A stretch of DNA of 64,000 bases, taken from contig NZ_SCHN01000005.1 of the NCBI RefSeq assembly GCF_004120195.1, positions 186,001 to 250,000 on the forward strand, in the 5' to 3' direction. This document shows, piece after piece, positions 1 to 64,000 of this stretch; within the stretch, counting starts at the first letter, position 1, and the number at the start of each line of letters is the position of its first letter. Source of the stretch: Enterovibrio baiacu. GTDB taxonomy: Bacteria > Pseudomonadota > Gammaproteobacteria > Enterobacterales > Vibrionaceae. A program made the translations under genes and the position numbers. Under the pieces are notes generated by a model. It saw only the letters and a list, made by a program, of their open reading frames with translations, had not been told where the DNA came from and ran no database searches.

Positions 1-1
1 C

Positions 2-256
2 GACTGGGCATCACGCATCGACATGAAAGTGTTCCAAGGTAAGCCCGTGGTATTTCTTGCCACATCACCTGGCCCAGGCGGTGCAAGTTCTGTACTTCAA
101 GGCGCTGTCGGTTCTGCTCCTTACTTTGCGGCAGAGGTGAAAGGCTCACTTTCTGTGCCAAGTTTCTATGATAACTTCGACATGGAAACGCAAACAATGC
201 GCAATGACGCGCTAAAAGCACAGCTTCAAGATGCGGTAAATGCCTTGACTAAATAG
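2..256 (+). CDS. NAD(P)H-dependent FMN reductase family protein, C-terminal part
   Basis: The reading frame is open from the left edge of the window, so only the last ~84 residues are present. The segment GKPVVFLATSPGPGGA followed by a conserved glycine-rich turn is typical of the flavodoxin-like NADPH-dependent FMN reductase family, soluble enzymes that reduce flavins, quinones or metals. The internal ATG at 23 is not a credible start because the frame runs on upstream without a stop. The gene converges on the urease operon and shares a terminator with it. Function beyond family level cannot be stated from this fragment. Confidence 0.75.
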   Translation, partial: DWASRIDMKVFQGKPVVFLATSPGPGGASSVLQGAVGSAPYFAAEVKGSLSVPSFYDNFDMETQTMRNDALKAQLQDAVNALTK

Positions 257-270
257 TCGACATTTTCAAG

Positions 271-297
271 AAAAGCGCGGGCGATTAGCCCGCTTTC
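271..297. terminator. Bidirectional terminator between FMN reductase and ureG
   Basis: A 6-bp GC stem (277-282 with 288-293) has a 5-nt loop that contains the ureG stop codon. It is flanked by A-rich sequence on the left and T-rich sequence on the right, so it can terminate both converging genes. Confidence 0.8.
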
Positions 298-905
298 TTT
301 AACATCCCCGCCGTCTCGATAAACGCAATAATGTCGCTCAACCCCTGCTTCTCTTTGAGATTGGTAAACACGTACGGTTTGTCTTTACGCATCCGCTTTG
401 TGTCAGCTTCCATCACGTTAAGATCTGCGCCAACATACGGGGCTAAATCTATCTTGTTGATGACTAACAGGTCTGAGCGGGTAATGCCGGGGCCACCTTT
501 GCGCGGGATCTTCTCCCCTTCGGCCACATCTATCACATAGATAGTCAGGTCAGCGAGTTCAGGGCTAAACGTTGCACTCAAGTTGTCGCCGCCACTTTCA
601 ACAAACACCACATCCAGATCTTTATGATGGCGCGCCAAACTGTCCACCGCCTCAAGGTTCATGGAAGCATCTTCCCTGATGGCGGTATGTGGACACCCGC
701 CGGTTTCGACACCCACAATACGGTCAGCATCCAAGGCTTGTGCTTCGGTAAGGATGCGCTGATCTTCGCGGGTATAAATGTCATTCGTGACCACGGCAAT
801 GCTGTAAGTGGTACGAATCGCTTTACACAATACTTCAAGCAATGCGGTCTTTCCTGACCCAACTGGACCACCCACCCCGACACGTAAAGGTTGTTTGTAG
901 CTCAT
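285..905 (-). CDS. ureG: Urease accessory GTPase UreG
   Basis: UreG is the SIMIBI-class GTPase that, with UreD and UreF, drives nickel insertion into apo-urease in the cytoplasm. The 206-residue product shows the P-loop GPVGSGKT near residue 12, the nickel-binding CPH motif ([13 protein letters not shown]), the FVESGGDNL segment and the NKID guanine-specificity motif. It lacks the long His-rich N-terminus found in some UreGs; here the poly-His is on UreE instead. The ATG at 905 is chosen because AAGGAG lies 8 nt upstream. The upstream in-frame ATG at 911 sits almost on that site. It is the last gene of the urt-ure operon, 33 bp after ureF. Confidence 0.97.
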
Positions 906-938
906 AATCATTCTCCTTAGCGCCTTAACCCTTGCGAG

Positions 939-1607
939 TTAAGACCGAAATAGTCGCGAATATTGTGTTTCATGCTGGCTAGAAGCGATCGCTTGTGCAG
1001 GCGCAAAGCCACCGACTTGATCATCCATCACATCATGTGAAGCAGCCACCACGTCACCAAGAACAGGCGTCAGTGCCAGCAGCACTTCCTGCCCAGCAGT
1101 TTGTCCTAATGGAATCAGCTTTACGCCAGCCATCACGGTATTTTCTAACCAACTCCAGATGTAACCTTCACACAGCGTTTCTTCATCGATGCCCCAACGA
1201 ACGCCCGCAAGCGCAAAGCCTGCAATCTGGCTTTTTCGTGCAATGTTCGCCCAAACGTCGCCCTCGTCGACCACTTTGAGTTGCTTAAGCAAGGTCAACA
1301 TGGTTCTGCCGCGCTGGATTTCTTCTTTCCTAAACTCCGCAGTTTCTCGACTGGCATACAACCATTGGCACCAGTACTCCGCCGCCTCAACATCGTGTGA
1401 TTCAAATGCACGATATAAACGCCGCAACACAGGCAATTCGAGGTATTGCATCGAATCAAACGCCAAGCTGTTTAACCAATCCGTTAAATCAGATTGGCTA
1501 CCTACCCATCCACACTCAATCGCCCACTCAAGCCCTTGGGAATAACTGAATGCACCGACGGGCAGAGACGGGCTAATGAGTTGAAACAGGCGATACTGTG
1601 CAGACAT
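939..1607 (-). CDS. ureF: Urease accessory protein UreF
   Basis: UreF forms the UreD-UreF-UreG activation complex and gates UreG's GTPase. The all-helical product (222 residues from ATG 1607) starts with the family signature LISPSLPVGAFSYSQGLEWA and carries the GVRWGIDEE and C-terminal VVAASHDVMDDQVGGFAPAQ segments. The longer open frame upstream to 1751 has no family similarity and overlaps the small exported protein, so the start at 1607 is preferred. The first 35 bp overlap the end of that small gene, suggesting translational coupling. Confidence 0.95.
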   Translation of the reverse strand: MSAQYRLFQLISPSLPVGAFSYSQGLEWAIECGWVGSQSDLTDWLNSLAFDSMQYLELPVLRRLYRAFESHDVEAAEYWCQWLYASRETAEFRKEEIQRGRTMLTLLKQLKVVDEGDVWANIARKSQIAGFALAGVRWGIDEETLCEGYIWSWLENTVMAGVKLIPLGQTAGQEVLLALTPVLGDVVAASHDVMDDQVGGFAPAQAIASSQHETQYSRLFRS

Positions 1608-1803
1608 CAGCAGAGGTCTCTTTTTCACTGTTTTTGCCCGCACAAGCGTTTGTCGTAACAACGCCGCCAGCATGATCATGCGTGACCGTGTTAACAATAG
1701 AATCGCCGCTGGCTGACTCTTTATGAGGGTGAGCCGATGCTGGCAGCGCAATTAAACCAATAAACGCTGCGCATACTGCAGCAAGTTGTGTTGTCTTCTT
1801 CAT
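1573..1803 (-). CDS. Small exported His-rich protein inside the urease operon
   Basis: This 76-residue product is not a known urease accessory protein that I recognise. From ATG 1803 (AAGGAAACG site ~8 nt upstream) it has a textbook Sec signal peptide: two lysines, a hydrophobic core and an ASA-HPH cleavage region. The predicted ~52-residue mature chain starts HPHKE, has a second HDH pair, a terminal His and two cysteines, so metal (nickel) binding in the periplasm is plausible. An in-frame ATG at 1857 directly abuts the ureE stop but would hide the signal peptide. The HPH after cleavage recalls HupE/UreJ nickel permeases, but there are no membrane helices after it. Real gene likely; role is inference. 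Confidence 0.7.
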   Translation of the reverse strand: MKKTTQLAAVCAAFIGLIALPASAHPHKESASGDSIVNTVTHDHAGGVVTTNACAGKNSEKETSADVCTVSPVSTH

Positions 1804-1857
1804 GTTTACGTTTCCTTGTTCATTATTTCTTTTTGCGAATGCTTTCTGTTGGTTCAT

Positions 1858-2325
1858 TCAGTGATGATGGTGATGCCCAGAGGAGTGACCGCCATATGCC
1901 CCTGCTTCTGGCTCAAACGGTGCCATTTCGACAACCACCGCTCCCCCCAACAAGCCCACCATTTCGTCGAGCACATGATCGTGTTGATAACGTACCCAGT
2001 CGTCACCGACTTGTAGCGGCACATGCCGGTTTCCAAGGTGATAACTCAATCTTGCTAACAGAAGCGGAGAATCGGCTTTCGCGGTTGATACTTTCTCTTC
2101 TGCCGCCACCACGCGGACATGTTCGCCCTCTGTGGAGACCAACACATCGCCATCGCGAAGCGTAATACCACGAGGAAGAAATAGGCCCGCATCTCGCCCA
2201 TCGTCTAAAGCCACCTTGATGCGACTTTTGATTCGCGCATCAATGCCCAAACTGACCGTGCCAGTGACAGGAGATGCGTGGTTTTTGTCATGTTCAGCAC
2301 TAATTCGCTGAGTGAATTCAATCAT
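1858..2325 (-). CDS. ureE: Urease nickel metallochaperone UreE
   Basis: UreE delivers Ni2+ to the UreDFG-apo-urease complex. The 155-residue protein has the N-terminal substrate-delivery domain (SRIKVALDDGRDAGLFLPRG) and the C-terminal metal-binding domain with LSYHLGNRHVPLQ and HDHVLDEM. It ends in a His tail (GGHSSGHHHHH), the classic nickel-storage tail. ATG 2325 is chosen because GGAGGTGAG lies 5-13 nt upstream; a GTG further up at 2337 is part of the ribosome site. It lies 12 bp after ureC. Confidence 0.96.
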   Translation of the reverse strand: MIEFTQRISAEHDKNHASPVTGTVSLGIDARIKSRIKVALDDGRDAGLFLPRGITLRDGDVLVSTEGEHVRVVAAEEKVSTAKADSPLLLARLSYHLGNRHVPLQVGDDWVRYQHDHVLDEMVGLLGGAVVVEMAPFEPEAGAYGGHSSGHHHHH

Positions 2326-2337
2326 TCTCACCTCCAC

Positions 2338-4041
2338 TTAAAATAAGAAATAACGCTGCGCCATTGGCAACACATCAGCGGGCTGACACACCAACAACTG
2401 TCCATCTGCGCGCACTTCATAAGTTTGTGGATCGACCTCAATGTTCGGTTGCCAGTCGTTGAGCTTCATGTCTTTTTTCCGAATCGTTCGACAGCCTTTC
2501 ACCGCACTGATACCACTTTGAAGTGCCAACATCTCGTGCACGCCGTTATCAATGGAAGACTGCGACATAAAGAGCAGTGAACTCGTTGCTGGGCCACGGC
2601 CATAGTTGCCAAACATTGGGCGATAATGCACAGGCTGAGGTGTAGGAATGGATCCGTTCGGGTCGCCCATCGGCGCAGTAACAATTAACCCACCTTTGAT
2701 AACCAATGACGGTTTCACACCGAAGAACGCAGGTTTCCAAAGCACCAAGTCTGCAAGTTTCCCTGCCTCAATCGATCCGATCTCGTGTGCCATGCCATGC
2801 GTGATGGCAGGGTTGATGGTGTATTTCGCGACATAACGTTTAATGCGTTGGTTATCGCTATGACTTGGGTCGCCTTCTAGTGCGCCAAACTGCACTTTCA
2901 TCTTGTGCGCGGTTTGCCACGTTCGGATCACCACTTCCCCCACACGCCCCATGGCTTGTGAGTCAGAAGAAATCATCGAGAAAGCGCCGAGATCGTGGAG
3001 AAGATCCTCGGCGGCGATGGTTTCACGGCGAATGCGCGATTCCGCAAAGGCGATGTCTTCGGCGATGGCGGGTGATAAGTGGTGACACACCATCAGCATG
3101 TCTAAGTGCTCGTCAACCGTGTTGACCGTGTAAGGACGGGTCGGGTTCGTTGAAGAAGGCAAGACATTCGCCAAGCCCGCGGCTTTGATAATGTCTGGTG
3201 CGTGACCACCGCCCGCCCCTTCGGTGTGGTAGGTATGAATAACACGATCACCGATCGCCGCTAAGGTCTCTTCCACAAAGCCACATTCGTTCAAGGTGTC
3301 CGTGTGAATCGCGACTTGCACATCGGTGGCTTCCGCGACCGACATACAGTTGTCGATGGCTGCGGGTGTCGACCCCCAATCTTCATGGAGTTTCAAGCCA
3401 CACGCGCCTGCGGCGACTTGTTCTTCAAGCGATTCGGGCAAACTCGCATTCCCCTTCCCTAACAAACCAAAGTTCATTGGGAAGGCATCCAGCGACTGCA
3501 GCATGCGATGAATGTTCCAAGGCCCCGGCGTACAAGTGGTTGCATTCGTGCCCGTGGCTGGGCCTGTGCCGCCGCCAACCATGGTCGTCACGCCTGACGT
3601 GAGCGCTTCGTCTATCTGTTGCGGGCAAATATAATGAATATGGGTATCAATGCCGCCAGCAGTGAGAATTTGACCTTCACCCGCGATCACCTCAGTACCC
3701 GGCCCAATCACAATGTCGATGCCATCTTGAATATCTGGGTTACCGGCTTTGCCAATAGCTTCGATACGCCCTGCTTTCACGGCGACATCGGCTTTTACAA
3801 TGCCCCAATAATCCAGCACCACCACATTGGTGATCACCAAATCCGGCGTTTCCGCACTCGGGCGCTGGCTTTGTCCCATGCCATCACGGATAGTTTTACC
3901 GCCGCCAAATTTCACTTCATCGCCATAGATGGTGAAGTCTTTCTCCACCTCCAACCAAAGCTCGGTATCAGCAAGACGTAAACAATCACCCGTTGTCGGG
4001 CCAAACATTTCGGCATATGCCTGACGTGAAATCTTCGCCAT
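2338..4041 (-). CDS. ureC: Urease alpha subunit UreC (catalytic)
   Basis: UreC is the catalytic subunit that hydrolyses urea to ammonia and carbamate. The 567-residue length is standard. Visible active-site elements are [10 protein letters not shown] (nickel histidines), GLKLHEDWG (the lysine that becomes the carbamate bridge), HTDTLNE and [15 protein letters not shown] (nickel-binding histidine), and the flap VCHHLSP with its cysteine and histidine. [11 protein letters not shown] supplies the conserved aspartate. ATG 4041 has AAGGAC 9 nt upstream. All catalytic residues I can check are present, so an active enzyme is expected once matured. Confidence 0.98.
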
Positions 4042-4042
4042 G

Positions 4043-4441
4043 TTAATCGTCCTTATCATCGGTTGGGTTGCTATTCACCGCGCTGGATGTGCCACTCGCA
4101 CCATCCAGAGCCCCCATCACGCGACCTTGAAAGCCATACACAATGCGTGTGCCCGCATACGCGACTAGCTCGACAGTTCGGCTTTGACCCGGCTCAAAAC
4201 GTACCGCGGTGCCTGACGCAATGTTTAAGCGAAACCCTTTGGCGGACGCTCGGTCGAACATGAGTGCATCGTTCACTTCATAAAAGTGATAGTGCGAACC
4301 AACCTGTATGGGGCGATCGCCTGTGTTTGCCACGTCCACCATCACTGTGGCGCGTCCCGCGTTAAGTTCAATTTCGCCGTCTTTTGCACGCAGTTCACCG
4401 GGCACAAAGCCATGAACTGCAGTTTGAGAACCGTGTGACAT
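4043..4441 (-). CDS. ureB: Urease beta subunit UreB
   Basis: UreB is the small structural beta subunit of the (UreABC)3 enzyme. The 132-residue product has the family start [13 protein letters not shown], the conserved [21 protein letters not shown] block and the C-terminal [10 protein letters not shown] short acidic and serine-rich tail of ~20 residues follows the conserved core and is probably disordered. The stop lies 1 bp before the ureC start, indicating coupled translation. Confidence 0.96.
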
Positions 4442-4450
4442 ATCAACACC

Positions 4451-4753
4451 TCACACTATGGGATCGTGAACGGTCACCAATTTGGTGCCATCAGGAAAAG
4501 TCACTTCAACTTGCACGTCGTGGATCATGCTCGGCACGCCGTCCATCACATCATCCACCGTGAGGATCGTGCGTCCAAAATCCATCAACTCTGCAACAGT
4601 GCGACCGTCTCTCGCGCCCTCCATAATGGCGGCGCTGATCAGGGCGACGGCTTCAGGGTAATTGAGCTTCAACCCTCGGTCTTTTCGCCGCTCTGCCAGC
4701 AATGCCGCCGTAAAGAGCATGAGTTTGTCTTTTTCTCGTGGGGTTAGCTCCAT
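4451..4753 (-). CDS. ureA: Urease gamma subunit UreA
   Basis: UreA is the 100-residue gamma subunit. It begins [20 protein letters not shown] and contains [21 protein letters not shown] and [17 protein letters not shown]-type sequence, all diagnostic. The ribosome site GAGGAG is 7 nt before the ATG. It opens the structural trio ureABC, 9 bp ahead of ureB, and lies 103 bp after ureD, the widest gap within the ure part of the operon. Confidence 0.97.
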
Positions 4754-4795
4754 CGTGCTCTCCTCGCTGTGTTGGTGATGCTTTCTGTTCTTTTT

Positions 4796-4822
4796 TGCTG
4801 ATCTTGCTGTTCTTGCTGATCT
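4796..4822. repeat. Three 9-bp tandem units in the ureD-ureA gap
   Basis: Three near-identical nonamers (TGCTGATCT, TGCTGTTCT, TGCTGATCT on the plus strand) lie head to tail in the 103-bp gap. They look like a simple-sequence expansion; no function is evident. Confidence 0.6.
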
Positions 4823-4856
4823 TGCATGGCTGCTCTGTGGCTAGATTCGTTCATTT

Positions 4857-5816
4857 CTAAGTGCGCCAAATACGCGGAATAGCCGGCGTGATACCCGTCC
4901 ATTCATGCCGCACTTTTTGCCAAATCTGCGTATACACCTCAAACAAGGCCTCGGTTTTTTCGCCCAGCCCCCGCACGATCAGTAATCCATCGCATGCGGT
5001 GAAACCGAAAACGATACTTGGATCTTTTTGTTGGGCGTTTTCGCGTTCGCTTTCCCACCATTCGACCAATTGTTCGCACAGGGTTTGTTCGGTTTTATCC
5101 GATGTCCCGTTTTGGCGAAGCCCGTCGTACATGATCAGGGTGCTGCAAACAGGGTGATCACGCAGAGATGAAGCGGAGAAACGTTGCGTTTCGGGGTTGA
5201 CGCGAAGGCGCTCACAGAGGGTTAAGGTGTCATCAATGAACACTCTCGTGAGGCCATTAAGATCGCCGTTTCCGAAAGGGGTTTCCGTTGCGGGTTGCCC
5301 CAGCGTCCAAATATCCCAGCCAATAAACTGGCTCGTTGCACTGAGACGAAAATCGGTTTGTGTGGTCAATATCGCCCCTGGGAAGGCAATGTTTTCTAAC
5401 GGCACCCACTCTAATCGGGCATGTTCACCCACGGTAAAATGCTGCTCTAAGTTGGCGACGCGTCCATCAGAACGGTAAAAACGCGTGGCACCCGGCGTTG
5501 TCAGTAACACTTCAGCCCCCGCAGAAACACACACGTTTACGTCGAGCGAATCACCCCCAACAACGCCCCCCGGCGGGTGCAATAAATGGCTATGGCAAAC
5601 GCCACCCTCTGGGTACAAAGCGCGTTGAATCGCCAATGGCCCGCAGTGCGAGCTGTGTCGAAGCACGGTTTTATCTCGGCTGACTTCATAGCCAAGCACG
5701 AGTTCGGCTTCCCACCCTCTCGCGGGAACAGACGCCGCCGGCAACGAAGTGACGGTCGAGGCCGCCTCGTTTCTTTCTTCTCCAGCCATGTCGTTGCACA
5801 GGGTTATTTGTGTCAT
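4857..5816 (-). CDS. ureD: Urease accessory protein UreD (UreH)
   Basis: UreD is the scaffold of the activation complex and conducts nickel to the urease active site. The 319-residue product has the conserved HLLHPPGGVVGGDSL, the PGATRFYRSDG segment and the WIPLENI-like EWVPLENIAFPGA. The N-terminal ~25 residues are poorly conserved and no strong ribosome site is seen at 5816, so the start is the least certain part. It comes 50 bp after urtE, linking the importer genes to the urease genes. Confidence 0.94.
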   Translation of the reverse strand: MTQITLCNDMAGEERNEAASTVTSLPAASVPARGWEAELVLGYEVSRDKTVLRHSSHCGPLAIQRALYPEGGVCHSHLLHPPGGVVGGDSLDVNVCVSAGAEVLLTTPGATRFYRSDGRVANLEQHFTVGEHARLEWVPLENIAFPGAILTTQTDFRLSATSQFIGWDIWTLGQPATETPFGNGDLNGLTRVFIDDTLTLCERLRVNPETQRFSASSLRDHPVCSTLIMYDGLRQNGTSDKTEQTLCEQLVEWWESERENAQQKDPSIVFGFTACDGLLIVRGLGEKTEALFEVYTQIWQKVRHEWTGITPAIPRIWRT

Positions 5817-5866
5817 GCCGTTTCTATCACCTGTTCGTCCACCTGTTTGTCATTGGTTATTCGCGT

Positions 5867-6562
5867 CTACACCGTCAAATAGCGGCGAATAAGCTCGTCT
5901 GATAGCGCATCCATTTCGCCACTGGCGACATTCTTGCCGCGGTCGACCAAACAAAAGTGGTCACCGACCTTTCGGGCGAAAGGCAGTTTCTGCTCCACCA
6001 GCAAAACCGTCAGTCCCATCTCACGATTCAGGCGCGTAATGATGTCGCCAATTTCTTGCACGATGTTGGGCTGGATCCCTTCTGTCGGTTCATCCAAGAG
6101 CAACAAACTCGGGTCAATGACCAAGGCGCGCGCAATGGCAAGCTGCTGCTGTTGGCCGCCTGACAAATCGCCACCGAATCGACGCTTCATGTCAGCAAGC
6201 ACCGGGAAGAGTTCATAGATATACGCCGGGATCTGCCTGTCATGTTTTGGGCGAATAGGCAGTCCAATGCGCAGGTTTTCTTCCACGGTTAACATGGGAA
6301 AAATCTGACGCCCTTGCGGCACATACCCAACACCGTCTCTCGGTCGCATCTCAGCGCGGGTCTTCGCAATGTCTTTGCCATCGACCACAATTTGCCCATC
6401 GTCAATCGCAAGCAGCCCCATGATGCTTTCCATCAAGGTGGTTTTGCCGACGCCGTTTCGCCCCATCACCACAGTGCATTTGCCCTTCGGTGCCGTGAGC
6501 GATAAATCCCACAATGTTTGGCTGTCGCCGTAACGTTGATTCACGCCAATCACTTCCAGCAT
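5867..6562 (-). CDS. urtE: Urea ABC transporter ATP-binding protein UrtE
   Basis: UrtE is one of two cytoplasmic ATPases of the high-affinity urea importer (LivF-type). The 231-residue product has Walker A GRNGVGKTT, the signature DLSGGQQQQLAIARAL, Walker B LLLLDEPTEG followed by IQPNIV, and the H-loop position replaced by VLLVEQKL, as is usual for this subfamily. ATG 6562 is preferred because AGAAGGAAACGAC lies just upstream. An earlier in-frame start adds nine unconserved residues. Confidence 0.95.
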   Translation of the reverse strand: MLEVIGVNQRYGDSQTLWDLSLTAPKGKCTVVMGRNGVGKTTLMESIMGLLAIDDGQIVVDGKDIAKTRAEMRPRDGVGYVPQGRQIFPMLTVEENLRIGLPIRPKHDRQIPAYIYELFPVLADMKRRFGGDLSGGQQQQLAIARALVIDPSLLLLDEPTEGIQPNIVQEIGDIITRLNREMGLTVLLVEQKLPFARKVGDHFCLVDRGKNVASGEMDALSDELIRRYLTV

Positions 6563-6596
6563 GTCGTTTCCTTCTGATCGTTCGTCCATCTATGGA

Positions 6597-7493
6597 CTAT
6601 TGGCCGAGGTACACTTCACGTACACGCGCATCGTCTTGAATCGCTTGCATCGATCCTTCCGCAAGCACGTGCCCTTGGTGCAACACCGTGACCGTTGATG
6701 CGATGCTTCTGACAAAATCCATGTCGTGTTCCACCACCATGACCGAATGCGAACCCGCAAGAGAAAGCAGCAATTCCGCGGTACGATCCATCTCTTGGTG
6801 CGTCATGCCCGCGACAGGCTCATCCACCAGCAACAAGGTGGGTTTTTGCATCAGTAACATGCCAATTTCCAGCCATTGCTTTTGTCCATGTGAGAGCTTT
6901 CCGGCGATCATTTTCGACAGCGTTTTTAAGCCTATTAGCTCTAACACCTGTTCGATGTCGCATTTTTGCTCACCGGATAACACCGCCCGAAACATCTGCC
7001 ACGTGCCCTTGTTTCCTGCCATGGCAAGTTCAAGGTTCTCCCAGACTGAGAGCGCTTCAAACACGGTGGGTTTTTGGAATTTCCGCCCAATGCCTGCATT
7101 GGCAATGTTGGCTTCATCCATCTTGAGCAAATCGAGTCGTTGCCCTAGCCATACTTCCCCTGCGTCTGGACGCGTTTTCCCCGTGATAATGTCCATCATG
7201 GTGGTTTTCCCCGCGCCATTTGGGCCGATGATGCAGCGAAGCTCGCCCTTCTTGATGTAGAGGTTTAAATCGTTAATCGCTTTAAAGCCGTCAAACGATT
7301 TCGAGACACCTTCGACGTAGAGCAGCATGTCGTTCTTGATGTCGACCTTGGGGTTGTAAGGCGGTTTGAGGAAGCTAAAGACCTGATCGCGGCGCGTAAG
7401 ATCTTTCAGAAAACCCGAGCCACCTTCGTCCGAATCCAATACATTTTCGCTTTGATGGTCAAAGCCTTGCTGCCATCCTACTCTTGCCATCAT
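6597..7493 (-). CDS. urtD: Urea ABC transporter ATP-binding protein UrtD
   Basis: UrtD is the second ATPase of the importer (LivG-type). The 298-residue product has an N-terminal extension of ~55 residues ahead of the ABC domain, then Walker A GPNGAGKTT, signature LSHGQKQWLEIG, Walker B LLLVDEPVAGMT and the H-loop VVEHDMDFVR. The start ATG overlaps the urtC stop in an ATGATG/TGA arrangement with AGGAGG 8 nt upstream. A longer frame reading into urtC is spurious. Confidence 0.95.
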   Translation of the reverse strand: MMARVGWQQGFDHQSENVLDSDEGGSGFLKDLTRRDQVFSFLKPPYNPKVDIKNDMLLYVEGVSKSFDGFKAINDLNLYIKKGELRCIIGPNGAGKTTMMDIITGKTRPDAGEVWLGQRLDLLKMDEANIANAGIGRKFQKPTVFEALSVWENLELAMAGNKGTWQMFRAVLSGEQKCDIEQVLELIGLKTLSKMIAGKLSHGQKQWLEIGMLLMQKPTLLLVDEPVAGMTHQEMDRTAELLLSLAGSHSVMVVEHDMDFVRSIASTVTVLHQGHVLAEGSMQAIQDDARVREVYLGQ

Positions 7494-8569
7494 TGGCTCG
7501 CCTCCTGCTTCGTCCAAAGCCCTGTTACCCCTTTTGGCAAATACAAGGTGGCAGCAACAAAGAGCGCCCCCAATGCAAATAACCAAACCTCTGGGAATTC
7601 AACGGTGAACCAGCTTTTTGCATAGTTCACAATCACAGCACCAATCACGGCACCGTAAAGCGTTGCGCGTCCGCCAAGGGCGACCCAAACCACGATTTCA
7701 ATCGACAAGAGCGGTGCAAATTCACCGGGGTTGATGATCCCGACCTGTGGCACGTACAGTGCACCTGCAATGCCCGCGATGGCAGCTGAAACAACAAACA
7801 ACCAAAGCTTGCTGTTCTCTACAGCGAATCCGACAAAGCGTGCGCGGGATTCTGCGTCTCTGACGGCAATCGCGAGTGCACCCAATCGGCTACTGACAAT
7901 CGCACGGCACAGCACATAGGTAATGATCAGCCCTAACGCAGTCGCGACAAACAAGCCGACGCGCGTGGTATCGCTTTGCAAACTAAAACCAAGGAGGTCT
8001 TTAAAATCGGTCAGGCCGTTGTTGCCACCAAACCCCATTTCGTTGCGGAAAAACGCCAGCATTAAGGCGAATGTCATCGCTTGAGTCATGATGGACAAGT
8101 ACACGCCTGAGACCCGCGAGCGAAACGCGAGCCAGCCGAACAGAAAGGCAAGTACTCCCGGCACGGCAACCGCCATCACGCACGCAAACCAAAACTGGTC
8201 GAAGCCATGCCAAAACCACGGTAATTCGGTCCAGTTAAGGAACACCATGAAATCCGGCAGAAGCGGGTCGCCATACACACCGCGATCACCCACTTGGCGC
8301 ATTAAATACATGCCCATGGCGTAACCACCGAGCGCGAAGAAAGCGCCATGCCCAAGACTCAAAATGCCGAGGTAGCCCCACACCAAATCGACGGAAAGCG
8401 CGAGAATGGCATAACAAAGGTATTTACCGAGCAAGGAGACGGTATAGGTTTCTAGGTGGAACGCGTTCCCTGCCGGCACCCATAGGTTCAACACCGGCAC
8501 TAACACAATGCTTAATCCCAGCAAGGCAATCAGTGTGGTGCTTGGCTTATCAAATAATCGACGGTCCAT
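7490..8569 (-). CDS. urtC: Urea ABC transporter permease UrtC
   Basis: UrtC is a LivM-type inner-membrane permease. The 359-residue product has ~9-10 hydrophobic segments, the conserved LVWGYLGILSLGHGAFFALGGYAMGMYL motif region, SGVYLSIMTQA and a C-terminal LYGAVIGAVIVNYA. The start at 8569 is 2 bp after the urtB stop, with the ribosome site inside the urtB end. It pairs with UrtB to form the channel. Confidence 0.95.
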   Translation of the reverse strand: MDRRLFDKPSTTLIALLGLSIVLVPVLNLWVPAGNAFHLETYTVSLLGKYLCYAILALSVDLVWGYLGILSLGHGAFFALGGYAMGMYLMRQVGDRGVYGDPLLPDFMVFLNWTELPWFWHGFDQFWFACVMAVAVPGVLAFLFGWLAFRSRVSGVYLSIMTQAMTFALMLAFFRNEMGFGGNNGLTDFKDLLGFSLQSDTTRVGLFVATALGLIITYVLCRAIVSSRLGALAIAVRDAESRARFVGFAVENSKLWLFVVSAAIAGIAGALYVPQVGIINPGEFAPLLSIEIVVWVALGGRATLYGAVIGAVIVNYAKSWFTVEFPEVWLFALGALFVAATLYLPKGVTGLWTKQEASQ

Positions 8570-8571
8570 GA

Positions 8572-10242
8572 TTAGCCCTCCGCCATACGGCCACGTTGAG
8601 GAAAGAGTCCTTTCGGGCGTTTTTGAATAAACAGAATGATGAAGACGAGCACGAGAATTTTGGACAAGACCGCCCCCGCCCAAGGCTCAAGAATTTTGTT
8701 GAACACGCCAAGGCTTAATCCCGCTGCCAACGTGCCCCACAGGTTGCCGACGCCTCCAAACACCACCACCATGAAGGAATCAATGATGTAGGCTTGCCCC
8801 ATGTTCGGCCCCACATTGGTAAGCTGTGAAAGCGCCACGCCTGCGATACCTGCAACGCCCGCGCCAAGGCCAAACGTCGCCATGTCTACCCATTCAGAAC
8901 GCACACCCATTGCTCGGGCCATCGGACGGTTTTGAGAAACAGCACGCACCTGCAAACCCAGCGGGGTTTTGCGCAAAACGAACAAGAGTGCGAAGAAGAC
9001 CATCAAGCAGAAGATGATGATGTAAGCGCGACTTGCGGTAAGTTGCAGCATGGGCGTTACGTCAATCATGCCGGACATGAATTCAGGCGTACTGACGGAG
9101 CGGTTGAGCGGAGAAAAAATCGAGCGAACGGCTTGCTGTAGAATCAAACTGATGCCGAACGTGGCCAGCAAGGTTTCAAGTGGCCTGCCGTACAAATGAC
9201 GTATCACGGTACGTTCAATCAAAATCCCGACCAAGCCTGACACCACAAACGCACATGGGATAGATAAAAGTAACGACATCCCAGTATAGGCAGGCATGAG
9301 TTGTTGCAACACATACGTGGTGTACGCACCAATCATGATGAGCTCACCGTGCGCCATGTTGATCACACCCATAACACCAAAGGTAATGGCAAGACCAATG
9401 CCCGCGAGCACCAATACCGACCCTAAACTCAATCCAAAATACAGGGTTTGCGCGGCGTTAACGACGCGCTGTTTTTCTTCAAAACTGGCGAGTGCGCGCG
9501 TGATCGCCTCACCCAATTCACTGTCTTGTGGGTTGAGGTTGCTGACGCTTTGCAGCGCTTCATAGGCGTCTGGTAGGCCGGAGTCTTCTAACGTTTCTAC
9601 GGCCTGTATTTTGTCGCTCGTTTTTGATGAATTGTCTGTCAGTGTTGAGATGGCTAACGCCACTATCAGCGTGTCTTTAGTGACAGCGTCACTTTCATTT
9701 TCAATGATGGAGGGAAGACGTTCTGCCAACGCGGAATCAATACCCCCAAGCAGGCGTTTAGCCCCGTCACGCTTGGCATCGAGGTCGTCGCCCAACAATG
9801 ACAAGGTGGCCAATTGCGTGCGTATTTCAGAACGCATTTTGTTATTGAGCGATACAGCGCGATAGTCTCTTTTCTTGATTACCTCTTGTTCGCGACCATC
9901 TGACAATGCGATAAGTTGACTGCCTTTTTTCAAGGGTGTTTGCCCGAGAAACCACAGCGATTTGTCGCTTTTTTTAAAGACGATTTGCTTGTTTAGCAGC
10001 CCTTCTAAGATCTGTTTTTTTTGCGCAAGTTCACTGTTGGCAATCTGCTCGACGGCGACTTGCTTATCTGAAAATTTCTTGCTCGTGAGCAATGGCGAAA
10101 TGTCTTCAAGGGTCACGGTTGAAGAGTTGGGAAGATCTGTATTTGCAGATACGCTTTTTACAGACAGCAGTGCCGTTATCAGGCACAAAAAACAGAATAC
10201 CGTGACGAGACGTAGCGGTTTTGTTGAAGCGAAAAACTTCAT
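8572..10242 (-). CDS. urtB: Urea ABC transporter permease UrtB
   Basis: UrtB is the LivH-type permease partner of UrtC. The product is 556 residues. Residues ~1-35 form a signal-like segment, ~40-260 a soluble, probably periplasmic helical domain typical of UrtB, and ~265-550 the permease with FGVMGVINMAHGELIMIGAY, LYGRPLETLLATFG and VFGGVGNLWGTLAAG. The length matches other UrtBs with the N-terminal extension. It follows urtA after a 144-bp gap that holds a strong RNA hairpin. Confidence 0.95.
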   Translation of the reverse strand: MKFFASTKPLRLVTVFCFLCLITALLSVKSVSANTDLPNSSTVTLEDISPLLTSKKFSDKQVAVEQIANSELAQKKQILEGLLNKQIVFKKSDKSLWFLGQTPLKKGSQLIALSDGREQEVIKKRDYRAVSLNNKMRSEIRTQLATLSLLGDDLDAKRDGAKRLLGGIDSALAERLPSIIENESDAVTKDTLIVALAISTLTDNSSKTSDKIQAVETLEDSGLPDAYEALQSVSNLNPQDSELGEAITRALASFEEKQRVVNAAQTLYFGLSLGSVLVLAGIGLAITFGVMGVINMAHGELIMIGAYTTYVLQQLMPAYTGMSLLLSIPCAFVVSGLVGILIERTVIRHLYGRPLETLLATFGISLILQQAVRSIFSPLNRSVSTPEFMSGMIDVTPMLQLTASRAYIIIFCLMVFFALLFVLRKTPLGLQVRAVSQNRPMARAMGVRSEWVDMATFGLGAGVAGIAGVALSQLTNVGPNMGQAYIIDSFMVVVFGGVGNLWGTLAAGLSLGVFNKILEPWAGAVLSKILVLVFIILFIQKRPKGLFPQRGRMAEG

Positions 10243-10329
10243 CTTTCATTCCTTTGAAAAAGCCCTGCTGAAACGGCTACAAAAAGATGCAGAGACGATC
10301 CGCACAGCAGGTAAATACAACATGGTTTG

Positions 10330-10366
10330 GCGACAAACACGCACGTTCAACGCACGTGCCTGTCGC
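10330..10366 (-). promoter_or_regulatory. Stem-loop between urtA and urtB
   Basis: In the transcript, an outer GCGACA/TGTCGC helix (10361-10366 with 10330-10335) stacks on an inner GCACGT/ACGTGC helix (10354-10359 with 10341-10346) with a 7-nt loop and a small internal loop. No U-run follows, so it is more likely an mRNA-stabilising or processing element than a terminator. It would raise urtA (binding protein) output over the membrane genes, as in malE-malF. Confidence 0.55.
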
Positions 10367-10386
10367 AATCTGTTGGAATGAAAAAA

Positions 10387-11676
10387 TTATTCGCTCACAC
10401 CCGAACACTGTCCGGTTGTTACATTGAAGCTGCCGCAAGACATTGGCTTCAACCAGCTTGCAAAGAGGTCTTTCGATCCTGGTAAGAAATCAGACCAAGC
10501 ATCCCCTGCAACCACATCCGGTGTTTCAAATACCGTGACGAATTGGCCATCATCTTGAATCTCGCCAATCAATACAGGCTTCGTGATGTGGTGGTTAGGC
10601 ATCATGGTCGCGTAGCCGCCAGTGAGGTTGGGTACGGTGACACCAATGATCGCATCTTGCACGACATCCGAGTCCGTCGTGCCGGCTTTCTCTACGGCTT
10701 TGGCCCACATGTTGAAACCCAAGTATGTAGCTTCCATTGGGTCATTAGTGACACGCTCATCATCTTTGATGTACGCATGCCACTTCTCAACAAACGCATC
10801 GTTCTCGTCGGTTTCCACGCTCATGAAGTAGTTCCATGCCGCTAAGTGGCCCACAAGGGATGACGTATCCATGCCTGAAAGTTCTTCTTCACCCACGGAG
10901 AAGGCAACAACCGGAATGTCTTCTGCTTCCATGCCTTGTGCGGCAAGCTCTTTGTAGAACGGCACATTGGCATCGCCATTAATGGTAGAGACAACCGCGG
11001 TTTTCTTGCCTTGCGCACCAAACTGCTTGATATCAGCCACGATGGACTGCCAATCTGAATGCCCAAACGGGGTGTAATTGATCATGATGTCTTCTTTCGC
11101 GACACCTTGATCGATCAGATAGGCTTCGAGGATTTTGTTGGTGGTACGTGGGTAGACGTAATCTGTACCTGCCAATACCCAACGCTCAATGCCAAGCTCA
11201 TCTTTCAAATAATCAACGGCTGGAATTGCTTGTTGGTTTGGTGCAGCGCCAGTGTAGAAGACGTTTTTAGACGACTCTTCGCCCTCATATTGAACGGGGT
11301 AAAACAGCAGGCTGTTCAACTCTTCAAACACAGGGAGAACGGATTTACGAGACACAGACGTCCAGCAACCAAACACCACATCGACGTTTTCTTTTTCGAC
11401 CAGTTCGCGCGCTTTTTCAGCAAATAGCGGCCAGTTTGATGCAGGGTCAACCACCACAGCTTCAAGCTTTTTACCTAGCAAACCGCCTTTTTTGTTCTGC
11501 TCTTCAACCATCATGAGCACGGTGTCTTTCAACGTGGTCTCACTGATCGCCATGGTGCCAGAAAGAGAATGCAGCACACCGACTTTGATGGTGTCTTCTT
11601 CAGCGACCGCGTGAAAAGCCAGCCCCATCATCGCCGCTGTACCTAACCATTTTCGTGCAAGTGATTTTCCTTTCAT
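10387..11676 (-). CDS. urtA: Urea ABC transporter substrate-binding protein UrtA
   Basis: UrtA is the periplasmic urea-binding protein feeding UrtBC. The 429-residue product has a signal peptide (residues 1-25, cleavage after AVA) and the type I periplasmic fold. It contains the family signatures IKVGVLHSLSGTMAISE, FGCWTSVSRKSVLPVFE and LFYPVQYEGEESS. Two cysteines lie near the C-terminus. ATG 11676 has GGAG ~10 nt upstream. It is the first gene of the urt-ure operon and sits right behind a sigma-54 promoter, so it is expected to be induced under nitrogen limitation. Confidence 0.96.
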   Translation of the reverse strand: MKGKSLARKWLGTAAMMGLAFHAVAEEDTIKVGVLHSLSGTMAISETTLKDTVLMMVEEQNKKGGLLGKKLEAVVVDPASNWPLFAEKARELVEKENVDVVFGCWTSVSRKSVLPVFEELNSLLFYPVQYEGEESSKNVFYTGAAPNQQAIPAVDYLKDELGIERWVLAGTDYVYPRTTNKILEAYLIDQGVAKEDIMINYTPFGHSDWQSIVADIKQFGAQGKKTAVVSTINGDANVPFYKELAAQGMEAEDIPVVAFSVGEEELSGMDTSSLVGHLAAWNYFMSVETDENDAFVEKWHAYIKDDERVTNDPMEATYLGFNMWAKAVEKAGTTDSDVVQDAIIGVTVPNLTGGYATMMPNHHITKPVLIGEIQDDGQFVTVFETPDVVAGDAWSDFLPGSKDLFASWLKPMSCGSFNVTTGQCSGVSE

Positions 11677-11713
11677 TGCTAACGCTCCGTTTTAATTAAC
11701 TGACAGTGCTATC

Positions 11714-11730
11714 AGCAAAAGGTCGGCCAA
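11714..11730 (-). promoter_or_regulatory. Sigma-54 promoter of the urt-ure operon
   Basis: Read on the minus strand, TTGGCCGACCTTTTGCT matches the sigma-54 -24/-12 pattern, with GG and GC separated by exactly 10 bp and TTGCT at -12. Transcription would start near 11703, leaving a ~27-nt leader before urtA. Two NtrC-like sites lie upstream. Confidence 0.75.
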
Positions 11731-11827
11731 AAATGTGCGATGCCTCGAAAGTATTTTCATCTATCTGTTTTAATTACATTAAATCCACAGACAACTTACA
11801 TGACCAAATGGAAGCAAGATCGCCCAA

Positions 11828-11875
11828 TGCATGCCTATGGTGCATTGCACGGATAGATCGCACCACTTTAGTGTC
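11828..11875. promoter_or_regulatory. Paired NtrC-like enhancer sites upstream of urtA
   Basis: Site 1 (11828-11844, TGCATGCCTATGGTGCA) matches the TGCACCA-N3-TGGTGCA consensus at 11 of 14 fixed positions, with one perfect half. Site 2 (11859-11875, CGCACCACTTTAGTGTC) matches at 10 of 14. Their centres are 31 bp apart, three helical turns, on the same DNA face, and ~130-165 bp upstream of the predicted start, where NtrC enhancers usually lie. Confidence 0.65.
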
Positions 11876-11993
11876 ACCAAAAGTACATCCTAGAAACACA
11901 GCAAACCGTGGGGCATTTCGCAAAGGATGGAATGCGGAATGAATCCACTCAGGCTAGGCTTTCGTAATGGTGAGTATCACAGGAGGCAATGCT

Positions 11994-12443
11994 ATGCGCT
12001 TACTACTCACAATGTGCCTTGCGCTGTTTGCAGTGTTCGGCGCCGTTCCAAAAGCCGCGGCGTACCCTGAATATGGGTTCATCAAATCACACCGCACTTT
12101 GCTGTTTTTCGCGCCAAGCAAAGACGAGAAAGTGGAAGCCTTTGAACGTCAAATGCTGATTCATGGCTGCCAAATGGATGATCGTGATTTGCATCCATTG
12201 ATTCTGAATATTCAAGATCTTGCTGATTCGCGAGGGCTTTTTACACCCGAAGAAATTCTGGAAATGTACGATAAATACCGCGTCGCCAATGAAGAACACA
12301 TCGCCGTGCTGATCGGAAAAGATGGCACCGAAAAATTCCGCTGGCAGCAGAATGTCGACATCGAAGAGTTAGTGAAGGTAATAGATGAGATGCCGATGCG
12401 ACGCAGAGAGATGACCCGTCAGGTTAGCCGTTGTAGCGCATAG
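11994..12443 (+). CDS. DUF4174 domain protein, exported
   Basis: The 149-residue product starts at ATG 11994, preceded by AGGAGG; a longer frame from 11967 lacks a ribosome site. A signal peptide covers residues ~1-22 (cleavage after AAA). The mature part (HRTLLFFAPSKDEKVEAFERQ ... VLIGKDGTEKFRW) fits DUF4174, a thioredoxin-like fold without the CxxC pair. The function of the family is not established. It is transcribed divergently from urtA and shares its 317-bp upstream region. Confidence 0.8.
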   Translation: MRLLLTMCLALFAVFGAVPKAAAYPEYGFIKSHRTLLFFAPSKDEKVEAFERQMLIHGCQMDDRDLHPLILNIQDLADSRGLFTPEEILEMYDKYRVANEEHIAVLIGKDGTEKFRWQQNVDIEELVKVIDEMPMRRREMTRQVSRCSA

Positions 12444-12569
12444 CTGACAATTACACTCGAGTTTGCGACCTTCGCTAACAAACCGCCTCCCCCCTTTGAA
12501 ATGTGGCCGTGAAGTCATTACCGTCGAGTATGTTCTCAAACAACTATCCCCAAACAACAACGGTAGCAC

Positions 12570-13112
12570 ATGGAATTGCAATCAAACTTCAGGATGATGG
12601 CGCGGTACAATCAGCGCATTAACCAACAACTATTGACAGTGTGTGGCACATTGACGCACGAGCAACTCACTGAAGATACTCACTCTTTCTTTCCGAGCAT
12701 TCTCGATTACTGGAACCATATTTTGTTCGGGGATTTAATCATGCTGCAGCGACTCGCCGCATGTCATGTTGCCGGACTAAGTACATCAACACTCGAAGGC
12801 TTGCCAGTTTCCAAAGGCATTCACGATACCTTCGCCACCCACCTCGATACACTCGTTCCGCTTCGCCAACGCGTTGATCGCGTTATTCTGGAGATGGTAG
12901 AAAACCTAACGGATGACGTCACTTCTCAGCCATTTCATTACACCAATACCGAAAGCGTGACGTTAACCAAATTGGTCGGCGAATACTGCCAGCACTTGTT
13001 CAACCACCAAACGCACCATCGTGGACAGTTAACTTGCTTACTCAGCCTGCGTGGGTTGGATTATGGGTGCATGGATCTTCCTATCATCGTCCCAGAAGGC
13101 GGTGCGCTGTAA
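12570..13112 (+). CDS. DinB-like four-helix protein
   Basis: The 180-residue soluble product has the DinB/DfsB arrangement: an early YNQRIN helix, DYWNHILFGD with a histidine, and a late HLFNHQTHHRGQLTCLL with the HxxxHRGQ metal-site pattern. These histidines form a divalent-metal site in the fold. Members include thiol-dependent transferases (mycothiol/bacillithiol type) and proteins of unknown role; the substrate here is unknown. It ends ahead of a shared terminator with katG. Confidence 0.8.
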   Translation: MELQSNFRMMARYNQRINQQLLTVCGTLTHEQLTEDTHSFFPSILDYWNHILFGDLIMLQRLAACHVAGLSTSTLEGLPVSKGIHDTFATHLDTLVPLRQRVDRVILEMVENLTDDVTSQPFHYTNTESVTLTKLVGEYCQHLFNHQTHHRGQLTCLLSLRGLDYGCMDLPIIVPEGGAL

Positions 13113-13148
13113 TGTCCTTCCAAAGAAAATCATTGTGAAGAAAACGAA

Positions 13149-13180
13149 AAAAACCGCTGAATAAATCAGCGGCTTTTTGT
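13149..13180. terminator. Bidirectional terminator between dinB-like gene and katG
   Basis: A 7-bp stem CCGCTGA/TCAGCGG (13154-13160 with 13166-13172) has A-rich sequence on its left and GCTTTTTG on its right, serving both converging genes. Confidence 0.85.
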
Positions 13181-13226
13181 ATTGAGCTTGCCCTACTTCA
13201 TGCAGGAAGCTGCTCACTATAAAGGG

Positions 13227-15404
<2,178 letters not shown>

Positions 15405-15449
15405 TTACCTCCAAGGTTTTTATTATGTCGCATCTTGTCGACTGCTTTA

Positions 15450-15479
15450 GGTATAGCCCGTTAGAAAGAAGCAAGCCAA
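15450..15479 (-). promoter_or_regulatory. Predicted katG promoter
   Basis: On the minus strand TTGGCT (15474-15479) and TATACC (15450-15455) are separated by 18 bp, a plausible sigma-70 promoter ~45 bp before the katG start. Its -35 box touches the OxyR site. Confidence 0.5.
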
Positions 15480-15515
15480 TAGGTTATTCCTACATCTTTG
15501 ATAGGTATTATCGAT
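15479..15515. promoter_or_regulatory. OxyR-type operator upstream of katG
   Basis: Four tetranucleotides, ATAG (15479), CTAC (15490), ATAG (15501) and CGAT (15512), are separated by exactly 7 bp each. This matches the OxyR pattern ATAG-N7-CTAT-N7-ATAG-N7-CTAT at 14 of 16 positions. It abuts the -35 box, the position from which oxidised OxyR recruits RNA polymerase. Confidence 0.8.
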
Positions 15516-15664
15516 GCATTATCAAAAACCCACTAACTCAATTATTATCAATAAGTTAACGAAATCCAGACTGTCTCAATCCGGTGACACTGATATCATC
15601 AAATTGTAGGTGATTTGTTATTCCTATCCGTCTTATAAAACGAGGTTCCATAAGCAAGTTGCAT

Positions 15665-15690
15665 GAAAAAAGCCCTGCAATACAGGGCTT
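15665..15690 (-). terminator. Terminator of the chitinase gene
   Basis: The 7-bp stem AGCCCTG/CAGGGCT (15671-15677 with 15683-15689) is followed, on the minus strand, by a run of Ts. It lies 50 bp after the chitinase stop. Confidence 0.8.
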
Positions 15691-15739
15691 CGATTCAAGA
15701 TGTCAATTTAGTGAAAGTGTGTAGCGTTACAATCAACGC

Positions 15740-18082
15740 TTACATTAGCTGCCAAGGGCCATTTGCAGATCCTGGCGTGTCCCCTTTTGTCCACCATTTC
15801 GCTTTGTAGGTTTCACCTTGGAAGGTCACCTGATCGCCACCGTTGTAGACTTTGTCAGAGCGCCAATCTTTCAGTGAACCATCATCAAACTCTTCCCACA
15901 CTGACGCTTTGCCCGGCTCTTCACCTTTGGTCCACCATTTCGCAGTGAACTCAACGCCGTTATGAATGACTTTGTCACCGGTGTTATAGACCTTGTTGGC
16001 ATCCCACGTGCTGTCCGTTGGACCCGTGTCACCTTTCACGTTAACCGCAACAGTCGCTGAATCTGCGTCTGAACCATCAGTCACCGTCACGACAACCGAA
16101 ATCACACTGTCCTTATCAGATGCTGGTGCTGTTACGGTCACGACCGCAGAGTTACCGTTTTGAGCAACCACACCTTCGCTTGCAGCAAAGGTCAATGCAT
16201 CGCCTTCCGCGTCAGACGCTGAAACCGAAATATCGACAGACTCACCCGCGTTAACAGAAACAGATGCTGGAACAGTCAGAACCGGTGGCATGTTTTCTAC
16301 AACGCCAGACCCTTTCACATTCACAGTCACGCTTGCAACGTCAGATTTCTTACCGTCAGTCACCGTGACAGTGATAGTGTCAGTCAGATCTGTTGCTGTG
16401 TTCGGTGCTTTGTAGGTAACGGTTGCCGTGCCATCACCATTATCAAGCACATCCGCGCCCGATGCTGAGAATGACAACGCATCGCCGTCTGCATCTTTCG
16501 CAGAAACCGCAAAGCTAATGACTTGACCAGAATCTGCTGCTTGTGCGCCAGGAACAGAGAGAACCGGCGCTGCGTTTGGCAATACGTTTGCACTGAACAC
16601 ATCATCAATTTGTTGTGCCAAAGGTGATTTTAAGTTGGTACATTCTTTCAACTTAGAACCGTGATTGATAAAAGTGCCTTCACACTGAATATCACCGTGT
16701 ACTTGCCAAACAATGATGCCGCCGAGATCGTTGTTCACAACGTACTCCGCTTTCTTACGAATGGCTTCCTCATCGTCGTAGCTTAGGAAGTATTTACCCT
16801 TAACGGCATAAGGCACTTCAGCATTGGCATCCCAGAAATGTTCCCAGCCGTTTTGCTTGATGATGTAGTTGTAGTTTGGTTGGCCTTCGAACGCTTTCCA
16901 GTTATCTAAATCCACAGATGATTCGGTTGGGCCATCGACAGAGAAATTGACAGTGCGTTTGTCCGTTGGCGCGCCCAAATAAGCGGTTGTTTCTTTGGTT
17001 TGAACACCACGGCCGTAGAACGCAGCACCGAAGTTAATCTTGTTCGATGGAATACCACGTGCTTGCATCCAAACGCGCAAGTCATCCAAGGTTAATCCAT
17101 CAAACTCTTCTTCTGGGTATGGGTAAAGTGGCGAGTTATGACCCGTGACGTTCGACCAGCCACCGTTAAGGTCGTAGGTCATCATGTTGAAGTAATCCAT
17201 CGAGTTCGACAGACGATTCCAATCGTAACCTTCAAGCGCCGCTGGCACAGCTTTAAACGCTGCCGTCAGCAGTTTGTCATCACCAATACGTGCACGAATG
17301 TCTTCCATCAACTGTTCAAAGTTGGCGTAATCAACGTCAGTACCCGTGAAATTCATGCCGCCAGAACCCGGGAATTCCCAGTCAATATCGATACCATGGA
17401 AGCCCAACGCCATAAGACGATCAACGTCTTTCAGGAAGCGCTCTTTCATCACAGGGTTAGCCGCCATTTCGGGGAAGTGCTTTGACATACTCCAGCCACC
17501 AATGGACGCCATGACCTTCACGCCTTTTTGGTTCGCCAAATCAATCAAGCCCGGCGCGCCACCTTCTTTCTTCAGTGGAATAGGCATTTGGCCTGTCACG
17601 CCTGATGGCGTGTGCTTCCAACCGCGACCGTCTTTCACAAACCCTTGAGCTTGCACTTTGGCGAGTTGATCAGCCTGCCACGGTTCGTTTCCTGGGTATT
17701 CGTGAACATATTCCAGCTCACCCCATAGAATGTGGAAATCCCAGCTAGAGTAAACATCAGGGTGCAAAAGTGGGCCGGGTTCTTGAACCGATCCATCTTG
17801 ATAGATGTTTTTGTTACGAAGGTCGCCACTGTGCATGGAGCCATCTTTCGCAACACCAAAGAAGCTAAAATTCAAAATGGAGTAGATATCCATATCTACG
17901 TTAAGGTGTGTGGCTTCGCCTTTTACGCTAAAGCCAGCATCCGTGCCTTTCCACGCTTCCCATTGCGTCAAATAACCGATAACGGCTTTGTCGTGTGTAG
18001 GCGCAGCATGCAGGGAGGCGCTCATTGCTAGCGCACTCGCAACACATGTTGCTACAGCGCAGACCTTAAGTTTCTTATTCAT
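15740..18082 (-). CDS. Secreted GH18 chitinase with two Ig-like and two chitin-binding modules
   Basis: This 780-residue enzyme hydrolyses chitin outside the cell. Domains in order: a signal peptide (1-27), then a GH18 catalytic barrel (~35-480) with the SIGGWSMS strand and the catalytic motif DIDWEFPG (DxxDxDxE, all acids present). Next are two Ig/cadherin-like repeats (~495-595 and ~600-690), each with an NxxPVLxVP start and a DADGDALSF-type Ca-binding stretch. Two CBM5/12 chitin-binding modules follow at the C-terminus, each with YNxGDxV and AKWWTKG. GGAG lies ahead of ATG 18082. Its own terminator makes it a single-gene unit. The precise chitinase subclass is not assigned. Confidence 0.95.
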   Translation of the reverse strand: MNKKLKVCAVATCVASALAMSASLHAAPTHDKAVIGYLTQWEAWKGTDAGFSVKGEATHLNVDMDIYSILNFSFFGVAKDGSMHSGDLRNKNIYQDGSVQEPGPLLHPDVYSSWDFHILWGELEYVHEYPGNEPWQADQLAKVQAQGFVKDGRGWKHTPSGVTGQMPIPLKKEGGAPGLIDLANQKGVKVMASIGGWSMSKHFPEMAANPVMKERFLKDVDRLMALGFHGIDIDWEFPGSGGMNFTGTDVDYANFEQLMEDIRARIGDDKLLTAAFKAVPAALEGYDWNRLSNSMDYFNMMTYDLNGGWSNVTGHNSPLYPYPEEEFDGLTLDDLRVWMQARGIPSNKINFGAAFYGRGVQTKETTAYLGAPTDKRTVNFSVDGPTESSVDLDNWKAFEGQPNYNYIIKQNGWEHFWDANAEVPYAVKGKYFLSYDDEEAIRKKAEYVVNNDLGGIIVWQVHGDIQCEGTFINHGSKLKECTNLKSPLAQQIDDVFSANVLPNAAPVLSVPGAQAADSGQVISFAVSAKDADGDALSFSASGADVLDNGDGTATVTYKAPNTATDLTDTITVTVTDGKKSDVASVTVNVKGSGVVENMPPVLTVPASVSVNAGESVDISVSASDAEGDALTFAASEGVVAQNGNSAVVTVTAPASDKDSVISVVVTVTDGSDADSATVAVNVKGDTGPTDSTWDANKVYNTGDKVIHNGVEFTAKWWTKGEEPGKASVWEEFDDGSLKDWRSDKVYNGGDQVTFQGETYKAKWWTKGDTPGSANGPWQLM

Positions 18083-18479
18083 ATTGTTTTTTTCTCCACG
18101 TCATGGATTTATGTTTTGTCTCACTTTTAATAATCTTTCATCACTTAATTCTTTACGCGAATAATAAATTCAAACTTTGGTATCAATGTTCGAAATGAAA
18201 ACAGTCAGTTACATTTGTTTCCTAAAAACTTTGCATGAGTTCGATATCAATCGGGGGAGATTTGTTGGGGAAGTAGCAAGAGCAAAGAGGGGAAAATTCT
18301 TATATACATCAGTATGTTTGCCCCATAGTCACCGAAATTAAAAAGCGGAAAAAAACACGTAAACAGCTTGTTGCTGGTGATGTGTAAATGGCCGCCTCTA
18401 GTGGTTCACAGTTTTAAAGTAATGCGCTGAATACAGGTAAAATTGGTGTGAAGTAGGCAAGAATTCGTAGGTGGCAGGT
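18083..18479. other. Long upstream region of the chitinase
   Basis: About 400 bp without a convincing gene between the chitinase start and the terminator at 18480. It is AT-rich near the chitinase (18120-18240) and presumably holds its promoter and regulatory sites. I found no clear CRP, sigma-54 or known regulator site by eye. Confidence 0.5.
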
Positions 18480-18517
18480 AAAAAAAATCTCCGCCAGTGC
18501 GCTAACAAGACGGAGAT
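18480..18517 (-). terminator. Intrinsic terminator behind the 32-codon ORF
   Basis: On the minus strand a 7-bp stem ATCTCCG/CGGAGAT (18511-18517 with 18487-18493) is followed directly by seven or more Ts. It ends a minus-strand transcript that cannot be the chitinase, because the chitinase starts ~400 bp further on. Confidence 0.7.
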
Positions 18518-18540
18518 AAGTCACAACGGAATCGCGTAAA

Positions 18541-18639
18541 CTAAATAATAGTGAGTGTAAGTAGTGCTGCTTTAGCACAATGTAGATTTAGCAAACGGTA
18601 TACCAACTCATGAATAAATTTTAAATTGTTATTTTTCAT
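18541..18639 (-). CDS. Small ORF, 32 residues, unknown
   Basis: ATG 18639 is preceded by AGAAGG at a 9-nt distance. The 32-residue product begins MKNNNLKFIHELVYRLLNL and continues as a hydrophobic, probably amphipathic or membrane-touching helix (AALLTLTII) to a TAG stop at 18541. An intrinsic terminator starts 23 bp later. Ribosome site, ORF and terminator in this order argue for a real small-protein gene. I do not recognise the family. The alternative is an sRNA transcribed from this locus with a chance ORF. Confidence 0.5.
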   Translation of the reverse strand: MKNNNLKFIHELVYRLLNLHCAKAALLTLTII

Positions 18640-18945
18640 AGTGTTAAACCTTCTACTTTTTCTTTTCAACATCATCTTTGGTCTTGCTGCTATTTCTTAG
18701 CGCAACATATGCGCCATGTTGGGGCATTCCTGCCGCTCAGCTGAAGCACGTTAATGCGGCGATACAGATAAGTTCGAACTTACGCCTTAACCATTCACAG
18801 AAAACCACTACCCATCAAACATTTATGGGCGCTATAAATACACTGCGCTTTTTTCGAGTGATAACGCACAAAACCATTGACGCAATCGTTTGCCCCGCTA
18901 AAATCCGCGCACTCCAATTCTGTTGTTTGGTTAGGATTTCGTTAC

Positions 18946-19758
18946 ATGCTAAAGCAGCTTTCCATCGCCTCTTTGTTTTTTAGTGCCAGCGCACTTGCCG
19001 CTGTTGAGCCACCCATTCTCATTCAGGGTGCCATGGACATTGAAACCAAGGTATTGATTGACGCCTTGGACAACCCGAAAGAAGTCACGAAAGGTTCGTG
19101 GACATTTTGGGAAGGTGAAATAGCGGGTTATCCAGTCGTGGTCTCTCGGACGGAAATCGGCCTCGCTAACGCTGCAGCTGCTACCACCTTAGCCGTTGAG
19201 ATGTACCAGCCGCTTGCCATCATCAACCAAGGTACTGCTGGCGGCCACGATCCTGCACTTTTCCGCGGTGACATTGTTGTGGGCGAAACGAGTTTTAACA
19301 TGGGCGCATATAAGGTTGAGTACACGGAAAAGGATAAAGGCATTCACCCTGAAAAATGGCAACACTTCGATGTGGTGATGAGGCTACGTGAAAAAGGCGA
19401 ACTCGTTAATCACGCCTACTTTGCCGCCGACCCTACCCTTCTCGAACACACGTTGGCTCAACGTGATCGCTATAAGCATGGCAACGTTGTCAAAGGCGTT
19501 ATCGGTACAGCCGACGAATGGAACCGAGAACTCGATCGTATCAACTGGTTCCACAACACCTTGGGAACCTCCGTCGAGGAAATGGAAACCTCAGCCGCCG
19601 CTTTGGTCGCCGAAGCTTACAAGGTCCCTTTTATCAGCATTCGTATCTTGTCGAATACTGACCAACACCAACAAGATTTTGATCCTGCAACAGCGACAAA
19701 CTGTCAGCACTTCGTGATTGATGTGGTCACTGCACTGATCAAAAAACAGCAGGAATAA
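18946..19758 (+). CDS. Exported MTA/SAH nucleosidase family protein
   Basis: The 270-residue product belongs to the nucleoside phosphorylase superfamily, MTAN branch. These enzymes cleave adenine from 5'-methylthioadenosine or S-adenosylhomocysteine. Seen: [30 protein letters not shown], the substrate-binding [17 protein letters not shown] (with the conserved MET-glutamate region) and a late SNTD carrying the catalytic aspartate. Unlike the cytosolic enzyme it begins with a signal peptide ([20 protein letters not shown]), so a periplasmic location is inferred. ATG 18946 is chosen because it starts that signal peptide; an upstream in-frame start at 18877 would bury it. A terminator follows. 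Confidence 0.85.
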
Positions 19759-19782
19759 ACGATTTCTCCAAGAAAGTAAGTC

Positions 19783-19816
19783 AAAGGTGGTATTAACGGG
19801 ATGCCACCTTTTTTCC
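19783..19816 (+). terminator. Terminator of the nucleosidase gene
   Basis: AAAGGTGG (19783-19790) pairs with CCACCTTT (19804-19811) and the stem extends inward with a G-U pair. A run of Ts follows. Confidence 0.85.
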
Positions 19817-20002
19817 TCTTACTCATCTGAATGTTTACATTCTCACGCGTCTACTCAGTTGTTCAACACCCATGAAGGTAAACCAACCTCTCATTGATCA
19901 CATCTTGTTGCTGATTATCATTTCCATTATTTCTCTCGCTTCTGGATAATGATGTTTTCTTGCCAAGTCGGCACTTTTTTAAGGACAACAATAGGTTTGA
20001 AG

Positions 20003-20473
20003 ATGTCTAACTACATTCTCGCTTTGGTCATTATTTTTATTCTCGGCTTCATCTATTTCAATAAACAAAAAGCCGCCAAACTGGCAGAAGAGAACATCGC
20101 TGCAGGCACCTTGTTCTTGCAAGAAAATGCGAAATTAGATGGCGTAAAAACCACCGCATCAGGCCTTCAGTACCTTGTATTGGAAGCAGGTACTGGTGAA
20201 GAGCACCCTACCGCAACCACGCGTGTCAAAGTGCATTATCACGGTACATTGATTGACGGCACTGTCTTTGATAGCTCAGTGCAGCGTGGAGAGCCGATTG
20301 AATTTGGTCTGAACCAAGTCATCAAGGGCTGGACGGAAGGTGTTCAATTGATGGTGAAAGGCGAGAAAACCCGCTTCTTCATCCCCGCTGAATTAGCCTA
20401 TGGCAATTCATCTGCAGGTATCATTAAGCCAGGTTCAACCCTGATCTTTGAGGTTGAGCTGTTAGATTTCTAA
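20003..20473 (+). CDS. FKBP-type peptidyl-prolyl cis-trans isomerase, membrane-anchored
   Basis: The 156-residue product has one N-terminal hydrophobic segment (residues ~4-18) then a KQKAAKLAEENIAAG helix and a C-terminal FKBP domain. The domain shows VHYHGTLIDGTVFDSS, the active-site region VIKGWTEGVQLM, and GAKYRFFIP-like KGEKTRFFIPAELAYG with a closing LIFEVELLDF. It speeds up proline isomerisation during protein folding. The hydrophobic start suggests a periplasmic enzyme tethered to the inner membrane. ATG 20003 is favoured over an upstream in-frame ATG at 19949 that adds unconserved residues. Confidence 0.9.
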   Translation: MSNYILALVIIFILGFIYFNKQKAAKLAEENIAAGTLFLQENAKLDGVKTTASGLQYLVLEAGTGEEHPTATTRVKVHYHGTLIDGTVFDSSVQRGEPIEFGLNQVIKGWTEGVQLMVKGEKTRFFIPAELAYGNSSAGIIKPGSTLIFEVELLDF

Positions 20474-20501
20474 TCTCATGTCTCGCTCAGTAACAAACAC
20501 A

Positions 20502-20532
20502 AGAAGGCCGCATTTCTGCGGCCTTCTTCTAT
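20502..20532. terminator. Bidirectional terminator between FKBP and EIIC-EAL genes
   Basis: A perfect 10-bp stem AGAAGGCCGC/GCGGCCTTCT (20502-20511 with 20518-20527) has a 6-nt loop and T-rich flanks. Confidence 0.9.
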
Positions 20533-20575
20533 TTTGAATTTACTGTCAGATAGCACCTAACGAATGCGCAGCGCT

Positions 20576-22615
20576 CTATGCTGCGGTTTCGGTGCTTTCT
20601 AAACGTTCGGCTCTTTCCTTCGCCCAATCAACAGCCTCTTCTAAAGGCAGCGGTTTAGAGAAGAAATACCCCTGGCAGATATCAATGCCGCAGCTTTTAA
20701 CAAAGGCTGTTTCCTGCTCTGTTTCAACGCCTTCTGCCACCAAAGCACAACCGGTAACGTCGCTGATTTTCGCCAACAGTTGATACAGGTTTTGACCGCG
20801 TTCCTCTTTTGCGTCAATCAGCAACGAGCGATCCAGTTTCACCTTATCAAAATTGAATTTCAGCAAGTGTGCGAATGACGCATAACCCGAACCAAAATCA
20901 TCGATCGCCACTTTCACACCCAGCGCTTGTAGTGCATCAATATTGCGCTTCACTTGGTTATGGTCTTCAAGAATAGCTTCTTCTGTGACCTCAATTTCAA
21001 GCGCGCTAGCAGGCAGTGCGTAGTGATCCAGACGCTCTGCAACGTACTCAACAAACCCTTTACGAGAGATGGTTTCTACGCACACGTTAATGCCAATTTT
21101 ACACCCTGAAGTAATCGGCATTTTGTTCATATCAGCCATCACCAAATCAATCACCATGTGATCAAGTTGATTCATCGCGCCGAGTTCGTTGAAGTCTTGA
21201 ATGAATACAGGTGGCAGCATGTTCCCTTTTTCGTCTTTGTAACGAACCAAAGATTCAAACGCCAAGTGATTTTCATTGTTCAAGTGCACTTGGGGTTGGT
21301 AGTACATCACGAATTCGCCTTTGCTCAGCATTTGGCTGACGCGACGGCTCACTTCGTGTTTGCTGATGTAGCTTCCCATTGAACGATGCACATCCCCCAA
21401 AAAGCTTTTCAGGGTTGTTTTTTCAAGCGCTTGCTGATGCAGCATGGCTTTGCTATCAATGACGCAACGACCTGCGTAGTGCAGGTAAAATGGTCGATAT
21501 ATCAAGATGCCAACGACCACAACCACGATCTGCAAGAACACGCCACTCAGGCTGTTTTGCGTCGCCACATAGCCACTGAAAAACGGCGGTGTCATCCAGT
21601 GCACAATGGCTTCAACGGGGTTAACAAGCCCTGACCACATCGCACCATACACAACCATGAAACTCACCAATGGCACCAGAACAAACGGCACAATCAAGGT
21701 TGGGTTAAAGATGACGGGCAAGCCAAACAACAAAAGCTCATTGATGTTAAACATCACCAAAGGCAATGCAGACAACGCCAACGTAATGTGACGACGATCT
21801 TTAGAAAACAACAAAACACACAGCAGCAAACTCAGTGAGTTACCGGAACCACCAATTTGCATAAACGCATCATAAAACCCCTGACCGAGGATATTGAGCG
21901 GCGCTTCACCAGCATGGAAAGCTGCAATGTTCGCCTGCGTGCTTTCATACAAGCTCTGCTTTACACCAAACAGGAAGTTATGACCGTTGATGCCAATTGC
22001 ACCTAGCAGCCCCAGAATAAACTGGTACGCCAAACCACCCCCTATGGTGAGTGGGTTAAAGTCGATATCTGCGCGAACAACGTCCATCACTTCGAGAAAT
22101 GACGTTGTTAACCCAGACAGCGCGACCGTGAGCAACAAGAAGCCAAAGAAGTGTGCAACTTGCTTATAAAGATCTTTCACGAAATCGATGCGAGACGGGT
22201 CCAGAGGATAAAGCCTGAACGACACACAACAAGACGCAGAAATGATAGCCGTAACTAACGCAACTAAGGGGTTATTCGGTAAGCCAGAGCCTACCGCGAC
22301 GAGCCCATTGGTAAGCGACACTGACAGATACATCAGAAACGCATAGGGCACGACCACCATAGGGTTAATACTGTGTTTGCTCGACAGGTAGTACGTCGTA
22401 ACAATACAAAGCACACTTGGGTAGATACCAATTAAGAGATCTGAGAAATAGAAAAACTTCTTCGCCAGCTCAGGGAAATCGGAAATATTTAAAGCGTGAC
22501 CAACAAATATCGAGATCGCGTTACAAATGGTGAGGGGCAAAAGTAGAAGAAAGACGATCGATATGTCACGAATATAGGTGTCGTAGCAATAACGCAACGA
22601 AGGCGGTTTCCACAT
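20576..22615 (-). CDS. PTS EIIC-like membrane domain fused to EAL c-di-GMP phosphodiesterase
   Basis: The 679-residue fusion has residues ~15-400 matching the lactose/cellobiose PTS permease EIIC, with ~10 membrane segments. It retains GHNFLFG (the sugar-site histidine region) and FNINELLLFGLPVIFNP, the EIIC glutamate motif. Residues ~430-665 are an EAL domain. Its first motif reads FESLVR rather than EALLR, but the metal glutamate is kept. GINVCVETI, EVTEEAI, IDDFGSGYASF, VKLDRSL, AEGVET and QGYFFSKPL are all present, so it should be able to cleave c-di-GMP. No EIIA/EIIB partner is adjacent. Likely a membrane receptor that links sugar sensing to c-di-GMP. The signal sensed is unknown. Confidence 0.92.
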   Translation of the reverse strand: MWKPPSLRYCYDTYIRDISIVFLLLLPLTICNAISIFVGHALNISDFPELAKKFFYFSDLLIGIYPSVLCIVTTYYLSSKHSINPMVVVPYAFLMYLSVSLTNGLVAVGSGLPNNPLVALVTAIISASCCVSFRLYPLDPSRIDFVKDLYKQVAHFFGFLLLTVALSGLTTSFLEVMDVVRADIDFNPLTIGGGLAYQFILGLLGAIGINGHNFLFGVKQSLYESTQANIAAFHAGEAPLNILGQGFYDAFMQIGGSGNSLSLLLCVLLFSKDRRHITLALSALPLVMFNINELLLFGLPVIFNPTLIVPFVLVPLVSFMVVYGAMWSGLVNPVEAIVHWMTPPFFSGYVATQNSLSGVFLQIVVVVVGILIYRPFYLHYAGRCVIDSKAMLHQQALEKTTLKSFLGDVHRSMGSYISKHEVSRRVSQMLSKGEFVMYYQPQVHLNNENHLAFESLVRYKDEKGNMLPPVFIQDFNELGAMNQLDHMVIDLVMADMNKMPITSGCKIGINVCVETISRKGFVEYVAERLDHYALPASALEIEVTEEAILEDHNQVKRNIDALQALGVKVAIDDFGSGYASFAHLLKFNFDKVKLDRSLLIDAKEERGQNLYQLLAKISDVTGCALVAEGVETEQETAFVKSCGIDICQGYFFSKPLPLEEAVDWAKERAERLESTETAA

Positions 22616-22769
22616 AGACTGAGAATGTTCACACGAAAGGTCAAAAAAGTTGGCGGATTATATATGCGACCTATATCACTAGCAATCAAAATAGACAGTG
22701 AAAATGAGGTTACTTTTCCAACAACTCTCCGAGCGATAACTCACTCTTTTTTCAGATAAACATTCATGT

Positions 22770-23252
22770 TCACACAAGGAGTCTGTGCATCACGAAGCAA
22801 TCAACATAACCAAGGGTTGGATGGCGGTATGCTTTTGGGATCGTACCTATGATAGAAAACCCCAATTTCTCCCACAGTAAAACCGCAATGGCATTGGTAG
22901 AGACAACAGAATTAAATTGCATGGCTTCAAAGCCTAGCGCCACAGCGACCCTCAACGAATGCTCGCACAATTCACGCGCTACGCCCCGCCCCCTCGCATT
23001 TTCGCTGACCATATAACCACAATTACAAATGTGATCACTTGGCCCCATGGCGTTAGGTTTGATGTAGTAGGTCCCTAATATTTCCCCATCATTTTCGTAT
23101 ACAAACGATTTCGATGTCGACGTTACCCAAAATGCATAGGCCTCTTCTTGGGTCATGTCTGGGCATAACGCATAGGTTTCTTGGGATTGAATGATGCTTT
23201 CAAAGGTGGGCCAAAATGCGTCAAAGTCGCCTCTGTTCATTTCTCTGATCAT
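22770..23252 (-). CDS. GNAT family N-acetyltransferase
   Basis: The 160-residue product has the GNAT fold: an N-terminal REMNRGDFDAFWPTFESII helix pair, the acetyl-CoA-binding motif VSENARGRGVARELCEHSL (RGxGxA variant), and a C-terminal VLLWEKLGFSIIGTIPKAY block. These resemble phosphinothricin/aminoacyl acetyltransferase-type members (RimI superfamily). The substrate is not predictable. It lies upstream of, and on the same strand as, the EIIC-EAL gene but 154 bp away, so co-transcription is uncertain. Confidence 0.85.
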   Translation of the reverse strand: MIREMNRGDFDAFWPTFESIIQSQETYALCPDMTQEEAYAFWVTSTSKSFVYENDGEILGTYYIKPNAMGPSDHICNCGYMVSENARGRGVARELCEHSLRVAVALGFEAMQFNSVVSTNAIAVLLWEKLGFSIIGTIPKAYRHPTLGYVDCFVMHRLLV

Positions 23253-23288
23253 TTGAGTCTCCTAGCATTCGGCATTTATGGGGGCTTC

Positions 23289-23621
23289 TTATTGCTCGTG
23301 GCTTGCTTGGCAAGACACACAAAACCGCACTTCCGGCTTAACCGCCAGTCGCGCCGACGCAATATCTTCACCGCATTCTTCGCAATAGCCGTATTCGTCT
23401 TCATCAATACGGCTTAGGGCTGCAATCACTTCCTTGAGTTGCAATGCTGCGGCTCGGTAATTCGATTTTGCGAGTTCTTGTTGCTGGATGGCATCAATCC
23501 GCGACACGCGCCCAATAGACTGCTGATCAAGTTCTACAGGGTCGGTTTGTGATTGAAGTAATACCAATTCATCCATCAAGGTCTGTCTCAGAATCGAAAG
23601 CGCTTCTTTATGGTTTGGCAT
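23289..23621 (-). CDS. TraR/DksA family zinc-finger protein
   Basis: The 110-residue product is a short DksA/TraR homologue. A helical coiled-coil half is followed by DEDEYGYCEECGEDI and VRFCVSCQ, an intact four-cysteine zinc finger. Such proteins bind the RNA polymerase secondary channel; the family includes YbiI-like members of unknown target. ATG 23621 (AAGGAATGACA upstream) is preferred to the start at 23645. A second, cysteine-poor homologue is at 43093. Confidence 0.88.
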   Translation of the reverse strand: MPNHKEALSILRQTLMDELVLLQSQTDPVELDQQSIGRVSRIDAIQQQELAKSNYRAAALQLKEVIAALSRIDEDEYGYCEECGEDIASARLAVKPEVRFCVSCQASHEQ

Positions 23622-23825
23622 TGTCATTCCTTTGCAATAGGCCATCTATCCAAACTAAGCCAAACAGTGGCACATGCAAATCGCCAACACAAAAGCGTGA
23701 TCAACTTTAGCTTTGGAGCAATTAATCGAGAGCTTTATTAACGCACCCGTTATAAATCCTAGGCTAGCTGCGAATTCAGTTGATGCACCATTGGATGGTA
23801 TTCGACACAAAAAAGGACAACAGGG

Positions 23826-24422
23826 ATGGAAAACAACGCAGAACAGTTGTTGGGTTTAATTAAAGCGTGCCTCTCCGCCTTCGATGAAGAGAAGGTCGTG
23901 CATTTTCGCGAAGAGTTGCCCGAGACACACCACATTGCGCACCTACCCATCGAACCAAATTGGCTACCTGTTGCTGAGCAGGTTCAACGGGTAGGTGCAA
24001 CTCACCCTGAAACCCGTGACATCGTTTCCTTCATTCAAACTCACGCAGACACCTTTGCATGGCGTCAGCCATACAAAACGGGGCAATTACCCGAGGCATT
24101 TTTGAGCGGTTCAGCGTGGTTCCCCATCGCAGATCGTCAAGGCCCTTTGGTGTTCGAGCAAGGTTTGGTAGAAATCATGCTGCTTGATCGGGGTGTCACA
24201 TACCCACGTCATCATCACGAACCCGAAGAAATGTACCTTGTACTTGGTGGCGAGGTGTATTGGGAAGCAGAAGGCATGGAAGGTTCACCCTCTTGGAAAC
24301 GCGCGGGTGATTGCATTTATCACCCCTCTCATCAGCCGCATCAATTACAAGCAGGAACAGACCCCGTTTTGATACTGAGCCTTTGGCGAGGTGGTGGCTT
24401 TGAAATGCCGGCACTCGAGTAG
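23826..24422 (+). CDS. Cupin protein of the DMSP lyase family (DddQ/DddL-like)
   Basis: The 198-residue product has a C-terminal cupin with YPRHHHEPEEMYLVLGGEVY (His-x-His ... Glu ... Tyr metal/catalytic motif) and GDCIYHPSHQPHQL (third metal histidine), ending LILSLWRGG. This pattern is that of the DMSP lyase cupin family, whose members release dimethyl sulfide and acrylate from dimethylsulfoniopropionate. The catalytic tyrosine position is filled. The N-terminal ~100 helical residues also fit. Activity is an inference: related cupins without DMSP activity exist, and no acrylate-use genes are adjacent. AGGACA lies upstream of the ATG. Confidence 0.75.
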   Translation: MENNAEQLLGLIKACLSAFDEEKVVHFREELPETHHIAHLPIEPNWLPVAEQVQRVGATHPETRDIVSFIQTHADTFAWRQPYKTGQLPEAFLSGSAWFPIADRQGPLVFEQGLVEIMLLDRGVTYPRHHHEPEEMYLVLGGEVYWEAEGMEGSPSWKRAGDCIYHPSHQPHQLQAGTDPVLILSLWRGGGFEMPALE

Positions 24423-24898
24423 TCTTGACCACCGCTGCTCCACTGACGAAGAGACCCACAACGCCTAACGTCTCACTTTAGAGACTGACTTTATAAAAAT
24501 TTCTCGCCTGACTTTGTATACAACACCTGATCTTCTGGCCTTTCCCGCCCTGTTTCTTTCAATTTTGATGACAGAGGGACTTCACTTTTTATTGTACAAA
24601 TTTCAACCACTGGTGTAAGTCTAAATTACGTGCTTCAAAAACGCGCTCATGCGTAGCGCGGGTTTTCCAGCATATCTTTGAATCAGAAAGAGTAGAAACT
24701 GGAGAGACGTTACCAAAAATAATTCGCTTCCTTCCCATCCCTTGATGATGAAGTGAAGCAAAGCTGAGAGGCAAAACAGTCATCTTGCTCATTTGGGTGA
24801 AATATCGACCCCGAATTTCACCACAAGCTGATGACTGGCGATGACTCTGTACACGTCAACGTTCGTCCGACAGGGCGGTATTTTGAGGAGAAAGGGGC
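24423..24898. other. 476-bp region between the cupin gene and doeA
   Basis: No convincing gene. A short GC hairpin (CGCGCT/AGCGCG, 24642-24647 with 24655-24660, then GGTTTT) may terminate the cupin transcript. An 8-bp inverted repeat at 24796-24822 lies 76 bp before doeA. A 67-codon minus-strand ORF at 24589-24792 has no recognisable family. Confidence 0.5.
24796..24822. promoter_or_regulatory. LysR-type (T-N11-A) inverted repeat upstream of doeA
   Basis: GGTGAAAT (24796-24803) and ATTTCACC (24815-24822) form a perfect 8-bp inverted repeat with an 11-bp spacer. The central T-N11-A is the hallmark of LysR-type regulator sites. It lies 76 bp upstream of doeA. The LysR gene at 39633 is a candidate binder; that link is only inference. 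Confidence 0.5.
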
Positions 24899-26086
24899 AT
24901 GAGTGACGTTGTGCTTAATTTTACGCTTGAAGAGTTCGGCGTCCGGCTGGCGAAAGTTCGTGCAGCCATGGAAACTCACGAAATAGATACCCTTATCGTC
25001 CACGATCCTTCCAATATGGCGTGGCTGACCGGTTATGACGGCTGGTCTTTTTACGTTCCACAATGCGTGATTGTCGGCGCGCAAGGCGAACCCATTTGGT
25101 TTGGGCGGGCGATGGATGCCAAAGGCGCGCAACGCACGGTCTACATGCATCGTGACAACGTCACATTTTATCCTGACGTTTACGTCATGAATCCCCAATG
25201 TCACCCCATGGAATACTTGTCTAACCATATTCTGAACGAACACCTTTGGGATCGCGGGAGAATTGGTATCGAGAAAGACAATTACTATTTCAGTGCCACC
25301 GCATTCGAGTCGCTAAAAGACAATCTCCCCTTTGCGTCGTTCGTTGATGCGACATCTCTCGTTAATTGGTGTCGTGCTGAAAAGTCAGACCAAGAACTCA
25401 CCTACATGCGCATAGCCGCGCGCATTGTCGAAAACATGCATCGCGTCGCCTACGAGCTTATCGAGCCCGGCTTGCCGAAGCACATATTAGTCGCAGAAAT
25501 AAACAAACAAGCGGTGCTGGGCCATGAACACCACTTTGGCGACTATGCCGCCATCGTCCCCCTTCTGCCATCTGGCGTTGATGCCTCAGCCCCTCACCTC
25601 ACTTGGGACGATAAACCTTTTGTGAAAGGCGAAGGCACGTTCATTGAAATCGCCGGCGCGCACCGACGCTATCACTGCCCACTCTCTCGAACCATTTACT
25701 TGGGTGAGCCCGGAGACATCTTCAAGCGCGCCAACGATGCGCTCAACGAAGGGCTGGAAGCCGGGTTGGCGATAGCTCGCCCAGGAAATACCTGTGGTGA
25801 CATCGCCGCAGCGCTTAATGCCACCATGCATAAATACGGTTTTGACCGAGAAGGCACTCGCTGTGGATACCCAATAGGCTTGAGTTACCCACCCGATTGG
25901 GGCGAGCGCACCATGAGTCTTCGTGATTCCGATCAAACCATCTTAAAAGAAGGCATGACGTTCCACTTTATGCCAGGGCTTTGGATGGATGATTGGGGCA
26001 TGGAAACCACAGAAAGCATTGTGATTACCAAATATGGCGCTGAAACCTTGTGTAATTTCCCACGCCAACTATTCGTTAAGCATTGA
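24899..26086 (+). CDS. doeA: Ectoine hydrolase DoeA (EutD), M24 family
   Basis: DoeA opens the ectoine ring to N-alpha-acetyl-L-2,4-diaminobutyrate (and the gamma isomer) in the cytoplasm. The 395-residue product has the creatinase N-terminal domain and an M24 pita-bread C-terminal domain. Strong family markers are DPSNMAWLTGYDGWSFYVPQC, GIEKDNYYFSA, APHLTWDDKPFVKGEGTF, RYHCPLSRT and GYPIGLSYPPDWGERTMSLR. These separate it from creatinase and Xaa-Pro peptidases. GAGGAGAAAGG precedes the ATG. It pairs with doeB downstream. Confidence 0.93.
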   Translation: MSDVVLNFTLEEFGVRLAKVRAAMETHEIDTLIVHDPSNMAWLTGYDGWSFYVPQCVIVGAQGEPIWFGRAMDAKGAQRTVYMHRDNVTFYPDVYVMNPQCHPMEYLSNHILNEHLWDRGRIGIEKDNYYFSATAFESLKDNLPFASFVDATSLVNWCRAEKSDQELTYMRIAARIVENMHRVAYELIEPGLPKHILVAEINKQAVLGHEHHFGDYAAIVPLLPSGVDASAPHLTWDDKPFVKGEGTFIEIAGAHRRYHCPLSRTIYLGEPGDIFKRANDALNEGLEAGLAIARPGNTCGDIAAALNATMHKYGFDREGTRCGYPIGLSYPPDWGERTMSLRDSDQTILKEGMTFHFMPGLWMDDWGMETTESIVITKYGAETLCNFPRQLFVKH

Positions 26087-26104
26087 AGCGCGTAAAAATT
26101 GTCG

Positions 26105-26174
26105 TGCGAGATGCGAGATGCGAGATGCGAGACTAGAAACTAGAAACTAGAAACTAGAAACTAGAAACTAGAAA
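26105..26174. repeat. Two adjacent heptanucleotide tandem repeats between doeA and doeB
   Basis: Four perfect copies of TGCGAGA (26105-26132) run straight into six perfect copies of CTAGAAA (26133-26174). Copy number is likely to vary by slipped-strand replication. The tract lies in the doeA-doeB spacer, 45 bp before the doeB start. A related TGCGAGA-type tract follows doeB. Confidence 0.95.
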
Positions 26175-26218
26175 TCCTTTCTCAATCGATAGCCAAACCG
26201 TGAGGGAATAACATCACC

Positions 26219-27232
26219 ATGAACCCAGCTCTTCCTGCCAGTTCTGTCACCGCGACCGTCAATTATGATCAAGACGGTATTCAGCACGGATTTCTAAAGC
26301 TGCCCTACTCCCACGACGGCTCTGCTTGGGGTGCGATAATGACGCCCATTTGCGTGATAAAAAATGGGGACGGACCAACAGCACTTCTCACTGGCGGAAA
26401 TCATGGCGACGAATACGAAGGCATCACAGGGCTACTAAAACTCAGCAATCAACTCGATAACAAGGATATCCAAGGCCGCGTTATCATCATTCCAATGATG
26501 AACCAACCTGCCGTCGAAGGCGCAAGCCGCGTTTCCCCTATCGACAATGGCAACATGAACCGCGCTTTCCCTGGGCACCCCTATGGTTCAATGACGGAAC
26601 GGATGGCCGACTACTTCACGCGATACTTGATTCCACTGTGTGACACCGCATTGGACATACATTCTGGCGGTAAAACCCTCGATATACTTCCTTTTGCTGC
26701 AGCGCACCGATTACCAGATAAAGCGCTAGAATCTCGTTGCTCAGAAGGCGCACGATTGTTTGGTGCACCCTACATGTTCTTTATGGAAGAAATCGACGCC
26801 ACTCAGCTTTACGATACTGCCGTTGAAGACCAAGGAAAGGTGTTTGTAACAACTGAACTTAGAGGTGGTGGCACAACCACACCAGACACCATCGCCATGG
26901 TAGATCGCGGCATTCACAACTTTCTCGTGTTCAGTGGCGTCCTCAATCAAGCCTATATCCCCCCCCCGTCAAACCCGATTTCGCTAGAAATCCCAGATTC
27001 TGATTGCTACCTACATGCTGAACATCGCGGTATCTTAGAGCTGTGTGCATCGCTCGGTGATGAAATCCACAAAGGCGACCTCATCGCCCGCATCTATTCC
27101 ATCGAACGCACTGGCGAGCCCCCTGTTGAATACCACGCCAAACGCAGCGGCATTCTCGCCGCGAGGCGACACCTAGCTAACGTGAATATGGGTGATACGT
27201 TTGCGGTGCTAGCTGTGAAGATCTCGTCGTGA
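26219..27232 (+). CDS. doeB: N-alpha-acetyl-L-2,4-diaminobutyrate deacetylase DoeB
   Basis: DoeB removes the acetyl group from the DoeA product to give L-2,4-diaminobutyrate. The 337-residue protein belongs to the AstE/aspartoacylase zinc family. TGGNHGDEYEG carries the zinc His/Glu pair, DIHSGG the third zinc ligand region, MNRAFPG the substrate-arginine region and TTELRGGGTTTP the catalytic glutamate. The C-terminal ~90 residues are the usual beta domain. It follows doeA in the same direction, 132 bp away, with a repeat tract between them. Confidence 0.92.
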   Translation: MNPALPASSVTATVNYDQDGIQHGFLKLPYSHDGSAWGAIMTPICVIKNGDGPTALLTGGNHGDEYEGITGLLKLSNQLDNKDIQGRVIIIPMMNQPAVEGASRVSPIDNGNMNRAFPGHPYGSMTERMADYFTRYLIPLCDTALDIHSGGKTLDILPFAAAHRLPDKALESRCSEGARLFGAPYMFFMEEIDATQLYDTAVEDQGKVFVTTELRGGGTTTPDTIAMVDRGIHNFLVFSGVLNQAYIPPPSNPISLEIPDSDCYLHAEHRGILELCASLGDEIHKGDLIARIYSIERTGEPPVEYHAKRSGILAARRHLANVNMGDTFAVLAVKISS

Positions 27233-27235
27233 GAA

Positions 27236-27276
27236 GCGAGATTTGAGTGGCGAGATGCGAGATGCGAGATGCGAGA
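27236..27276. repeat. Heptanucleotide repeat after doeB
   Basis: Three full copies and one partial copy of GCGAGAT (27250-27276) follow a separate and degenerate copy at 27236. The unit is the same as the TGCGAGA of the doeA-doeB spacer in another phase. It starts 4 bp after the doeB stop and lies between converging genes. Confidence 0.9.
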
Positions 27277-27319
27277 AAGCGAAGATAAGAGAGAAGGCTA
27301 AATCCCCCCTAACACTAAC

Positions 27320-28075
27320 TCACGTAGACGCTTCTTCCGAAATCGCTTTGGCGGTGTTCAACAGGCTGGTTTTTGCCGCCTCAAATTGATGTTGTTTATC
27401 CATGATTTGCTCTGCGCCGGATATGTTGATGGCAGCGATGATCTTACCGAGATAATCCCTGATAGGTACGGCGATGGCTGTTGCATTGTCAGAACGTGAG
27501 AAAGCAAAGCCCTGCTTCTTCTCAGTCGCGATGAGGTGCTTTAGTTCAGGAAGCGTTTGTGGGTTGGGTTTTGCGTAAACGTCCAATTGAATGTTTTGAT
27601 AGACCGCACTCAATTCAATGTCGCTGAGCTGCTGCAGCAAGATGCGTCCCATCGCATTGGTATGACAGGGAAGCCTTGTTCCCAGCGGAATATTCACCGA
27701 CAACCGTTGTGACGCTTGGGCGCGATAAATATACAACGTCTCTAACCCGTCTCTTACCGACAAATGGCAAGATATGCTGGTTTCATCCCTGAGTCGCTGC
27801 AAATGAGGTGCCGCAACATCCACCAAATTCTGCCCCGCCAAGTATGAAAAACCGCGTGAAACCACTTGAGGGCCGATGGTATACGCATTTCTTGCGACTT
27901 TCTTCAGGTAGTTCTTATCAAGCAGCGTTTGAACAATACGGTATATCGATGACTGGCTGACACCCAATCGCTCAGCAAAGTCATGAGTGCTCAGGATTCG
28001 ATGTTCCGCGTCATACATTTCGATAATCTCCAACCCTCTCGCGAGCGAATTAACCTGATAGTCCGCCTTGCTCAT
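27320..28075 (-). CDS. IclR family transcriptional regulator
   Basis: The 251-residue product has the IclR winged helix-turn-helix (residues ~8-70; LARGLEIIEMYDAEHRILST, LGVSQSSIYRIVQTLLDKNYL) and the effector domain (~75-245; RLPCHTNAMGRILL, FSRSDNATAIAVPIRD). IclR proteins often repress neighbouring catabolic genes until a small acid or amino acid binds. It is divergent from purU-folD-sox and converges on doeB, so it may control either unit. The 140-bp divergent spacer carries palindromes. Confidence 0.92.
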   Translation of the reverse strand: MSKADYQVNSLARGLEIIEMYDAEHRILSTHDFAERLGVSQSSIYRIVQTLLDKNYLKKVARNAYTIGPQVVSRGFSYLAGQNLVDVAAPHLQRLRDETSISCHLSVRDGLETLYIYRAQASQRLSVNIPLGTRLPCHTNAMGRILLQQLSDIELSAVYQNIQLDVYAKPNPQTLPELKHLIATEKKQGFAFSRSDNATAIAVPIRDYLGKIIAAINISGAEQIMDKQHQFEAAKTSLLNTAKAISEEAST

Positions 28076-28101
28076 GTTTTCCCACCTACAAAATAAATCT
28101 T

Positions 28102-28172
28102 CATATCTGAATAAAATATGTCCGTTTTATCCATTAACGTCCATCTTGATTGTTAATTTTGTGTGATATCAC
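28102..28172. promoter_or_regulatory. Candidate operators in the iclR-purU spacer
   Basis: A perfect 10-bp palindrome GTGATATCAC lies at 28163-28172, 44 bp before purU. A CATAT-N9-ATATG inverted repeat lies at 28102-28120, nearer iclR. Both are plausible IclR sites; neither can be assigned by sequence alone. Confidence 0.35.
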
Positions 28173-28215
28173 TTATCAAGGTGAATATATCTTCACCAAC
28201 CAAACAGGACAAAAC

Positions 28216-29076
28216 ATGCCAGATTCAAAGGAATTTATTCTCAAAGCAACGTGCGATGCATCTAGCGGCATTCTCGCCGCTGTCACTTCCTACCTGGCGG
28301 GCCTGAGTTGCTACATCTCTGAGTTGCATCAATTTGATGATGAAGAAAACCAAAACTTTTTCATGCGCGCCGTTTGCCGGATTGAATCACCCGATGTGGA
28401 TTTAGAGACCATCAAGGAAGGCTTTGAAGCGCAGGTCAGTCGCTTCAACATGGATTGGCAGTTTTTTGATGCCGATGCACCCACGCGCGTGCTGATCATG
28501 GTGAGCAAGTTTGACCATTGCCTTAAAGACCTATTGTACCGTCACGAGAATGGCGAGTTACCGATGGAGATCACCGCCGTGGTGTCGAACCACAAAGATT
28601 TGAGACCCATTGTTGAGCGCGCAGGCATTCGTTTCATTTGGCTGCCAATGAGTGCTGAAAACAAACCGCGTCAAGAAGCCGCCCTGCTGGACGTGATTGC
28701 AGAAACGCAAACCGAATTGGTCGTACTCGCTCGCTACATGCAGATCCTTTCTGATGACCTCTGTAAGAAACTGCACGGTAAAGCGATCAACATTCATCAC
28801 TCTTTTCTGCCAAGCTTTAAGGGGGCGAAGCCTTATCACCAAGCACATGCTCGCGGTGTGAAACTGATTGGTGCAACGGCGCACTATGTCACATCCGATC
28901 TCGATGAAGGGCCGATCATTCAACAGAGTGTTCAACCTGTTGGTCACACCTATTCCTCTGACAGATTGGTTGCCGTTGGGCGAGATACTGAAACCATCGC
29001 CCTCGCACAAGCAGTTCGACTTCATTTAGAGCACCGCGTCTTTATGTACGGTAATAAAACCGTTGTATTCCAATGA
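28216..29076 (+). CDS. purU: Formyltetrahydrofolate deformylase PurU
   Basis: PurU hydrolyses 10-formyl-THF to formate and THF. From ATG 28216 (AGGAC upstream) the 286-residue product has an N-terminal ACT domain (~residues 5-85) and a C-terminal formyltransferase-like domain. Conserved pieces are MVSKFDHCLKDLLYRHENGEL, LARYMQILS, INIHHSFLPSFKGAKPYHQAH (catalytic Asn-His region) and GATAHYVTSDLDEGPIIQQ (catalytic Asp). Next to folD and sox genes it probably frees folate from one-carbon units produced by N-methyl oxidation. Confidence 0.95.
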   Translation: MPDSKEFILKATCDASSGILAAVTSYLAGLSCYISELHQFDDEENQNFFMRAVCRIESPDVDLETIKEGFEAQVSRFNMDWQFFDADAPTRVLIMVSKFDHCLKDLLYRHENGELPMEITAVVSNHKDLRPIVERAGIRFIWLPMSAENKPRQEAALLDVIAETQTELVVLARYMQILSDDLCKKLHGKAINIHHSFLPSFKGAKPYHQAHARGVKLIGATAHYVTSDLDEGPIIQQSVQPVGHTYSSDRLVAVGRDTETIALAQAVRLHLEHRVFMYGNKTVVFQ

Positions 29077-29091
29077 TCAACAGAGGTAACC

Positions 29092-29985
29092 ATGCAAACA
29101 AAGACGCCAACAATGACGCCAGTAAACATTATTGATGGTCGCCAACTGTCTGATCGATTGATTGAAGAAATGACGCAGGAAGTGCAAGAACGAAAGCAAC
29201 AAGGCTGCCCGCAACCGGGGCTCGCCGTTGTATTGGTGGGTGAAGATCCAGCCAGCGCCATATACGTTCGCAATAAAATCCGATGCGCGGAAAAAGCAGG
29301 GCTGTTTTCGTTGGTAAAACGCCTTGATGCATATTGCACACAAGAAACGCTCGATGATGTGGTGATTGCGCTTAACGAACGCGACGACATTCACGGCATT
29401 CTGGTGCAGCTCCCCTTGCCCCCACACCTTTCTGAAGAACGCATTATTAACCTCATCGACCCGACCAAAGACGTTGATGGGTTTCATCCCGTCAACGTTG
29501 GGCTCTTGTCGTCTGGGCAAGCCAAGCTTGTGCCATGCACACCACTTGGGTGCATGGAGATCCTTGCGCGAGAAATGGGTGATCTAACAGGGAAACATGC
29601 CGTCGTCATTGGTCGTTCTAACATCGTCGGAAAGCCAATGGCGAACCTTCTACTTCAAGCCAACTGCACGGTCACCATTGTGCACTCCAAGACAATCGAT
29701 GCTGCTGCTGTTTGTCGACAAGCCGATATCTTGGTCGCGGCAGTGGGTGTCGCAGAATTGGTCGATAAAGACTGGGTTAAACCAGGGGCTGTGGTGATTG
29801 ATGTTGGCATAAACGCCACTGAAGTCGACGGTAAGCGAAAGCTCGTCGGTGACGTCAATTTCGCTGATGTCGCAGATAAATGCCAAGCAATCACCCCTGT
29901 GCCGGGCGGCGTTGGGCCAATGACCATTGCCTGCCTGATCAAAAATACGCTAACGGCAGCGAAACAGCGCGACATTGAGACCTGA
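29092..29985 (+). CDS. folD: Bifunctional methylene-THF dehydrogenase/cyclohydrolase FolD
   Basis: FolD turns 5,10-methylene-THF into 10-formyl-THF using NADP. The 297-residue product shows [20 protein letters not shown] (catalytic Tyr-x3-Lys), [22 protein letters not shown] and the nucleotide-binding [16 protein letters not shown]. It ends in [16 protein letters not shown]. It is 15 bp after purU and ahead of soxB. A second housekeeping folD would be expected elsewhere in the genome; this copy would serve the methylene-THF made by the sarcosine oxidase. Confidence 0.95.
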
Positions 29986-30072
29986 ATACAAACACGCTAA
30001 ACCCATCATTCGAAGAACCCAGCGATTTTCGTCTAAATAGCCATTAAATGGATTGTAACGAGGGAACGTACA

Positions 30073-31320
30073 GTGCCTTTTTCACTTTTAAAATATGGTC
30101 TAACCAATGACTATCCCTTTGAGAAGGACATGGATTTACCCGTCCCGACCGATCTCAAGCGCCACTATGATGTGGTGATCATTGGCGGCGGCGGTCACGG
30201 CGTCGCAACGGCGTATTACCTCGCCAAATATCACGGCATTACCAACGTGGCTATTTTGGAGAAGGGATACCTTGGCGGCGGTAACACCGCACGAAACACC
30301 GCAGTGATTCGCTCAAACTACCTCACGTCCGAAGGTGTGAAGTTCTATAGCGAATCCGTGAAACTATTCCAAAACCTCTCGAATGAATTTGATTTCAACA
30401 TCATGTATTCCTCTCGCGGGCAGCTAACACTTGCCCACACCGATGCCACCGTTCGATCTTTCAGACAACGTACAGAAGTGAATAAGCATTTTGGTGGACG
30501 GACAGAACTCATCGACCCCCAACAAATTCGAGAGCTCGTCCCTACCCTCAACATGAACCCAGCGGATCTTCCTATTCTTGCTGGCCTTTGGCACATGGAT
30601 GGCGCAACCGCAAGGCATGACGCCGTCGCATGGGGTTACGCGAAAGGCGCAACACAACGTGGCGTTGAACTCCACCAGCTTACGGAAGTGACAAACATCA
30701 ACACCGAGAACGGCAAAGTGGTCTCCGTCGAGACTAACAGAGGCACCGTTGGTTGTGGCGCTGTGGTGCAGGCCGTTGCAGGACACAGTTCCATCGTGGC
30801 TGCAATGGCAGGGTTTAGAATGCCGCTCACCAGTTATCCACTGCAAGCCATGGTGACGACCCCCGTTAAGCCCTTCCTTGATCCGCTTGTCAGTTCTTCC
30901 GCCCTTCATTGCTATGTGCAGCAAACGGGTCGAGGTGAAATTGTGTTTGGCGGCGGTTCAGATCCTTACCCGCTTTACAACACACGCTCGACGCTCGATC
31001 TGAAAGAAAGCCTGATCGCCAGTGCGATAGAAATGTTCCCCTTCATGGCCAATTTCAAATTGCTGCGCCAATGGGCAGGTACAACGGACATGACCAGCGA
31101 CTACAGCCCGATCATGGGGTTAAGCCCTGTAGACAATTACTACTTGGATGCTGGCTGGGGAACGTGGGGCTTTAAAGCCACACCGATATGCGGAAAAACC
31201 ATGGCGGAATTGGTCGCATCTGGCGGAAAAGTGCCTGAACTGATCGCACCGTTTTCAATGGACAGGTTCGATGCATTCCGACAAGTCAACGAAATGGGGG
31301 CCACGGCCGCGAGCCATTAG
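30073..31320 (+). CDS. soxB: Sarcosine oxidase beta subunit SoxB
   Basis: SoxB is the flavin-bearing catalytic subunit of heterotetrameric sarcosine oxidase, which demethylates sarcosine to glycine. The 415-residue product starts at a GTG with GAGGG upstream. It has the FAD motif DVVIIGGGGHGVATAYYLAK (residues 33-52), GGGNTARNTAVIRSNY and ATARHDAVAWGYA, whose histidine (residue 182) matches the position of the covalent FMN ligand in known SoxB. It ends with WGTWGFKATPICGKTMAELV. The order soxBDAG is the standard one. Confidence 0.94.
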   Translation: MPFSLLKYGLTNDYPFEKDMDLPVPTDLKRHYDVVIIGGGGHGVATAYYLAKYHGITNVAILEKGYLGGGNTARNTAVIRSNYLTSEGVKFYSESVKLFQNLSNEFDFNIMYSSRGQLTLAHTDATVRSFRQRTEVNKHFGGRTELIDPQQIRELVPTLNMNPADLPILAGLWHMDGATARHDAVAWGYAKGATQRGVELHQLTEVTNINTENGKVVSVETNRGTVGCGAVVQAVAGHSSIVAAMAGFRMPLTSYPLQAMVTTPVKPFLDPLVSSSALHCYVQQTGRGEIVFGGGSDPYPLYNTRSTLDLKESLIASAIEMFPFMANFKLLRQWAGTTDMTSDYSPIMGLSPVDNYYLDAGWGTWGFKATPICGKTMAELVASGGKVPELIAPFSMDRFDAFRQVNEMGATAASH

Positions 31321-31330
31321 GAGTAGTGAT

Positions 31331-31672
31331 ATGAAGATTATGCCTTGTCCCTTGAACGGCCCAAGAAACATCAATGAATTTGTCTATGGCGGCGAAGTGA
31401 AAGCCATACCTGACCATAAAAACTGCTCAGACAAAGCATGGGCTGAATATGTGTTCTATTCAGATAACACCATCAAAATCGTCAAAGAGTGGTGGTTTCA
31501 CAGCGCCTCCGGCTATTGGTTTATTGCAGAACGACACACCGCGTCAGATGAGATTATTCGAACCTATGATCCCAGTGAAATCTATAAAGAAAGAATCAAC
31601 TTCGATGCCGATACGCGCGAAGCAAATGCTGCTGATGGTAAAAACGGTGAAGGGAAAGGAGCACAGCCATGA
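31331..31672 (+). CDS. soxD: Sarcosine oxidase delta subunit SoxD, zinc site degenerate
   Basis: The 113-residue product begins MKIMPCPLNGPRNINEFVYG and includes WAEYVFYSDN and KEWWFHSASGYWFIAERHT, clear SoxD features. Known SoxD binds zinc through two N-terminal cysteines (CPxCG) plus a later His and Cys. Here Cys6 is kept but Cys9 is Asn, and the later cysteine is Gly61 four residues after His57. The zinc site should therefore be lost. ATG 31331 has AGGAG upstream, 10 bp after soxB, and the stop overlaps the soxA start by 4 bp. Confidence 0.9.
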   Translation: MKIMPCPLNGPRNINEFVYGGEVKAIPDHKNCSDKAWAEYVFYSDNTIKIVKEWWFHSASGYWFIAERHTASDEIIRTYDPSEIYKERINFDADTREANAADGKNGEGKGAQP

Positions 31673-34578
31673 TTGATAACCATCGATTGTCGCCGCCCAT
31701 GGGTTCTTTAATTTCTCGCGACAACACCGTCAGCTTTGAATTTGAAGGAAAACACTACATTGGTTATGAAGGCGACACCGTCGCCAGTGCCTTGATTGCA
31801 AACAACCAATGGCTGATGTCGCGCTCTTTCAAATATCACCGTCCTCGCGGGCCATTAACCATGGCTGGCCAAGATGCCAATACGCTGGTTCAACTGCCCG
31901 ATGAAGCCAATGTATTGGCAGATCGTGTCGACGTTTCTAAAGCGCCAATGGTCATGGGCCAAAATTACAATGGCTCGTTAGAAAACGATAAGGATGCCTT
32001 GCTCGAAAAGGTCGGACGTTTCATGCCGGTCGGGTTTTATTACCGTGCGTTTTATAAACCAAAAGGCATTTGGGACAAATGGGAACCACTGATCCGCAAA
32101 AAAGCAGGATTGGGGAAAGCAAACCTCGAATTTGAACCGACTTATCATGATAAAGCCTATTTGTTTTGCGATGTGATGATTGTCGGCGCAGGCCCTGCCG
32201 GTTTGAACGCCGCCATTACCGCCGCGCAAGGCGGTGCTGAGGTTTTGCTTGTTGATGAAAATAAACAGCTGGGCGGTGCGCTCACCTATCACCGTTTCGA
32301 CATCGACGGTGAAATAGCCGATGAAACGCTTAACACCCTTCGCGCAACAGTCGTGGATCATCCTAAGATCCGTGTATTAACAGACGCGATTTGTAATGCA
32401 TGGTTTACCGACAATTACTTGCCCGTTCTTACTGGCAACCGCATGTACAAAGTCAGAGCCAAGCAGTGCATCGTCGCTTCTGGAGAATTCGAGCAGCACG
32501 TCGTTTTCAGAAACAACGACCTCCCCGGCATTGTGCTTTGCAGTGCGGCGATGAGGCTTATGAAGCACTACGCCATCAAGCCGGGCAACAAATCCGTGGT
32601 GTTAACAGGCAATGATGACGGTTACCTTGCCGCTATCGAACTGGCACAACAAGGCGTGGATGTTGTATCCATCATCGACATGCGTAACAACCAGCGATGT
32701 GCTGACTTGGTCAATGCGGTGCAAGCATTAGGGATCCCCGTTGTGTTGGGCGCAACAGTGTATGAAGCACAAGCGCGCAACAACCACCTTTCTGCTGTCG
32801 AGGTGTATTCTCTCGATGAAAATGGCACCGCCCATCAACCTATTTCTACCATCCCGTGCGATCTTCTCTGTGTGTCTTCAGGCTACATGCCGACGTACCA
32901 GTTGCTTTGTCAGGCGGGCGCGCAATTAACGTACAACGATACCTCTGCGCGCTTCACGCTGAAGAACCTGCCAGGCAACCTCCACATTGCCGGGTCAGTG
33001 AATGGCATTCATGCGCTTGGCAAAGTGTTGGCTGATGGCGAACGCGCTGCGCAAGCCTGTTTAGTCAATCTTGGGCTGTCTGATGCTCTTGGCGGCGTAG
33101 TCACCTGTGACCAAAACACGAATTTTCCTTGGCCTATCTTCCCTCACCCTAAAGGGAAAGATTTTGTTGATTTCGATGAAGACCTTCAGGCCAAAGACAT
33201 CATCAATGCAACGCGTTTAGGCTATCGCGATATTCAACTCGTTAAACGTTTTTCCACCGTTGGCATGGGGCCTTCTCAAGGGCGTCATTCCGCGCTTGCC
33301 ACTGCAAGATTAGTGGCGGAAGCCACCGACAGAACCGTCAGTGACACGGGCGTAACAACCGCTCGCCCGCCCTTTATTCCCGAGAAACTCGCGTACCTCG
33401 CAGGAAGGATTTTCAACCCCGTACGCCTCACGCCTATGCATGCAAGGCATGAAGCACTTGGCGCACAATTCATGCCCGCAGGTGCATGGCGTCGACCCGC
33501 GTATTATGGTGAACCCAAGAATCGTCATGCGTTGATCCAAGATGAGGCGTTAGCGGTTCGACAAAATGTCGGCATCATTGACGTCAGCACGCTCGGTGGC
33601 ATCGAAGTGCGTGGGCCAGATGCACCTGAATTTCTCAATCGTATGTACACCTTTGCTTTTGTAAAACAGCCAGTCGGAAAAACACGTTACGCCGTGCTGA
33701 CCAATGAGCAAGGTGTGGTGGTGGACGATGGTGTAGCGTGTCGCATCGCTGAAGATCATTACTACGTCACGGCAACCACCAGCGGTGTGGATGCGGTTTA
33801 CCGTGAAATGAAAAAGTGGAACGCACAGTGGCGATTAGACGTTGATATTGCCAACGTGACCTCTGCATTTTCTGCAGTCAATGTAGCTGGCCCTCTCGCA
33901 CGAAAAGTGCTTGAAAAGGTCTGTACCGATGTGGATTTCTCGCCAGAAGCGTTCCCGTATCTCTTTTATCGAGAAGGACACATCGGTGGCATGCCCGTTC
34001 GGTTAGCGCGTGTAGGGTTTGTTGGCGAACTTGGTTATGAAATTCACATGCCAACCCTGTTCGCACTCAAAATTTGGGATTTGCTGATGTCTGCAGGTGA
34101 AGAGTTTGGCATGCGCCCGTTCGGTGTCGAAGCGCAGCGTCTACTTCGTCTAGAAAAAGGCCATATCATTGTTGGCCAAGACACGGATGGCATGTCACAC
34201 CCTGGTGAATTATCGCTCGGATGGGCAATCGCAAAAGCCAAGCCTTTTTATGTCGGTTCTCGATCTGTCGATATAGTCATGCGTCGAGAACAAACACGCA
34301 AACTGGTGGGCTTCAAGCTGGATAAGTCATCAGCCAAACCCGAAGAAGGCCATCTGGTGCTCGATAAAGCCGGTCACGATTCAAACATCACAGGCAATGT
34401 GACGTCTTGCGATTTTTCCTCAACGTTGGATGCCTACATCGGCCTCGCCTTTGTCGGCATTGATCAACAAGAGCCCGGGACGCGCTTCCCAATCCGTATC
34501 GATGGTAAAGAAGTATGGCCGGAAGTGGTGTCTTTACCCTTCTACGATCCAGATGGCGAAAGACAGGAGGTCATTTAG
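31669..34578 (+). CDS. soxA: Sarcosine oxidase alpha subunit SoxA
   Basis: SoxA binds NAD and carries the tetrahydrofolate site that captures the methyl group as methylene-THF. The 969-residue product shows an N-terminal 2Fe-2S-like fold domain (FEFEGKHYIGYEGDTVASAL, residues ~20-100) and an FAD/NAD disulfide-oxidoreductase-type domain (VMIVGAGPAGLNAAITAAQGG, ~165-480). A GcvT-type aminomethyltransferase domain follows (~600-870; GFVGELGYEIHMP, GMRPFGVEAQRLLRLEKGH) with the GcvT C-terminal barrel at the end. The length is normal. It overlaps soxD by 4 bp. Confidence 0.95.
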   Translation: MIDNHRLSPPMGSLISRDNTVSFEFEGKHYIGYEGDTVASALIANNQWLMSRSFKYHRPRGPLTMAGQDANTLVQLPDEANVLADRVDVSKAPMVMGQNYNGSLENDKDALLEKVGRFMPVGFYYRAFYKPKGIWDKWEPLIRKKAGLGKANLEFEPTYHDKAYLFCDVMIVGAGPAGLNAAITAAQGGAEVLLVDENKQLGGALTYHRFDIDGEIADETLNTLRATVVDHPKIRVLTDAICNAWFTDNYLPVLTGNRMYKVRAKQCIVASGEFEQHVVFRNNDLPGIVLCSAAMRLMKHYAIKPGNKSVVLTGNDDGYLAAIELAQQGVDVVSIIDMRNNQRCADLVNAVQALGIPVVLGATVYEAQARNNHLSAVEVYSLDENGTAHQPISTIPCDLLCVSSGYMPTYQLLCQAGAQLTYNDTSARFTLKNLPGNLHIAGSVNGIHALGKVLADGERAAQACLVNLGLSDALGGVVTCDQNTNFPWPIFPHPKGKDFVDFDEDLQAKDIINATRLGYRDIQLVKRFSTVGMGPSQGRHSALATARLVAEATDRTVSDTGVTTARPPFIPEKLAYLAGRIFNPVRLTPMHARHEALGAQFMPAGAWRRPAYYGEPKNRHALIQDEALAVRQNVGIIDVSTLGGIEVRGPDAPEFLNRMYTFAFVKQPVGKTRYAVLTNEQGVVVDDGVACRIAEDHYYVTATTSGVDAVYREMKKWNAQWRLDVDIANVTSAFSAVNVAGPLARKVLEKVCTDVDFSPEAFPYLFYREGHIGGMPVRLARVGFVGELGYEIHMPTLFALKIWDLLMSAGEEFGMRPFGVEAQRLLRLEKGHIIVGQDTDGMSHPGELSLGWAIAKAKPFYVGSRSVDIVMRREQTRKLVGFKLDKSSAKPEEGHLVLDKAGHDSNITGNVTSCDFSSTLDAYIGLAFVGIDQQEPGTRFPIRIDGKEVWPEVVSLPFYDPDGERQEVI

Positions 34579-34579
34579 T

Positions 34580-35167
34580 ATGTTTTCTTTTTTAGTCAGT
34601 TCCCAGCCAGAACGCAGAAGCAGCGGTATTGATCCGATCCATCCGCTATCTACCGTCTCTTTTTACGATGCGACCACCACCCACCGCATCGGATTTAGAG
34701 GAGAACATACCGCCGTATTTTTGGAAGAGCACGGCATAGCACTTCCCCCTGAGCCAAACCGAATGACAGAAATGGACAACGGCTTGTGGGTGTTAAGACT
34801 TGGCTTCACCGAATACTGGATCATCGATGCGCAGAACCACCATGCCGACCTCATGGTCAACATGGAAAAAGCTGCAATGCGCAAACAAGGCGTAGCGCGC
34901 TTATATTGTCAGCACAGTTCCGCGATGTTTGTGCTGACTGGCGACAAATGCCCAGCGTTGTTCGCCAAAGTCTGCGGCGTCGATCTTCAACCGAGCGCGT
35001 TTCCACCCAGTCACATCGCACAAACATCGGTCGCCCGTGTCTCATCTGTCGTGGTCAACGTATCAAATACCGATCTCAAGCAAACACGTTTTCTCATTCT
35101 GAGCGATATTTCTAGTGCCGCGTATTTGTGGGAAGCCCTACATGACGCGGCTCACGAGTTTCAATAG
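34580..35167 (+). CDS. soxG: Sarcosine oxidase gamma subunit SoxG
   Basis: The 195-residue product starts 1 bp after the soxA stop, with AGGAGG inside the soxA end. It has the GcvT-like SoxG fold with WVLRLGFTEYWIID, LYCQHSSAMFVLTGDKC and a conserved C-terminal SDISSAAYLWEALHDAAHEF. SoxG completes the alpha-beta-gamma-delta oxidase. A longer open frame beginning inside soxA at 34430 is spurious. Confidence 0.88.
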   Translation: MFSFLVSSQPERRSSGIDPIHPLSTVSFYDATTTHRIGFRGEHTAVFLEEHGIALPPEPNRMTEMDNGLWVLRLGFTEYWIIDAQNHHADLMVNMEKAAMRKQGVARLYCQHSSAMFVLTGDKCPALFAKVCGVDLQPSAFPPSHIAQTSVARVSSVVVNVSNTDLKQTRFLILSDISSAAYLWEALHDAAHEFQ

Positions 35168-35337
35168 ACCTTAAAACGTGCATTCTCGTCGTCGCTTTAT
35201 CCGTAAGACTCACTCAAATAGAGGGCTCAATTAGGGATTGAATGAGCCAGCCAACAGACACACATCGGGGATGTTCCCAATGCAAGCCATTGGGTGCAAG
35301 GCTTCCGATTTATGTGACAAATTCTAAAGGAGTACGT

Positions 35338-36324
35338 ATGCCAACGATTACCATTTCGGAGATTCAAGAGGTTTGCAAAACCGCATTAGAAAAGCACGGA
35401 GCTCTACCTTGGATCGCAGAATCTGTTGCATTTGCTGTCGCCAAGAATGAATCCAGACAGAACCGAATCTGTGGCCTTTACTACTTACAAAGCTATTGCG
35501 AGCAGTTGGTATCAGGCCGTGTTTCTAAAGACGCGGAACCTGTAATTTCAACGCCAAAACCGGGCGTGGTTCAGGTGGATGCGAAATTCGGTTTTGCGCA
35601 ATCGGCGTTTGTTCGCGCATTTCCAACGGTCATGGATGCCGCAAAAGATAACGGTATTGCCGCGTTAGCCATTGGCCATAGCCACACCTGTACCTCATTG
35701 GGTTATTTCACCGAGCAGATTGCTCGCCGCGGCTTTATCGCCATTGGTTTTACCAACTCCTCGCCCATTGTGGCGCCTCCGGGTGGGAAACTTCGCACCA
35801 TTGGCACTAACCCTGTCGCCTTCTCCGTGCCAGACGGCAATGGCGGGATTGCCATGCAGTTTGACCAATCCACTACGGTTGTTGCCCTTGGCAAAATCAC
35901 CATGGCAAAAGAGGCAGGTCAAAGCATTCCTGAAGGCTGGGCGCTCGATGAAGATGGCAACCCAACCACAGATCCCCACAAAGCGCTCGCGGGCTCGCTG
36001 GTGTCTGCTGGCGGCTACAAAGGGTGGGGATTTGGATTAATGGCGGAACTGCTTACCGCAGGCCTCACGGGGGGCATTGCCTCTCAGTTTGTTAAGCCAT
36101 TAAAAGCAACCAACGGTGACCCACACGATCTTGGCCAATACTTCCTGGTCATTGACCCTGCAAATTCCGAGACCTTCTATGAACGCTGCCAGCAAGTGTC
36201 GGATCTGGTCTCTCAAGACGAGGGAACCCGATTACCGGGCCAGTACATTAACGAGCTGACGGAAGTAGACGTGCCCGATGCGTTATGGCAGTTAGCACTC
36301 AACCTCTCTGAAGGCCCCAAATAG
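35338..36324 (+). CDS. Ldh/malate dehydrogenase-like (YlbC/DpkA superfamily) oxidoreductase
   Basis: The 328-residue product belongs to the malate/L-lactate dehydrogenase-like family that includes delta1-piperideine-2-carboxylate/pyrroline-2-carboxylate reductases and ureidoglycolate dehydrogenase. Seen: the catalytic histidine in AIGHSHTCTSLGYFTEQIA, GFTNSSPIVAPPGG, the NAD(P) region TNPVAFSVP and GYKGWGFGLMAELLTAGLTGG. It starts at ATG 35338 (AAAGGAG upstream), 170 bp after soxG. Substrate unknown; reduction of a cyclic imino acid or oxidation of a hydroxy acid would fit the amino acid context. A terminator follows. Confidence 0.85.
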   Translation: MPTITISEIQEVCKTALEKHGALPWIAESVAFAVAKNESRQNRICGLYYLQSYCEQLVSGRVSKDAEPVISTPKPGVVQVDAKFGFAQSAFVRAFPTVMDAAKDNGIAALAIGHSHTCTSLGYFTEQIARRGFIAIGFTNSSPIVAPPGGKLRTIGTNPVAFSVPDGNGGIAMQFDQSTTVVALGKITMAKEAGQSIPEGWALDEDGNPTTDPHKALAGSLVSAGGYKGWGFGLMAELLTAGLTGGIASQFVKPLKATNGDPHDLGQYFLVIDPANSETFYERCQQVSDLVSQDEGTRLPGQYINELTEVDVPDALWQLALNLSEGPK

Positions 36325-36353
36325 CCATGCATCTCGTTTAGAGATGACTGTAC

Positions 36354-36390
36354 AAGAACCTCATTTATCCGATGAGGTTCTTGGTTTTTC
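36354..36390 (+). terminator. Terminator after the purU-folD-sox-Ldh run
   Basis: A perfect 11-bp stem AAGAACCTCAT/ATGAGGTTCTT (36354-36364 with 36372-36382) is followed by GGTTTTTC. It separates this operon from the aldehyde dehydrogenase gene. Confidence 0.85.
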
Positions 36391-36494
36391 AGCGGAAAAT
36401 CCTCCCACAGAAAAAAACACAACTTCCTTCAACCTATTCAGAAAAAACACCAACTCTCCTCCCTGCTGAACAGAAAACAACCTCGCCCAACAAG

Positions 36495-36526
36495 ACGTAC
36501 AGTTAACAGAAAGCAAGATCGTACGT
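36495..36526. promoter_or_regulatory. ACGTAC/GTACGT inverted repeat before the aldehyde dehydrogenase
   Basis: ACGTAC (36495-36500) and GTACGT (36521-36526) form a spaced inverted repeat 19 bp ahead of the start codon. It could be an operator; no regulator can be named. Confidence 0.3.
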
Positions 36527-36544
36527 TTTCATTGGGAGGCGCTT

Positions 36545-38062
36545 ATGGGTGCAGTCAATCTTCATCATCACAACTCGAAAGCAAACAATGCTGTTCTTTC
36601 GGTACTGGACGACACGCGTCTGTTTCGACAGCTCGCATACATCAATGGCAAGTGGGTTGCGGGTAACAAAGACACCGCTGTCATCAACCCAGCAGATGAC
36701 AAAGTGCTCGGCTATGTGACGGACCTGAAAAAGTCGCAGATCGACAGTGCCATTAATGCAGCGAATCGCGCCTTTCCCGCATGGCGAGCATTGTCTGCAG
36801 AACAACGCGCAGAGCGTTTGATGGCCTGGAACGATTTGATCCTCGAAAACAAAGAAGATCTCTCCAAGCTAATGGTGCTCGAACAAGGCAAAACGCTCAA
36901 CGAAGCGCGCGGAGAGATCGATTACGGTGCGTCCTTCATTCGTTGGTTTGCCGAAGAATCTCGCCGCGCCTATGGCGACACCCTGCCAAGCCATATACCT
37001 AACGCGCAACTCGCGACACTTCGAGAACCCATTGGTGTCGCCGCGCTGATTACGCCGTGGAATTTCCCCAACGCCATGATCACGCGAAAAGCAGCGGCGG
37101 CATTAGCCATTGGCTGCACCGTGATAGTGAAACCCGCTAACGAAACGCCCTTTTCTGCCCTCGCGTTGGCAGAACTCGCTGAACGTGCGGGCATTCCCGC
37201 GGGTGTATTCAACGTGGTTACCGGCGATCCTGAAATGATATCCGCAGTGTTGTGCAATGCTGACGTGGTGAAGGCGCTGTCTTTTACAGGTTCCACACGG
37301 GTTGGAAAAATCCTGCTCGAACAATGTGCCAGTACCGTCAAAAAGTGCTCGATGGAACTTGGAGGAAACGCCCCCTTTATCGTGCTTCCAGATATGGATA
37401 TCAAAGAGGCCGCCAAAGCCGCGGTGGATGCCAAGTTTCAGACGTCAGGGCAAGACTGTTTGGCGGCAAACCGTATTTTTGTTCCCCGCGATAAATACGC
37501 GGAATTTACCGACGCCTTCGCCAACGAAATGCAGACCCTCAAGGTGGGCAACGGCATGAACGCGACCACGGACATTGGCCCACTGATCAACCGCAAGGCG
37601 GTCGAAAAAGCACAAATGCTCGTCGATGATGCGCTCGACAAAGGCGCGACCTTAATTGCAGGCAACCAGAAGAAAGCATCCGGCAAAAACTTCTTTTATC
37701 CTGTCATGCTCACCAATGTCACACCAGACATGGCGGTGTATCGCGAAGAGAATTTTTGCCCTGTTGCCGGCGTGTTGCCCTACGACAACTTGGATGAGCT
37801 ACTCATTGCTGCCAACGACACAGAATACGGGCTCGCCGCCTATGTCTACGGCCATGACATTCGCAACATTTGGAAGCTCATGCGTGGTTTGGAGTTCGGC
37901 ATGGTCAGCGTCAACAGCGTGAAAATGACAGGCCATCCCATCCCTTTCGGCGGCATGAAGCAATCTGGCCTTGGCCGAGAAGGCAGCCGACACGGCTTCG
38001 ATGAATACAGCGAAATCAAATATTACTGCCTCGGCGGGCTCGATACCGCCAGTGGCTGCTAA
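36545..38062 (+). CDS. NAD(P)-dependent aldehyde dehydrogenase (GabD/DoeC-like)
   Basis: The 505-residue enzyme has the succinate-semialdehyde dehydrogenase pattern: TPWNFPNAMITRKAAAALA, VKPANETPFSALALAELA, FTGSTRVGKILLEQCA, catalytic glutamate in MELGGNAPFIV and catalytic cysteine in QTSGQDCLAANRI. It ends GGMKQSGLGREGS. GGGAGGCGC precedes the ATG. It is followed by a class III aminotransferase. In ectoine catabolism an aldehyde dehydrogenase of this type (DoeC) oxidises aspartate semialdehyde to aspartate; succinate semialdehyde is the main alternative. Choice between the two is by context only. Confidence 0.88.
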   Translation: MGAVNLHHHNSKANNAVLSVLDDTRLFRQLAYINGKWVAGNKDTAVINPADDKVLGYVTDLKKSQIDSAINAANRAFPAWRALSAEQRAERLMAWNDLILENKEDLSKLMVLEQGKTLNEARGEIDYGASFIRWFAEESRRAYGDTLPSHIPNAQLATLREPIGVAALITPWNFPNAMITRKAAAALAIGCTVIVKPANETPFSALALAELAERAGIPAGVFNVVTGDPEMISAVLCNADVVKALSFTGSTRVGKILLEQCASTVKKCSMELGGNAPFIVLPDMDIKEAAKAAVDAKFQTSGQDCLAANRIFVPRDKYAEFTDAFANEMQTLKVGNGMNATTDIGPLINRKAVEKAQMLVDDALDKGATLIAGNQKKASGKNFFYPVMLTNVTPDMAVYREENFCPVAGVLPYDNLDELLIAANDTEYGLAAYVYGHDIRNIWKLMRGLEFGMVSVNSVKMTGHPIPFGGMKQSGLGREGSRHGFDEYSEIKYYCLGGLDTASGC

Positions 38063-38129
38063 ATCCACTCTGAACCCATTTAACGATTAAACGTTGAAGG
38101 CCAGTTTAGGGCCTTTCAAGGAGCGAACC

Positions 38130-39539
38130 ATGAAGAATATCGACACCAAAGCACTGCTCGAGATCGACCGCCAAAACGTGTTTCACGCCTCAACCCATTT
38201 GCAGCAGTATGCAAATGGCGATCTCCCCGGTCGCATCATCACCAGCGCGAGCGGAATTCGAATCAAAGATTCAGAAGGCATAGAACTGGTCGATGCATTT
38301 GCGGGGCTATATTGCGTCAATATCGGCTATGGCCGTCAAGAAATGGCAGAGGCGATCTACGAACAAGCGAAACAACTCGCCTACTACCACACCTATGTTG
38401 GGCACACCAACGAAGCCCTGATCACCTTGTCTGAACGCATCATAAAAATGGCACCGCAAGGCATGAGCAAAGTGTATTACGGCATGTCAGGCAGTGATGC
38501 CAACGAAACCCAGCTCAAACTCGTCTGGTATTACAACAACGCCCGTGGCTTGACGCAGAAGAAGAAAATCATCTCTCGTGATCGGGGTTATCACGGTTCA
38601 AGCATTGCATCAGGTTCAATGACGGGTTTGCCGCTGTTCCATGCGCACTTCGATCTCCCTTTAGAGCGCATTAAACACACCATGGCACCCTACTACTATC
38701 GCCGTGAAGACGACGGCATGACAGAACGCGAGTTCTCAGTCCACTGCGCGAATGAGCTGGAAAAAATGATCCTCGCTGAAGGGCCAGATACCGTGGCAGC
38801 CATGATTGGCGAGCCGGTCTTAGGCACAGGCGGTATCGTGCCACCACCAGAAGGCTATTGGCAGGAAGTCCGCAAGGTGCTCGACAAGTACGACATCCTA
38901 TTAATTGCCGATGAAGTGGTATGTGGGTTCGGTCGCTTGGGTTCTGACTTTGGTTCCATCATGTACGACATGAAACCGGATTTAATGACAGTCGCGAAGG
39001 GCCTCACATCGGCTTACCAACCCCTATCCGGTGTGATTGTCGGCGAACGCGTGTGGAAAGTGCTGGAAGACGGCACAGATCAGTGGGGAGCAATCGGTCA
39101 CGGCTATACCTATTCAGGTCACCCACTGGGGGCTGCTGCCGCGTTGTGTAATCTGGATATTATCGAGCGAGAAAACCTCACCGCAAACGCAAGAGACACA
39201 GGCGCGTATTTCCAACAACAAATGCAAGCCACCTTCGCCAATCATCCCTTGGTCGGTGACAGCCGCGGCATTGGCTTGTTGCACGCCTTGGAGTTCTCGC
39301 CAGACAAACAGCGCCGAACCCACTTTGACCCGAACTTAAAGATCGGCCCTCAAATTGCCGCAGCCTGTTTGGAAGAAGGCCTCATCGCCCGCGCCATGCC
39401 CCACGGCGATATCCTCGGCTTTGCTCCACCGCTCGTGGTATCAAACGCGGACGTTGATGACATCGTCGATCGCGCTAAACGTGCTATCGACAAAGTCACC
39501 GATAAATTGGTGCACAGCGGGAATTGGAAGGCGGCGTAA
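38130..39539 (+). CDS. Class III PLP aminotransferase (DoeD/GABA transaminase-like)
   Basis: The 469-residue product is a class III (omega) aminotransferase: VDAFAGLYCVNIGYGRQEMAEA, YGMSGSDANETQLKLVWYY, DRGYHGSSIASGSMTGL, GEPVLGTGGIVPPPEGYWQEV, IADEVVCGFGRLG and the PLP lysine in LMTVAKGLTSAYQPLSGV. ATG 38130 has AAGGAGCG upstream. With the preceding aldehyde dehydrogenase it forms an aminotransferase-dehydrogenase pair. Given doeAB nearby, transamination of L-2,4-diaminobutyrate to aspartate semialdehyde (DoeD) is the favoured role. GABA, putrescine or beta-alanine are alternatives. Confidence 0.87.
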   Translation: MKNIDTKALLEIDRQNVFHASTHLQQYANGDLPGRIITSASGIRIKDSEGIELVDAFAGLYCVNIGYGRQEMAEAIYEQAKQLAYYHTYVGHTNEALITLSERIIKMAPQGMSKVYYGMSGSDANETQLKLVWYYNNARGLTQKKKIISRDRGYHGSSIASGSMTGLPLFHAHFDLPLERIKHTMAPYYYRREDDGMTEREFSVHCANELEKMILAEGPDTVAAMIGEPVLGTGGIVPPPEGYWQEVRKVLDKYDILLIADEVVCGFGRLGSDFGSIMYDMKPDLMTVAKGLTSAYQPLSGVIVGERVWKVLEDGTDQWGAIGHGYTYSGHPLGAAAALCNLDIIERENLTANARDTGAYFQQQMQATFANHPLVGDSRGIGLLHALEFSPDKQRRTHFDPNLKIGPQIAAACLEEGLIARAMPHGDILGFAPPLVVSNADVDDIVDRAKRAIDKVTDKLVHSGNWKAA

Positions 39540-39583
39540 CAGGAATAGCCTCAAGCACATCCGTTAGTTTAAGAAATGCAAAC

Positions 39584-39632
39584 AAACGACACGCTAAACT
39601 GGGTAAAATTTGGTTTAGCGTGTCGTTTACCG
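39584..39632. terminator. Bidirectional terminator between aminotransferase and lysR
   Basis: A perfect 16-bp inverted repeat (39584-39599 with 39613-39628; arms begin AAACGACACGCT) has a 13-nt loop and T-rich ends on both strands. It sits exactly between the two converging genes. Confidence 0.85.
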
Positions 39633-40598
39633 TCAAAGCAACACACTCTTATCCAGCATCCCTTTATCAACGAGATGACTCAGCACTTCAGCGGTCTTCT
39701 TTTTCAGCATATCGCGCAGCAATCGGGCTGCGGGGGTGATGGATTGACGGCTTGGGAAGATGAGCCATAACTCTGTGGGTTTGAGTTCGAAATCAGGGAG
39801 AAGACGAACCACGCGGTCATTCAGCAGATCGTCAGACATGTCTAAGCCGGATTTTGACGCAATACCCTGCCCCGCGACGCACCAACGTCTTACCAAATCA
39901 CCGTCGTTAGACGCTCGGTTTGCACTGACTTTGATTTTGAAATCCGTGCCGTCTTTCGAAAACTCCCACACGTCATGAATAATGTCAGAGAGCTGATAGA
40001 CCAAGCCGTTGTGACACGTTAAATCGTGAGGGTGTAACAGTTCGCCGTGCTTGTCGATATATTCCTGCGTTGCACAGACGAAACGCGGGACATTGCAGAT
40101 CTTGAAGCCGTAGATATTGGCGTCGGTTGGTGAGCCATAACGCAGCGCCATATCAACGGAATCACGGTAAAAGTCGATGTTGCTATCACTGATATGAGTG
40201 CGCAAAGACACCTTGGGATATTCCGCCAAGAACTCATCAATCCAAGGCAGCACGATATTGCGGCCTAAATCTGAAGACACAGCAAGCCTCAACTCCCCAT
40301 CAACAATATCGAGATCGTCTTTCATGTTTTGCTTCGCGCTTTCTAACATGCTCAAAGCTTGTTCGCACTGCGGGATGTAACGCTCCCCTGCACTAGAAAG
40401 GCGTAGCTGGCGGGTGGTACGAATAAATAACTCAACACCAAGCGCAGCCTCGACACGTTTTAACGCGGCACTGGCGGTTGCGGTGCGCATATCTAGGTTC
40501 GTTGCGGCAGCCGTGATGCTGCGAAACTCCGCAACTTTAAGTACGACTTGAAGATCTTCGAGCAGCATATTATCAAATAATTTTTGAGAATGATTCAA
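39633..40598 (-). CDS. LysR family transcriptional regulator
   Basis: The 321-residue product has an N-terminal helix-turn-helix (LLEDLQVVLKVAEFRSITAAATNLDMRTATASAALKRVE pattern, residues ~11-65) and a periplasmic-binding-like effector domain. The alanine-rich recognition stretch is unusual but within the family. It may start at ATG 40598 or ten residues later at 40568. It is divergent from the ADH gene at 40754, which is the likeliest target. It also ends the amino acid block, so a role at the doe genes (T-N11-A site before doeA) is possible. Confidence 0.9.
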   Translation of the reverse strand: MNHSQKLFDNMLLEDLQVVLKVAEFRSITAAATNLDMRTATASAALKRVEAALGVELFIRTTRQLRLSSAGERYIPQCEQALSMLESAKQNMKDDLDIVDGELRLAVSSDLGRNIVLPWIDEFLAEYPKVSLRTHISDSNIDFYRDSVDMALRYGSPTDANIYGFKICNVPRFVCATQEYIDKHGELLHPHDLTCHNGLVYQLSDIIHDVWEFSKDGTDFKIKVSANRASNDGDLVRRWCVAGQGIASKSGLDMSDDLLNDRVVRLLPDFELKPTELWLIFPSRQSITPAARLLRDMLKKKTAEVLSHLVDKGMLDKSVLL

Positions 40599-40753
40599 AC
40601 ATTCTACTGTTCAAAGCTTACCTATCAACCCCTATTATTCATTTCAACAGAGCATGACGTAACGCCAACGCTCGATGTTAATGCACATTATTGTCATCGC
40701 GGCATGACGCATAACGATGCGAACGAATAAGCGCACGAAAAAGGACACACATC

Positions 40754-41779
40754 ATGAAAGCCATTGGTTACACGCAATCACTTCCAATCACTGACGCAGC
40801 ATCGCTTGTTGATATCGAACTGCCGCAACCTATCGCAACGGGTCACGACATTTTGGTGAAAATCAAAGCCATCGCGGTGAATCCTGTGGATTACAAAATC
40901 CGCCAAAATGTGGCAGCAGAAGGTGTCCAACACAAAGTTATCGGGTGGGATGCGGTCGGTGAAGTCGTCGCAACGGGTGAAGCTGCCACATTGTTCGCAC
41001 CGGGTGATACCGTTTTCTATGCGGGCGATTTGACGCGCCAAGGCAGCAATGCTGAATTCCAATTGGTTGATGAACGCATTGTTGGACGCAAGCCAAAAAG
41101 CTTATCTGATGCGGAAGCGGCGGCACTGCCCCTAACCTCTATCACCGCGTGGGAGCTTCTGTTTGAACATCTTGGTTTGCAGCAACAAGCGCCAGAATCT
41201 AACGACAAGTCGAATGACATTTTGTTGGTTGTGGGTGCCGCAGGCGGTGTGGGTTCGATTTTGGTTCAGCTTGCAAAAACGCTTACCGGCGCAACCATCA
41301 TTGCTACCGCTTCACGCGAAAGCTCACAAGCTTGGGTGAAAAAGCTAGGTGCCGACCATGTTGTTGACCATACCAATGATCTTGCGCCACAGATTGAAGC
41401 GCTCGGCATTGGCCAAGTCACGCATGTTGCTAGTTTGAACAGCACAGAAGCGTATTTTGAAACATATACGCAGATTTTGGCCCCGTTCGGCAAAATTGGT
41501 TTGATTGATGATCCGAAAAACATCGACGCTTCTAAAATCAAAATCAAAAGCCTGTCGCTTCATTGGGAATTTATGTTTGCACGCTCAATGTTCAACGCCG
41601 CAGACATGAACGAGCAAGGTAAATTGCTGACACGCGTTTCTGATTTAGTCGACCGCGGTTTCATTCAAACCACCGCAGGGAAAAACTTGGGCACCATTAG
41701 TGCGGCGAACTTGCGCGAAGCACATGCCGAACTCGAATCTGGCAAGTCGATCGGCAAAATCGTCCTCGAAGGGTTTTGA
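40754..41779 (+). CDS. Zinc-binding-type alcohol dehydrogenase/quinone oxidoreductase (MDR family)
   Basis: The 341-residue product is a medium-chain dehydrogenase/reductase of the quinone oxidoreductase (ZADH1-like) branch. It has IKAIAVNPVDYKIRQ, GWDAVGEVVATG, ALPLTSITAWELL and the NADPH motif VVGAAGGVGSILVQLAK. The catalytic-zinc cysteine and histidine of true alcohol dehydrogenases are missing, so reduction of quinones or enones with NADPH is expected. AAGGACAC precedes the ATG. It is divergent from lysR and upstream of a small monooxygenase, a common pairing in quinone stress units. Confidence 0.9.
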   Translation: MKAIGYTQSLPITDAASLVDIELPQPIATGHDILVKIKAIAVNPVDYKIRQNVAAEGVQHKVIGWDAVGEVVATGEAATLFAPGDTVFYAGDLTRQGSNAEFQLVDERIVGRKPKSLSDAEAAALPLTSITAWELLFEHLGLQQQAPESNDKSNDILLVVGAAGGVGSILVQLAKTLTGATIIATASRESSQAWVKKLGADHVVDHTNDLAPQIEALGIGQVTHVASLNSTEAYFETYTQILAPFGKIGLIDDPKNIDASKIKIKSLSLHWEFMFARSMFNAADMNEQGKLLTRVSDLVDRGFIQTTAGKNLGTISAANLREAHAELESGKSIGKIVLEGF

Positions 41780-41790
41780 ACCCAAATAAC

Positions 41791-41826
41791 AATAACGTGT
41801 TGAAGAACCAATAATATGTTGAAGAA
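41791..41826. repeat. Two 17-bp direct repeats after the ADH gene
   Basis: AATAACGTGTTGAAGAA (41791-41807) and AATAATATGTTGAAGAA (41810-41826) differ at two bases and are 19 bp apart. They lie 11 bp after the ADH stop and 113 bp before the next gene. No role is evident. Confidence 0.6.
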
Positions 41827-41938
41827 ACAAGCGAATTCGCGATTTCTGATTCAATATAAATGTTTCGCTTCTCTGCTTGTGTTTCTTTGTTTTGCATAGC
41901 GTGCAAGTAGAGCGCATTAAACCTAAAAGGAATGGATC

Positions 41939-42229
41939 ATGACTAAACTCACCATTGTTGCTGACATCGTCGCCAACGAAGACAGCGTTGAATTTGTGAA
42001 AGAAGAACTGTTGAAACTGATTGAAATCACCCGCGGTGAAGAAGGTTGCTTGCAGTACGATTTACATCAAGACAACGATAACCCAGCACACTTCCTGTTT
42101 TTCGAGAACTGGGTGAGTCGCGAACTTTGGCAAGACCACATGGGCGGACAGCACCTCGCGGATTATTTAGAAGCGACGGAAGGCAAAGTAGCCAGTTTCG
42201 CGGTCAGTGAAATGTCTGTGATTGGTTAA
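41939..42229 (+). CDS. Antibiotic biosynthesis monooxygenase (ABM/YgiN-like) protein
   Basis: The 96-residue product is a dimeric alpha-beta barrel protein: TRGEEGCLQYDLHQDNDNPAHFLFFENWVSRELWQDH is the family core, with the conserved His and Trp residues. Homologues such as YgiN oxidise quinols or act on aromatic polyketides. AAAAGGAATGG lies upstream. Its position behind a quinone-oxidoreductase-like gene suggests a quinone redox role. Confidence 0.88.
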   Translation: MTKLTIVADIVANEDSVEFVKEELLKLIEITRGEEGCLQYDLHQDNDNPAHFLFFENWVSRELWQDHMGGQHLADYLEATEGKVASFAVSEMSVIG

Positions 42230-42263
42230 ACGCATTGTCGTTGTTGCCTAAATAGAGAGAAAC

Positions 42264-42300
42264 AAAAAAGAGAGGATCGAACAAAGATCCTCTCTTTTCA
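42264..42300. terminator. Terminator after the ABM gene
   Basis: A perfect 13-bp stem AAAAGAGAGGATC/GATCCTCTCTTTT (42266-42278 with 42286-42298) has a 7-nt loop. It separates the ABM gene from the thioredoxin-like gene, both on the plus strand. Confidence 0.9.
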
Positions 42301-42341
42301 CCCTTTCCTTTCGCATCCGTTAAGCCATTAAGGAACCAAGC

Positions 42342-42887
42342 ATGCTACTTGATACCCCTATTTGTGATTTTGGCTGGAAAGCGCCCGAATTCACATTGAA
42401 AGACCCAGATGGAAACAGCTTCACCATGAGCGAACACCTTGGCGAGAAGGGTTTGTTGATCATGTTCATCTGTAACCATTGCCCGTATGTTCAGCGCATT
42501 AGCAAACGTCTGGCACAGGACACACAATCTTTGTTGGATGAAGGCATCAACGTATTGGCGGTGATGTCGAATGACTACCATCGCGTGCAATCAGATTCGC
42601 CTGAAAACATGAAGATTTTTGCATCCGAAAATGGTTTTAACTTCCCTTACTTGGTCGATGAAGATCAATCCGTAGGCAAAGCGTATGACGCTGTTTGCAC
42701 GCCGGACTTCTTTGGGTTTAATGCTGCGGGTGAGCTTCAATATCGAGGACGCTTAGACGATGCCAAAATGATGGTTGCGTCGAACCGAGTGCCTGAACTG
42801 ATTAATGCCATGCACATGATTGCGGAGACAGGCATTGGCCCGAAAACCCAATCACCCAGCATGGGCTGCTCGATCAAATGGCGATAA
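42342..42887 (+). CDS. Thioredoxin-like (AhpC/TSA-redoxin) family protein
   Basis: The 181-residue product has the redoxin fold with AAPEFTL-like KAPEFTLKDPDGN and the motif MFICNHCPYVQRI, a CxxC (CNHC) pair typical of a family close to peroxiredoxins and thiol-disulfide reductases. LVDEDQSVGKAYDAVCTPDFFGFN carries the cis-proline and a third cysteine. There is no signal peptide, so it is cytoplasmic. AAGGAACC precedes the ATG. The substrate is unknown. Confidence 0.87.
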   Translation: MLLDTPICDFGWKAPEFTLKDPDGNSFTMSEHLGEKGLLIMFICNHCPYVQRISKRLAQDTQSLLDEGINVLAVMSNDYHRVQSDSPENMKIFASENGFNFPYLVDEDQSVGKAYDAVCTPDFFGFNAAGELQYRGRLDDAKMMVASNRVPELINAMHMIAETGIGPKTQSPSMGCSIKWR

Positions 42888-43092
42888 CTAGCCGTTCTCA
42901 CGTAGCAACGTTCGCTAATACGCAATCTCCGTTTTAACACAAACGCATAAAGCGCCCACGGAAAGAAGGTTTCAGACTCGGCAAGACGAAAGTGAGAAGT
43001 GGTGGCGGGCGTTTTTCTCACTGGCGCGGCAATAAAAATTGCCACCCAAGAACAGTAATTCGCCCAGCATTAGACCTTTGTTTGGCAATGTG

Positions 43093-43479
43093 TTAATCCA
43101 AATCCTCGGTGCAATATTCCGTCCATGGCAACAGTTGCAAACGTGCCAGTGGAATCGGATCGCCCGTTTCAATACTCACGCCATATTGCCCAGTATCTAA
43201 TCGCGAGAAAGCACGGGAAATGTCATTAAGCAGCGCTTGATTTTGCGTAAGCTGCACCTCGGCGCGATTGGCCTCAGCGCGGTAAAACGAGGCTTCTACC
43301 GCATCTGCCAGTGAGCAATCTTCTTTGCGCGTGATTTCTTTTTCTAATCCCTCAGCTTGCTGCAGCAATTCATCTCGCTTCTCCAACAACTGCTGATAAA
43401 GGGCTGACAAATCTTGCTCAGAAAGTTCAGCGTCAGGGTGCGCAGATAGCGTGGGTTGACCGTCTATTCCATTCGTCAT
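43093..43479 (-). CDS. DksA/TraR-like protein lacking the zinc finger
   Basis: The 128-residue product (ATG 43479, AAGGAAAG upstream; an upstream frame is spurious) has a coiled-coil half and ends in DTGQYGVSIETGDPIPLARLQ followed by PWTEYC. This aligns with the DksA zinc-finger region GxYGxCxxCGxPI...RLxAxPxxxxCxxC, but three of the four cysteines are replaced. The fold may persist without zinc, as in zinc-independent DksA paralogues used under zinc limitation. The target would again be the RNA polymerase secondary channel. Function is inferred. Confidence 0.8.
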   Translation of the reverse strand: MTNGIDGQPTLSAHPDAELSEQDLSALYQQLLEKRDELLQQAEGLEKEITRKEDCSLADAVEASFYRAEANRAEVQLTQNQALLNDISRAFSRLDTGQYGVSIETGDPIPLARLQLLPWTEYCTEDLD

Positions 43480-43724
43480 TTTGTCTTTCCTTACAAGGAA
43501 AAGCTTACGCTTACATTTCATTATCCTAACCCCAAGCCCGCTAGAGATGAATAACTCAGGTTGTTTGAGTAAATGTGTAAACAATGTTAAACACCCGCCT
43601 TTCGCAAATACCCCTCCAATCCTCGACTTTGTTCTCCAATATCCACATCCTTACTTCACGCATTCGCTAAAGAACGCACACAGAGAAGTACGCACCACCT
43701 AGACACGGAAAAAGGAGGATTGAA

Positions 43725-44333
43725 ATGGATCAGAACCACAACGTGAAAGAAAACTTGCTCGCGCTTATCTTGGGCAGCGCCTTGGTTTCACTCGGGGTTA
43801 TTTTCTTCAATAGCGTTGGATTGTTGGCGGGTGGCACAGCGGGATTAGCCATCTTCCTGACGAAGATAAGCGATTTTAGTTTTGGCCAAGTGTTCTTCGT
43901 CCTCAATCTTCCTTTTTATGTGCTATCCGTTATGCGTATGGGGTGGCGCTTTACCATCAACACTTTCATCGCGGTGACCATTGTTTCTCTTGCGGTTGAC
44001 CATCTTCACCATGTGTTGGAAATCGCGCGGATCGATCCTGTCTATGCCGCCTTGTTCGGCGGTGGTTTGATTGGCACAGGCATGTTGGTTATCTTCCGAC
44101 ACAAAATGAGCCTAGGCGGGTTTAATATTCTCGCGCTGTTCTTGCAAGATCGCTTTGGTTTGCGCGCAGGCTATGTGCAGATGGGCTTAGACTGTTGCAT
44201 TGTTCTGATGTCGATTTTTGTGGTGGATATGAAGATCCTCGGCCTGTCGATTTTGGGTGCGATCACGGTGAATTTGATTCTGGCTCTGAACCACAAACCC
44301 GGCCGCTACCAACCCAATGTGCCCGCTACATAA
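43725..44333 (+). CDS. YitT family inner-membrane protein
   Basis: The 202-residue product has five predicted membrane segments. Conserved YitT features include GSALVSLGVIFFNSVGLLAGGTAGLAI, FVLNLPFYVLS and GGGLIGTGMLVIFRHKMSLGGFNILAL. The C-terminal DUF2179 found in longer relatives is absent. The molecular role of the family is not settled. AGGAGG lies before the ATG; a strong terminator follows. Confidence 0.88.
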   Translation: MDQNHNVKENLLALILGSALVSLGVIFFNSVGLLAGGTAGLAIFLTKISDFSFGQVFFVLNLPFYVLSVMRMGWRFTINTFIAVTIVSLAVDHLHHVLEIARIDPVYAALFGGGLIGTGMLVIFRHKMSLGGFNILALFLQDRFGLRAGYVQMGLDCCIVLMSIFVVDMKILGLSILGAITVNLILALNHKPGRYQPNVPAT

Positions 44334-44360
44334 TATGACGACATGCCACCTGTCAGACAA

Positions 44361-44400
44361 AAGAATGGGGCGCTCTTAATGCGCCCCATTCTTCGTTTTG
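44361..44400. terminator. Bidirectional terminator between yitT-like and araC genes
   Basis: A perfect 13-bp stem AAGAATGGGGCGC/GCGCCCCATTCTT (44361-44373 with 44381-44393) has a 7-nt loop and T-rich flank, between converging genes. Confidence 0.9.
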
Positions 44401-44417
44401 ATCGTACTACATTACGT

Positions 44418-45287
44418 TCAGAAGAAGCTGATCGGCAGATAGAAATCCAACTCAAACCGCTCGTCGGCTTTTAAAAAATGGTTCTCATGATAATGCACGT
44501 AAGCTGGCGTTGAGCGCAGCTTAAATCCAGATGCGGGCAGCCACTTTTCTAACACCATGCTGATTTGTGGTAGCAATTCGCCATAAACCCCCGTTAGACG
44601 AAACACCGCATGCAAACCGCCGGGGATCACCAATTGATTCACCACGCCGCGCAACTTAATGGGTTTGTCGATACCAATGCAGGCAACGTAGCGACATTTG
44701 TCCAACTCGACCCACGCAGGGTTTGAGTGATGCAACCCGAATTGCGTTTCAAACGGACGCCCTTCTGCATTTGCCCATGCTTTTAAAATCAGCCACGCGT
44801 TAGAGATTGAACGGCTGTAACCCACGTGGCGCACATACGCTGCTAAACGTTCAGGCACCTCAACCACCTTAGGGTCTGGAATGCCGCGAGAAGCAACGCG
44901 CCTGTAGCCTTCAGCCACTTCAGGATCTTTAAGATACGGCTTCTCCGCCACTAGCAAATCATGCTTACGCCACTCCCCAGGGCTGCTGTGAAACGTCGCT
45001 TTAAACGCACGACTAAAAGATGACACAGAGCTGAATCCACAAGAGTTTGCGATGTCCAATACCGAGGCACGCGTATCAAACATCAATTGATTGGCCGCAT
45101 ATTCCATTCTTGTTCGTCGGATATATTGGTGAATAGATTCGCCCACCACGCTTTTAAAAATACGGTGGAAATGCTGCTCTGAGTAAGCTGCTACCTTGGC
45201 TAACTCCTTGGCAGACAGCTCTTTACTGATGTCCTTGTGAATGTGAAACAAAACATCATTGATACGGGAAATGTGTTGTTGGCTCAT
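44418..45287 (-). CDS. AraC family regulator with GyrI-like effector domain
   Basis: The 289-residue product has two helix-turn-helix motifs at the N-terminus (LSAKELAKVAAYSEQHFHRIFK and SVLDIANSCGFSSVSSFSRAFK, residues ~22-110). A GyrI-like/BacR-type effector domain (~125-289) follows with ERLAAYVRHVGYSRS and the closing YLPI. This layout is that of the Rob/SoxS-like regulators that sense small hydrophobic molecules. It is divergent from an aminotransferase gene, and paired direct repeats lie between them. Confidence 0.92.
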   Translation of the reverse strand: MSQQHISRINDVLFHIHKDISKELSAKELAKVAAYSEQHFHRIFKSVVGESIHQYIRRTRMEYAANQLMFDTRASVLDIANSCGFSSVSSFSRAFKATFHSSPGEWRKHDLLVAEKPYLKDPEVAEGYRRVASRGIPDPKVVEVPERLAAYVRHVGYSRSISNAWLILKAWANAEGRPFETQFGLHHSNPAWVELDKCRYVACIGIDKPIKLRGVVNQLVIPGGLHAVFRLTGVYGELLPQISMVLEKWLPASGFKLRSTPAYVHYHENHFLKADERFELDFYLPISFF

Positions 45288-45296
45288 TGTTTAAAA

Positions 45297-45333
45297 AGCA
45301 TAAATGGACATATTCAACAGCATAAATGGACAT
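45297..45333. promoter_or_regulatory. Paired direct repeats, likely AraC-type operator
   Basis: AGCATAAATGGACAT occurs twice, perfectly, at 45297-45311 and 45319-45333. The start-to-start distance is 22 bp, two helical turns. This is the normal geometry of AraC-family half-sites. It lies 9 bp before the araC start and 64 bp before the divergent aminotransferase. Confidence 0.75.
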
Positions 45334-45397
45334 TCCAAATTCGGCAATCCCATGTATTATTTTTTGATTACGTTTATTTGGTTGTTTAGGTAGTGCC

Positions 45398-46552
45398 ATG
45401 GAAATCGCTAAGTCGCTTCAACAGATCCCGTCGTCATACATTCGTGAAATACTCGCTGCGGCCTCTGACAAGAATGTCATCTCCTTGGCTGGCGGACTTC
45501 CAGACGAAAAAACCTTCCCGATTGACTTAATGAAACCCATGCTTGAAAGCCTCTCGGATATGACGGAAGTCTTTCAATATGGCGCAACGGCAGGTTACGG
45601 CCCGCTGCTCGAATTCCTCGGCGAATACTACCAATTGCCAGAAAGCCACATAGCGATGATTTGTACGGGCTCGCAACAAGGCCTAGACCTGATCGCACGC
45701 GCCTACATTGACCCGAGCGACACGGTGGTGATGGAAGCGCCAAGTTACTTAGGAGCGATGCAAGTGTTTGGCTTGGTTCAAGCGAACATCGTCACCGTGC
45801 CTCAAACAGAATGTGGCCCAGATCTCGACGCCCTTGAAGTGGTCTTCTTCGAGCAATCGCCAAAGATGTTTTATGCCGTGCCCGATTTTCACAACCCGAC
45901 AGGCGTATGTTGGTCACTGGAAACACGTCAACGCGTGGCAGAACTGTGTATCAAATACAACGTGGCATTGATTGAAGACGCACCTTACCGCGAACTGCGC
46001 TTTTCAGGAGATGCGATTCCACTGGCATCGGATTTCTGCCCAGAACACTCCATCGTACTGCGTTCGTTCTCCAAGATTGCATCCCCAGGGCTTCGCATGG
46101 GTGCAGTAACGGGTAAACGCGCTTACCTTGAGCCATTGATCAAAGTGAAGCAAGGCGCAGATTTGCATTCCAGCGTGCCAATGCAAGCACTGCTGTTGGG
46201 CTTGTTACAACACGACAACTTCGAACTGCACATTGATAAGATTCGCGCTCTCTACAAAACACGTTACCAAAAACTGTTTGCAGAGTTACAACGCCAATTG
46301 CCAGAGACCTGTGAATTGAAAGCGGTTGACGGTGGTATGTTTGTTTGGCTGTCTTTGCCAGAGTGCGACACCTTTGCGCTGGCGAAAACCTTGCTCGCTA
46401 ACGGTGTCGCGGTCGTGCCTAGCCCTGTGTTCTACCCTGCACATGACAAAGCGAAGGCCGCATTGAGACTTAACTTCACCAACGCCACGCCAGACGAACT
46501 TGAAGAAGCCGTTAAGCGTCTCGCCAAGGTGCTTCAAGAACAGGTTGGTTAA
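45398..46552 (+). CDS. PLP-dependent aminotransferase, class I/II (2-aminoadipate/LysN-like)
   Basis: The 384-residue fold-type I enzyme resembles the catalytic half of MocR proteins and LysN-type aminotransferases. It has ISLAGGLPDEKTFPID, QYGATAGYGPLLEFL, CTGSQQGLDLIARAYIDP, VPDFHNPTGVCWS and EDAPYRELRF, with the PLP lysine in RSFSKIASPGLRMGAV. It has no DNA-binding domain. Substrates in this family are amino acids such as 2-aminoadipate, aromatic or branched amino acids. It is probably controlled by the divergent AraC regulator. A terminator follows. Confidence 0.9.
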   Translation: MEIAKSLQQIPSSYIREILAAASDKNVISLAGGLPDEKTFPIDLMKPMLESLSDMTEVFQYGATAGYGPLLEFLGEYYQLPESHIAMICTGSQQGLDLIARAYIDPSDTVVMEAPSYLGAMQVFGLVQANIVTVPQTECGPDLDALEVVFFEQSPKMFYAVPDFHNPTGVCWSLETRQRVAELCIKYNVALIEDAPYRELRFSGDAIPLASDFCPEHSIVLRSFSKIASPGLRMGAVTGKRAYLEPLIKVKQGADLHSSVPMQALLLGLLQHDNFELHIDKIRALYKTRYQKLFAELQRQLPETCELKAVDGGMFVWLSLPECDTFALAKTLLANGVAVVPSPVFYPAHDKAKAALRLNFTNATPDELEEAVKRLAKVLQEQVG

Positions 46553-46583
46553 TCCGCAGCTACTTGTTGCCAAATAGATAAAG

Positions 46584-46624
46584 AAAATGCCGCTTGCTCT
46601 AATGAGCAAAGCGGCATTTTTTAT
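46584..46624. terminator. Bidirectional terminator between the aminotransferase and the GFA gene
   Basis: AAAATGCCGCTTGCTC (46584-46599) pairs with 46604-46620 with one bulged A. The loop is 4 nt, and Ts follow on both strands. Confidence 0.9.
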
Positions 46625-46642
46625 GCGATTAGATTGTTGACG

Positions 46643-47056
46643 CTAAGGCTGTTTATCAAACACCTTCACGTCATCAGGCACCGCAAACCATTTCTGCTTT
46701 TCTGATACCCAAATATGCGCCGTTGGGGTCAGAATGGTTTCATCTTCCACATTCACGGGCTTGAGCTTCAATTTCACGACGGACAAGTCTTCAGGGTTGA
46801 AGTGGTAAATACGATTACCGCAGCCTGTGCAAAATTTCGCGGCACTGCGATTCCCACTGTCAGCAGGACGGCTCCACTCTTTCATCTCACCGCTAAATTC
46901 AATCGCCTCAGCATCCACCATCGCCGTCACGCTATATGGCGCCGTGGAAAGCTTTTGGCATTCAGTGCAATGACAAGCAATCACCATGTTCGGTGCTGCA
47001 TGAAGCTTGTATGTTACCTGACCGCATTGGCATGCGCCTTCAATCGGAAATTCCAT
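46643..47056 (-). CDS. GFA family (Mss4-like) zinc protein
   Basis: The 137-residue product has the GFA signature: GACQCGQVTY, ACHCTECQKLSTAPYS and FCTGCGNRIYH, together seven cysteines that bind two zincs. The family is named after glutathione-dependent formaldehyde-activating enzyme, but most members have no proven activity. It converges on the aminotransferase and has GAGGTCATT before the ATG. Confidence 0.88.
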   Translation of the reverse strand: MEFPIEGACQCGQVTYKLHAAPNMVIACHCTECQKLSTAPYSVTAMVDAEAIEFSGEMKEWSRPADSGNRSAAKFCTGCGNRIYHFNPEDLSVVKLKLKPVNVEDETILTPTAHIWVSEKQKWFAVPDDVKVFDKQP

Positions 47057-47252
47057 AATGACCTCATAACAATTTGATTACATTCAGACCATATCAACAT
47101 AATTCTATGCATCTTGATACCGTAAGTTCTCAATGCCATTCCAATTAATCACTGTCATGAGGGGAACATTTCGTCAGCGAATACGCGCGTTTTCTAAAAG
47201 GGTGTCGTGCAAAAAGGCAACAATACGAAAACGACAAGGCGCATGGGACCGC

Positions 47253-47798
47253 TTAAAATCTTGCACCGAACATCAGATCAATCGATGCCGATTCGTTTCT
47301 ATGACGTTGAACATTACCAATGCGGTTGATACCCAATCGGCTTACCAGCTTTTCACCCGACTCAAGGTTATAAAAATGCTGAACACCCGCGCCATAAGTA
47401 TAAGAAAGGCTGTTTCCCGTGCCGCGCAGTTGCTCACCCGCGTAGGTATAACGATCCGTTTCCCATTTTTGTCCCAAGCCTGTTCGCGCAAATAAACGGA
47501 AGTTGTGGTCAAAATTGCGGTAAGCCGTTGGCGCTAGGTGAACGTGCGTTGAGTTGGAACTGACTAAGTTATTTCCCACAGGGTATCGACCAGACACATG
47601 AGACAACTCACCTTCAACTGCCAACCACTTAACGCTGGTCTCATAGCCGTAAATGATCTTTCCCCCATCGTAATGATGGTGAAGATCGCCAAATCCCGCA
47701 TCATGTGAGACTTGCGTGTATCCCGCCGCCGCATAGTGCTGCGCATTCACGGCAAGAGGTAAGACAGTCAAGGCTGTTGCTAGAACGTATTTATGCAT
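47253..47798 (-). CDS. Outer-membrane beta-barrel protein
   Basis: The 181-residue product has a signal peptide (1-19, cleavage after VNA). Alternating aromatic strands follow (YAAAGYTQVSH, IIYGYETSVKWLAVEGELSHVSG, FRLFARTGLGQKWET, SYTYGAGVQHFY) and it ends in GARF with the terminal phenylalanine of BamA-dependent barrels. Eight strands are likely, as in the OmpA-like/OmpW-size porin-like family. Histidines cluster near residues 38-43. The function is unknown. Confidence 0.82.
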   Translation of the reverse strand: MHKYVLATALTVLPLAVNAQHYAAAGYTQVSHDAGFGDLHHHYDGGKIIYGYETSVKWLAVEGELSHVSGRYPVGNNLVSSNSTHVHLAPTAYRNFDHNFRLFARTGLGQKWETDRYTYAGEQLRGTGNSLSYTYGAGVQHFYNLESGEKLVSRLGINRIGNVQRHRNESASIDLMFGARF

Positions 47799-47954
47799 AG
47801 TGCAATTACTCTAAATTAAGAATGTAGTGCCACTTTCGGGCGAGAGAATGCTATGCACGTTGGAAGTAAGATGAAACGATTCAAATGTAACAAAACAATA
47901 AAACATTGTTTTATTGAGGCAGTGAATACGTTGAAAACCAGTATTTAAGTACAA

Positions 47955-47994
47955 AAAAAGCACAACCTCAAACAGTGCAGAGATTGTGCTTTTT
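47955..47994 (-). terminator. Terminator of the DUF4156 lipoprotein gene
   Basis: AAAAAGCACAA (47955-47965) pairs with TTGTGCTTTTT (47984-47994) around an 18-nt loop, ending in a T-run in the minus direction. Confidence 0.75.
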
Positions 47995-48011
47995 CATTTA
48001 AACATGACGAT

Positions 48012-48437
48012 TTATTGTGCGATTGTTTCTGCTTTCTCTTCAGACACAACAGCCGCTTCCATCGACACGTCTACGGTGTCTTCCACCACGTCAACGTCAG
48101 GTTGAGCGGGCTGGCACGCGTAGGCGTTTGCAAACATGGTCACTGACGAGTTGAAATCAAAAGGTTGGTACAAATACAAGGTATCGCCACCCAGTGCCGC
48201 CGCTTTCTTACGCATTTGGTTGAGTGTGCCCCAAACCATGTCTTTATCTGCGTGTAGCCAGTAATCATAGAAGTGGCCTTCAGAGCCGATAACCGTACCT
48301 TTGTGCTCACAGCCTTTCAGCGCATCCACGTCATCCCAAATCACTTTAACTTGCTCAGACTCGGCCGTTGGGAACGTCACACAGCCTGTTAGAAGTGTTG
48401 CGATAGAGACCGCTACACCAATCATTAACGCTTTCAT
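48012..48437 (-). CDS. DUF4156 lipoprotein
   Basis: The 141-residue product starts at ATG 48437; the TTG one codon earlier is not needed. It has a type II signal peptide with lipobox LLTGC, then the DUF4156 core: VIWDDVDALKGCEHKGTVIGSEGHFYDYWLHADKDMVWGTLNQMRKKAAALGGDTLYL. The following FANAYAC completes a likely disulfide. A 30-residue acidic tail follows. Small outer-membrane or periplasmic lipoproteins of this family (YjfO/RcsF-like in size) have no established role. Confidence 0.85.
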   Translation of the reverse strand: MKALMIGVAVSIATLLTGCVTFPTAESEQVKVIWDDVDALKGCEHKGTVIGSEGHFYDYWLHADKDMVWGTLNQMRKKAAALGGDTLYLYQPFDFNSSVTMFANAYACQPAQPDVDVVEDTVDVSMEAAVVSEEKAETIAQ

Positions 48438-48702
48438 CAATGATGATTCTCGAAGTAAATAAGGCCGCGAAGTTTATCCTCAGTCGATGTAAAGACAAAC
48501 ACTTTTCGTGCACTTCCCTGCCTATTTTTTACCATTGATACGCCTTTCATTTTTTGTCTTATTCACGCGATGCATCAGACGTCATTTGTCCTTTGGGTAA
48601 ATCACGAATATTCAATGCACTGCGCCTAAAAAAGCACAAACAGTCAGATCTGCGTTGTGAACATCTCGCACAATGATTCAAAGACTTTTAAGGGAGAAAG
48701 TG

Positions 48703-50274
48703 ATGAAACGGATACCCGCGTTAGACAGCATACGAGGGCTATTGCTCTTGTTGATGACAATCAACCATTTGTTTTGGATCAGTGGCGGTCGTTCGCCCGT
48801 TCAATACTTCACATCAGAACCTCTGGGGCCTTTTGGCCCAGCGGAAGGGTTTGTGTTTATTTCCGCCCTATTAGCAGGCGCGATTTATAGTCGAGATGCC
48901 TTGTCGAATGCTGACGTGCGCGCTAAAGCATTCCATCGCGCATTCACGCTCTATCGCTATCATATTGTGTGTTTAATTGCCGTTTTTACTTGGTTTCTCG
49001 TCAGTCAATACGCCTTCCCTGAGCACCAAAACCTTTTGGCACAAAACTTCCCGAATTTGCTCACTGCCCCGCTGGAAACGCTGCTGTTCAGTGCAGCTTT
49101 AATCAACAAACCCCACTACTTTGACATATTGCCGCTATATATCGTTTTCATGTTGCTACTGCCGCTGCTCATTGCCATGTATCGAAAAGGGCTATTCTGG
49201 CTCGTACTCGGTGTCAGTCTGCTGCTTTGGTCTACGAGTGGCGCGATCTCTGAAAGCCAACTTAACGCGGTTATGGGTAGCGGCGTATTCGACGGCTTCA
49301 CCTTGCACGCAGGGTACTTTGACCCGTTTGCGTGGCAACTGTTGTTTGTTGTTGGCTCCGCCATCGGGTTCCAGCTTCAGCACGGCAACCTGATTCGTTG
49401 GCACCATCCTATGCTTACCTTTTTATGCATTGCGGGTATCGGCATCCTGTTTGCCGCTCACCATGGTGCGTTTTTAAGCATGGGCATCCACCGTGGCATT
49501 ATCTACGGCCTTGCTGATAAATCTGAATTAGGCTGGTTGCGTTTACTAACGCTGTCCATGTGGGTTTATCTGATTGCGCTGCTCATCAGTAAATTCCCCA
49601 ACGCGCTCACGTTCCGTCCTCTGAGCTACATTGGCCGCCATTCTTTGCATGTTTTTGCTTGGCAAACTGCGATGATTTACTTTGCCGCGCCACTGCTCGC
49701 AGAGATCCGTTTCGAGCCTTTCTATCTGGCGGTAATGCTCGGCTTTGTAACCAGCCTTTGGGTGCCTGCTTGGATCCGTGAGTTCACCAAAGGCCGCTCT
49801 TCTACCCAATATTGGGGAGCAGCCATCACCGCCGGTATTGGCGGGCTTCTCGCACTGAATGTCTCTATGGCTAACACTGCGGATAATGATACGTTGATGG
49901 TCGGGAACGAAAAATTCCCCCTCACCATCAAATTGAAAGACGTTCGTGAACCTCAAGACCCGGTAGTTTTAATGGTGTACAGCGAATTCGATGACCTTAC
50001 CGCTGTACCGTCTGTTCATTGGCAGAAGTACACGCCAGAAGAAGCGAATGAAGGGATAACGCTCGATGAGTTAGCAGCGGGCAAGTATGTGGTGTTTGCC
50101 TTCCAAGACCGGAATAAAGATGGACTTATCACCTTGGCAGACAATCAAATTCCGATTGAAGGATTTGGTTATTCCAATAACCCATCACTACAAGGGCCCC
50201 CATCCAAAGAGCAAGTGACTTTCACCCACAACAAAGCAGCGATGCTGACCATCCATTTCAACAATTGGTATTAA
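48703..50274 (+). CDS. OpgC-like membrane acyltransferase fused to a DUF2141 domain
   Basis: The 523-residue product has residues ~1-375 as an OpgC/acyltransferase-3-type membrane protein with ~10 helices (RIPALDSIRGLLLLLMTINHLFW, GFVFISALLAG, PLSYIGRHSLHVFAWQ). Residues ~400-523 match DUF2141: LTIKLKDVREPQDPVVLMVYS, then LAAGKYVVFAFQDRNKDG, and IEGFGYSNNPSLQGPPS with its GFSNN-GPPS signature. OpgC of E. coli adds succinate to periplasmic glucans. DUF2141 is usually a separate exported protein. No opgGH lies nearby, so the substrate is uncertain. ATG 48703 has AGGGAG upstream. Confidence 0.88.
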   Translation: MKRIPALDSIRGLLLLLMTINHLFWISGGRSPVQYFTSEPLGPFGPAEGFVFISALLAGAIYSRDALSNADVRAKAFHRAFTLYRYHIVCLIAVFTWFLVSQYAFPEHQNLLAQNFPNLLTAPLETLLFSAALINKPHYFDILPLYIVFMLLLPLLIAMYRKGLFWLVLGVSLLLWSTSGAISESQLNAVMGSGVFDGFTLHAGYFDPFAWQLLFVVGSAIGFQLQHGNLIRWHHPMLTFLCIAGIGILFAAHHGAFLSMGIHRGIIYGLADKSELGWLRLLTLSMWVYLIALLISKFPNALTFRPLSYIGRHSLHVFAWQTAMIYFAAPLLAEIRFEPFYLAVMLGFVTSLWVPAWIREFTKGRSSTQYWGAAITAGIGGLLALNVSMANTADNDTLMVGNEKFPLTIKLKDVREPQDPVVLMVYSEFDDLTAVPSVHWQKYTPEEANEGITLDELAAGKYVVFAFQDRNKDGLITLADNQIPIEGFGYSNNPSLQGPPSKEQVTFTHNKAAMLTIHFNNWY

Positions 50275-50286
50275 TGTGAGAGAAGA

Positions 50287-50334
50287 ATCGAGCTACGAAT
50301 GCGTGTCAAAGCACAATACGTGGCGTAGCTCGAT
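50287..50334. repeat. Inverted repeat after the OpgC fusion gene
   Basis: ATCGAGCTACG (50287-50297) and CGTAGCTCGAT (50324-50334) are a perfect 11-bp inverted repeat with a 26-nt loop. It begins 12 bp after the stop codon. It could act as an RNA stem or weak terminator; no T-run follows directly. Confidence 0.5.
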
Positions 50335-50368
50335 GTTGAATGGAAGCGGCTCATAACCAGCGCTCGAA

Positions 50369-50433
50369 CCCAAAAGACTCACGCATTAAACGGGTAATAT
50401 ATTGGTTTTATTAACGTGCCTGTCCCCGCTTTT
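50369..50433 (+). repeat. RAYT-associated dispersed repeat, copy A
   Basis: This ~65-bp element ends in GTGCCTGTCCCCGCTTTT (50416-50433). It shares CCAAAAG, ACGCAT-AAAC, a TAA-AT-TGGTTTT stretch and the identical 18-bp end with copy B at 53122-53201, in the same orientation. The GTGCCTGTCCCCG core is REP-like and often found with this transposase family. Confidence 0.8.
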
Positions 50434-50456
50434 CAAAATCACTAGATAAAACCTAG

Positions 50457-50480
50457 CAAGGCAGCTTATTCGCTGCCTTG
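50457..50480 (-). terminator. Terminator overlapping the lysR stop
   Basis: CAAGGCAGC (50457-50465) pairs with GCTGCCTTG (50472-50480). The lysR stop codon is in the loop, and a TTTTAT stretch follows 6 nt beyond the stem on the minus strand. Confidence 0.6.
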
Positions 50481-51389
50481 TTGCTCTTTCAGTTCACTTT
50501 CAATCCATCGTTTAAATGCTTGGACTTTCTTCAACCGAAGATGAGACTCAGGACAAACCAAGTAGTAGCTGAACGCTGCTCTTTGGCTGGCTGACTCGCC
50601 AAACGGACAAACTAAGCGTCCCGCCTCAATGTCTTTGTTAACCATCGCCTTGATTGTCAGCGCGATCCCTTGCCCTTCTATGGCCGCTTGGATCGCAAGA
50701 AACTCCGTCGAAAATTGATAACCCGCATCAGGGTCAATGTCTGTAATGCCAGCAGCCCTGAGCCACATTCCCCAGCATGGCGCACTGGCATGCCCCGTTT
50801 GCCACACTGACCGCAACAACATGTGATGCCTTAAGTCGTCGGCAGTTTGAAGCGGCTTTCCTCCCACTAAAAGTGAGGGGCTGCAAACTGGAATCACCTC
50901 TTCTGGGATCATTTCTTGCGAAAAAACTCCGGTATAGTTGCCTGCTCCGTAACGCAAAGCCACATCGACCCCCTCGGTTCTAAAATTCACCAAAGATTCA
51001 CAGGCATCCACGCGCAATCGGTATTGAGGATACGCCTGATAAAAACTGCCTAAGCGAGGTAATAACCACTTGGCGGCAAACGTGGGCGACGCACTCACTA
51101 CCAGTTCATTGCTTTGCTGTCGCCGGCGCAGTTGCCGAATACCTTCTTCCAGCTTAGAAAAGCCTTCTTCCATAAACGGGTAGAGTTGCTCTCCCGCTTC
51201 CGTGAGTGCTAGCGAACGCACTTTGCGTTCAAAAAGCTGAACGTCCAAATAACTCTCTAAAGATTTGATTTGCTGACTTACGGCCGCAGGCGTGACATGA
51301 AGCTCTTCTGCGGCTTCTTTAATGCTCGTAAGTCTGGCAACACTTTCAAATGCCCTCAGCGCATTCAGAGGAGGTAACTGTTCTTCCAT
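50466..51389 (-). CDS. LysR family regulator (GcvA-like)
   Basis: The 307-residue product has the LysR helix-turn-helix (PPLNALRAFESVARLTSIKEAAEELHVTPAAVSQQIKSLE, residues ~5-60). Its effector domain is of the GcvA/AmpR branch (ASPTFAAKWLLPRL, VDVALRYGAGNYTG, GQGIALTIKAMV). It is divergent from the small DUF1127 gene at 51505, an arrangement seen repeatedly for this pair and suggesting direct control. It sits inside the segment framed by the RAYT repeats. Confidence 0.92.
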   Translation of the reverse strand: MEEQLPPLNALRAFESVARLTSIKEAAEELHVTPAAVSQQIKSLESYLDVQLFERKVRSLALTEAGEQLYPFMEEGFSKLEEGIRQLRRRQQSNELVVSASPTFAAKWLLPRLGSFYQAYPQYRLRVDACESLVNFRTEGVDVALRYGAGNYTGVFSQEMIPEEVIPVCSPSLLVGGKPLQTADDLRHHMLLRSVWQTGHASAPCWGMWLRAAGITDIDPDAGYQFSTEFLAIQAAIEGQGIALTIKAMVNKDIEAGRLVCPFGESASQRAAFSYYLVCPESHLRLKKVQAFKRWIESELKEQQGSE

Positions 51390-51504
51390 GATTAAGTTTT
51401 TCTAACTCTGATTAAGGATTACTCGTTTGTAGTCATTGTTAGGTTAAACCATCATCAACTTCAAGGTAAGGAAATCTTATTCATGGTAATTGGAGGGTTT
51501 AACA

Positions 51505-51792
51505 ATGAAACTGCCAAACGAAAAACACTCGCTCTTGGTTCAGCCGTTTGATCGAAGTGCATCAGCTTCACTCGCAATCAGCGACATCATGCTTCGCTTC
51601 GTTAACGCGGTGTCTGAGAAAATACGTGCCTACCGTATTCGTCAGGCACGAAACCGTTTCTATAGAGACATCTCAGATTACCCTGCATATATACTTGAAG
51701 ATATTGGATTAAACCCAGAAGAAGTCGCTATCGCGAAAGCGCACCAAGAGAAACTTGGGGTTGATACCGTCGCAGAGATAGAGAGGAGATAG
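51505..51792 (+). CDS. DUF1127 small protein
   Basis: The 95-residue product (ATG 51505 with GGAGGG upstream; an in-frame start 15 bp earlier lacks spacing) contains the DUF1127 core RQARNRFYRDISDYPAYILEDIGLNPEEVAIAK. This is an arginine-rich helix followed by a D(I/L)G-x-[ST/N] turn. Short DUF1127 proteins have been linked to RNA turnover and to phosphate and carbon metabolism in alphaproteobacteria; the longer vibrio type has no assigned role. It is divergent from lysR. Confidence 0.85.
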   Translation: MKLPNEKHSLLVQPFDRSASASLAISDIMLRFVNAVSEKIRAYRIRQARNRFYRDISDYPAYILEDIGLNPEEVAIAKAHQEKLGVDTVAEIERR

Positions 51793-51820
51793 TGGAATGT
51801 CAGGCGATTGTTCACGTTGC

Positions 51821-51893
51821 ACGATTTTGGCACGATCTTGGCGATCTTGGGACAAGGGGCGATCTTGGGACAATCTTGGGACAGGCATATATA
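51821..51893. repeat. Imperfect CGATCTTGG(GACA) tandem repeats
   Basis: Five or so units of CGATYTTGG, some extended by GACAA, follow the DUF1127 gene from 29 bp after its stop. They are irregular in length (11-18 bp) and look like slippage products. The GGGACA piece resembles the core of the RAYT repeats in reverse, possibly by chance. Confidence 0.7.
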
Positions 51894-52073
51894 CAACTCA
51901 TCCCACGCGAACAACAATTAGAAAGCATTCACACAGCCAAACTCGTTGTTAGTCAGTGCGAATCCATCGCATTTCTGTATAGGAATAGTAAATGACGGAA
52001 TTTTAGTGAATTACGCGCAGCAAAAATCTCAAGCTAGCGCCTGAGTCATCGTTTGTTATAAGTGAGGCTTGTT

Positions 52074-53036
52074 TTATTGGCTCGGTATCCGGAAGCCGGA
52101 GAGTCGTTTCCGATGCAAGTGAGGTAGTGCAGCTTTTATTGCGGTATCAGTGCCGACAATGCCGCCTTGTTCAATCCGTGTGCATGTTTCCAGCCAACTC
52201 TTAGCGTCAAATCCAAGTCTTTCTAGCAGTGATGGTAAGGCATTAGCAATATGACCATGCTTATCATCTCGTACTTGTCTTCCTGTCCAATCAACCAATG
52301 CAAGATAATCCATCAATCGAAAAGGAATACCATCTGGCATGCTCTCGCGCGGGTTTCCAGCAAAGGGAAACAGCCCTGCTGGAGATGTTTGATTACTTTC
52401 TATCGCATCAATGCGCGCTTTCACGCTCGTATAATCCGACGTTTCTGGCGCTTCGGCAATGGCTGCACGTACTGGGTTCAAATCGACATAAGCCATGGCT
52501 GCAGCGACGGCTTTCTCATCCAGTAATGCTTGGCTTTTAAAGCGCCCTTCCCAGAAATGTCCGGTACAGTTGTCCTCACGATTGGCTTCTGAGGCAATGT
52601 GCTGATTAATTAATCGCATAAACCAACTGATTGAAACAAGACGTTTTCGCCACTCTTCAATCATCTCATAACACCGATCAGTTTCAGCCTCTGACAGTTC
52701 ATCTCCCTGCATAAATCGCTGAACCAACGCGGGTCCATGATGAAAAGCGAGCCAGCGCTCAACCACTTCAATATCTGACAGCGTTTTTGCCTTTTCAGCA
52801 TTGATATGCAAAACCACATGATAATGATTACTCATAATGGCGTATGCACATACATCGATACAAAACGCGCCTGCTAACGCGAGCAGGCGCTTTTCAATCC
52901 AAGATCGACGATGTTCGTAACTTTGTTGGGCTTGATCATCGTAGCCACAGAGAAATGACCGACGAACACAGCGAGAAACGCAGTGGTAATAAGGTGTGGC
53001 TTCAATGCTGATAAGTGATGAGCGGGCTTTTGTCAT
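52074..53036 (-). CDS. REP-associated tyrosine transposase (RAYT, Y1/TnpA_REP family)
   Basis: The 320-residue product has the HUH-type Y1 transposase core: YAIMSNHYHVVLHINAEKA (His-x-His metal motif region), a catalytic-tyrosine helix region and the RAYT hallmark NCTGHFWEGRFKSQALLDEKAVAAAMAYVDLNPVRAAIA. These single-copy domesticated transposases recognise REP-type hairpins. The ORF is complete. A related repeat lies 86 bp upstream of its start and a second copy beyond lysR. Confidence 0.9.
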   Translation of the reverse strand: MTKARSSLISIEATPYYHCVSRCVRRSFLCGYDDQAQQSYEHRRSWIEKRLLALAGAFCIDVCAYAIMSNHYHVVLHINAEKAKTLSDIEVVERWLAFHHGPALVQRFMQGDELSEAETDRCYEMIEEWRKRLVSISWFMRLINQHIASEANREDNCTGHFWEGRFKSQALLDEKAVAAAMAYVDLNPVRAAIAEAPETSDYTSVKARIDAIESNQTSPAGLFPFAGNPRESMPDGIPFRLMDYLALVDWTGRQVRDDKHGHIANALPSLLERLGFDAKSWLETCTRIEQGGIVGTDTAIKAALPHLHRKRLSGFRIPSQ

Positions 53037-53121
53037 TGAGATTCAAAATGGATAGCAACTGAACAATATAAAAAGCATATCGTTATGAGACCATCCATTC
53101 ATCTTTGTCTCACACCTTTGA

Positions 53122-53201
53122 GTCCAAAAGCACTAACGCATGAAACTGATAAGATTATGGTTTTCTTAAAGTGCCTTCTTAAAGTGCCTGTCCCCGCTTT
53201 T
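53122..53201 (+). repeat. RAYT-associated dispersed repeat, copy B
   Basis: This copy shares the end GTGCCTGTCCCCGCTTTT (53184-53201) with copy A and aligns along ~65 bp. It has an extra tandem 13-bp duplication (TTCTTAAAGTGCC twice) just before the end. Same orientation as copy A. Confidence 0.8.
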
Positions 53202-53367
53202 GCCAAAAATTTTCTTACGCTACCGCCCTTCGCATATCAGCACACAACACGCCATTACTGTCTAAGTTATTCGGCGGAAATGTACCACGAAGTGCATAAA
53301 GCAATACTTGATTTTGATCTCATGAGAGACCAAGTGATTAATGTTCAGGCAGTTAGTCGTGAAGGCT
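53202..53367. other. Region between RAYT repeat and araC stop
   Basis: An open plus-strand frame (53085-53456) runs through here and into the araC gene. Its second half reads like protein sequence (MYHEVHKAILDFDLMRDQV...) but has no recognisable family, no ribosome site and overlaps araC. It may be a gene remnant. Confidence 0.35.
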
Positions 53368-54741
53368 CTACCGCTGCCGCGATCGAATGGGCGTTAACAA
53401 TTCAAAAGACACGGAGTGAACATCACCTGTGTCCGTCACCTTTACATCTCGGATGATTTCTGGCCCGGCGGAATAATAGAATTCGGAATGGCGATTTAAG
53501 TAGTGATAAAAACGTTCAATGTCGCTGTCGATATCTGAGAAGTTTTCCCCTTTCCAAGTAGAGGTAAGGTAGCAACCTTCAATGCTCATTGAATGGCACT
53601 CGGGTTGAAGTTCTGCCTGTTGGAGGCTTTTCTCTAAACCCGCAAAGAACACATCAAATTGTGCGTCGTAATGCGCCGAAGGGTCGCCAAACACCATCAT
53701 GCCCTCTTCGTTATTTGCGATGAGGTGTGTCCATGACGGGAATGCGTCGAACACTGACGCGATGCGCCGCGTGCCTGCATGCTTTTCTTTTGGTAGCGAA
53801 TGCCGCGAGACGGGAATGTCGATCAGGTTTAATGAGATGACGCTGACGGGAAAGGCATCAACATGCGTGAGCGTCTGTTTGGAGGCATCAAAGGGCTCGA
53901 CGGCAAAGCTAAATGTTAATCCTGTGTCACTTGTTCCCCAGCAATAGGGCAAAGGGCCAAAGCGTAAGTGATGCTCTTCTTTTAATCGGATACCGAGATG
54001 AAAATACACCGCTTCGATGTATTCCGTTGAAGGTACGTCAATGGAGCCAATGTGACGTTCTGGCACAATCGCTTCAAACAAGGTGTCAGGAATAACAAAG
54101 TCGTCATCCACCTGAAAACCTATCGCCAAAGGAAACAACCCGCTGGCATATTGGTTGTGTTCTGAGAACTCGAGTATTCGGCATCGCGTGAAATCTAACG
54201 CTCCTTGGTTCGCATCCAGGTTCACCTGCTGCCGTAAGTGGGTAAAACCCGCTTCAACCCGCTCATCAATCACGGTCGCATCTCGGTCAATCGAATCGAT
54301 GCGAATGGCGGAACACGCCCAACGGGAAGCAGGCTGGGTGTCGAATCGAATGTCGGACTGATTCAGCAGGCTTAATCGTTCTAGCGCCGTTTTATCCATC
54401 TCTGCCAGTGACAATCGCTTTGCCCATACGGGTTGCTGTCGGATGTTTTTTGGGGCAACCATCGCAAACCGTTTGAATGCACGGGCAAAGGCTTCTTGAG
54501 ATTCAAAACCAAACTCAATGGCGATGTCGAGAATGCGATGGTCTGTGGTCGCAATTTTTTCGGCGGCGAGACTGAGCAAACGGTGGCGTTGATATTGACT
54601 AAGGCTCATCCCGGTTGCGCGCTTGAATTGACGTTGTAAGTGCCAGCGTGAATAGCCGCTGCGCGCTGCAATCTGCTCGACACGCAAAGTCTCTGGCAGC
54701 GAATCCTCAATCAGAGCGATCACCGATAAAATCGTGTTCAT
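53368..54741 (-). CDS. AraC family regulator with two tandem GyrI-like domains
   Basis: The 457-residue product has an N-terminal AraC double helix-turn-helix (LRVEQIAARSGYSRWHLQRQFKR and RILDIAIEFGFESQEAFARAFKR, residues ~20-105). Two GyrI-like effector domains in tandem follow (~130-285 and ~290-455). Most relatives have one, so this protein is about 150 residues longer. The start is uncertain between 54741 and 54759. It may sense amphipathic or cationic ligands, as GyrI-like domains do. No adjacent target gene stands out. Confidence 0.87.
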   Translation of the reverse strand: MNTILSVIALIEDSLPETLRVEQIAARSGYSRWHLQRQFKRATGMSLSQYQRHRLLSLAAEKIATTDHRILDIAIEFGFESQEAFARAFKRFAMVAPKNIRQQPVWAKRLSLAEMDKTALERLSLLNQSDIRFDTQPASRWACSAIRIDSIDRDATVIDERVEAGFTHLRQQVNLDANQGALDFTRCRILEFSEHNQYASGLFPLAIGFQVDDDFVIPDTLFEAIVPERHIGSIDVPSTEYIEAVYFHLGIRLKEEHHLRFGPLPYCWGTSDTGLTFSFAVEPFDASKQTLTHVDAFPVSVISLNLIDIPVSRHSLPKEKHAGTRRIASVFDAFPSWTHLIANNEEGMMVFGDPSAHYDAQFDVFFAGLEKSLQQAELQPECHSMSIEGCYLTSTWKGENFSDIDSDIERFYHYLNRHSEFYYSAGPEIIRDVKVTDTGDVHSVSFELLTPIRSRQR

Positions 54742-54904
54742 GTTGCGTCCATCATCCATTGCGATGCAGCAAATCTACCCCAAGTCATTATATTTAATGC
54801 GGTTATCCGCGTTCGACATACGTTTTCTGCGAAAAGGTTCTCGTGAATGGCTCTTGTGAATTGCTCTTGTAAACGTAGGGCTTGCTGCACAAAACTCGAC
54901 TTAT

Positions 54905-54930
54905 AAAAAAGCCCGCTGAATAAGCGGGCT
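54905..54930 (-). terminator. Terminator of guaD
   Basis: AGCCCGCT/AGCGGGCT (54910-54917 with 54923-54930), followed by six Ts on the minus strand, 32 bp after the guaD stop. Confidence 0.85.
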
Positions 54931-54961
54931 GTCTTTCCATATCAATGCGGTGACAAAAGCC

Positions 54962-56332
54962 TTAGCGCACTTGTTTGCCTTGCACCCAAACTTTGCTGAT
55001 GTTGTCTGTTTGAGAGAGTGAAATGATCTTCTCAAGGATATCCCGCGGCGAATCCATATCAGGCCAAACGCGCAGGTTACCGCGTTCACTGTCTGGCGAA
55101 ACCACAATGGCGTCGAAGTGATACTCTGGCGCAAACACACCAACTTTCTCATTCAATACCTGACCACCGCCATTGGTTGCCATCCAGAAAGATTCCAAGT
55201 AGCTGATACGTGAGCCTGATACGCCACGTTTGTCAGCGGGTAGATGACAATCCACACCGTCTTCACGCACACGAGAATGCGTTACCGCATCAAAACACGC
55301 GCGGAAGATTGATGGAGACGGAGCGCCCGCGATGTCACTGCCTAAACCCACACGTACATTTGCGTCTAGTAGTTCGCGGGTTTGCATGGCGGCGTTGGCA
55401 AAATACATGTTCGACAACGGACAGTGACCTATACCTGCGCCGAACTGGTTCAACATCGCGATGTCTTTTTCGTCGATAAAGATCGAATGTGCTAACACCG
55501 ATTTGTTGTTCAACAACCCTGCTTCTGCATAAATCGCAATGTCGCTCATGCCATAACGTTCAATGCTGTAATCACGCGCCCAGTCGCTCTCTGAACAGTG
55601 GGTTTGCATGTGCAGGTCATATTTCTGAACCAATTTGCCCAAGCCTTTGAGCATAGGATCAGTGCAACTCGGTACAAAACGTGGCGTAATCACCGGCTTC
55701 ACCAGCCCGCCTTCATTGCCCGCCAAGCCGCGCACGTTATTCACGAACAGTTCTGTTTCGAAAAGCGCTTGTTCAACACTGCTTTCGCGGTAGAAATCAG
55801 GACACTGTTCTTGGTTGTCCATATTGACCTTGCCGACGAACGCGCGCTGACCCAATTCCAAACACGATTGGGCGAGCACTTCCGTGGATTCACGGTGAAT
55901 CGAGGCGAAGTAAACCGCACTGGTTGTGCCGTTTGCCAACAAAGTGCGGCTCACGTCTTGGTAAATGTTTGTAGCGAAGGCGTTGTCGGCATAACGGTTT
56001 TCAAGTGGGAACGTGTAATTCTGAAGCCAATCGAACAGTGGCAGATCCAGCCCCTTTCCTGCTTGCGGCCATTGCGGTGCATGACAATGCAAATCCACCA
56101 ACCCTGGCATCAAGTATTGGCCTTTTGGTAGCACCTCTAATTTACCCGACTCACGCAGTGCCACCACCATGTCTGCATGGCGTGGATCATCCGCTTTCGC
56201 TGTGTCGGCGATATCACCTTGGTGATTCACCAAGATCAGAAAATCGACATTGAATTCAAAGTCGCCTTTAACAGGACAATGGAAAGTATCAGCCAACAAG
56301 GCAAAGCGCAGCGTAGTGAAATCAATCATCAT
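54962..56332 (-). CDS. guaD: Guanine deaminase
   Basis: GuaD converts guanine to xanthine and ammonia. The 456-residue amidohydrolase has the zinc motif VDLHCHAPQWPQAG, the family-specific PLFDWLQNYTFPLENRYAD, a QTHCSES strand, LAHSIFIDEKD and the metal aspartate in GLGSDIAGAPSPSIF. It lies 139 bp behind the purine permease gene in the same direction, so guanine or xanthine uptake and deamination are probably coordinated. Confidence 0.95.
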   Translation of the reverse strand: MMIDFTTLRFALLADTFHCPVKGDFEFNVDFLILVNHQGDIADTAKADDPRHADMVVALRESGKLEVLPKGQYLMPGLVDLHCHAPQWPQAGKGLDLPLFDWLQNYTFPLENRYADNAFATNIYQDVSRTLLANGTTSAVYFASIHRESTEVLAQSCLELGQRAFVGKVNMDNQEQCPDFYRESSVEQALFETELFVNNVRGLAGNEGGLVKPVITPRFVPSCTDPMLKGLGKLVQKYDLHMQTHCSESDWARDYSIERYGMSDIAIYAEAGLLNNKSVLAHSIFIDEKDIAMLNQFGAGIGHCPLSNMYFANAAMQTRELLDANVRVGLGSDIAGAPSPSIFRACFDAVTHSRVREDGVDCHLPADKRGVSGSRISYLESFWMATNGGGQVLNEKVGVFAPEYHFDAIVVSPDSERGNLRVWPDMDSPRDILEKIISLSQTDNISKVWVQGKQVR

Positions 56333-56471
56333 TCTTTCTTCAATAAAGTGTGTTAATGAATGCGCTATCCAAGGAGAACCTCGCTCACTTGAATAGCCAA
56401 GGGCTCACCGAAGCAAGCCCTAAAATTAGGTGTGTATTACAAGCAGATTCAAACCAATAAGTTATAGTGCG

Positions 56472-57791
56472 CTACTTTCCTGCTTCTTCAGCGTTTTCCA
56501 ATTCGGATGGGTTGCTCGGTAAAACGAAGTTCAAGATCACTGCAGCGAGCGCGCCAATGGCAATGCCCGAGTTCACCATGTAGCCCGCCATTTCTGGTAA
56601 GGCATACACCAACTCACGTGGCATCAATACCGCGCCCAATGACAACATGATCGGCAACCCTACGACCAGCATGTTGCGCTCGTTCAATTGAATGTGTTGG
56701 ATAACGCGGAAACCGTTCATCGCAATCACCACACAAATAACAGAGAAGATGCCAGAAATCACGGCATGAGGGACAGACGCAATTAAGCTGGTCAGCTTCG
56801 GCACCAAGCCGAGGATAAGAAGGATCACACCACCAGCAATAATGGCACGACGCGAAGAGACACCTGTGACGGCAATAATGCCCGCGTTGGTTGAGTAGCC
56901 TGTGACTGGGCTACCACCAAGCAATGAACACACAAAGTTACCCGCGGCTTCGCCCGTTGCCCCACGGTTCAGGCGTTCGTCGTCGAGTTCAACGCCTGTC
57001 ACTGCACTGATTGCACACCATGTCCCTGTGGTTTCTACCAACACAATCATGGCGATGAATAGCATGGTCAGGATAGCCATTGGCTCGAATGTCAATTCAC
57101 CAAACGGCAGCAACGATGGCAGTTGTAACCATGATGATGCGCCGACGGCAGAGAAATCTGCCATGCCATAAAATGCAGCGACTAAGGTGCCGATCACAAT
57201 CGCGCCAATCACCGATGCTAAGCGCAGCCAGTGAAGTGATTTAAAGAAGCACCCTAGCAGGATAAACGATGACAACGACACCATGCTGGTTAACGCGATC
57301 ACGATGTTTTCAGTTGGGCGCTCACCAGAGTAGATCCCATTGAATGCCACTGGCAACAGGGAAATTCCGACCACGATGATGACCGTTCCGCCCACAATCG
57401 GTGGGACAAAACGTTTCACCAATTTGCTGAACAGGTTGGCAGGCTTGCCCAGCAGCGCAACGAATATTGCCACCGGGATCATCGCGCCATACACCGCGCC
57501 CATGCCCATGGTTTTGCCAATCGCCGCGATTGCGCCGATGGGAATGTAGGAAGGCCCCTGCATCACGGGCATTTTCAGTAGTAAGCCAGACTGAATAATG
57601 GTCGCGATACCCGCCACAATGAAGGTCATTTGAATCAAAGAGGAGGTGTCTGAAACGGAAAGAGATAAAAGACCGGCGAGAATAATAGGCACGATGTAGA
57701 GATCCATCGCCAGCACATGTTGTGCCCCAAGGGAAAAAGAGGTCGGAATGGAGATCTTTTCGTCGATATGCGCAAGCGTTGTATTTTTCAT
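56472..57791 (-). CDS. NCS2 family nucleobase (xanthine/uracil type) permease
   Basis: The 439-residue inner-membrane symporter has ~12-14 helices and the NCS2 signatures QGPSYIPIGAIAAIG, FVPPIVGGTVIIVVG and MIVLVETTGTWCAIS. The last glutamate region and GGSPVTGYSTNAGIIAVTGVSSR (the substrate-site motif) resemble xanthine/urate transporters. Given its place ahead of guaD, a purine such as xanthine or guanine is the likely substrate. A PurR box overlaps its promoter. Confidence 0.92.
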   Translation of the reverse strand: MKNTTLAHIDEKISIPTSFSLGAQHVLAMDLYIVPIILAGLLSLSVSDTSSLIQMTFIVAGIATIIQSGLLLKMPVMQGPSYIPIGAIAAIGKTMGMGAVYGAMIPVAIFVALLGKPANLFSKLVKRFVPPIVGGTVIIVVGISLLPVAFNGIYSGERPTENIVIALTSMVSLSSFILLGCFFKSLHWLRLASVIGAIVIGTLVAAFYGMADFSAVGASSWLQLPSLLPFGELTFEPMAILTMLFIAMIVLVETTGTWCAISAVTGVELDDERLNRGATGEAAGNFVCSLLGGSPVTGYSTNAGIIAVTGVSSRRAIIAGGVILLILGLVPKLTSLIASVPHAVISGIFSVICVVIAMNGFRVIQHIQLNERNMLVVGLPIMLSLGAVLMPRELVYALPEMAGYMVNSGIAIGALAAVILNFVLPSNPSELENAEEAGK

Positions 57792-57944
57792 GATTCGCTA
57801 GAAAGAAATGGACAGAAGATGATGACAACCGGACGATATTCATCCGCACATGCTCTGATGAATAAGGCGTCATACACCCACACTACTCATCCTGAGCCTG
57901 CCAGTAATTCCAACTACGAAACCGCTTTATAACAAGATGTTAAC

Positions 57945-57968
57945 CGCGCACCAGCTGAAAAGTGCGCG
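57945..57968 (-). other. GC hairpin at the start of the permease leader
   Basis: GTGCGCG-type arms (CGCGCAC 57945-57951 with GTGCGCG 57962-57968) form a 7-bp stem at the predicted 5' end of the mRNA. It may stabilise the transcript. No purine riboswitch fold is apparent. Confidence 0.4.
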
Positions 57969-57969
57969 C

Positions 57970-58007
57970 ATAATACAGTAAATAAGTAGCAAGGCAAACG
58001 TTTGCGT
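57970..58007 (-). promoter_or_regulatory. Promoter with PurR box for permease-guaD
   Basis: AGGCAAACGTTTGCGT (57992-58007) fits the PurR operator ANGCAANCGNTTNCNT at every fixed position. On the minus strand a -35 TTGCCT (57992-57997) lies within it and a -10 TATTAT (57970-57975) follows at 16 bp. PurR with hypoxanthine or guanine would block this promoter. The leader to the permease start is ~170 nt. Confidence 0.8.
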
Positions 58008-58051
58008 AAAAATCACGTTACCCTTCTACCCTTACCGACTGTTTAGCCTAC

Positions 58052-59800
58052 TTATTGCGCTGACAAGTACCCTCTCCAGCCCCCAAATTCGGAGATGTCT
58101 TTTGCACCCTCAGCACCTGCTTGTTCGCAGATAAAGCCAGTAACCCAGGAGCCATCATCCAGCTCGACCTTTCCTAGGCCAAGCGGATTGGGAATACCCA
58201 AAAGAAAATCACCGATGCGCTGAGTGGGCACTTCCCACAGTTCCATTTCGATACTTTCTCCCTCGCCGCTCTGACGCACCATGCCCGGACGCTTTGGCCC
58301 CTCACCTGCCAATGCATAGAATCGATAGGCTTTCGCACTTTTTCGTTGACTCACGAGCGTTGCACCTCGTTCGAGCAGTTGGTGATTAAGAGGAAGCCCT
58401 TCCATGTGCGCCCCACACACGGCGAGCGTGATGGTGTTTGGCGCCGTATCCGGCACAATGAATGGCGATTGTTCCACGTAAGCGCTGGCAAGCCCCATCA
58501 ATTTGTGTTCTGTGCCTTTGTCAGAAAACAACGTAACACCGAACGGAAGCCGCGCGACGCCGCTGTCGGCAGGAAAAGCAATGGCTGCGTAGTCCAATAA
58601 GTTCATAAAGTTGGTGTAGTAACCCAAGTTCGTGTTGAGAGCGATGGGATCTGATTTCATTTCCTCAATGGTATACGTTGTTCCCACTGTCGGTGTAAGA
58701 ATGGCATCCACCGAGCAAATGATGGCGTCACATTTCTTTTTCAGGGCGCGAAGCTCATATTGCGCAGTAAACGCATCGACTGCCGTTAAGTGTCTCGCAC
58801 CACCCAGAATTGCCTGAATTTCAGGGACGCAGGATGTTTCATGGTCATCAAAGAAGGATTGAATCGCGGCATATCGCTCTGCAACCCAAGGGCCGTGATA
58901 CAAGAGTTTGGCGGCTTCAAGAAACGGCGCGAAATCCACTTCAATTAATTCCGCCCCCAATGCTTCAACCTGCGCTTTACTTTTTTCGAATCGATTGGCG
59001 AAATCTTCGTTACCAAAGAAAGCAAGCTGCGCGTTTGCTGGCACCCCGATGCGCGGCTTTTCACCCAAGTAGGTGTTCGCTTCACTCGATGAGAAATCAC
59101 GGGCGTAGGCATCAGAAGGATCGTATTGACCCGCAATAGGCAGAAGCGTTTCTATGTCATCAACAGAGTGAGCAAAAATGGTCACGCAGTCTAGCGTTCG
59201 ACAAGCAGGCACCACGCCTTGGCAGCTCAAGCGCCCTATGCTCGCTTTCATGCCAACCAATTGGTTAAGCGCGGCAGGCACACGCCCGGATCCCGCGGTA
59301 TCTGTACCTAGCGAAAACAGCACTTGGTTTGTCGCCACAGACACCGCGCTTCCGGAGCTTGAACCTCCCGAAATAAACCGCGGATCGATGCTGTTTTTGC
59401 ACGCGCCCCAAGGGCTTCGCGTACCCACTAACCCCGTCGCAAATTGGTCTAAGTTTGTTTTTCCTAGCGGCACTGCGCCCGCATCAATCAAGGCCTTCAC
59501 CACAAAGGCAGAGTCACCCGGAGAATAAGCAAACTCTTTGCTGCCCGCCGTGGTAGAAAGTCCCATGAGGTCGATATTGTCTTTAATGGCAAAAGGCACA
59601 CCGAACAGAGGCTTTTGGGTGATATCAGACTGCGCAAGGGCACGCACATAGCCGTCTAATTGCGCTTCGCTGATAAGGCTTATCCAACAGTTGTGGCTAT
59701 CAAACTTTGCTTTGTTCCACTGCTGACGGAGAAACACATCCGGTGTGGTTTCCCCCCTCTTATACGCCGCCAGAAGCTCGCGAATTGAGTTAAATTCCAT
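58052..59800 (-). CDS. atzF: Allophanate hydrolase (AtzF/DUR2-like)
   Basis: This enzyme hydrolyses allophanate to two ammonia and two CO2. The 582-residue product has an amidase-signature domain (~1-440) with the catalytic lysine in PFAIKDNIDLMG and Ser-cisSer-Lys region GGSSSGSAVSVATNQ. The C-terminal domain (~465-580) is typical of allophanate hydrolases (ERGATLVSQRKSAKAYRFYAL, PNPLGLGKVELDDGSWVTGFICE). Its start overlaps the carboxylase stop (TAATG), so the two are translationally coupled. It serves the last step of either urea or guanidine breakdown. Confidence 0.95.
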   Translation of the reverse strand: MEFNSIRELLAAYKRGETTPDVFLRQQWNKAKFDSHNCWISLISEAQLDGYVRALAQSDITQKPLFGVPFAIKDNIDLMGLSTTAGSKEFAYSPGDSAFVVKALIDAGAVPLGKTNLDQFATGLVGTRSPWGACKNSIDPRFISGGSSSGSAVSVATNQVLFSLGTDTAGSGRVPAALNQLVGMKASIGRLSCQGVVPACRTLDCVTIFAHSVDDIETLLPIAGQYDPSDAYARDFSSSEANTYLGEKPRIGVPANAQLAFFGNEDFANRFEKSKAQVEALGAELIEVDFAPFLEAAKLLYHGPWVAERYAAIQSFFDDHETSCVPEIQAILGGARHLTAVDAFTAQYELRALKKKCDAIICSVDAILTPTVGTTYTIEEMKSDPIALNTNLGYYTNFMNLLDYAAIAFPADSGVARLPFGVTLFSDKGTEHKLMGLASAYVEQSPFIVPDTAPNTITLAVCGAHMEGLPLNHQLLERGATLVSQRKSAKAYRFYALAGEGPKRPGMVRQSGEGESIEMELWEVPTQRIGDFLLGIPNPLGLGKVELDDGSWVTGFICEQAGAEGAKDISEFGGWRGYLSAQ

Positions 59801-62800
59801 TAAATAGTCTCCATAATTAACAAGGTTTGCCCTGCTCGCACTTGCTCACCTTCTGATTTCGCAAAGTCCACCACGCGCCCAGCTTGTGTCGCCGCAATTT
59901 CGATTTCCATTTTCATGGATTCAACAATCAGCAAAGGCTGTCCCACTTCCACCACGTCTCCGGGCTTCGCCAAGAACTGCCACACGTTGCCTGCCAATTG
60001 GCTATTCACGGCAAATTGCCCGTCTTCCAATGCGTCTTCATTCGATTCGACAGCATCGGCTAATTCCGCGACAAAGTTCGCTTGTCCACTCTCTTCCCAG
60101 CGTTGGCGTTCCTCGTTGAATGCGCCTTGTTGTTGGGTCTTAAAGGCAGAAATCGAGGCATGTTCCTGCGTCAGCATGGCTTCGTAGTCGGCGATACCAA
60201 ACTGTGTTTCTTCAATGCGAAGATCGAATTTACCTTTAGGGAAATCGCGGCGAATTTTCGTGAGTTCGTCATGGGAAACGGGATAGAAGCGGATTTGGTC
60301 GAAAAAGCGCAGCAGCCAAGGTTTATCGAAGGCTTTTCCTTTGCCATAGCGATTCCACATCTGCAGGGTTCGCCCCATAAGCTGGTAACCGCCCGGCCCT
60401 TCCATGCCATAGACACACATATACGCGCCACCGATGCCGACAGCATTTTCAGGTGTCCACGTTCTTGCGGGGTTGTACTTGGTGGTCACTAAGCGATGGC
60501 GAGGATCGATAGGCGTGGCGACAGGAGCACCAAGGTAGACATCCCCCAAGCCCATCACGAGATAGCTGGCATCAAAAACGATGTCCTTCACCGCATCGAT
60601 GCTTTCCAGCCCATTAATTCGTCGTATAAATTCGATGTTATTTGGACTCCAAGGCGCATCCTTTCGCACCACCTCGTCGTACTTTCTCATCGCCAGTTGG
60701 ATCGAAGGATCATCCCAAGACAGCGGCAAATGCACGATACGAGACGGCACGGTTAAGTCCGCAATATCACCAATTGCAGCTTCTGCATTTTCAAGCAACT
60801 CAAGCATGTCAGCACAAGGCGTAAGAAGGTTGTTGTAGTGCACTTGTAGCGAGCGAATGCCCGGCGTGAGCTCCTTGATTGACGGAATCGCGAGGTTTTC
60901 CAGTGTGGTCATCAAAGCATGAACGCGAAATCGTAACTTCACATCCAACACTTGCTCGCCATATTCCACCAACAGGAAATCTTCACCGCTTGGGCGATAC
61001 ACCACTTTCTCGCCGTAAACATCGGCACTGATTTCTTTAATAACTGCGGAGGTAATCTCGTCCTTTTCAAGGTGCAACTCGTCGTTTCGAAGATGTTTAA
61101 TGGCTTTCTGCTGGTGATATTCAGCCGCTTCTGCATCCGCCATGCTCACAGGCTTAAAACGGATTTTATCCCCGGCTTTCAACTGCCCCATTTTCCACAA
61201 ATCGGCTTTAATCACCGTCGCAGGACAAACAAAACCGCCAAGGCTTGGGCCATCGGGTCCTAAGATCACTGGCATGTCACCAGTAAAATCCACCGTGCCG
61301 ACGGCATAGGCATTGTCATGAATGTTTGAAGGATGAAGCCCCGCTTCGCCGCCGTCTTTACGCGCCCAAGTGGGTTTCGGGCCTATGAGTCGAACACCCG
61401 TGCGGCTTGAGTTGAAATGCACTTCCCATTCAGCATCAAAGAAATCCTCAATGTCTTGGTCCGTGAAAAAATCAGGCGCGCCGTGGGGACCATAAATCAC
61501 GCGAAGGGTTTGGGTGGCAGCAAAGTCCAACGGCGCAATGGCCTTTCCAATGGACTCTTGTGCATCGCGCTCTGATTTTGGTGATGGCGCTTCAATGTGC
61601 AGCACGTCACCAGCTATTAATGCTCGTCCGCCATGTCCGCCAAACTTACCCAGCGTGAAGGTTGAACGGCTTCCTAAATATGTCGGGCATTGAATGCCCT
61701 CTTTCACCAACAAATAGGCGCGCGCACCTTCACCAGACACAGCCCCAAGCGCCAGCACATCGCCTTTGTTCACAGCAATGACCGTCCACATTGGCACGTC
61801 GTTACCGTTCAGCGTTGCGCTGATTTTTGCCCCTGTAATGGCAATGGTGGTGCTTTGATTAAAACTGAGCGTTGGCCCATTGGCGATGATTTCTAGCCCT
61901 GCGCTTTGTTCTATATTTCTCAGCAGTTGATTACCCAACCGGAAGCTTTGGCTGTCCATTGGCCCTGACGGTGGAATGCCGACATGCCAATACCCGCTGC
62001 GACCGGGATAATCTTGCACCGTGGTTTGCGTGCCACTTGCCAATACATCAATGGTTGCGGGCTGGTAATCAAATGTAGAAAGGCTTGATGTCAGCACATC
62101 GCCGCGATGAACGAAGGGTTCTGCGGATAACTGTGTGAGATACGCCAAGTTGGTTTCAATGCCATACAGTTCTGTGTGGCTTAATAGGTGCGTCATCTGC
62201 GATAGCGCTTCGTCTCGGTTATCAGCGTGCACCATCAACTTCGCGATCATAGGGTCAAAGAACGGGCTTACCTCGCAACCCGCTTCTACCCACGTGTCCA
62301 CCCGAACGGCATTGCCATTATCAAGCTCACTGATGCCATGACCAGACACCCCTTCAGGGAAAGCCAAATGCGTGATCAAGCCCGTTGAAGGCTGAAACTG
62401 TCGATTCGGATCTTCCGCATACAAGCGAAACTGAATCGCATGCCCAGAAGGTGTGGCCGTTGATGCCGCGTTCCAACTCGCTTGATACGTACCCATACCA
62501 ATTTCGACCATCAGTTTTACGATATCGACACCAAAGATAAGCTCAGTCACACCGTGCTCAACTTGCAGGCGCGTGTTGACCTCTAAGAAGTAGAATTGCT
62601 GGGTCGATTGATCGAGGATGAATTCCACCGTGCCAGCGTTTCGATAGTTCACAGACGCGGCCAAGCGAATGGCGGTGTCACGCAACGCGGCGCGGGTATC
62701 GTCCGAGAGGTTTGGCGCTGGCGTTTCTTCCATCACCTTTTGGTTTCGCCGTTGCGCCGAACAATCTCGTTCACCTAGCGCCAACACGCTGCCTTCGCCA

Positions 62801-63444
62801 TCACCAATGATTTGCACTTCGATGTGACGTGCAGAGGTGATGAACTTCTCCATAAACACCCCGCTGTGGCTGAAGTTGGCTTCGCCCAGTCGTTTGACAG
62901 CCTCGAACGCATCGACCAACTGTGCTGCATTCTCACACAATCGCATGCCAATGCCGCCGCCGCCCGCGGTGCTTTTCAGCATCACGGGGAATCCCATGCT
63001 GTCTGCGGCTGCAACAGCATCTTCAATGCCGGAAAGCAGCCCTGTTCCGGGCAATAAAGGAACATTTGCCGATTCCGCGAGTTCACGTGCGGTGTGCTTG
63101 AGTCCGAACTGATTAATTTGTTCTGTTGTCGGGCCAAGAAATGCGATGCCAGCGGCTTCACACGCTGCGACAAAATCGGGGTTTTCGCTTAGAAATCCGT
63201 AGCCAGGATGAATGGCTTGAGCGCCAGAGGAACGCGCAATACCGATGATTTTTTGAATATTTAGGTAAGTATCAGAGGCACTGCCTTCGCCCAAGCTAAA
63301 AGCTTCCGACGCATTGAGTGTATGCAGGCTGCCTGCATCGTCTTCGTGGTAAACCGCCACGCTCGCGATGCCCATTTCATCCAGTGTTCGGATAATGCGG
63401 GTTGCGATAGCGCCACGGTTAGCAATCAATATTTTTGTGAACAT
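59800..63444 (-). CDS. Biotin-dependent urea/guanidine carboxylase
   Basis: The 1214-residue enzyme has a biotin carboxylase domain (~1-450; ATP-grasp TAGGGGIGMRL, ALGERDCSAQRRNQKV), a carboxyltransferase region of the KipI/KipA type (~465-1090; SGYWHVGIPPSGPMDSQ, GGEAGLHPSNIHDNAYA, ILGPDGPSLGGFVCPATV) and a C-terminal biotin carrier with VESMKMEIE (biotinyl Lys1178). Such proteins are usually named urea carboxylase. The upstream DUF1989 gene and the ACGA-loop hairpins in the leader point to guanidine as substrate, with carboxyguanidine then deiminated to allophanate. The ribosome site at 63444 is weak (GAAGAC), compatible with riboswitch control. Confidence 0.93.
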   Translation of the reverse strand: MFTKILIANRGAIATRIIRTLDEMGIASVAVYHEDDAGSLHTLNASEAFSLGEGSASDTYLNIQKIIGIARSSGAQAIHPGYGFLSENPDFVAACEAAGIAFLGPTTEQINQFGLKHTARELAESANVPLLPGTGLLSGIEDAVAAADSMGFPVMLKSTAGGGGIGMRLCENAAQLVDAFEAVKRLGEANFSHSGVFMEKFITSARHIEVQIIGDGEGSVLALGERDCSAQRRNQKVMEETPAPNLSDDTRAALRDTAIRLAASVNYRNAGTVEFILDQSTQQFYFLEVNTRLQVEHGVTELIFGVDIVKLMVEIGMGTYQASWNAASTATPSGHAIQFRLYAEDPNRQFQPSTGLITHLAFPEGVSGHGISELDNGNAVRVDTWVEAGCEVSPFFDPMIAKLMVHADNRDEALSQMTHLLSHTELYGIETNLAYLTQLSAEPFVHRGDVLTSSLSTFDYQPATIDVLASGTQTTVQDYPGRSGYWHVGIPPSGPMDSQSFRLGNQLLRNIEQSAGLEIIANGPTLSFNQSTTIAITGAKISATLNGNDVPMWTVIAVNKGDVLALGAVSGEGARAYLLVKEGIQCPTYLGSRSTFTLGKFGGHGGRALIAGDVLHIEAPSPKSERDAQESIGKAIAPLDFAATQTLRVIYGPHGAPDFFTDQDIEDFFDAEWEVHFNSSRTGVRLIGPKPTWARKDGGEAGLHPSNIHDNAYAVGTVDFTGDMPVILGPDGPSLGGFVCPATVIKADLWKMGQLKAGDKIRFKPVSMADAEAAEYHQQKAIKHLRNDELHLEKDEITSAVIKEISADVYGEKVVYRPSGEDFLLVEYGEQVLDVKLRFRVHALMTTLENLAIPSIKELTPGIRSLQVHYNNLLTPCADMLELLENAEAAIGDIADLTVPSRIVHLPLSWDDPSIQLAMRKYDEVVRKDAPWSPNNIEFIRRINGLESIDAVKDIVFDASYLVMGLGDVYLGAPVATPIDPRHRLVTTKYNPARTWTPENAVGIGGAYMCVYGMEGPGGYQLMGRTLQMWNRYGKGKAFDKPWLLRFFDQIRFYPVSHDELTKIRRDFPKGKFDLRIEETQFGIADYEAMLTQEHASISAFKTQQQGAFNEERQRWEESGQANFVAELADAVESNEDALEDGQFAVNSQLAGNVWQFLAKPGDVVEVGQPLLIVESMKMEIEIAATQAGRVVDFAKSEGEQVRAGQTLLIMETI

Positions 63445-63462
63445 AATGCTGTCTTCGTGTCA

Positions 63463-63542
63463 TCGGGTCGTCCCGAATAAAGACGGAGGATGTGCGACAT
63501 CAAAAATCTTCGTTCTTGGCGATGTTGCTCAGGGTCGTCCCT
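63463..63542 (-). ncRNA. Candidate guanidine-II (mini-ykkC) riboswitch
   Basis: In the minus-strand transcript two hairpins occur in order: AGGG-ACGA-CCCT (63542-63531) and TCGGG-ACGA-CCCGA (63476-63463). Both have the ACGA (ACGR) tetraloop closed by GGG/CCC, the defining feature of the guanidine-II riboswitch, in which the two loops kiss around guanidine. The second hairpin is 18 nt before the carboxylase ATG. A linker GTCTT (63484-63480) can pair with AAGAC (63455-63451), which is part of the weak ribosome site, giving a plausible off state. The 54-nt linker is longer than usual, which lowers certainty. Confidence 0.8.
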
Positions 63543-63588
63543 TTCCTCTTCAGAAACTGTGTTTACGCTGTGCTTTGTTTAACGCACC

Positions 63589-64000
63589 TTACGCCGCATC
63601 CCAAATCGCGATTTCAATCGGCGTTGGGTTGTAGGCATTGCAGGGATTGTTTAACTGCGGGCAATTAGAGACCAAAACAATCACGTTCATGTTGGCTTCA
63701 AGCTCAACATATTTGCCCGGCGCGCTGATGCCATCAGCAAAAGTCAACCCGCCTTCATCCGTCACAGGAACGTTCATGAAGAAGTTGATGTTGTGGCCGA
63801 TGTCGCGCTTAGAAAGCCCAAACTCAGGGCGTTCTGAAACGGCGAGCAACCATGAATCTCTGCACGCGTGCATGCAGCGTTTCTCTGGGGCGTAACGCAC
63901 CGTGTTGCTCTCTGTCGAGCAGGCACCACCGAGGGTGTCATGGCGGCCACAGGTATCCGCAACAATGCTAAGCATCGGCTGGTTTAAGTTCGACAGCAGC
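63589..64000 (-). CDS. Urea carboxylase-associated (DUF1989) protein, C-terminal part
   Basis: The frame is open to the right edge of the window; ~137 C-terminal residues are seen. [62 protein letters not shown] and [23 protein letters not shown] are strong matches to the DUF1989 urea-carboxylase-associated proteins. In guanidine operons two such proteins (CgdA and CgdB) form carboxyguanidine deiminase; this looks like one of them, probably the second. The conserved cysteines are present. It is 144 bp ahead of the carboxylase. Confidence 0.88.

Follow-up and report, generated by a model that had tools for sequence, protein, structure and literature searches.

A probable guanidine-II riboswitch of unusual form before the carboxylase gene of Enterovibrio baiacu

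The gap between cgdB and the downstream carboxylase gene of Enterovibrio baiacu very probably carries a genuine riboswitch of the guanidine-II class (mini-ykkC, RF01068), judging from sequence comparison with its relatives. Its structural form is unusual and, within the 329 genomes of the family Vibrionaceae, was seen in Enterovibrio only. The class, its ligand and the layout of operons with two riboswitches are already known and published. The new structural point is that the apparent linker between the two hairpins of carboxylase leaders would be made of a P1 bulge, which is able to grow, and a short true linker, which is not.

The stretch of DNA analyzed here (the window) comprises 64,000 nucleotides of contig NZ_SCHN01000005.1. 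The sequence GGGACGACCC occurs twice on its minus strand (63541-63532 and 63474-63465), and both copies lie within the 144 nt that separate the stop of cgdB from the carboxylase start (63588-63445, minus strand). They form two hairpins closed by GGG/CCC with ACGA in both loops, as an earlier note on this DNA had described, in agreement with the two hairpins, ACGR tetraloops and G+C-rich closing stems of guanidine-II. The two matches to GGGACGRCCC are the only ones found in the window, which bears out the claim that it holds no further copies; 0.09 matches are expected from shuffled sequences, one of 100 shuffles contained two or more, and none of 100 contained a pair with a spacer of 50-70 nt. 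The two 10-mers are 57 nt apart, and the carboxylase start lies 20 nt past the 10-mer of P2. The elements of the leader are as follows.

63463-63548, minus strand: guanidine-II aptamer region, made up of P1 (its lower stem and insertion included), the linker and P2
63544-63548, minus strand: 5' strand of the P1 lower stem, GAGGA, with covariation in relatives
63531-63542, minus strand: upper hairpin of P1, A-GGG ACGA CCC-U
63491-63530, minus strand: 40-nt insertion forming the 3' bulge of P1, with a predicted hairpin at 63494-63528
63486-63490, minus strand: 3' strand of the P1 lower stem, TCCTC
63477-63485, minus strand: actual linker between the bases of P1 and P2, CGTCTTTAT
63480-63484, minus strand: GTCTT in the linker, putative anti-Shine-Dalgarno sequence
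63463-63476, minus strand: P2 hairpin, TCGGG ACGA CCCGA
63451-63456, minus strand: GAAGAC, probable ribosome-binding site of the carboxylase gene, 7-12 nt before the ATG

A close match to the carboxylase was present in 13 of 150 sampled genomes of the family, including E. baiacu itself. The hairpin pair precedes the start codon in 11 of the 12 other loci, each of which also carries a guanidine-I match above the cut-off. The twelfth locus (L028) has neither riboswitch; its carboxylase, of 53% identity, comes after a frame for an allophanate hydrolase, and inspection by eye of its list of frames of at least 150 amino acids revealed no UAAP-like frame. A search of 329 family genomes found pairs spaced 7-37 nt apart in 32 genomes and pairs spaced 38-68 nt apart in four, all of them Enterovibrio and E. 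baiacu among them. Of these 36 pair sites 34 were fetched as loci, with G694 and G696 left out of the gene check, and the carboxylase lies behind the pair in 33 of the 34, the own locus included. Thus, the hairpins are kept before the carboxylase in orthologous loci; poor conservation there would, by the earlier note, have spoken against the assignment. In all 33 carboxylase loci the first ATG follows the end of P2 by 17-21 nt. In the remaining locus (L183) the frame behind the guanidine-II pair starts with MSWLVLI and presumably encodes an exporter of the SugE/Gdx type; its genome showed no guanidine-I match. Two genomes contain a second, higher-scoring guanidine-II match (G131:C12:166160-166206 and G647:C35:713943-713987, with 48.3 and 46.4 bits, respectively). 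In L190 and L191, one of which is E. norvegicus FF-33, the start region of the carboxylase gene is repeated in one or two extra in-frame copies of 18 nt giving two or three successive start codons, the first of which keeps the usual 20 nt from P2.

Rfam models applied at their gathering cut-offs reported nothing at the gap. A scan at loose thresholds of the 601-base stretch 63200-63800 gave guanidine-II as the sole match, with 18.5 bits against a cut-off of 32, and no guanidine-II match over the Rfam cut-off was found in the whole 5.37-Mb genome. We treated the gathering score as a detection threshold and not as a defining trait of the class, and built a covariance model (R1) from an alignment (A1) of 16 relatives, four of them Enterovibrio, from which the window copy was left out. 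R1 matched the held-out window copy over its full length with 49.6 bits (E 1.3e-14) as the only match in the window; in the genome this copy was the one strong match (E 1.2e-12), the next best having an E-value of 0.215, all of these E-values being rough owing to a short calibration. The scan with a covariance model proposed in the earlier note thus stayed below the cut-off with the Rfam model but succeeded with the one made from relatives. On the strength of the shuffles, the conservation and the held-out model, we rejected chance or an artefact of coding sequence as the origin of the hairpins.

Among the relatives, 21 of 34 pass the Rfam cut-off at the pair (the SugE-type case L183 left out, and G694, one of the 21, counted without a check of the gene behind its pair). 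Outside the genus 21 of 27 pass and six fail, and in Enterovibrio none of the eight copies (seven relatives and the own) reaches the cut-off, probably because of the enlarged P1 bulge. The assignment to guanidine-II made in the earlier note is upheld by the score of the held-out model, by the relatives over the Rfam cut-off, by the conserved hairpins and by the gene context.

The explanation for the unusual spacing appears to lie in P1. In predicted folds, the purine stretch GAGGA preceding the P1 hairpin pairs with TCCTC inside the raw linker, thus forming a lower stem of P1. We use this term since the name P0 denotes another helix in print (PMC9561414). The lower stem was analyzed in 17 dereplicated representatives of the 33 carboxylase loci. 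The best helix score averaged 13.4 compared to 8.7 with shuffled linkers, and none of 2000 shuffles scored as high; random re-pairing of loci reached the cognate value in 10 of 20000 cases. The raw linker of the representatives varies between 22 and 57 nt (standard deviation 12.2), whereas the lower-stem helix stops 9-13 nt (standard deviation 1.03) ahead of the P2 GGG, and none of 2000 shuffles was as narrow. In a duplex-energy test the mean beat all 5000 permutations (p 0.0002), with the cognate linker unsurpassed as a partner in only 5 of 17 loci. In A1, three of the five lower-stem pairs are changed on both sides, and 80.5% of the cells are paired in an alignment that is one column off in several rows at this stem. 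The covariation score of the whole structure, the number of paired cells and the number of cells changed on both sides were each higher than in all 500 shuffles, and six of the 500 reached the number of pairs changed on both sides; further standard pair types numbered 9 compared to 11.1 in shuffles, lower than in all 500.

When at most one unpaired nucleotide is allowed on the 5' side, a register rule set after the data had been seen, 32 of the 33 loci share one register, and L191, with a bulge of 42 nt, takes a competing helix. Without the rule, near-duplicate loci (L165, L173, L179, L187 and L191) chose another helix. The 3' bulge of P1 is 5-8 nt in all 25 Vibrionaceae loci outside Enterovibrio and 14, 14, 14, 20, 34, 35, 40 and 42 nt in the eight Enterovibrio loci, the 40-nt bulge being that of E. 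baiacu. This leaves a linker of 7-11 nt in 32 of the 33 loci, with L191 as the exception. In the own copy, 9 nt would separate the P1 lower stem from the base of P2, if the lower stem forms. The earlier note had called a linker of 54 nt unusually long. The raw length is real, with 57 nt between the 10-mers, from which 54 results when the outer A-U pair of P1 and the two outer pairs of P2 are counted as stem, but most of it would be P1 insertion and the real linker would be short. The raw spacing also exceeds the linker range of 7-40 nt in print (PMC7544219), in contrast to the 9 nt that would remain with the lower stem formed.

In other families of the order, R1 had matches in 41 of 295 genomes. 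A carboxylase match lies behind 22 of the 29 further loci fetched outside the family, and 20 of these 22 have a putative lower stem with a bulge of 4-7 nt, the two without it being L217 and L222. When the GTDB collection was scanned for spacers of 41-71 nt, at least 117 stretches came up; among those listed, the pair stands directly before a carboxylase match in one, L039 from Enterovibrio norvegicus FF-33. Many of the other long-spacer matches come from Actinomycetes and would seem to be chance occurrences. Since some of the stretches are short, further long-spacer cases may exist among them as well as elsewhere.

Folding of the P1 element in five of the eight Enterovibrio loci predicted a hairpin in the bulge in all five, making a three-way junction in P1 of this genus plausible. 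We lean slightly towards such a junction, in which a bulge of 5-8 nt would have expanded to a length of 14 to about 40 nt and gained an extra hairpin while the distance from the base of P1 to P2 stayed fixed. Compared to shuffles, the whole P1 element was of modest stability, with z values of -1.13 (own), -2.45 (L189), -1.68 (L190), -1.75 (L158) and -0.82 (L161), and the insert of the own copy alone had -0.91. With its long insertion, low Rfam score and a P1 element barely better than shuffles (26 of 200 folded as well), the E. baiacu pair could be regarded as a relic that has stopped switching in Enterovibrio. We give this reading hardly any credence, as the lower stem changes on both sides with pairing kept, and both 10-mers are exact in the eight Enterovibrio loci despite an insertion that varies. 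These loci were found by a pattern requiring the 10-mers, but the seven relatives among them are also all the in-genus genomes of the family sample with a close carboxylase. The guanidine-II riboswitch with a bulged P1 remains the preferred reading.

The earlier note had placed the pair inside an operon, between the DUF1989 gene and the carboxylase gene, and this position proved correct, with the operon head about 4.3 kb upstream and provided with a guanidine-I riboswitch. The genes next to the pair are listed here.

63589-64000, minus strand: cgdB (UAAP2/DUF1989), cut by the window end and complete at L003:4590-5234
59800-63444, minus strand: gca, guanidine carboxylase, matching the NCBIfam 'urea carboxylase' model TIGR02712 with 1807 bits (cut-off 1304)
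58052-59800, minus strand: atzF, allophanate hydrolase, overlapping gca

The binding protein (TIGR03427), UAAP1, UAAP2, the carboxylase and the allophanate hydrolase of the operon all scored over curated cut-offs; UAAP1 and UAAP2 are presumably CgdA and CgdB. The guanidine-I riboswitch (RF00442) precedes the gene of the binding protein at L003:8858-8994 on the minus strand, with 77.2 bits against a cut-off of 63. It lies outside the window, about 3.9 kb past its end and 4,316 nt upstream of the pair, and is the only guanidine-I match in the genome at E ≤0.001. Of the 35 relatives with the pair, 34 have guanidine-I over the cut-off, the exception being the genome of L183, and in those 34 it shares contig and strand with the pair, which it precedes by 4,199-4,400 nt. 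The matched length of guanidine-I is 126-145 nt in the eight Enterovibrio genomes and 97-122 nt in 27 other genomes of the family, so that this first riboswitch, too, appears enlarged in Enterovibrio. No terminator-like site was found after the guanidine-I aptamer on the minus strand of L003:8650-9260 by a simple consensus scan; an intrinsic terminator is the usual expression platform of guanidine-I (PMC12186494).

The carboxylase has been named guanidine carboxylase, followed in the pathway by the carboxyguanidine deiminase CgdA/B (PMC12186494, PMC12508155). From its neighbours and this literature, the substrate of gca would be guanidine rather than urea. The window also carries genes for urease alpha, beta and gamma and for UreE and UreG (NCBIfam; 285-4753, minus strand), so that the genome possesses urease genes in addition to the route through carboxylase and allophanate hydrolase. 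Their presence at the other end is in keeping with a carboxylase for which urea breakdown creates no need. An Rfam match to 5_ureB_sRNA (3609-3888, plus strand, 91 bits against a cut-off of 40) is antisense to the urease alpha gene (2338-4059) and may be mere conserved protein-coding sequence. After atzF, a gene for a purine/pyrimidine-permease-like protein, a guanine deaminase gene and a gene for an AraC-type regulator (53368-57791, minus strand) appear to constitute a purine-use cluster adjoining the guanidine operon.

A similar operon has been described in Vreelandella boliviensis, where Gd-I is at the head and Gd-II lies between cgdB and gca together with an ABC transporter and the same enzyme genes; in-line probing gave apparent KD values of 44 µM for Gd-I and 93 µM for Gd-II (PMC12508155, Sinn et al. 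2025). In contrast to E. baiacu, in which gca and atzF overlap, mgdH and mgdL stand between these two genes in V. boliviensis (PMC12508155). Likewise, in Raoultella terrigena, Erwinia rhapontici and Klebsiella michiganensis the genes of an importer and carboxyguanidine deiminase go with Gd-I and those of the carboxylase and allophanate hydrolase with Gd-II, and the passages covered make no mention of a P1 insertion (PMC12186494). Rfam RF01068 shares the two hairpins, the ACGR loops and the G+C-rich stems with our element, but its P1 stem runs through 8 bp without a break before a 14-nt linker begins, whereas the P1 of E. baiacu is split by the 40-nt 3' bulge and scores below the cut-off. No description of an enlarged P1 bulge was found among the literature listings and passages covered; a bulged P1 may already feature in Sherlock 2017, in which the class was validated, or in Sinn 2021, on the pathway.

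That the ligand is guanidine is suggested both by the neighbouring genes and by the guanidine-I riboswitch heading the operon. Sensing of another compound, such as methylguanidine or urea, is a thought encouraged by the V. boliviensis Gd-II, which binds methylguanidine besides guanidine (PMC12508155), and by the urease genes in the window. It is nevertheless very improbable: both loops are ACGA on G+C-rich stems, the feature of guanidine-II (PMC5486947), the operon is headed by guanidine-I, the Pseudomonas aeruginosa copy gave no response to urea (PMC9561414), and the overlap of gca and atzF leaves no room for mgdH and mgdL.

With guanidine as the ligand, the guanidine-II element would control how gca, and probably also atzF with which it overlaps, is translated in an operon headed by guanidine-I. 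The ribosome site of gca would be masked without guanidine; two guanidinium ions would bind on contact between the ACGA loops of the two hairpins, and binding would free the site, so that the large biotin enzyme would be made only when guanidine is present. Isolated hairpins of the class, when crystallized, contain two guanidine sites where loop meets loop (PMC5486947); in 2020, proof that P1 and P2 of a single RNA make this contact was stated to be still lacking (PMC7544219). A simple scan detected no terminator-like site and no minus-strand promoter-like site in the gap, and a separate promoter or terminator there was discarded. This result, together with the constant short distance between P2 and the ATG, favours translational control on sequence grounds.

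As for the means of masking, the earlier note had proposed that GTCTT of the linker pairs with AAGAC of the ribosome site. The two segments (63484-63480 and 63455-63451) can pair in the own sequence, and the folds predicted for L158, L160, L189 and L190 contain a corresponding helix around P2. In the family at large, however, the proposal found no backing: pairing between linker and downstream sequence in the 17 representatives was -6.82 kcal/mol for cognate and -6.49 kcal/mol for non-cognate partners (p 0.24), and the opening energy of the Shine-Dalgarno sequence relative to shuffled linkers had a mean z of -0.14 over 16 representatives, all but L180. Individual z values were 2.71 for L189 and 1.72 for L190, two Enterovibrio relatives that stand out, 1.21 for L166 and 0.46 for the own locus, and fell below -1 in five loci outside Enterovibrio. 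Thus, family-wide anti-Shine-Dalgarno pairing by the linker is unsupported in both tests, the duplex re-pairing and the opening energy, and masking by GTCTT:AAGAC is a weakly supported mechanism. This lack of conservation of the pairing as such would suit an aptamer whose main effect is on RNA stability or on Rho-dependent termination between cgdB and gca, and control of mRNA level and of translation can be linked (PMC12508155). We consider this unlikely, since the end of P2 lies 17-21 nt before the first ATG at every carboxylase locus, as expected for translational control, and a translational action has been measured for the class in P. aeruginosa, where guanidine raises translation initiation in vitro (PMC9561414).

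Control of translation is the mode we prefer for this guanidine-II riboswitch. The Rfam model misses the eight Enterovibrio copies and six of the 27 other copies of the family, and class counts derived from it are probably too low. If the proposed P1 architecture is true, the length of the linker would be under tight geometric constraint, and part of the published 'variable linker' would be a variable P1 bulge. The insertion could then add a second input, such as a protein, an RNase or an RNA partner, and the family would offer a natural series of bulges from 5 to about 40 nt for testing loop contact against geometry.
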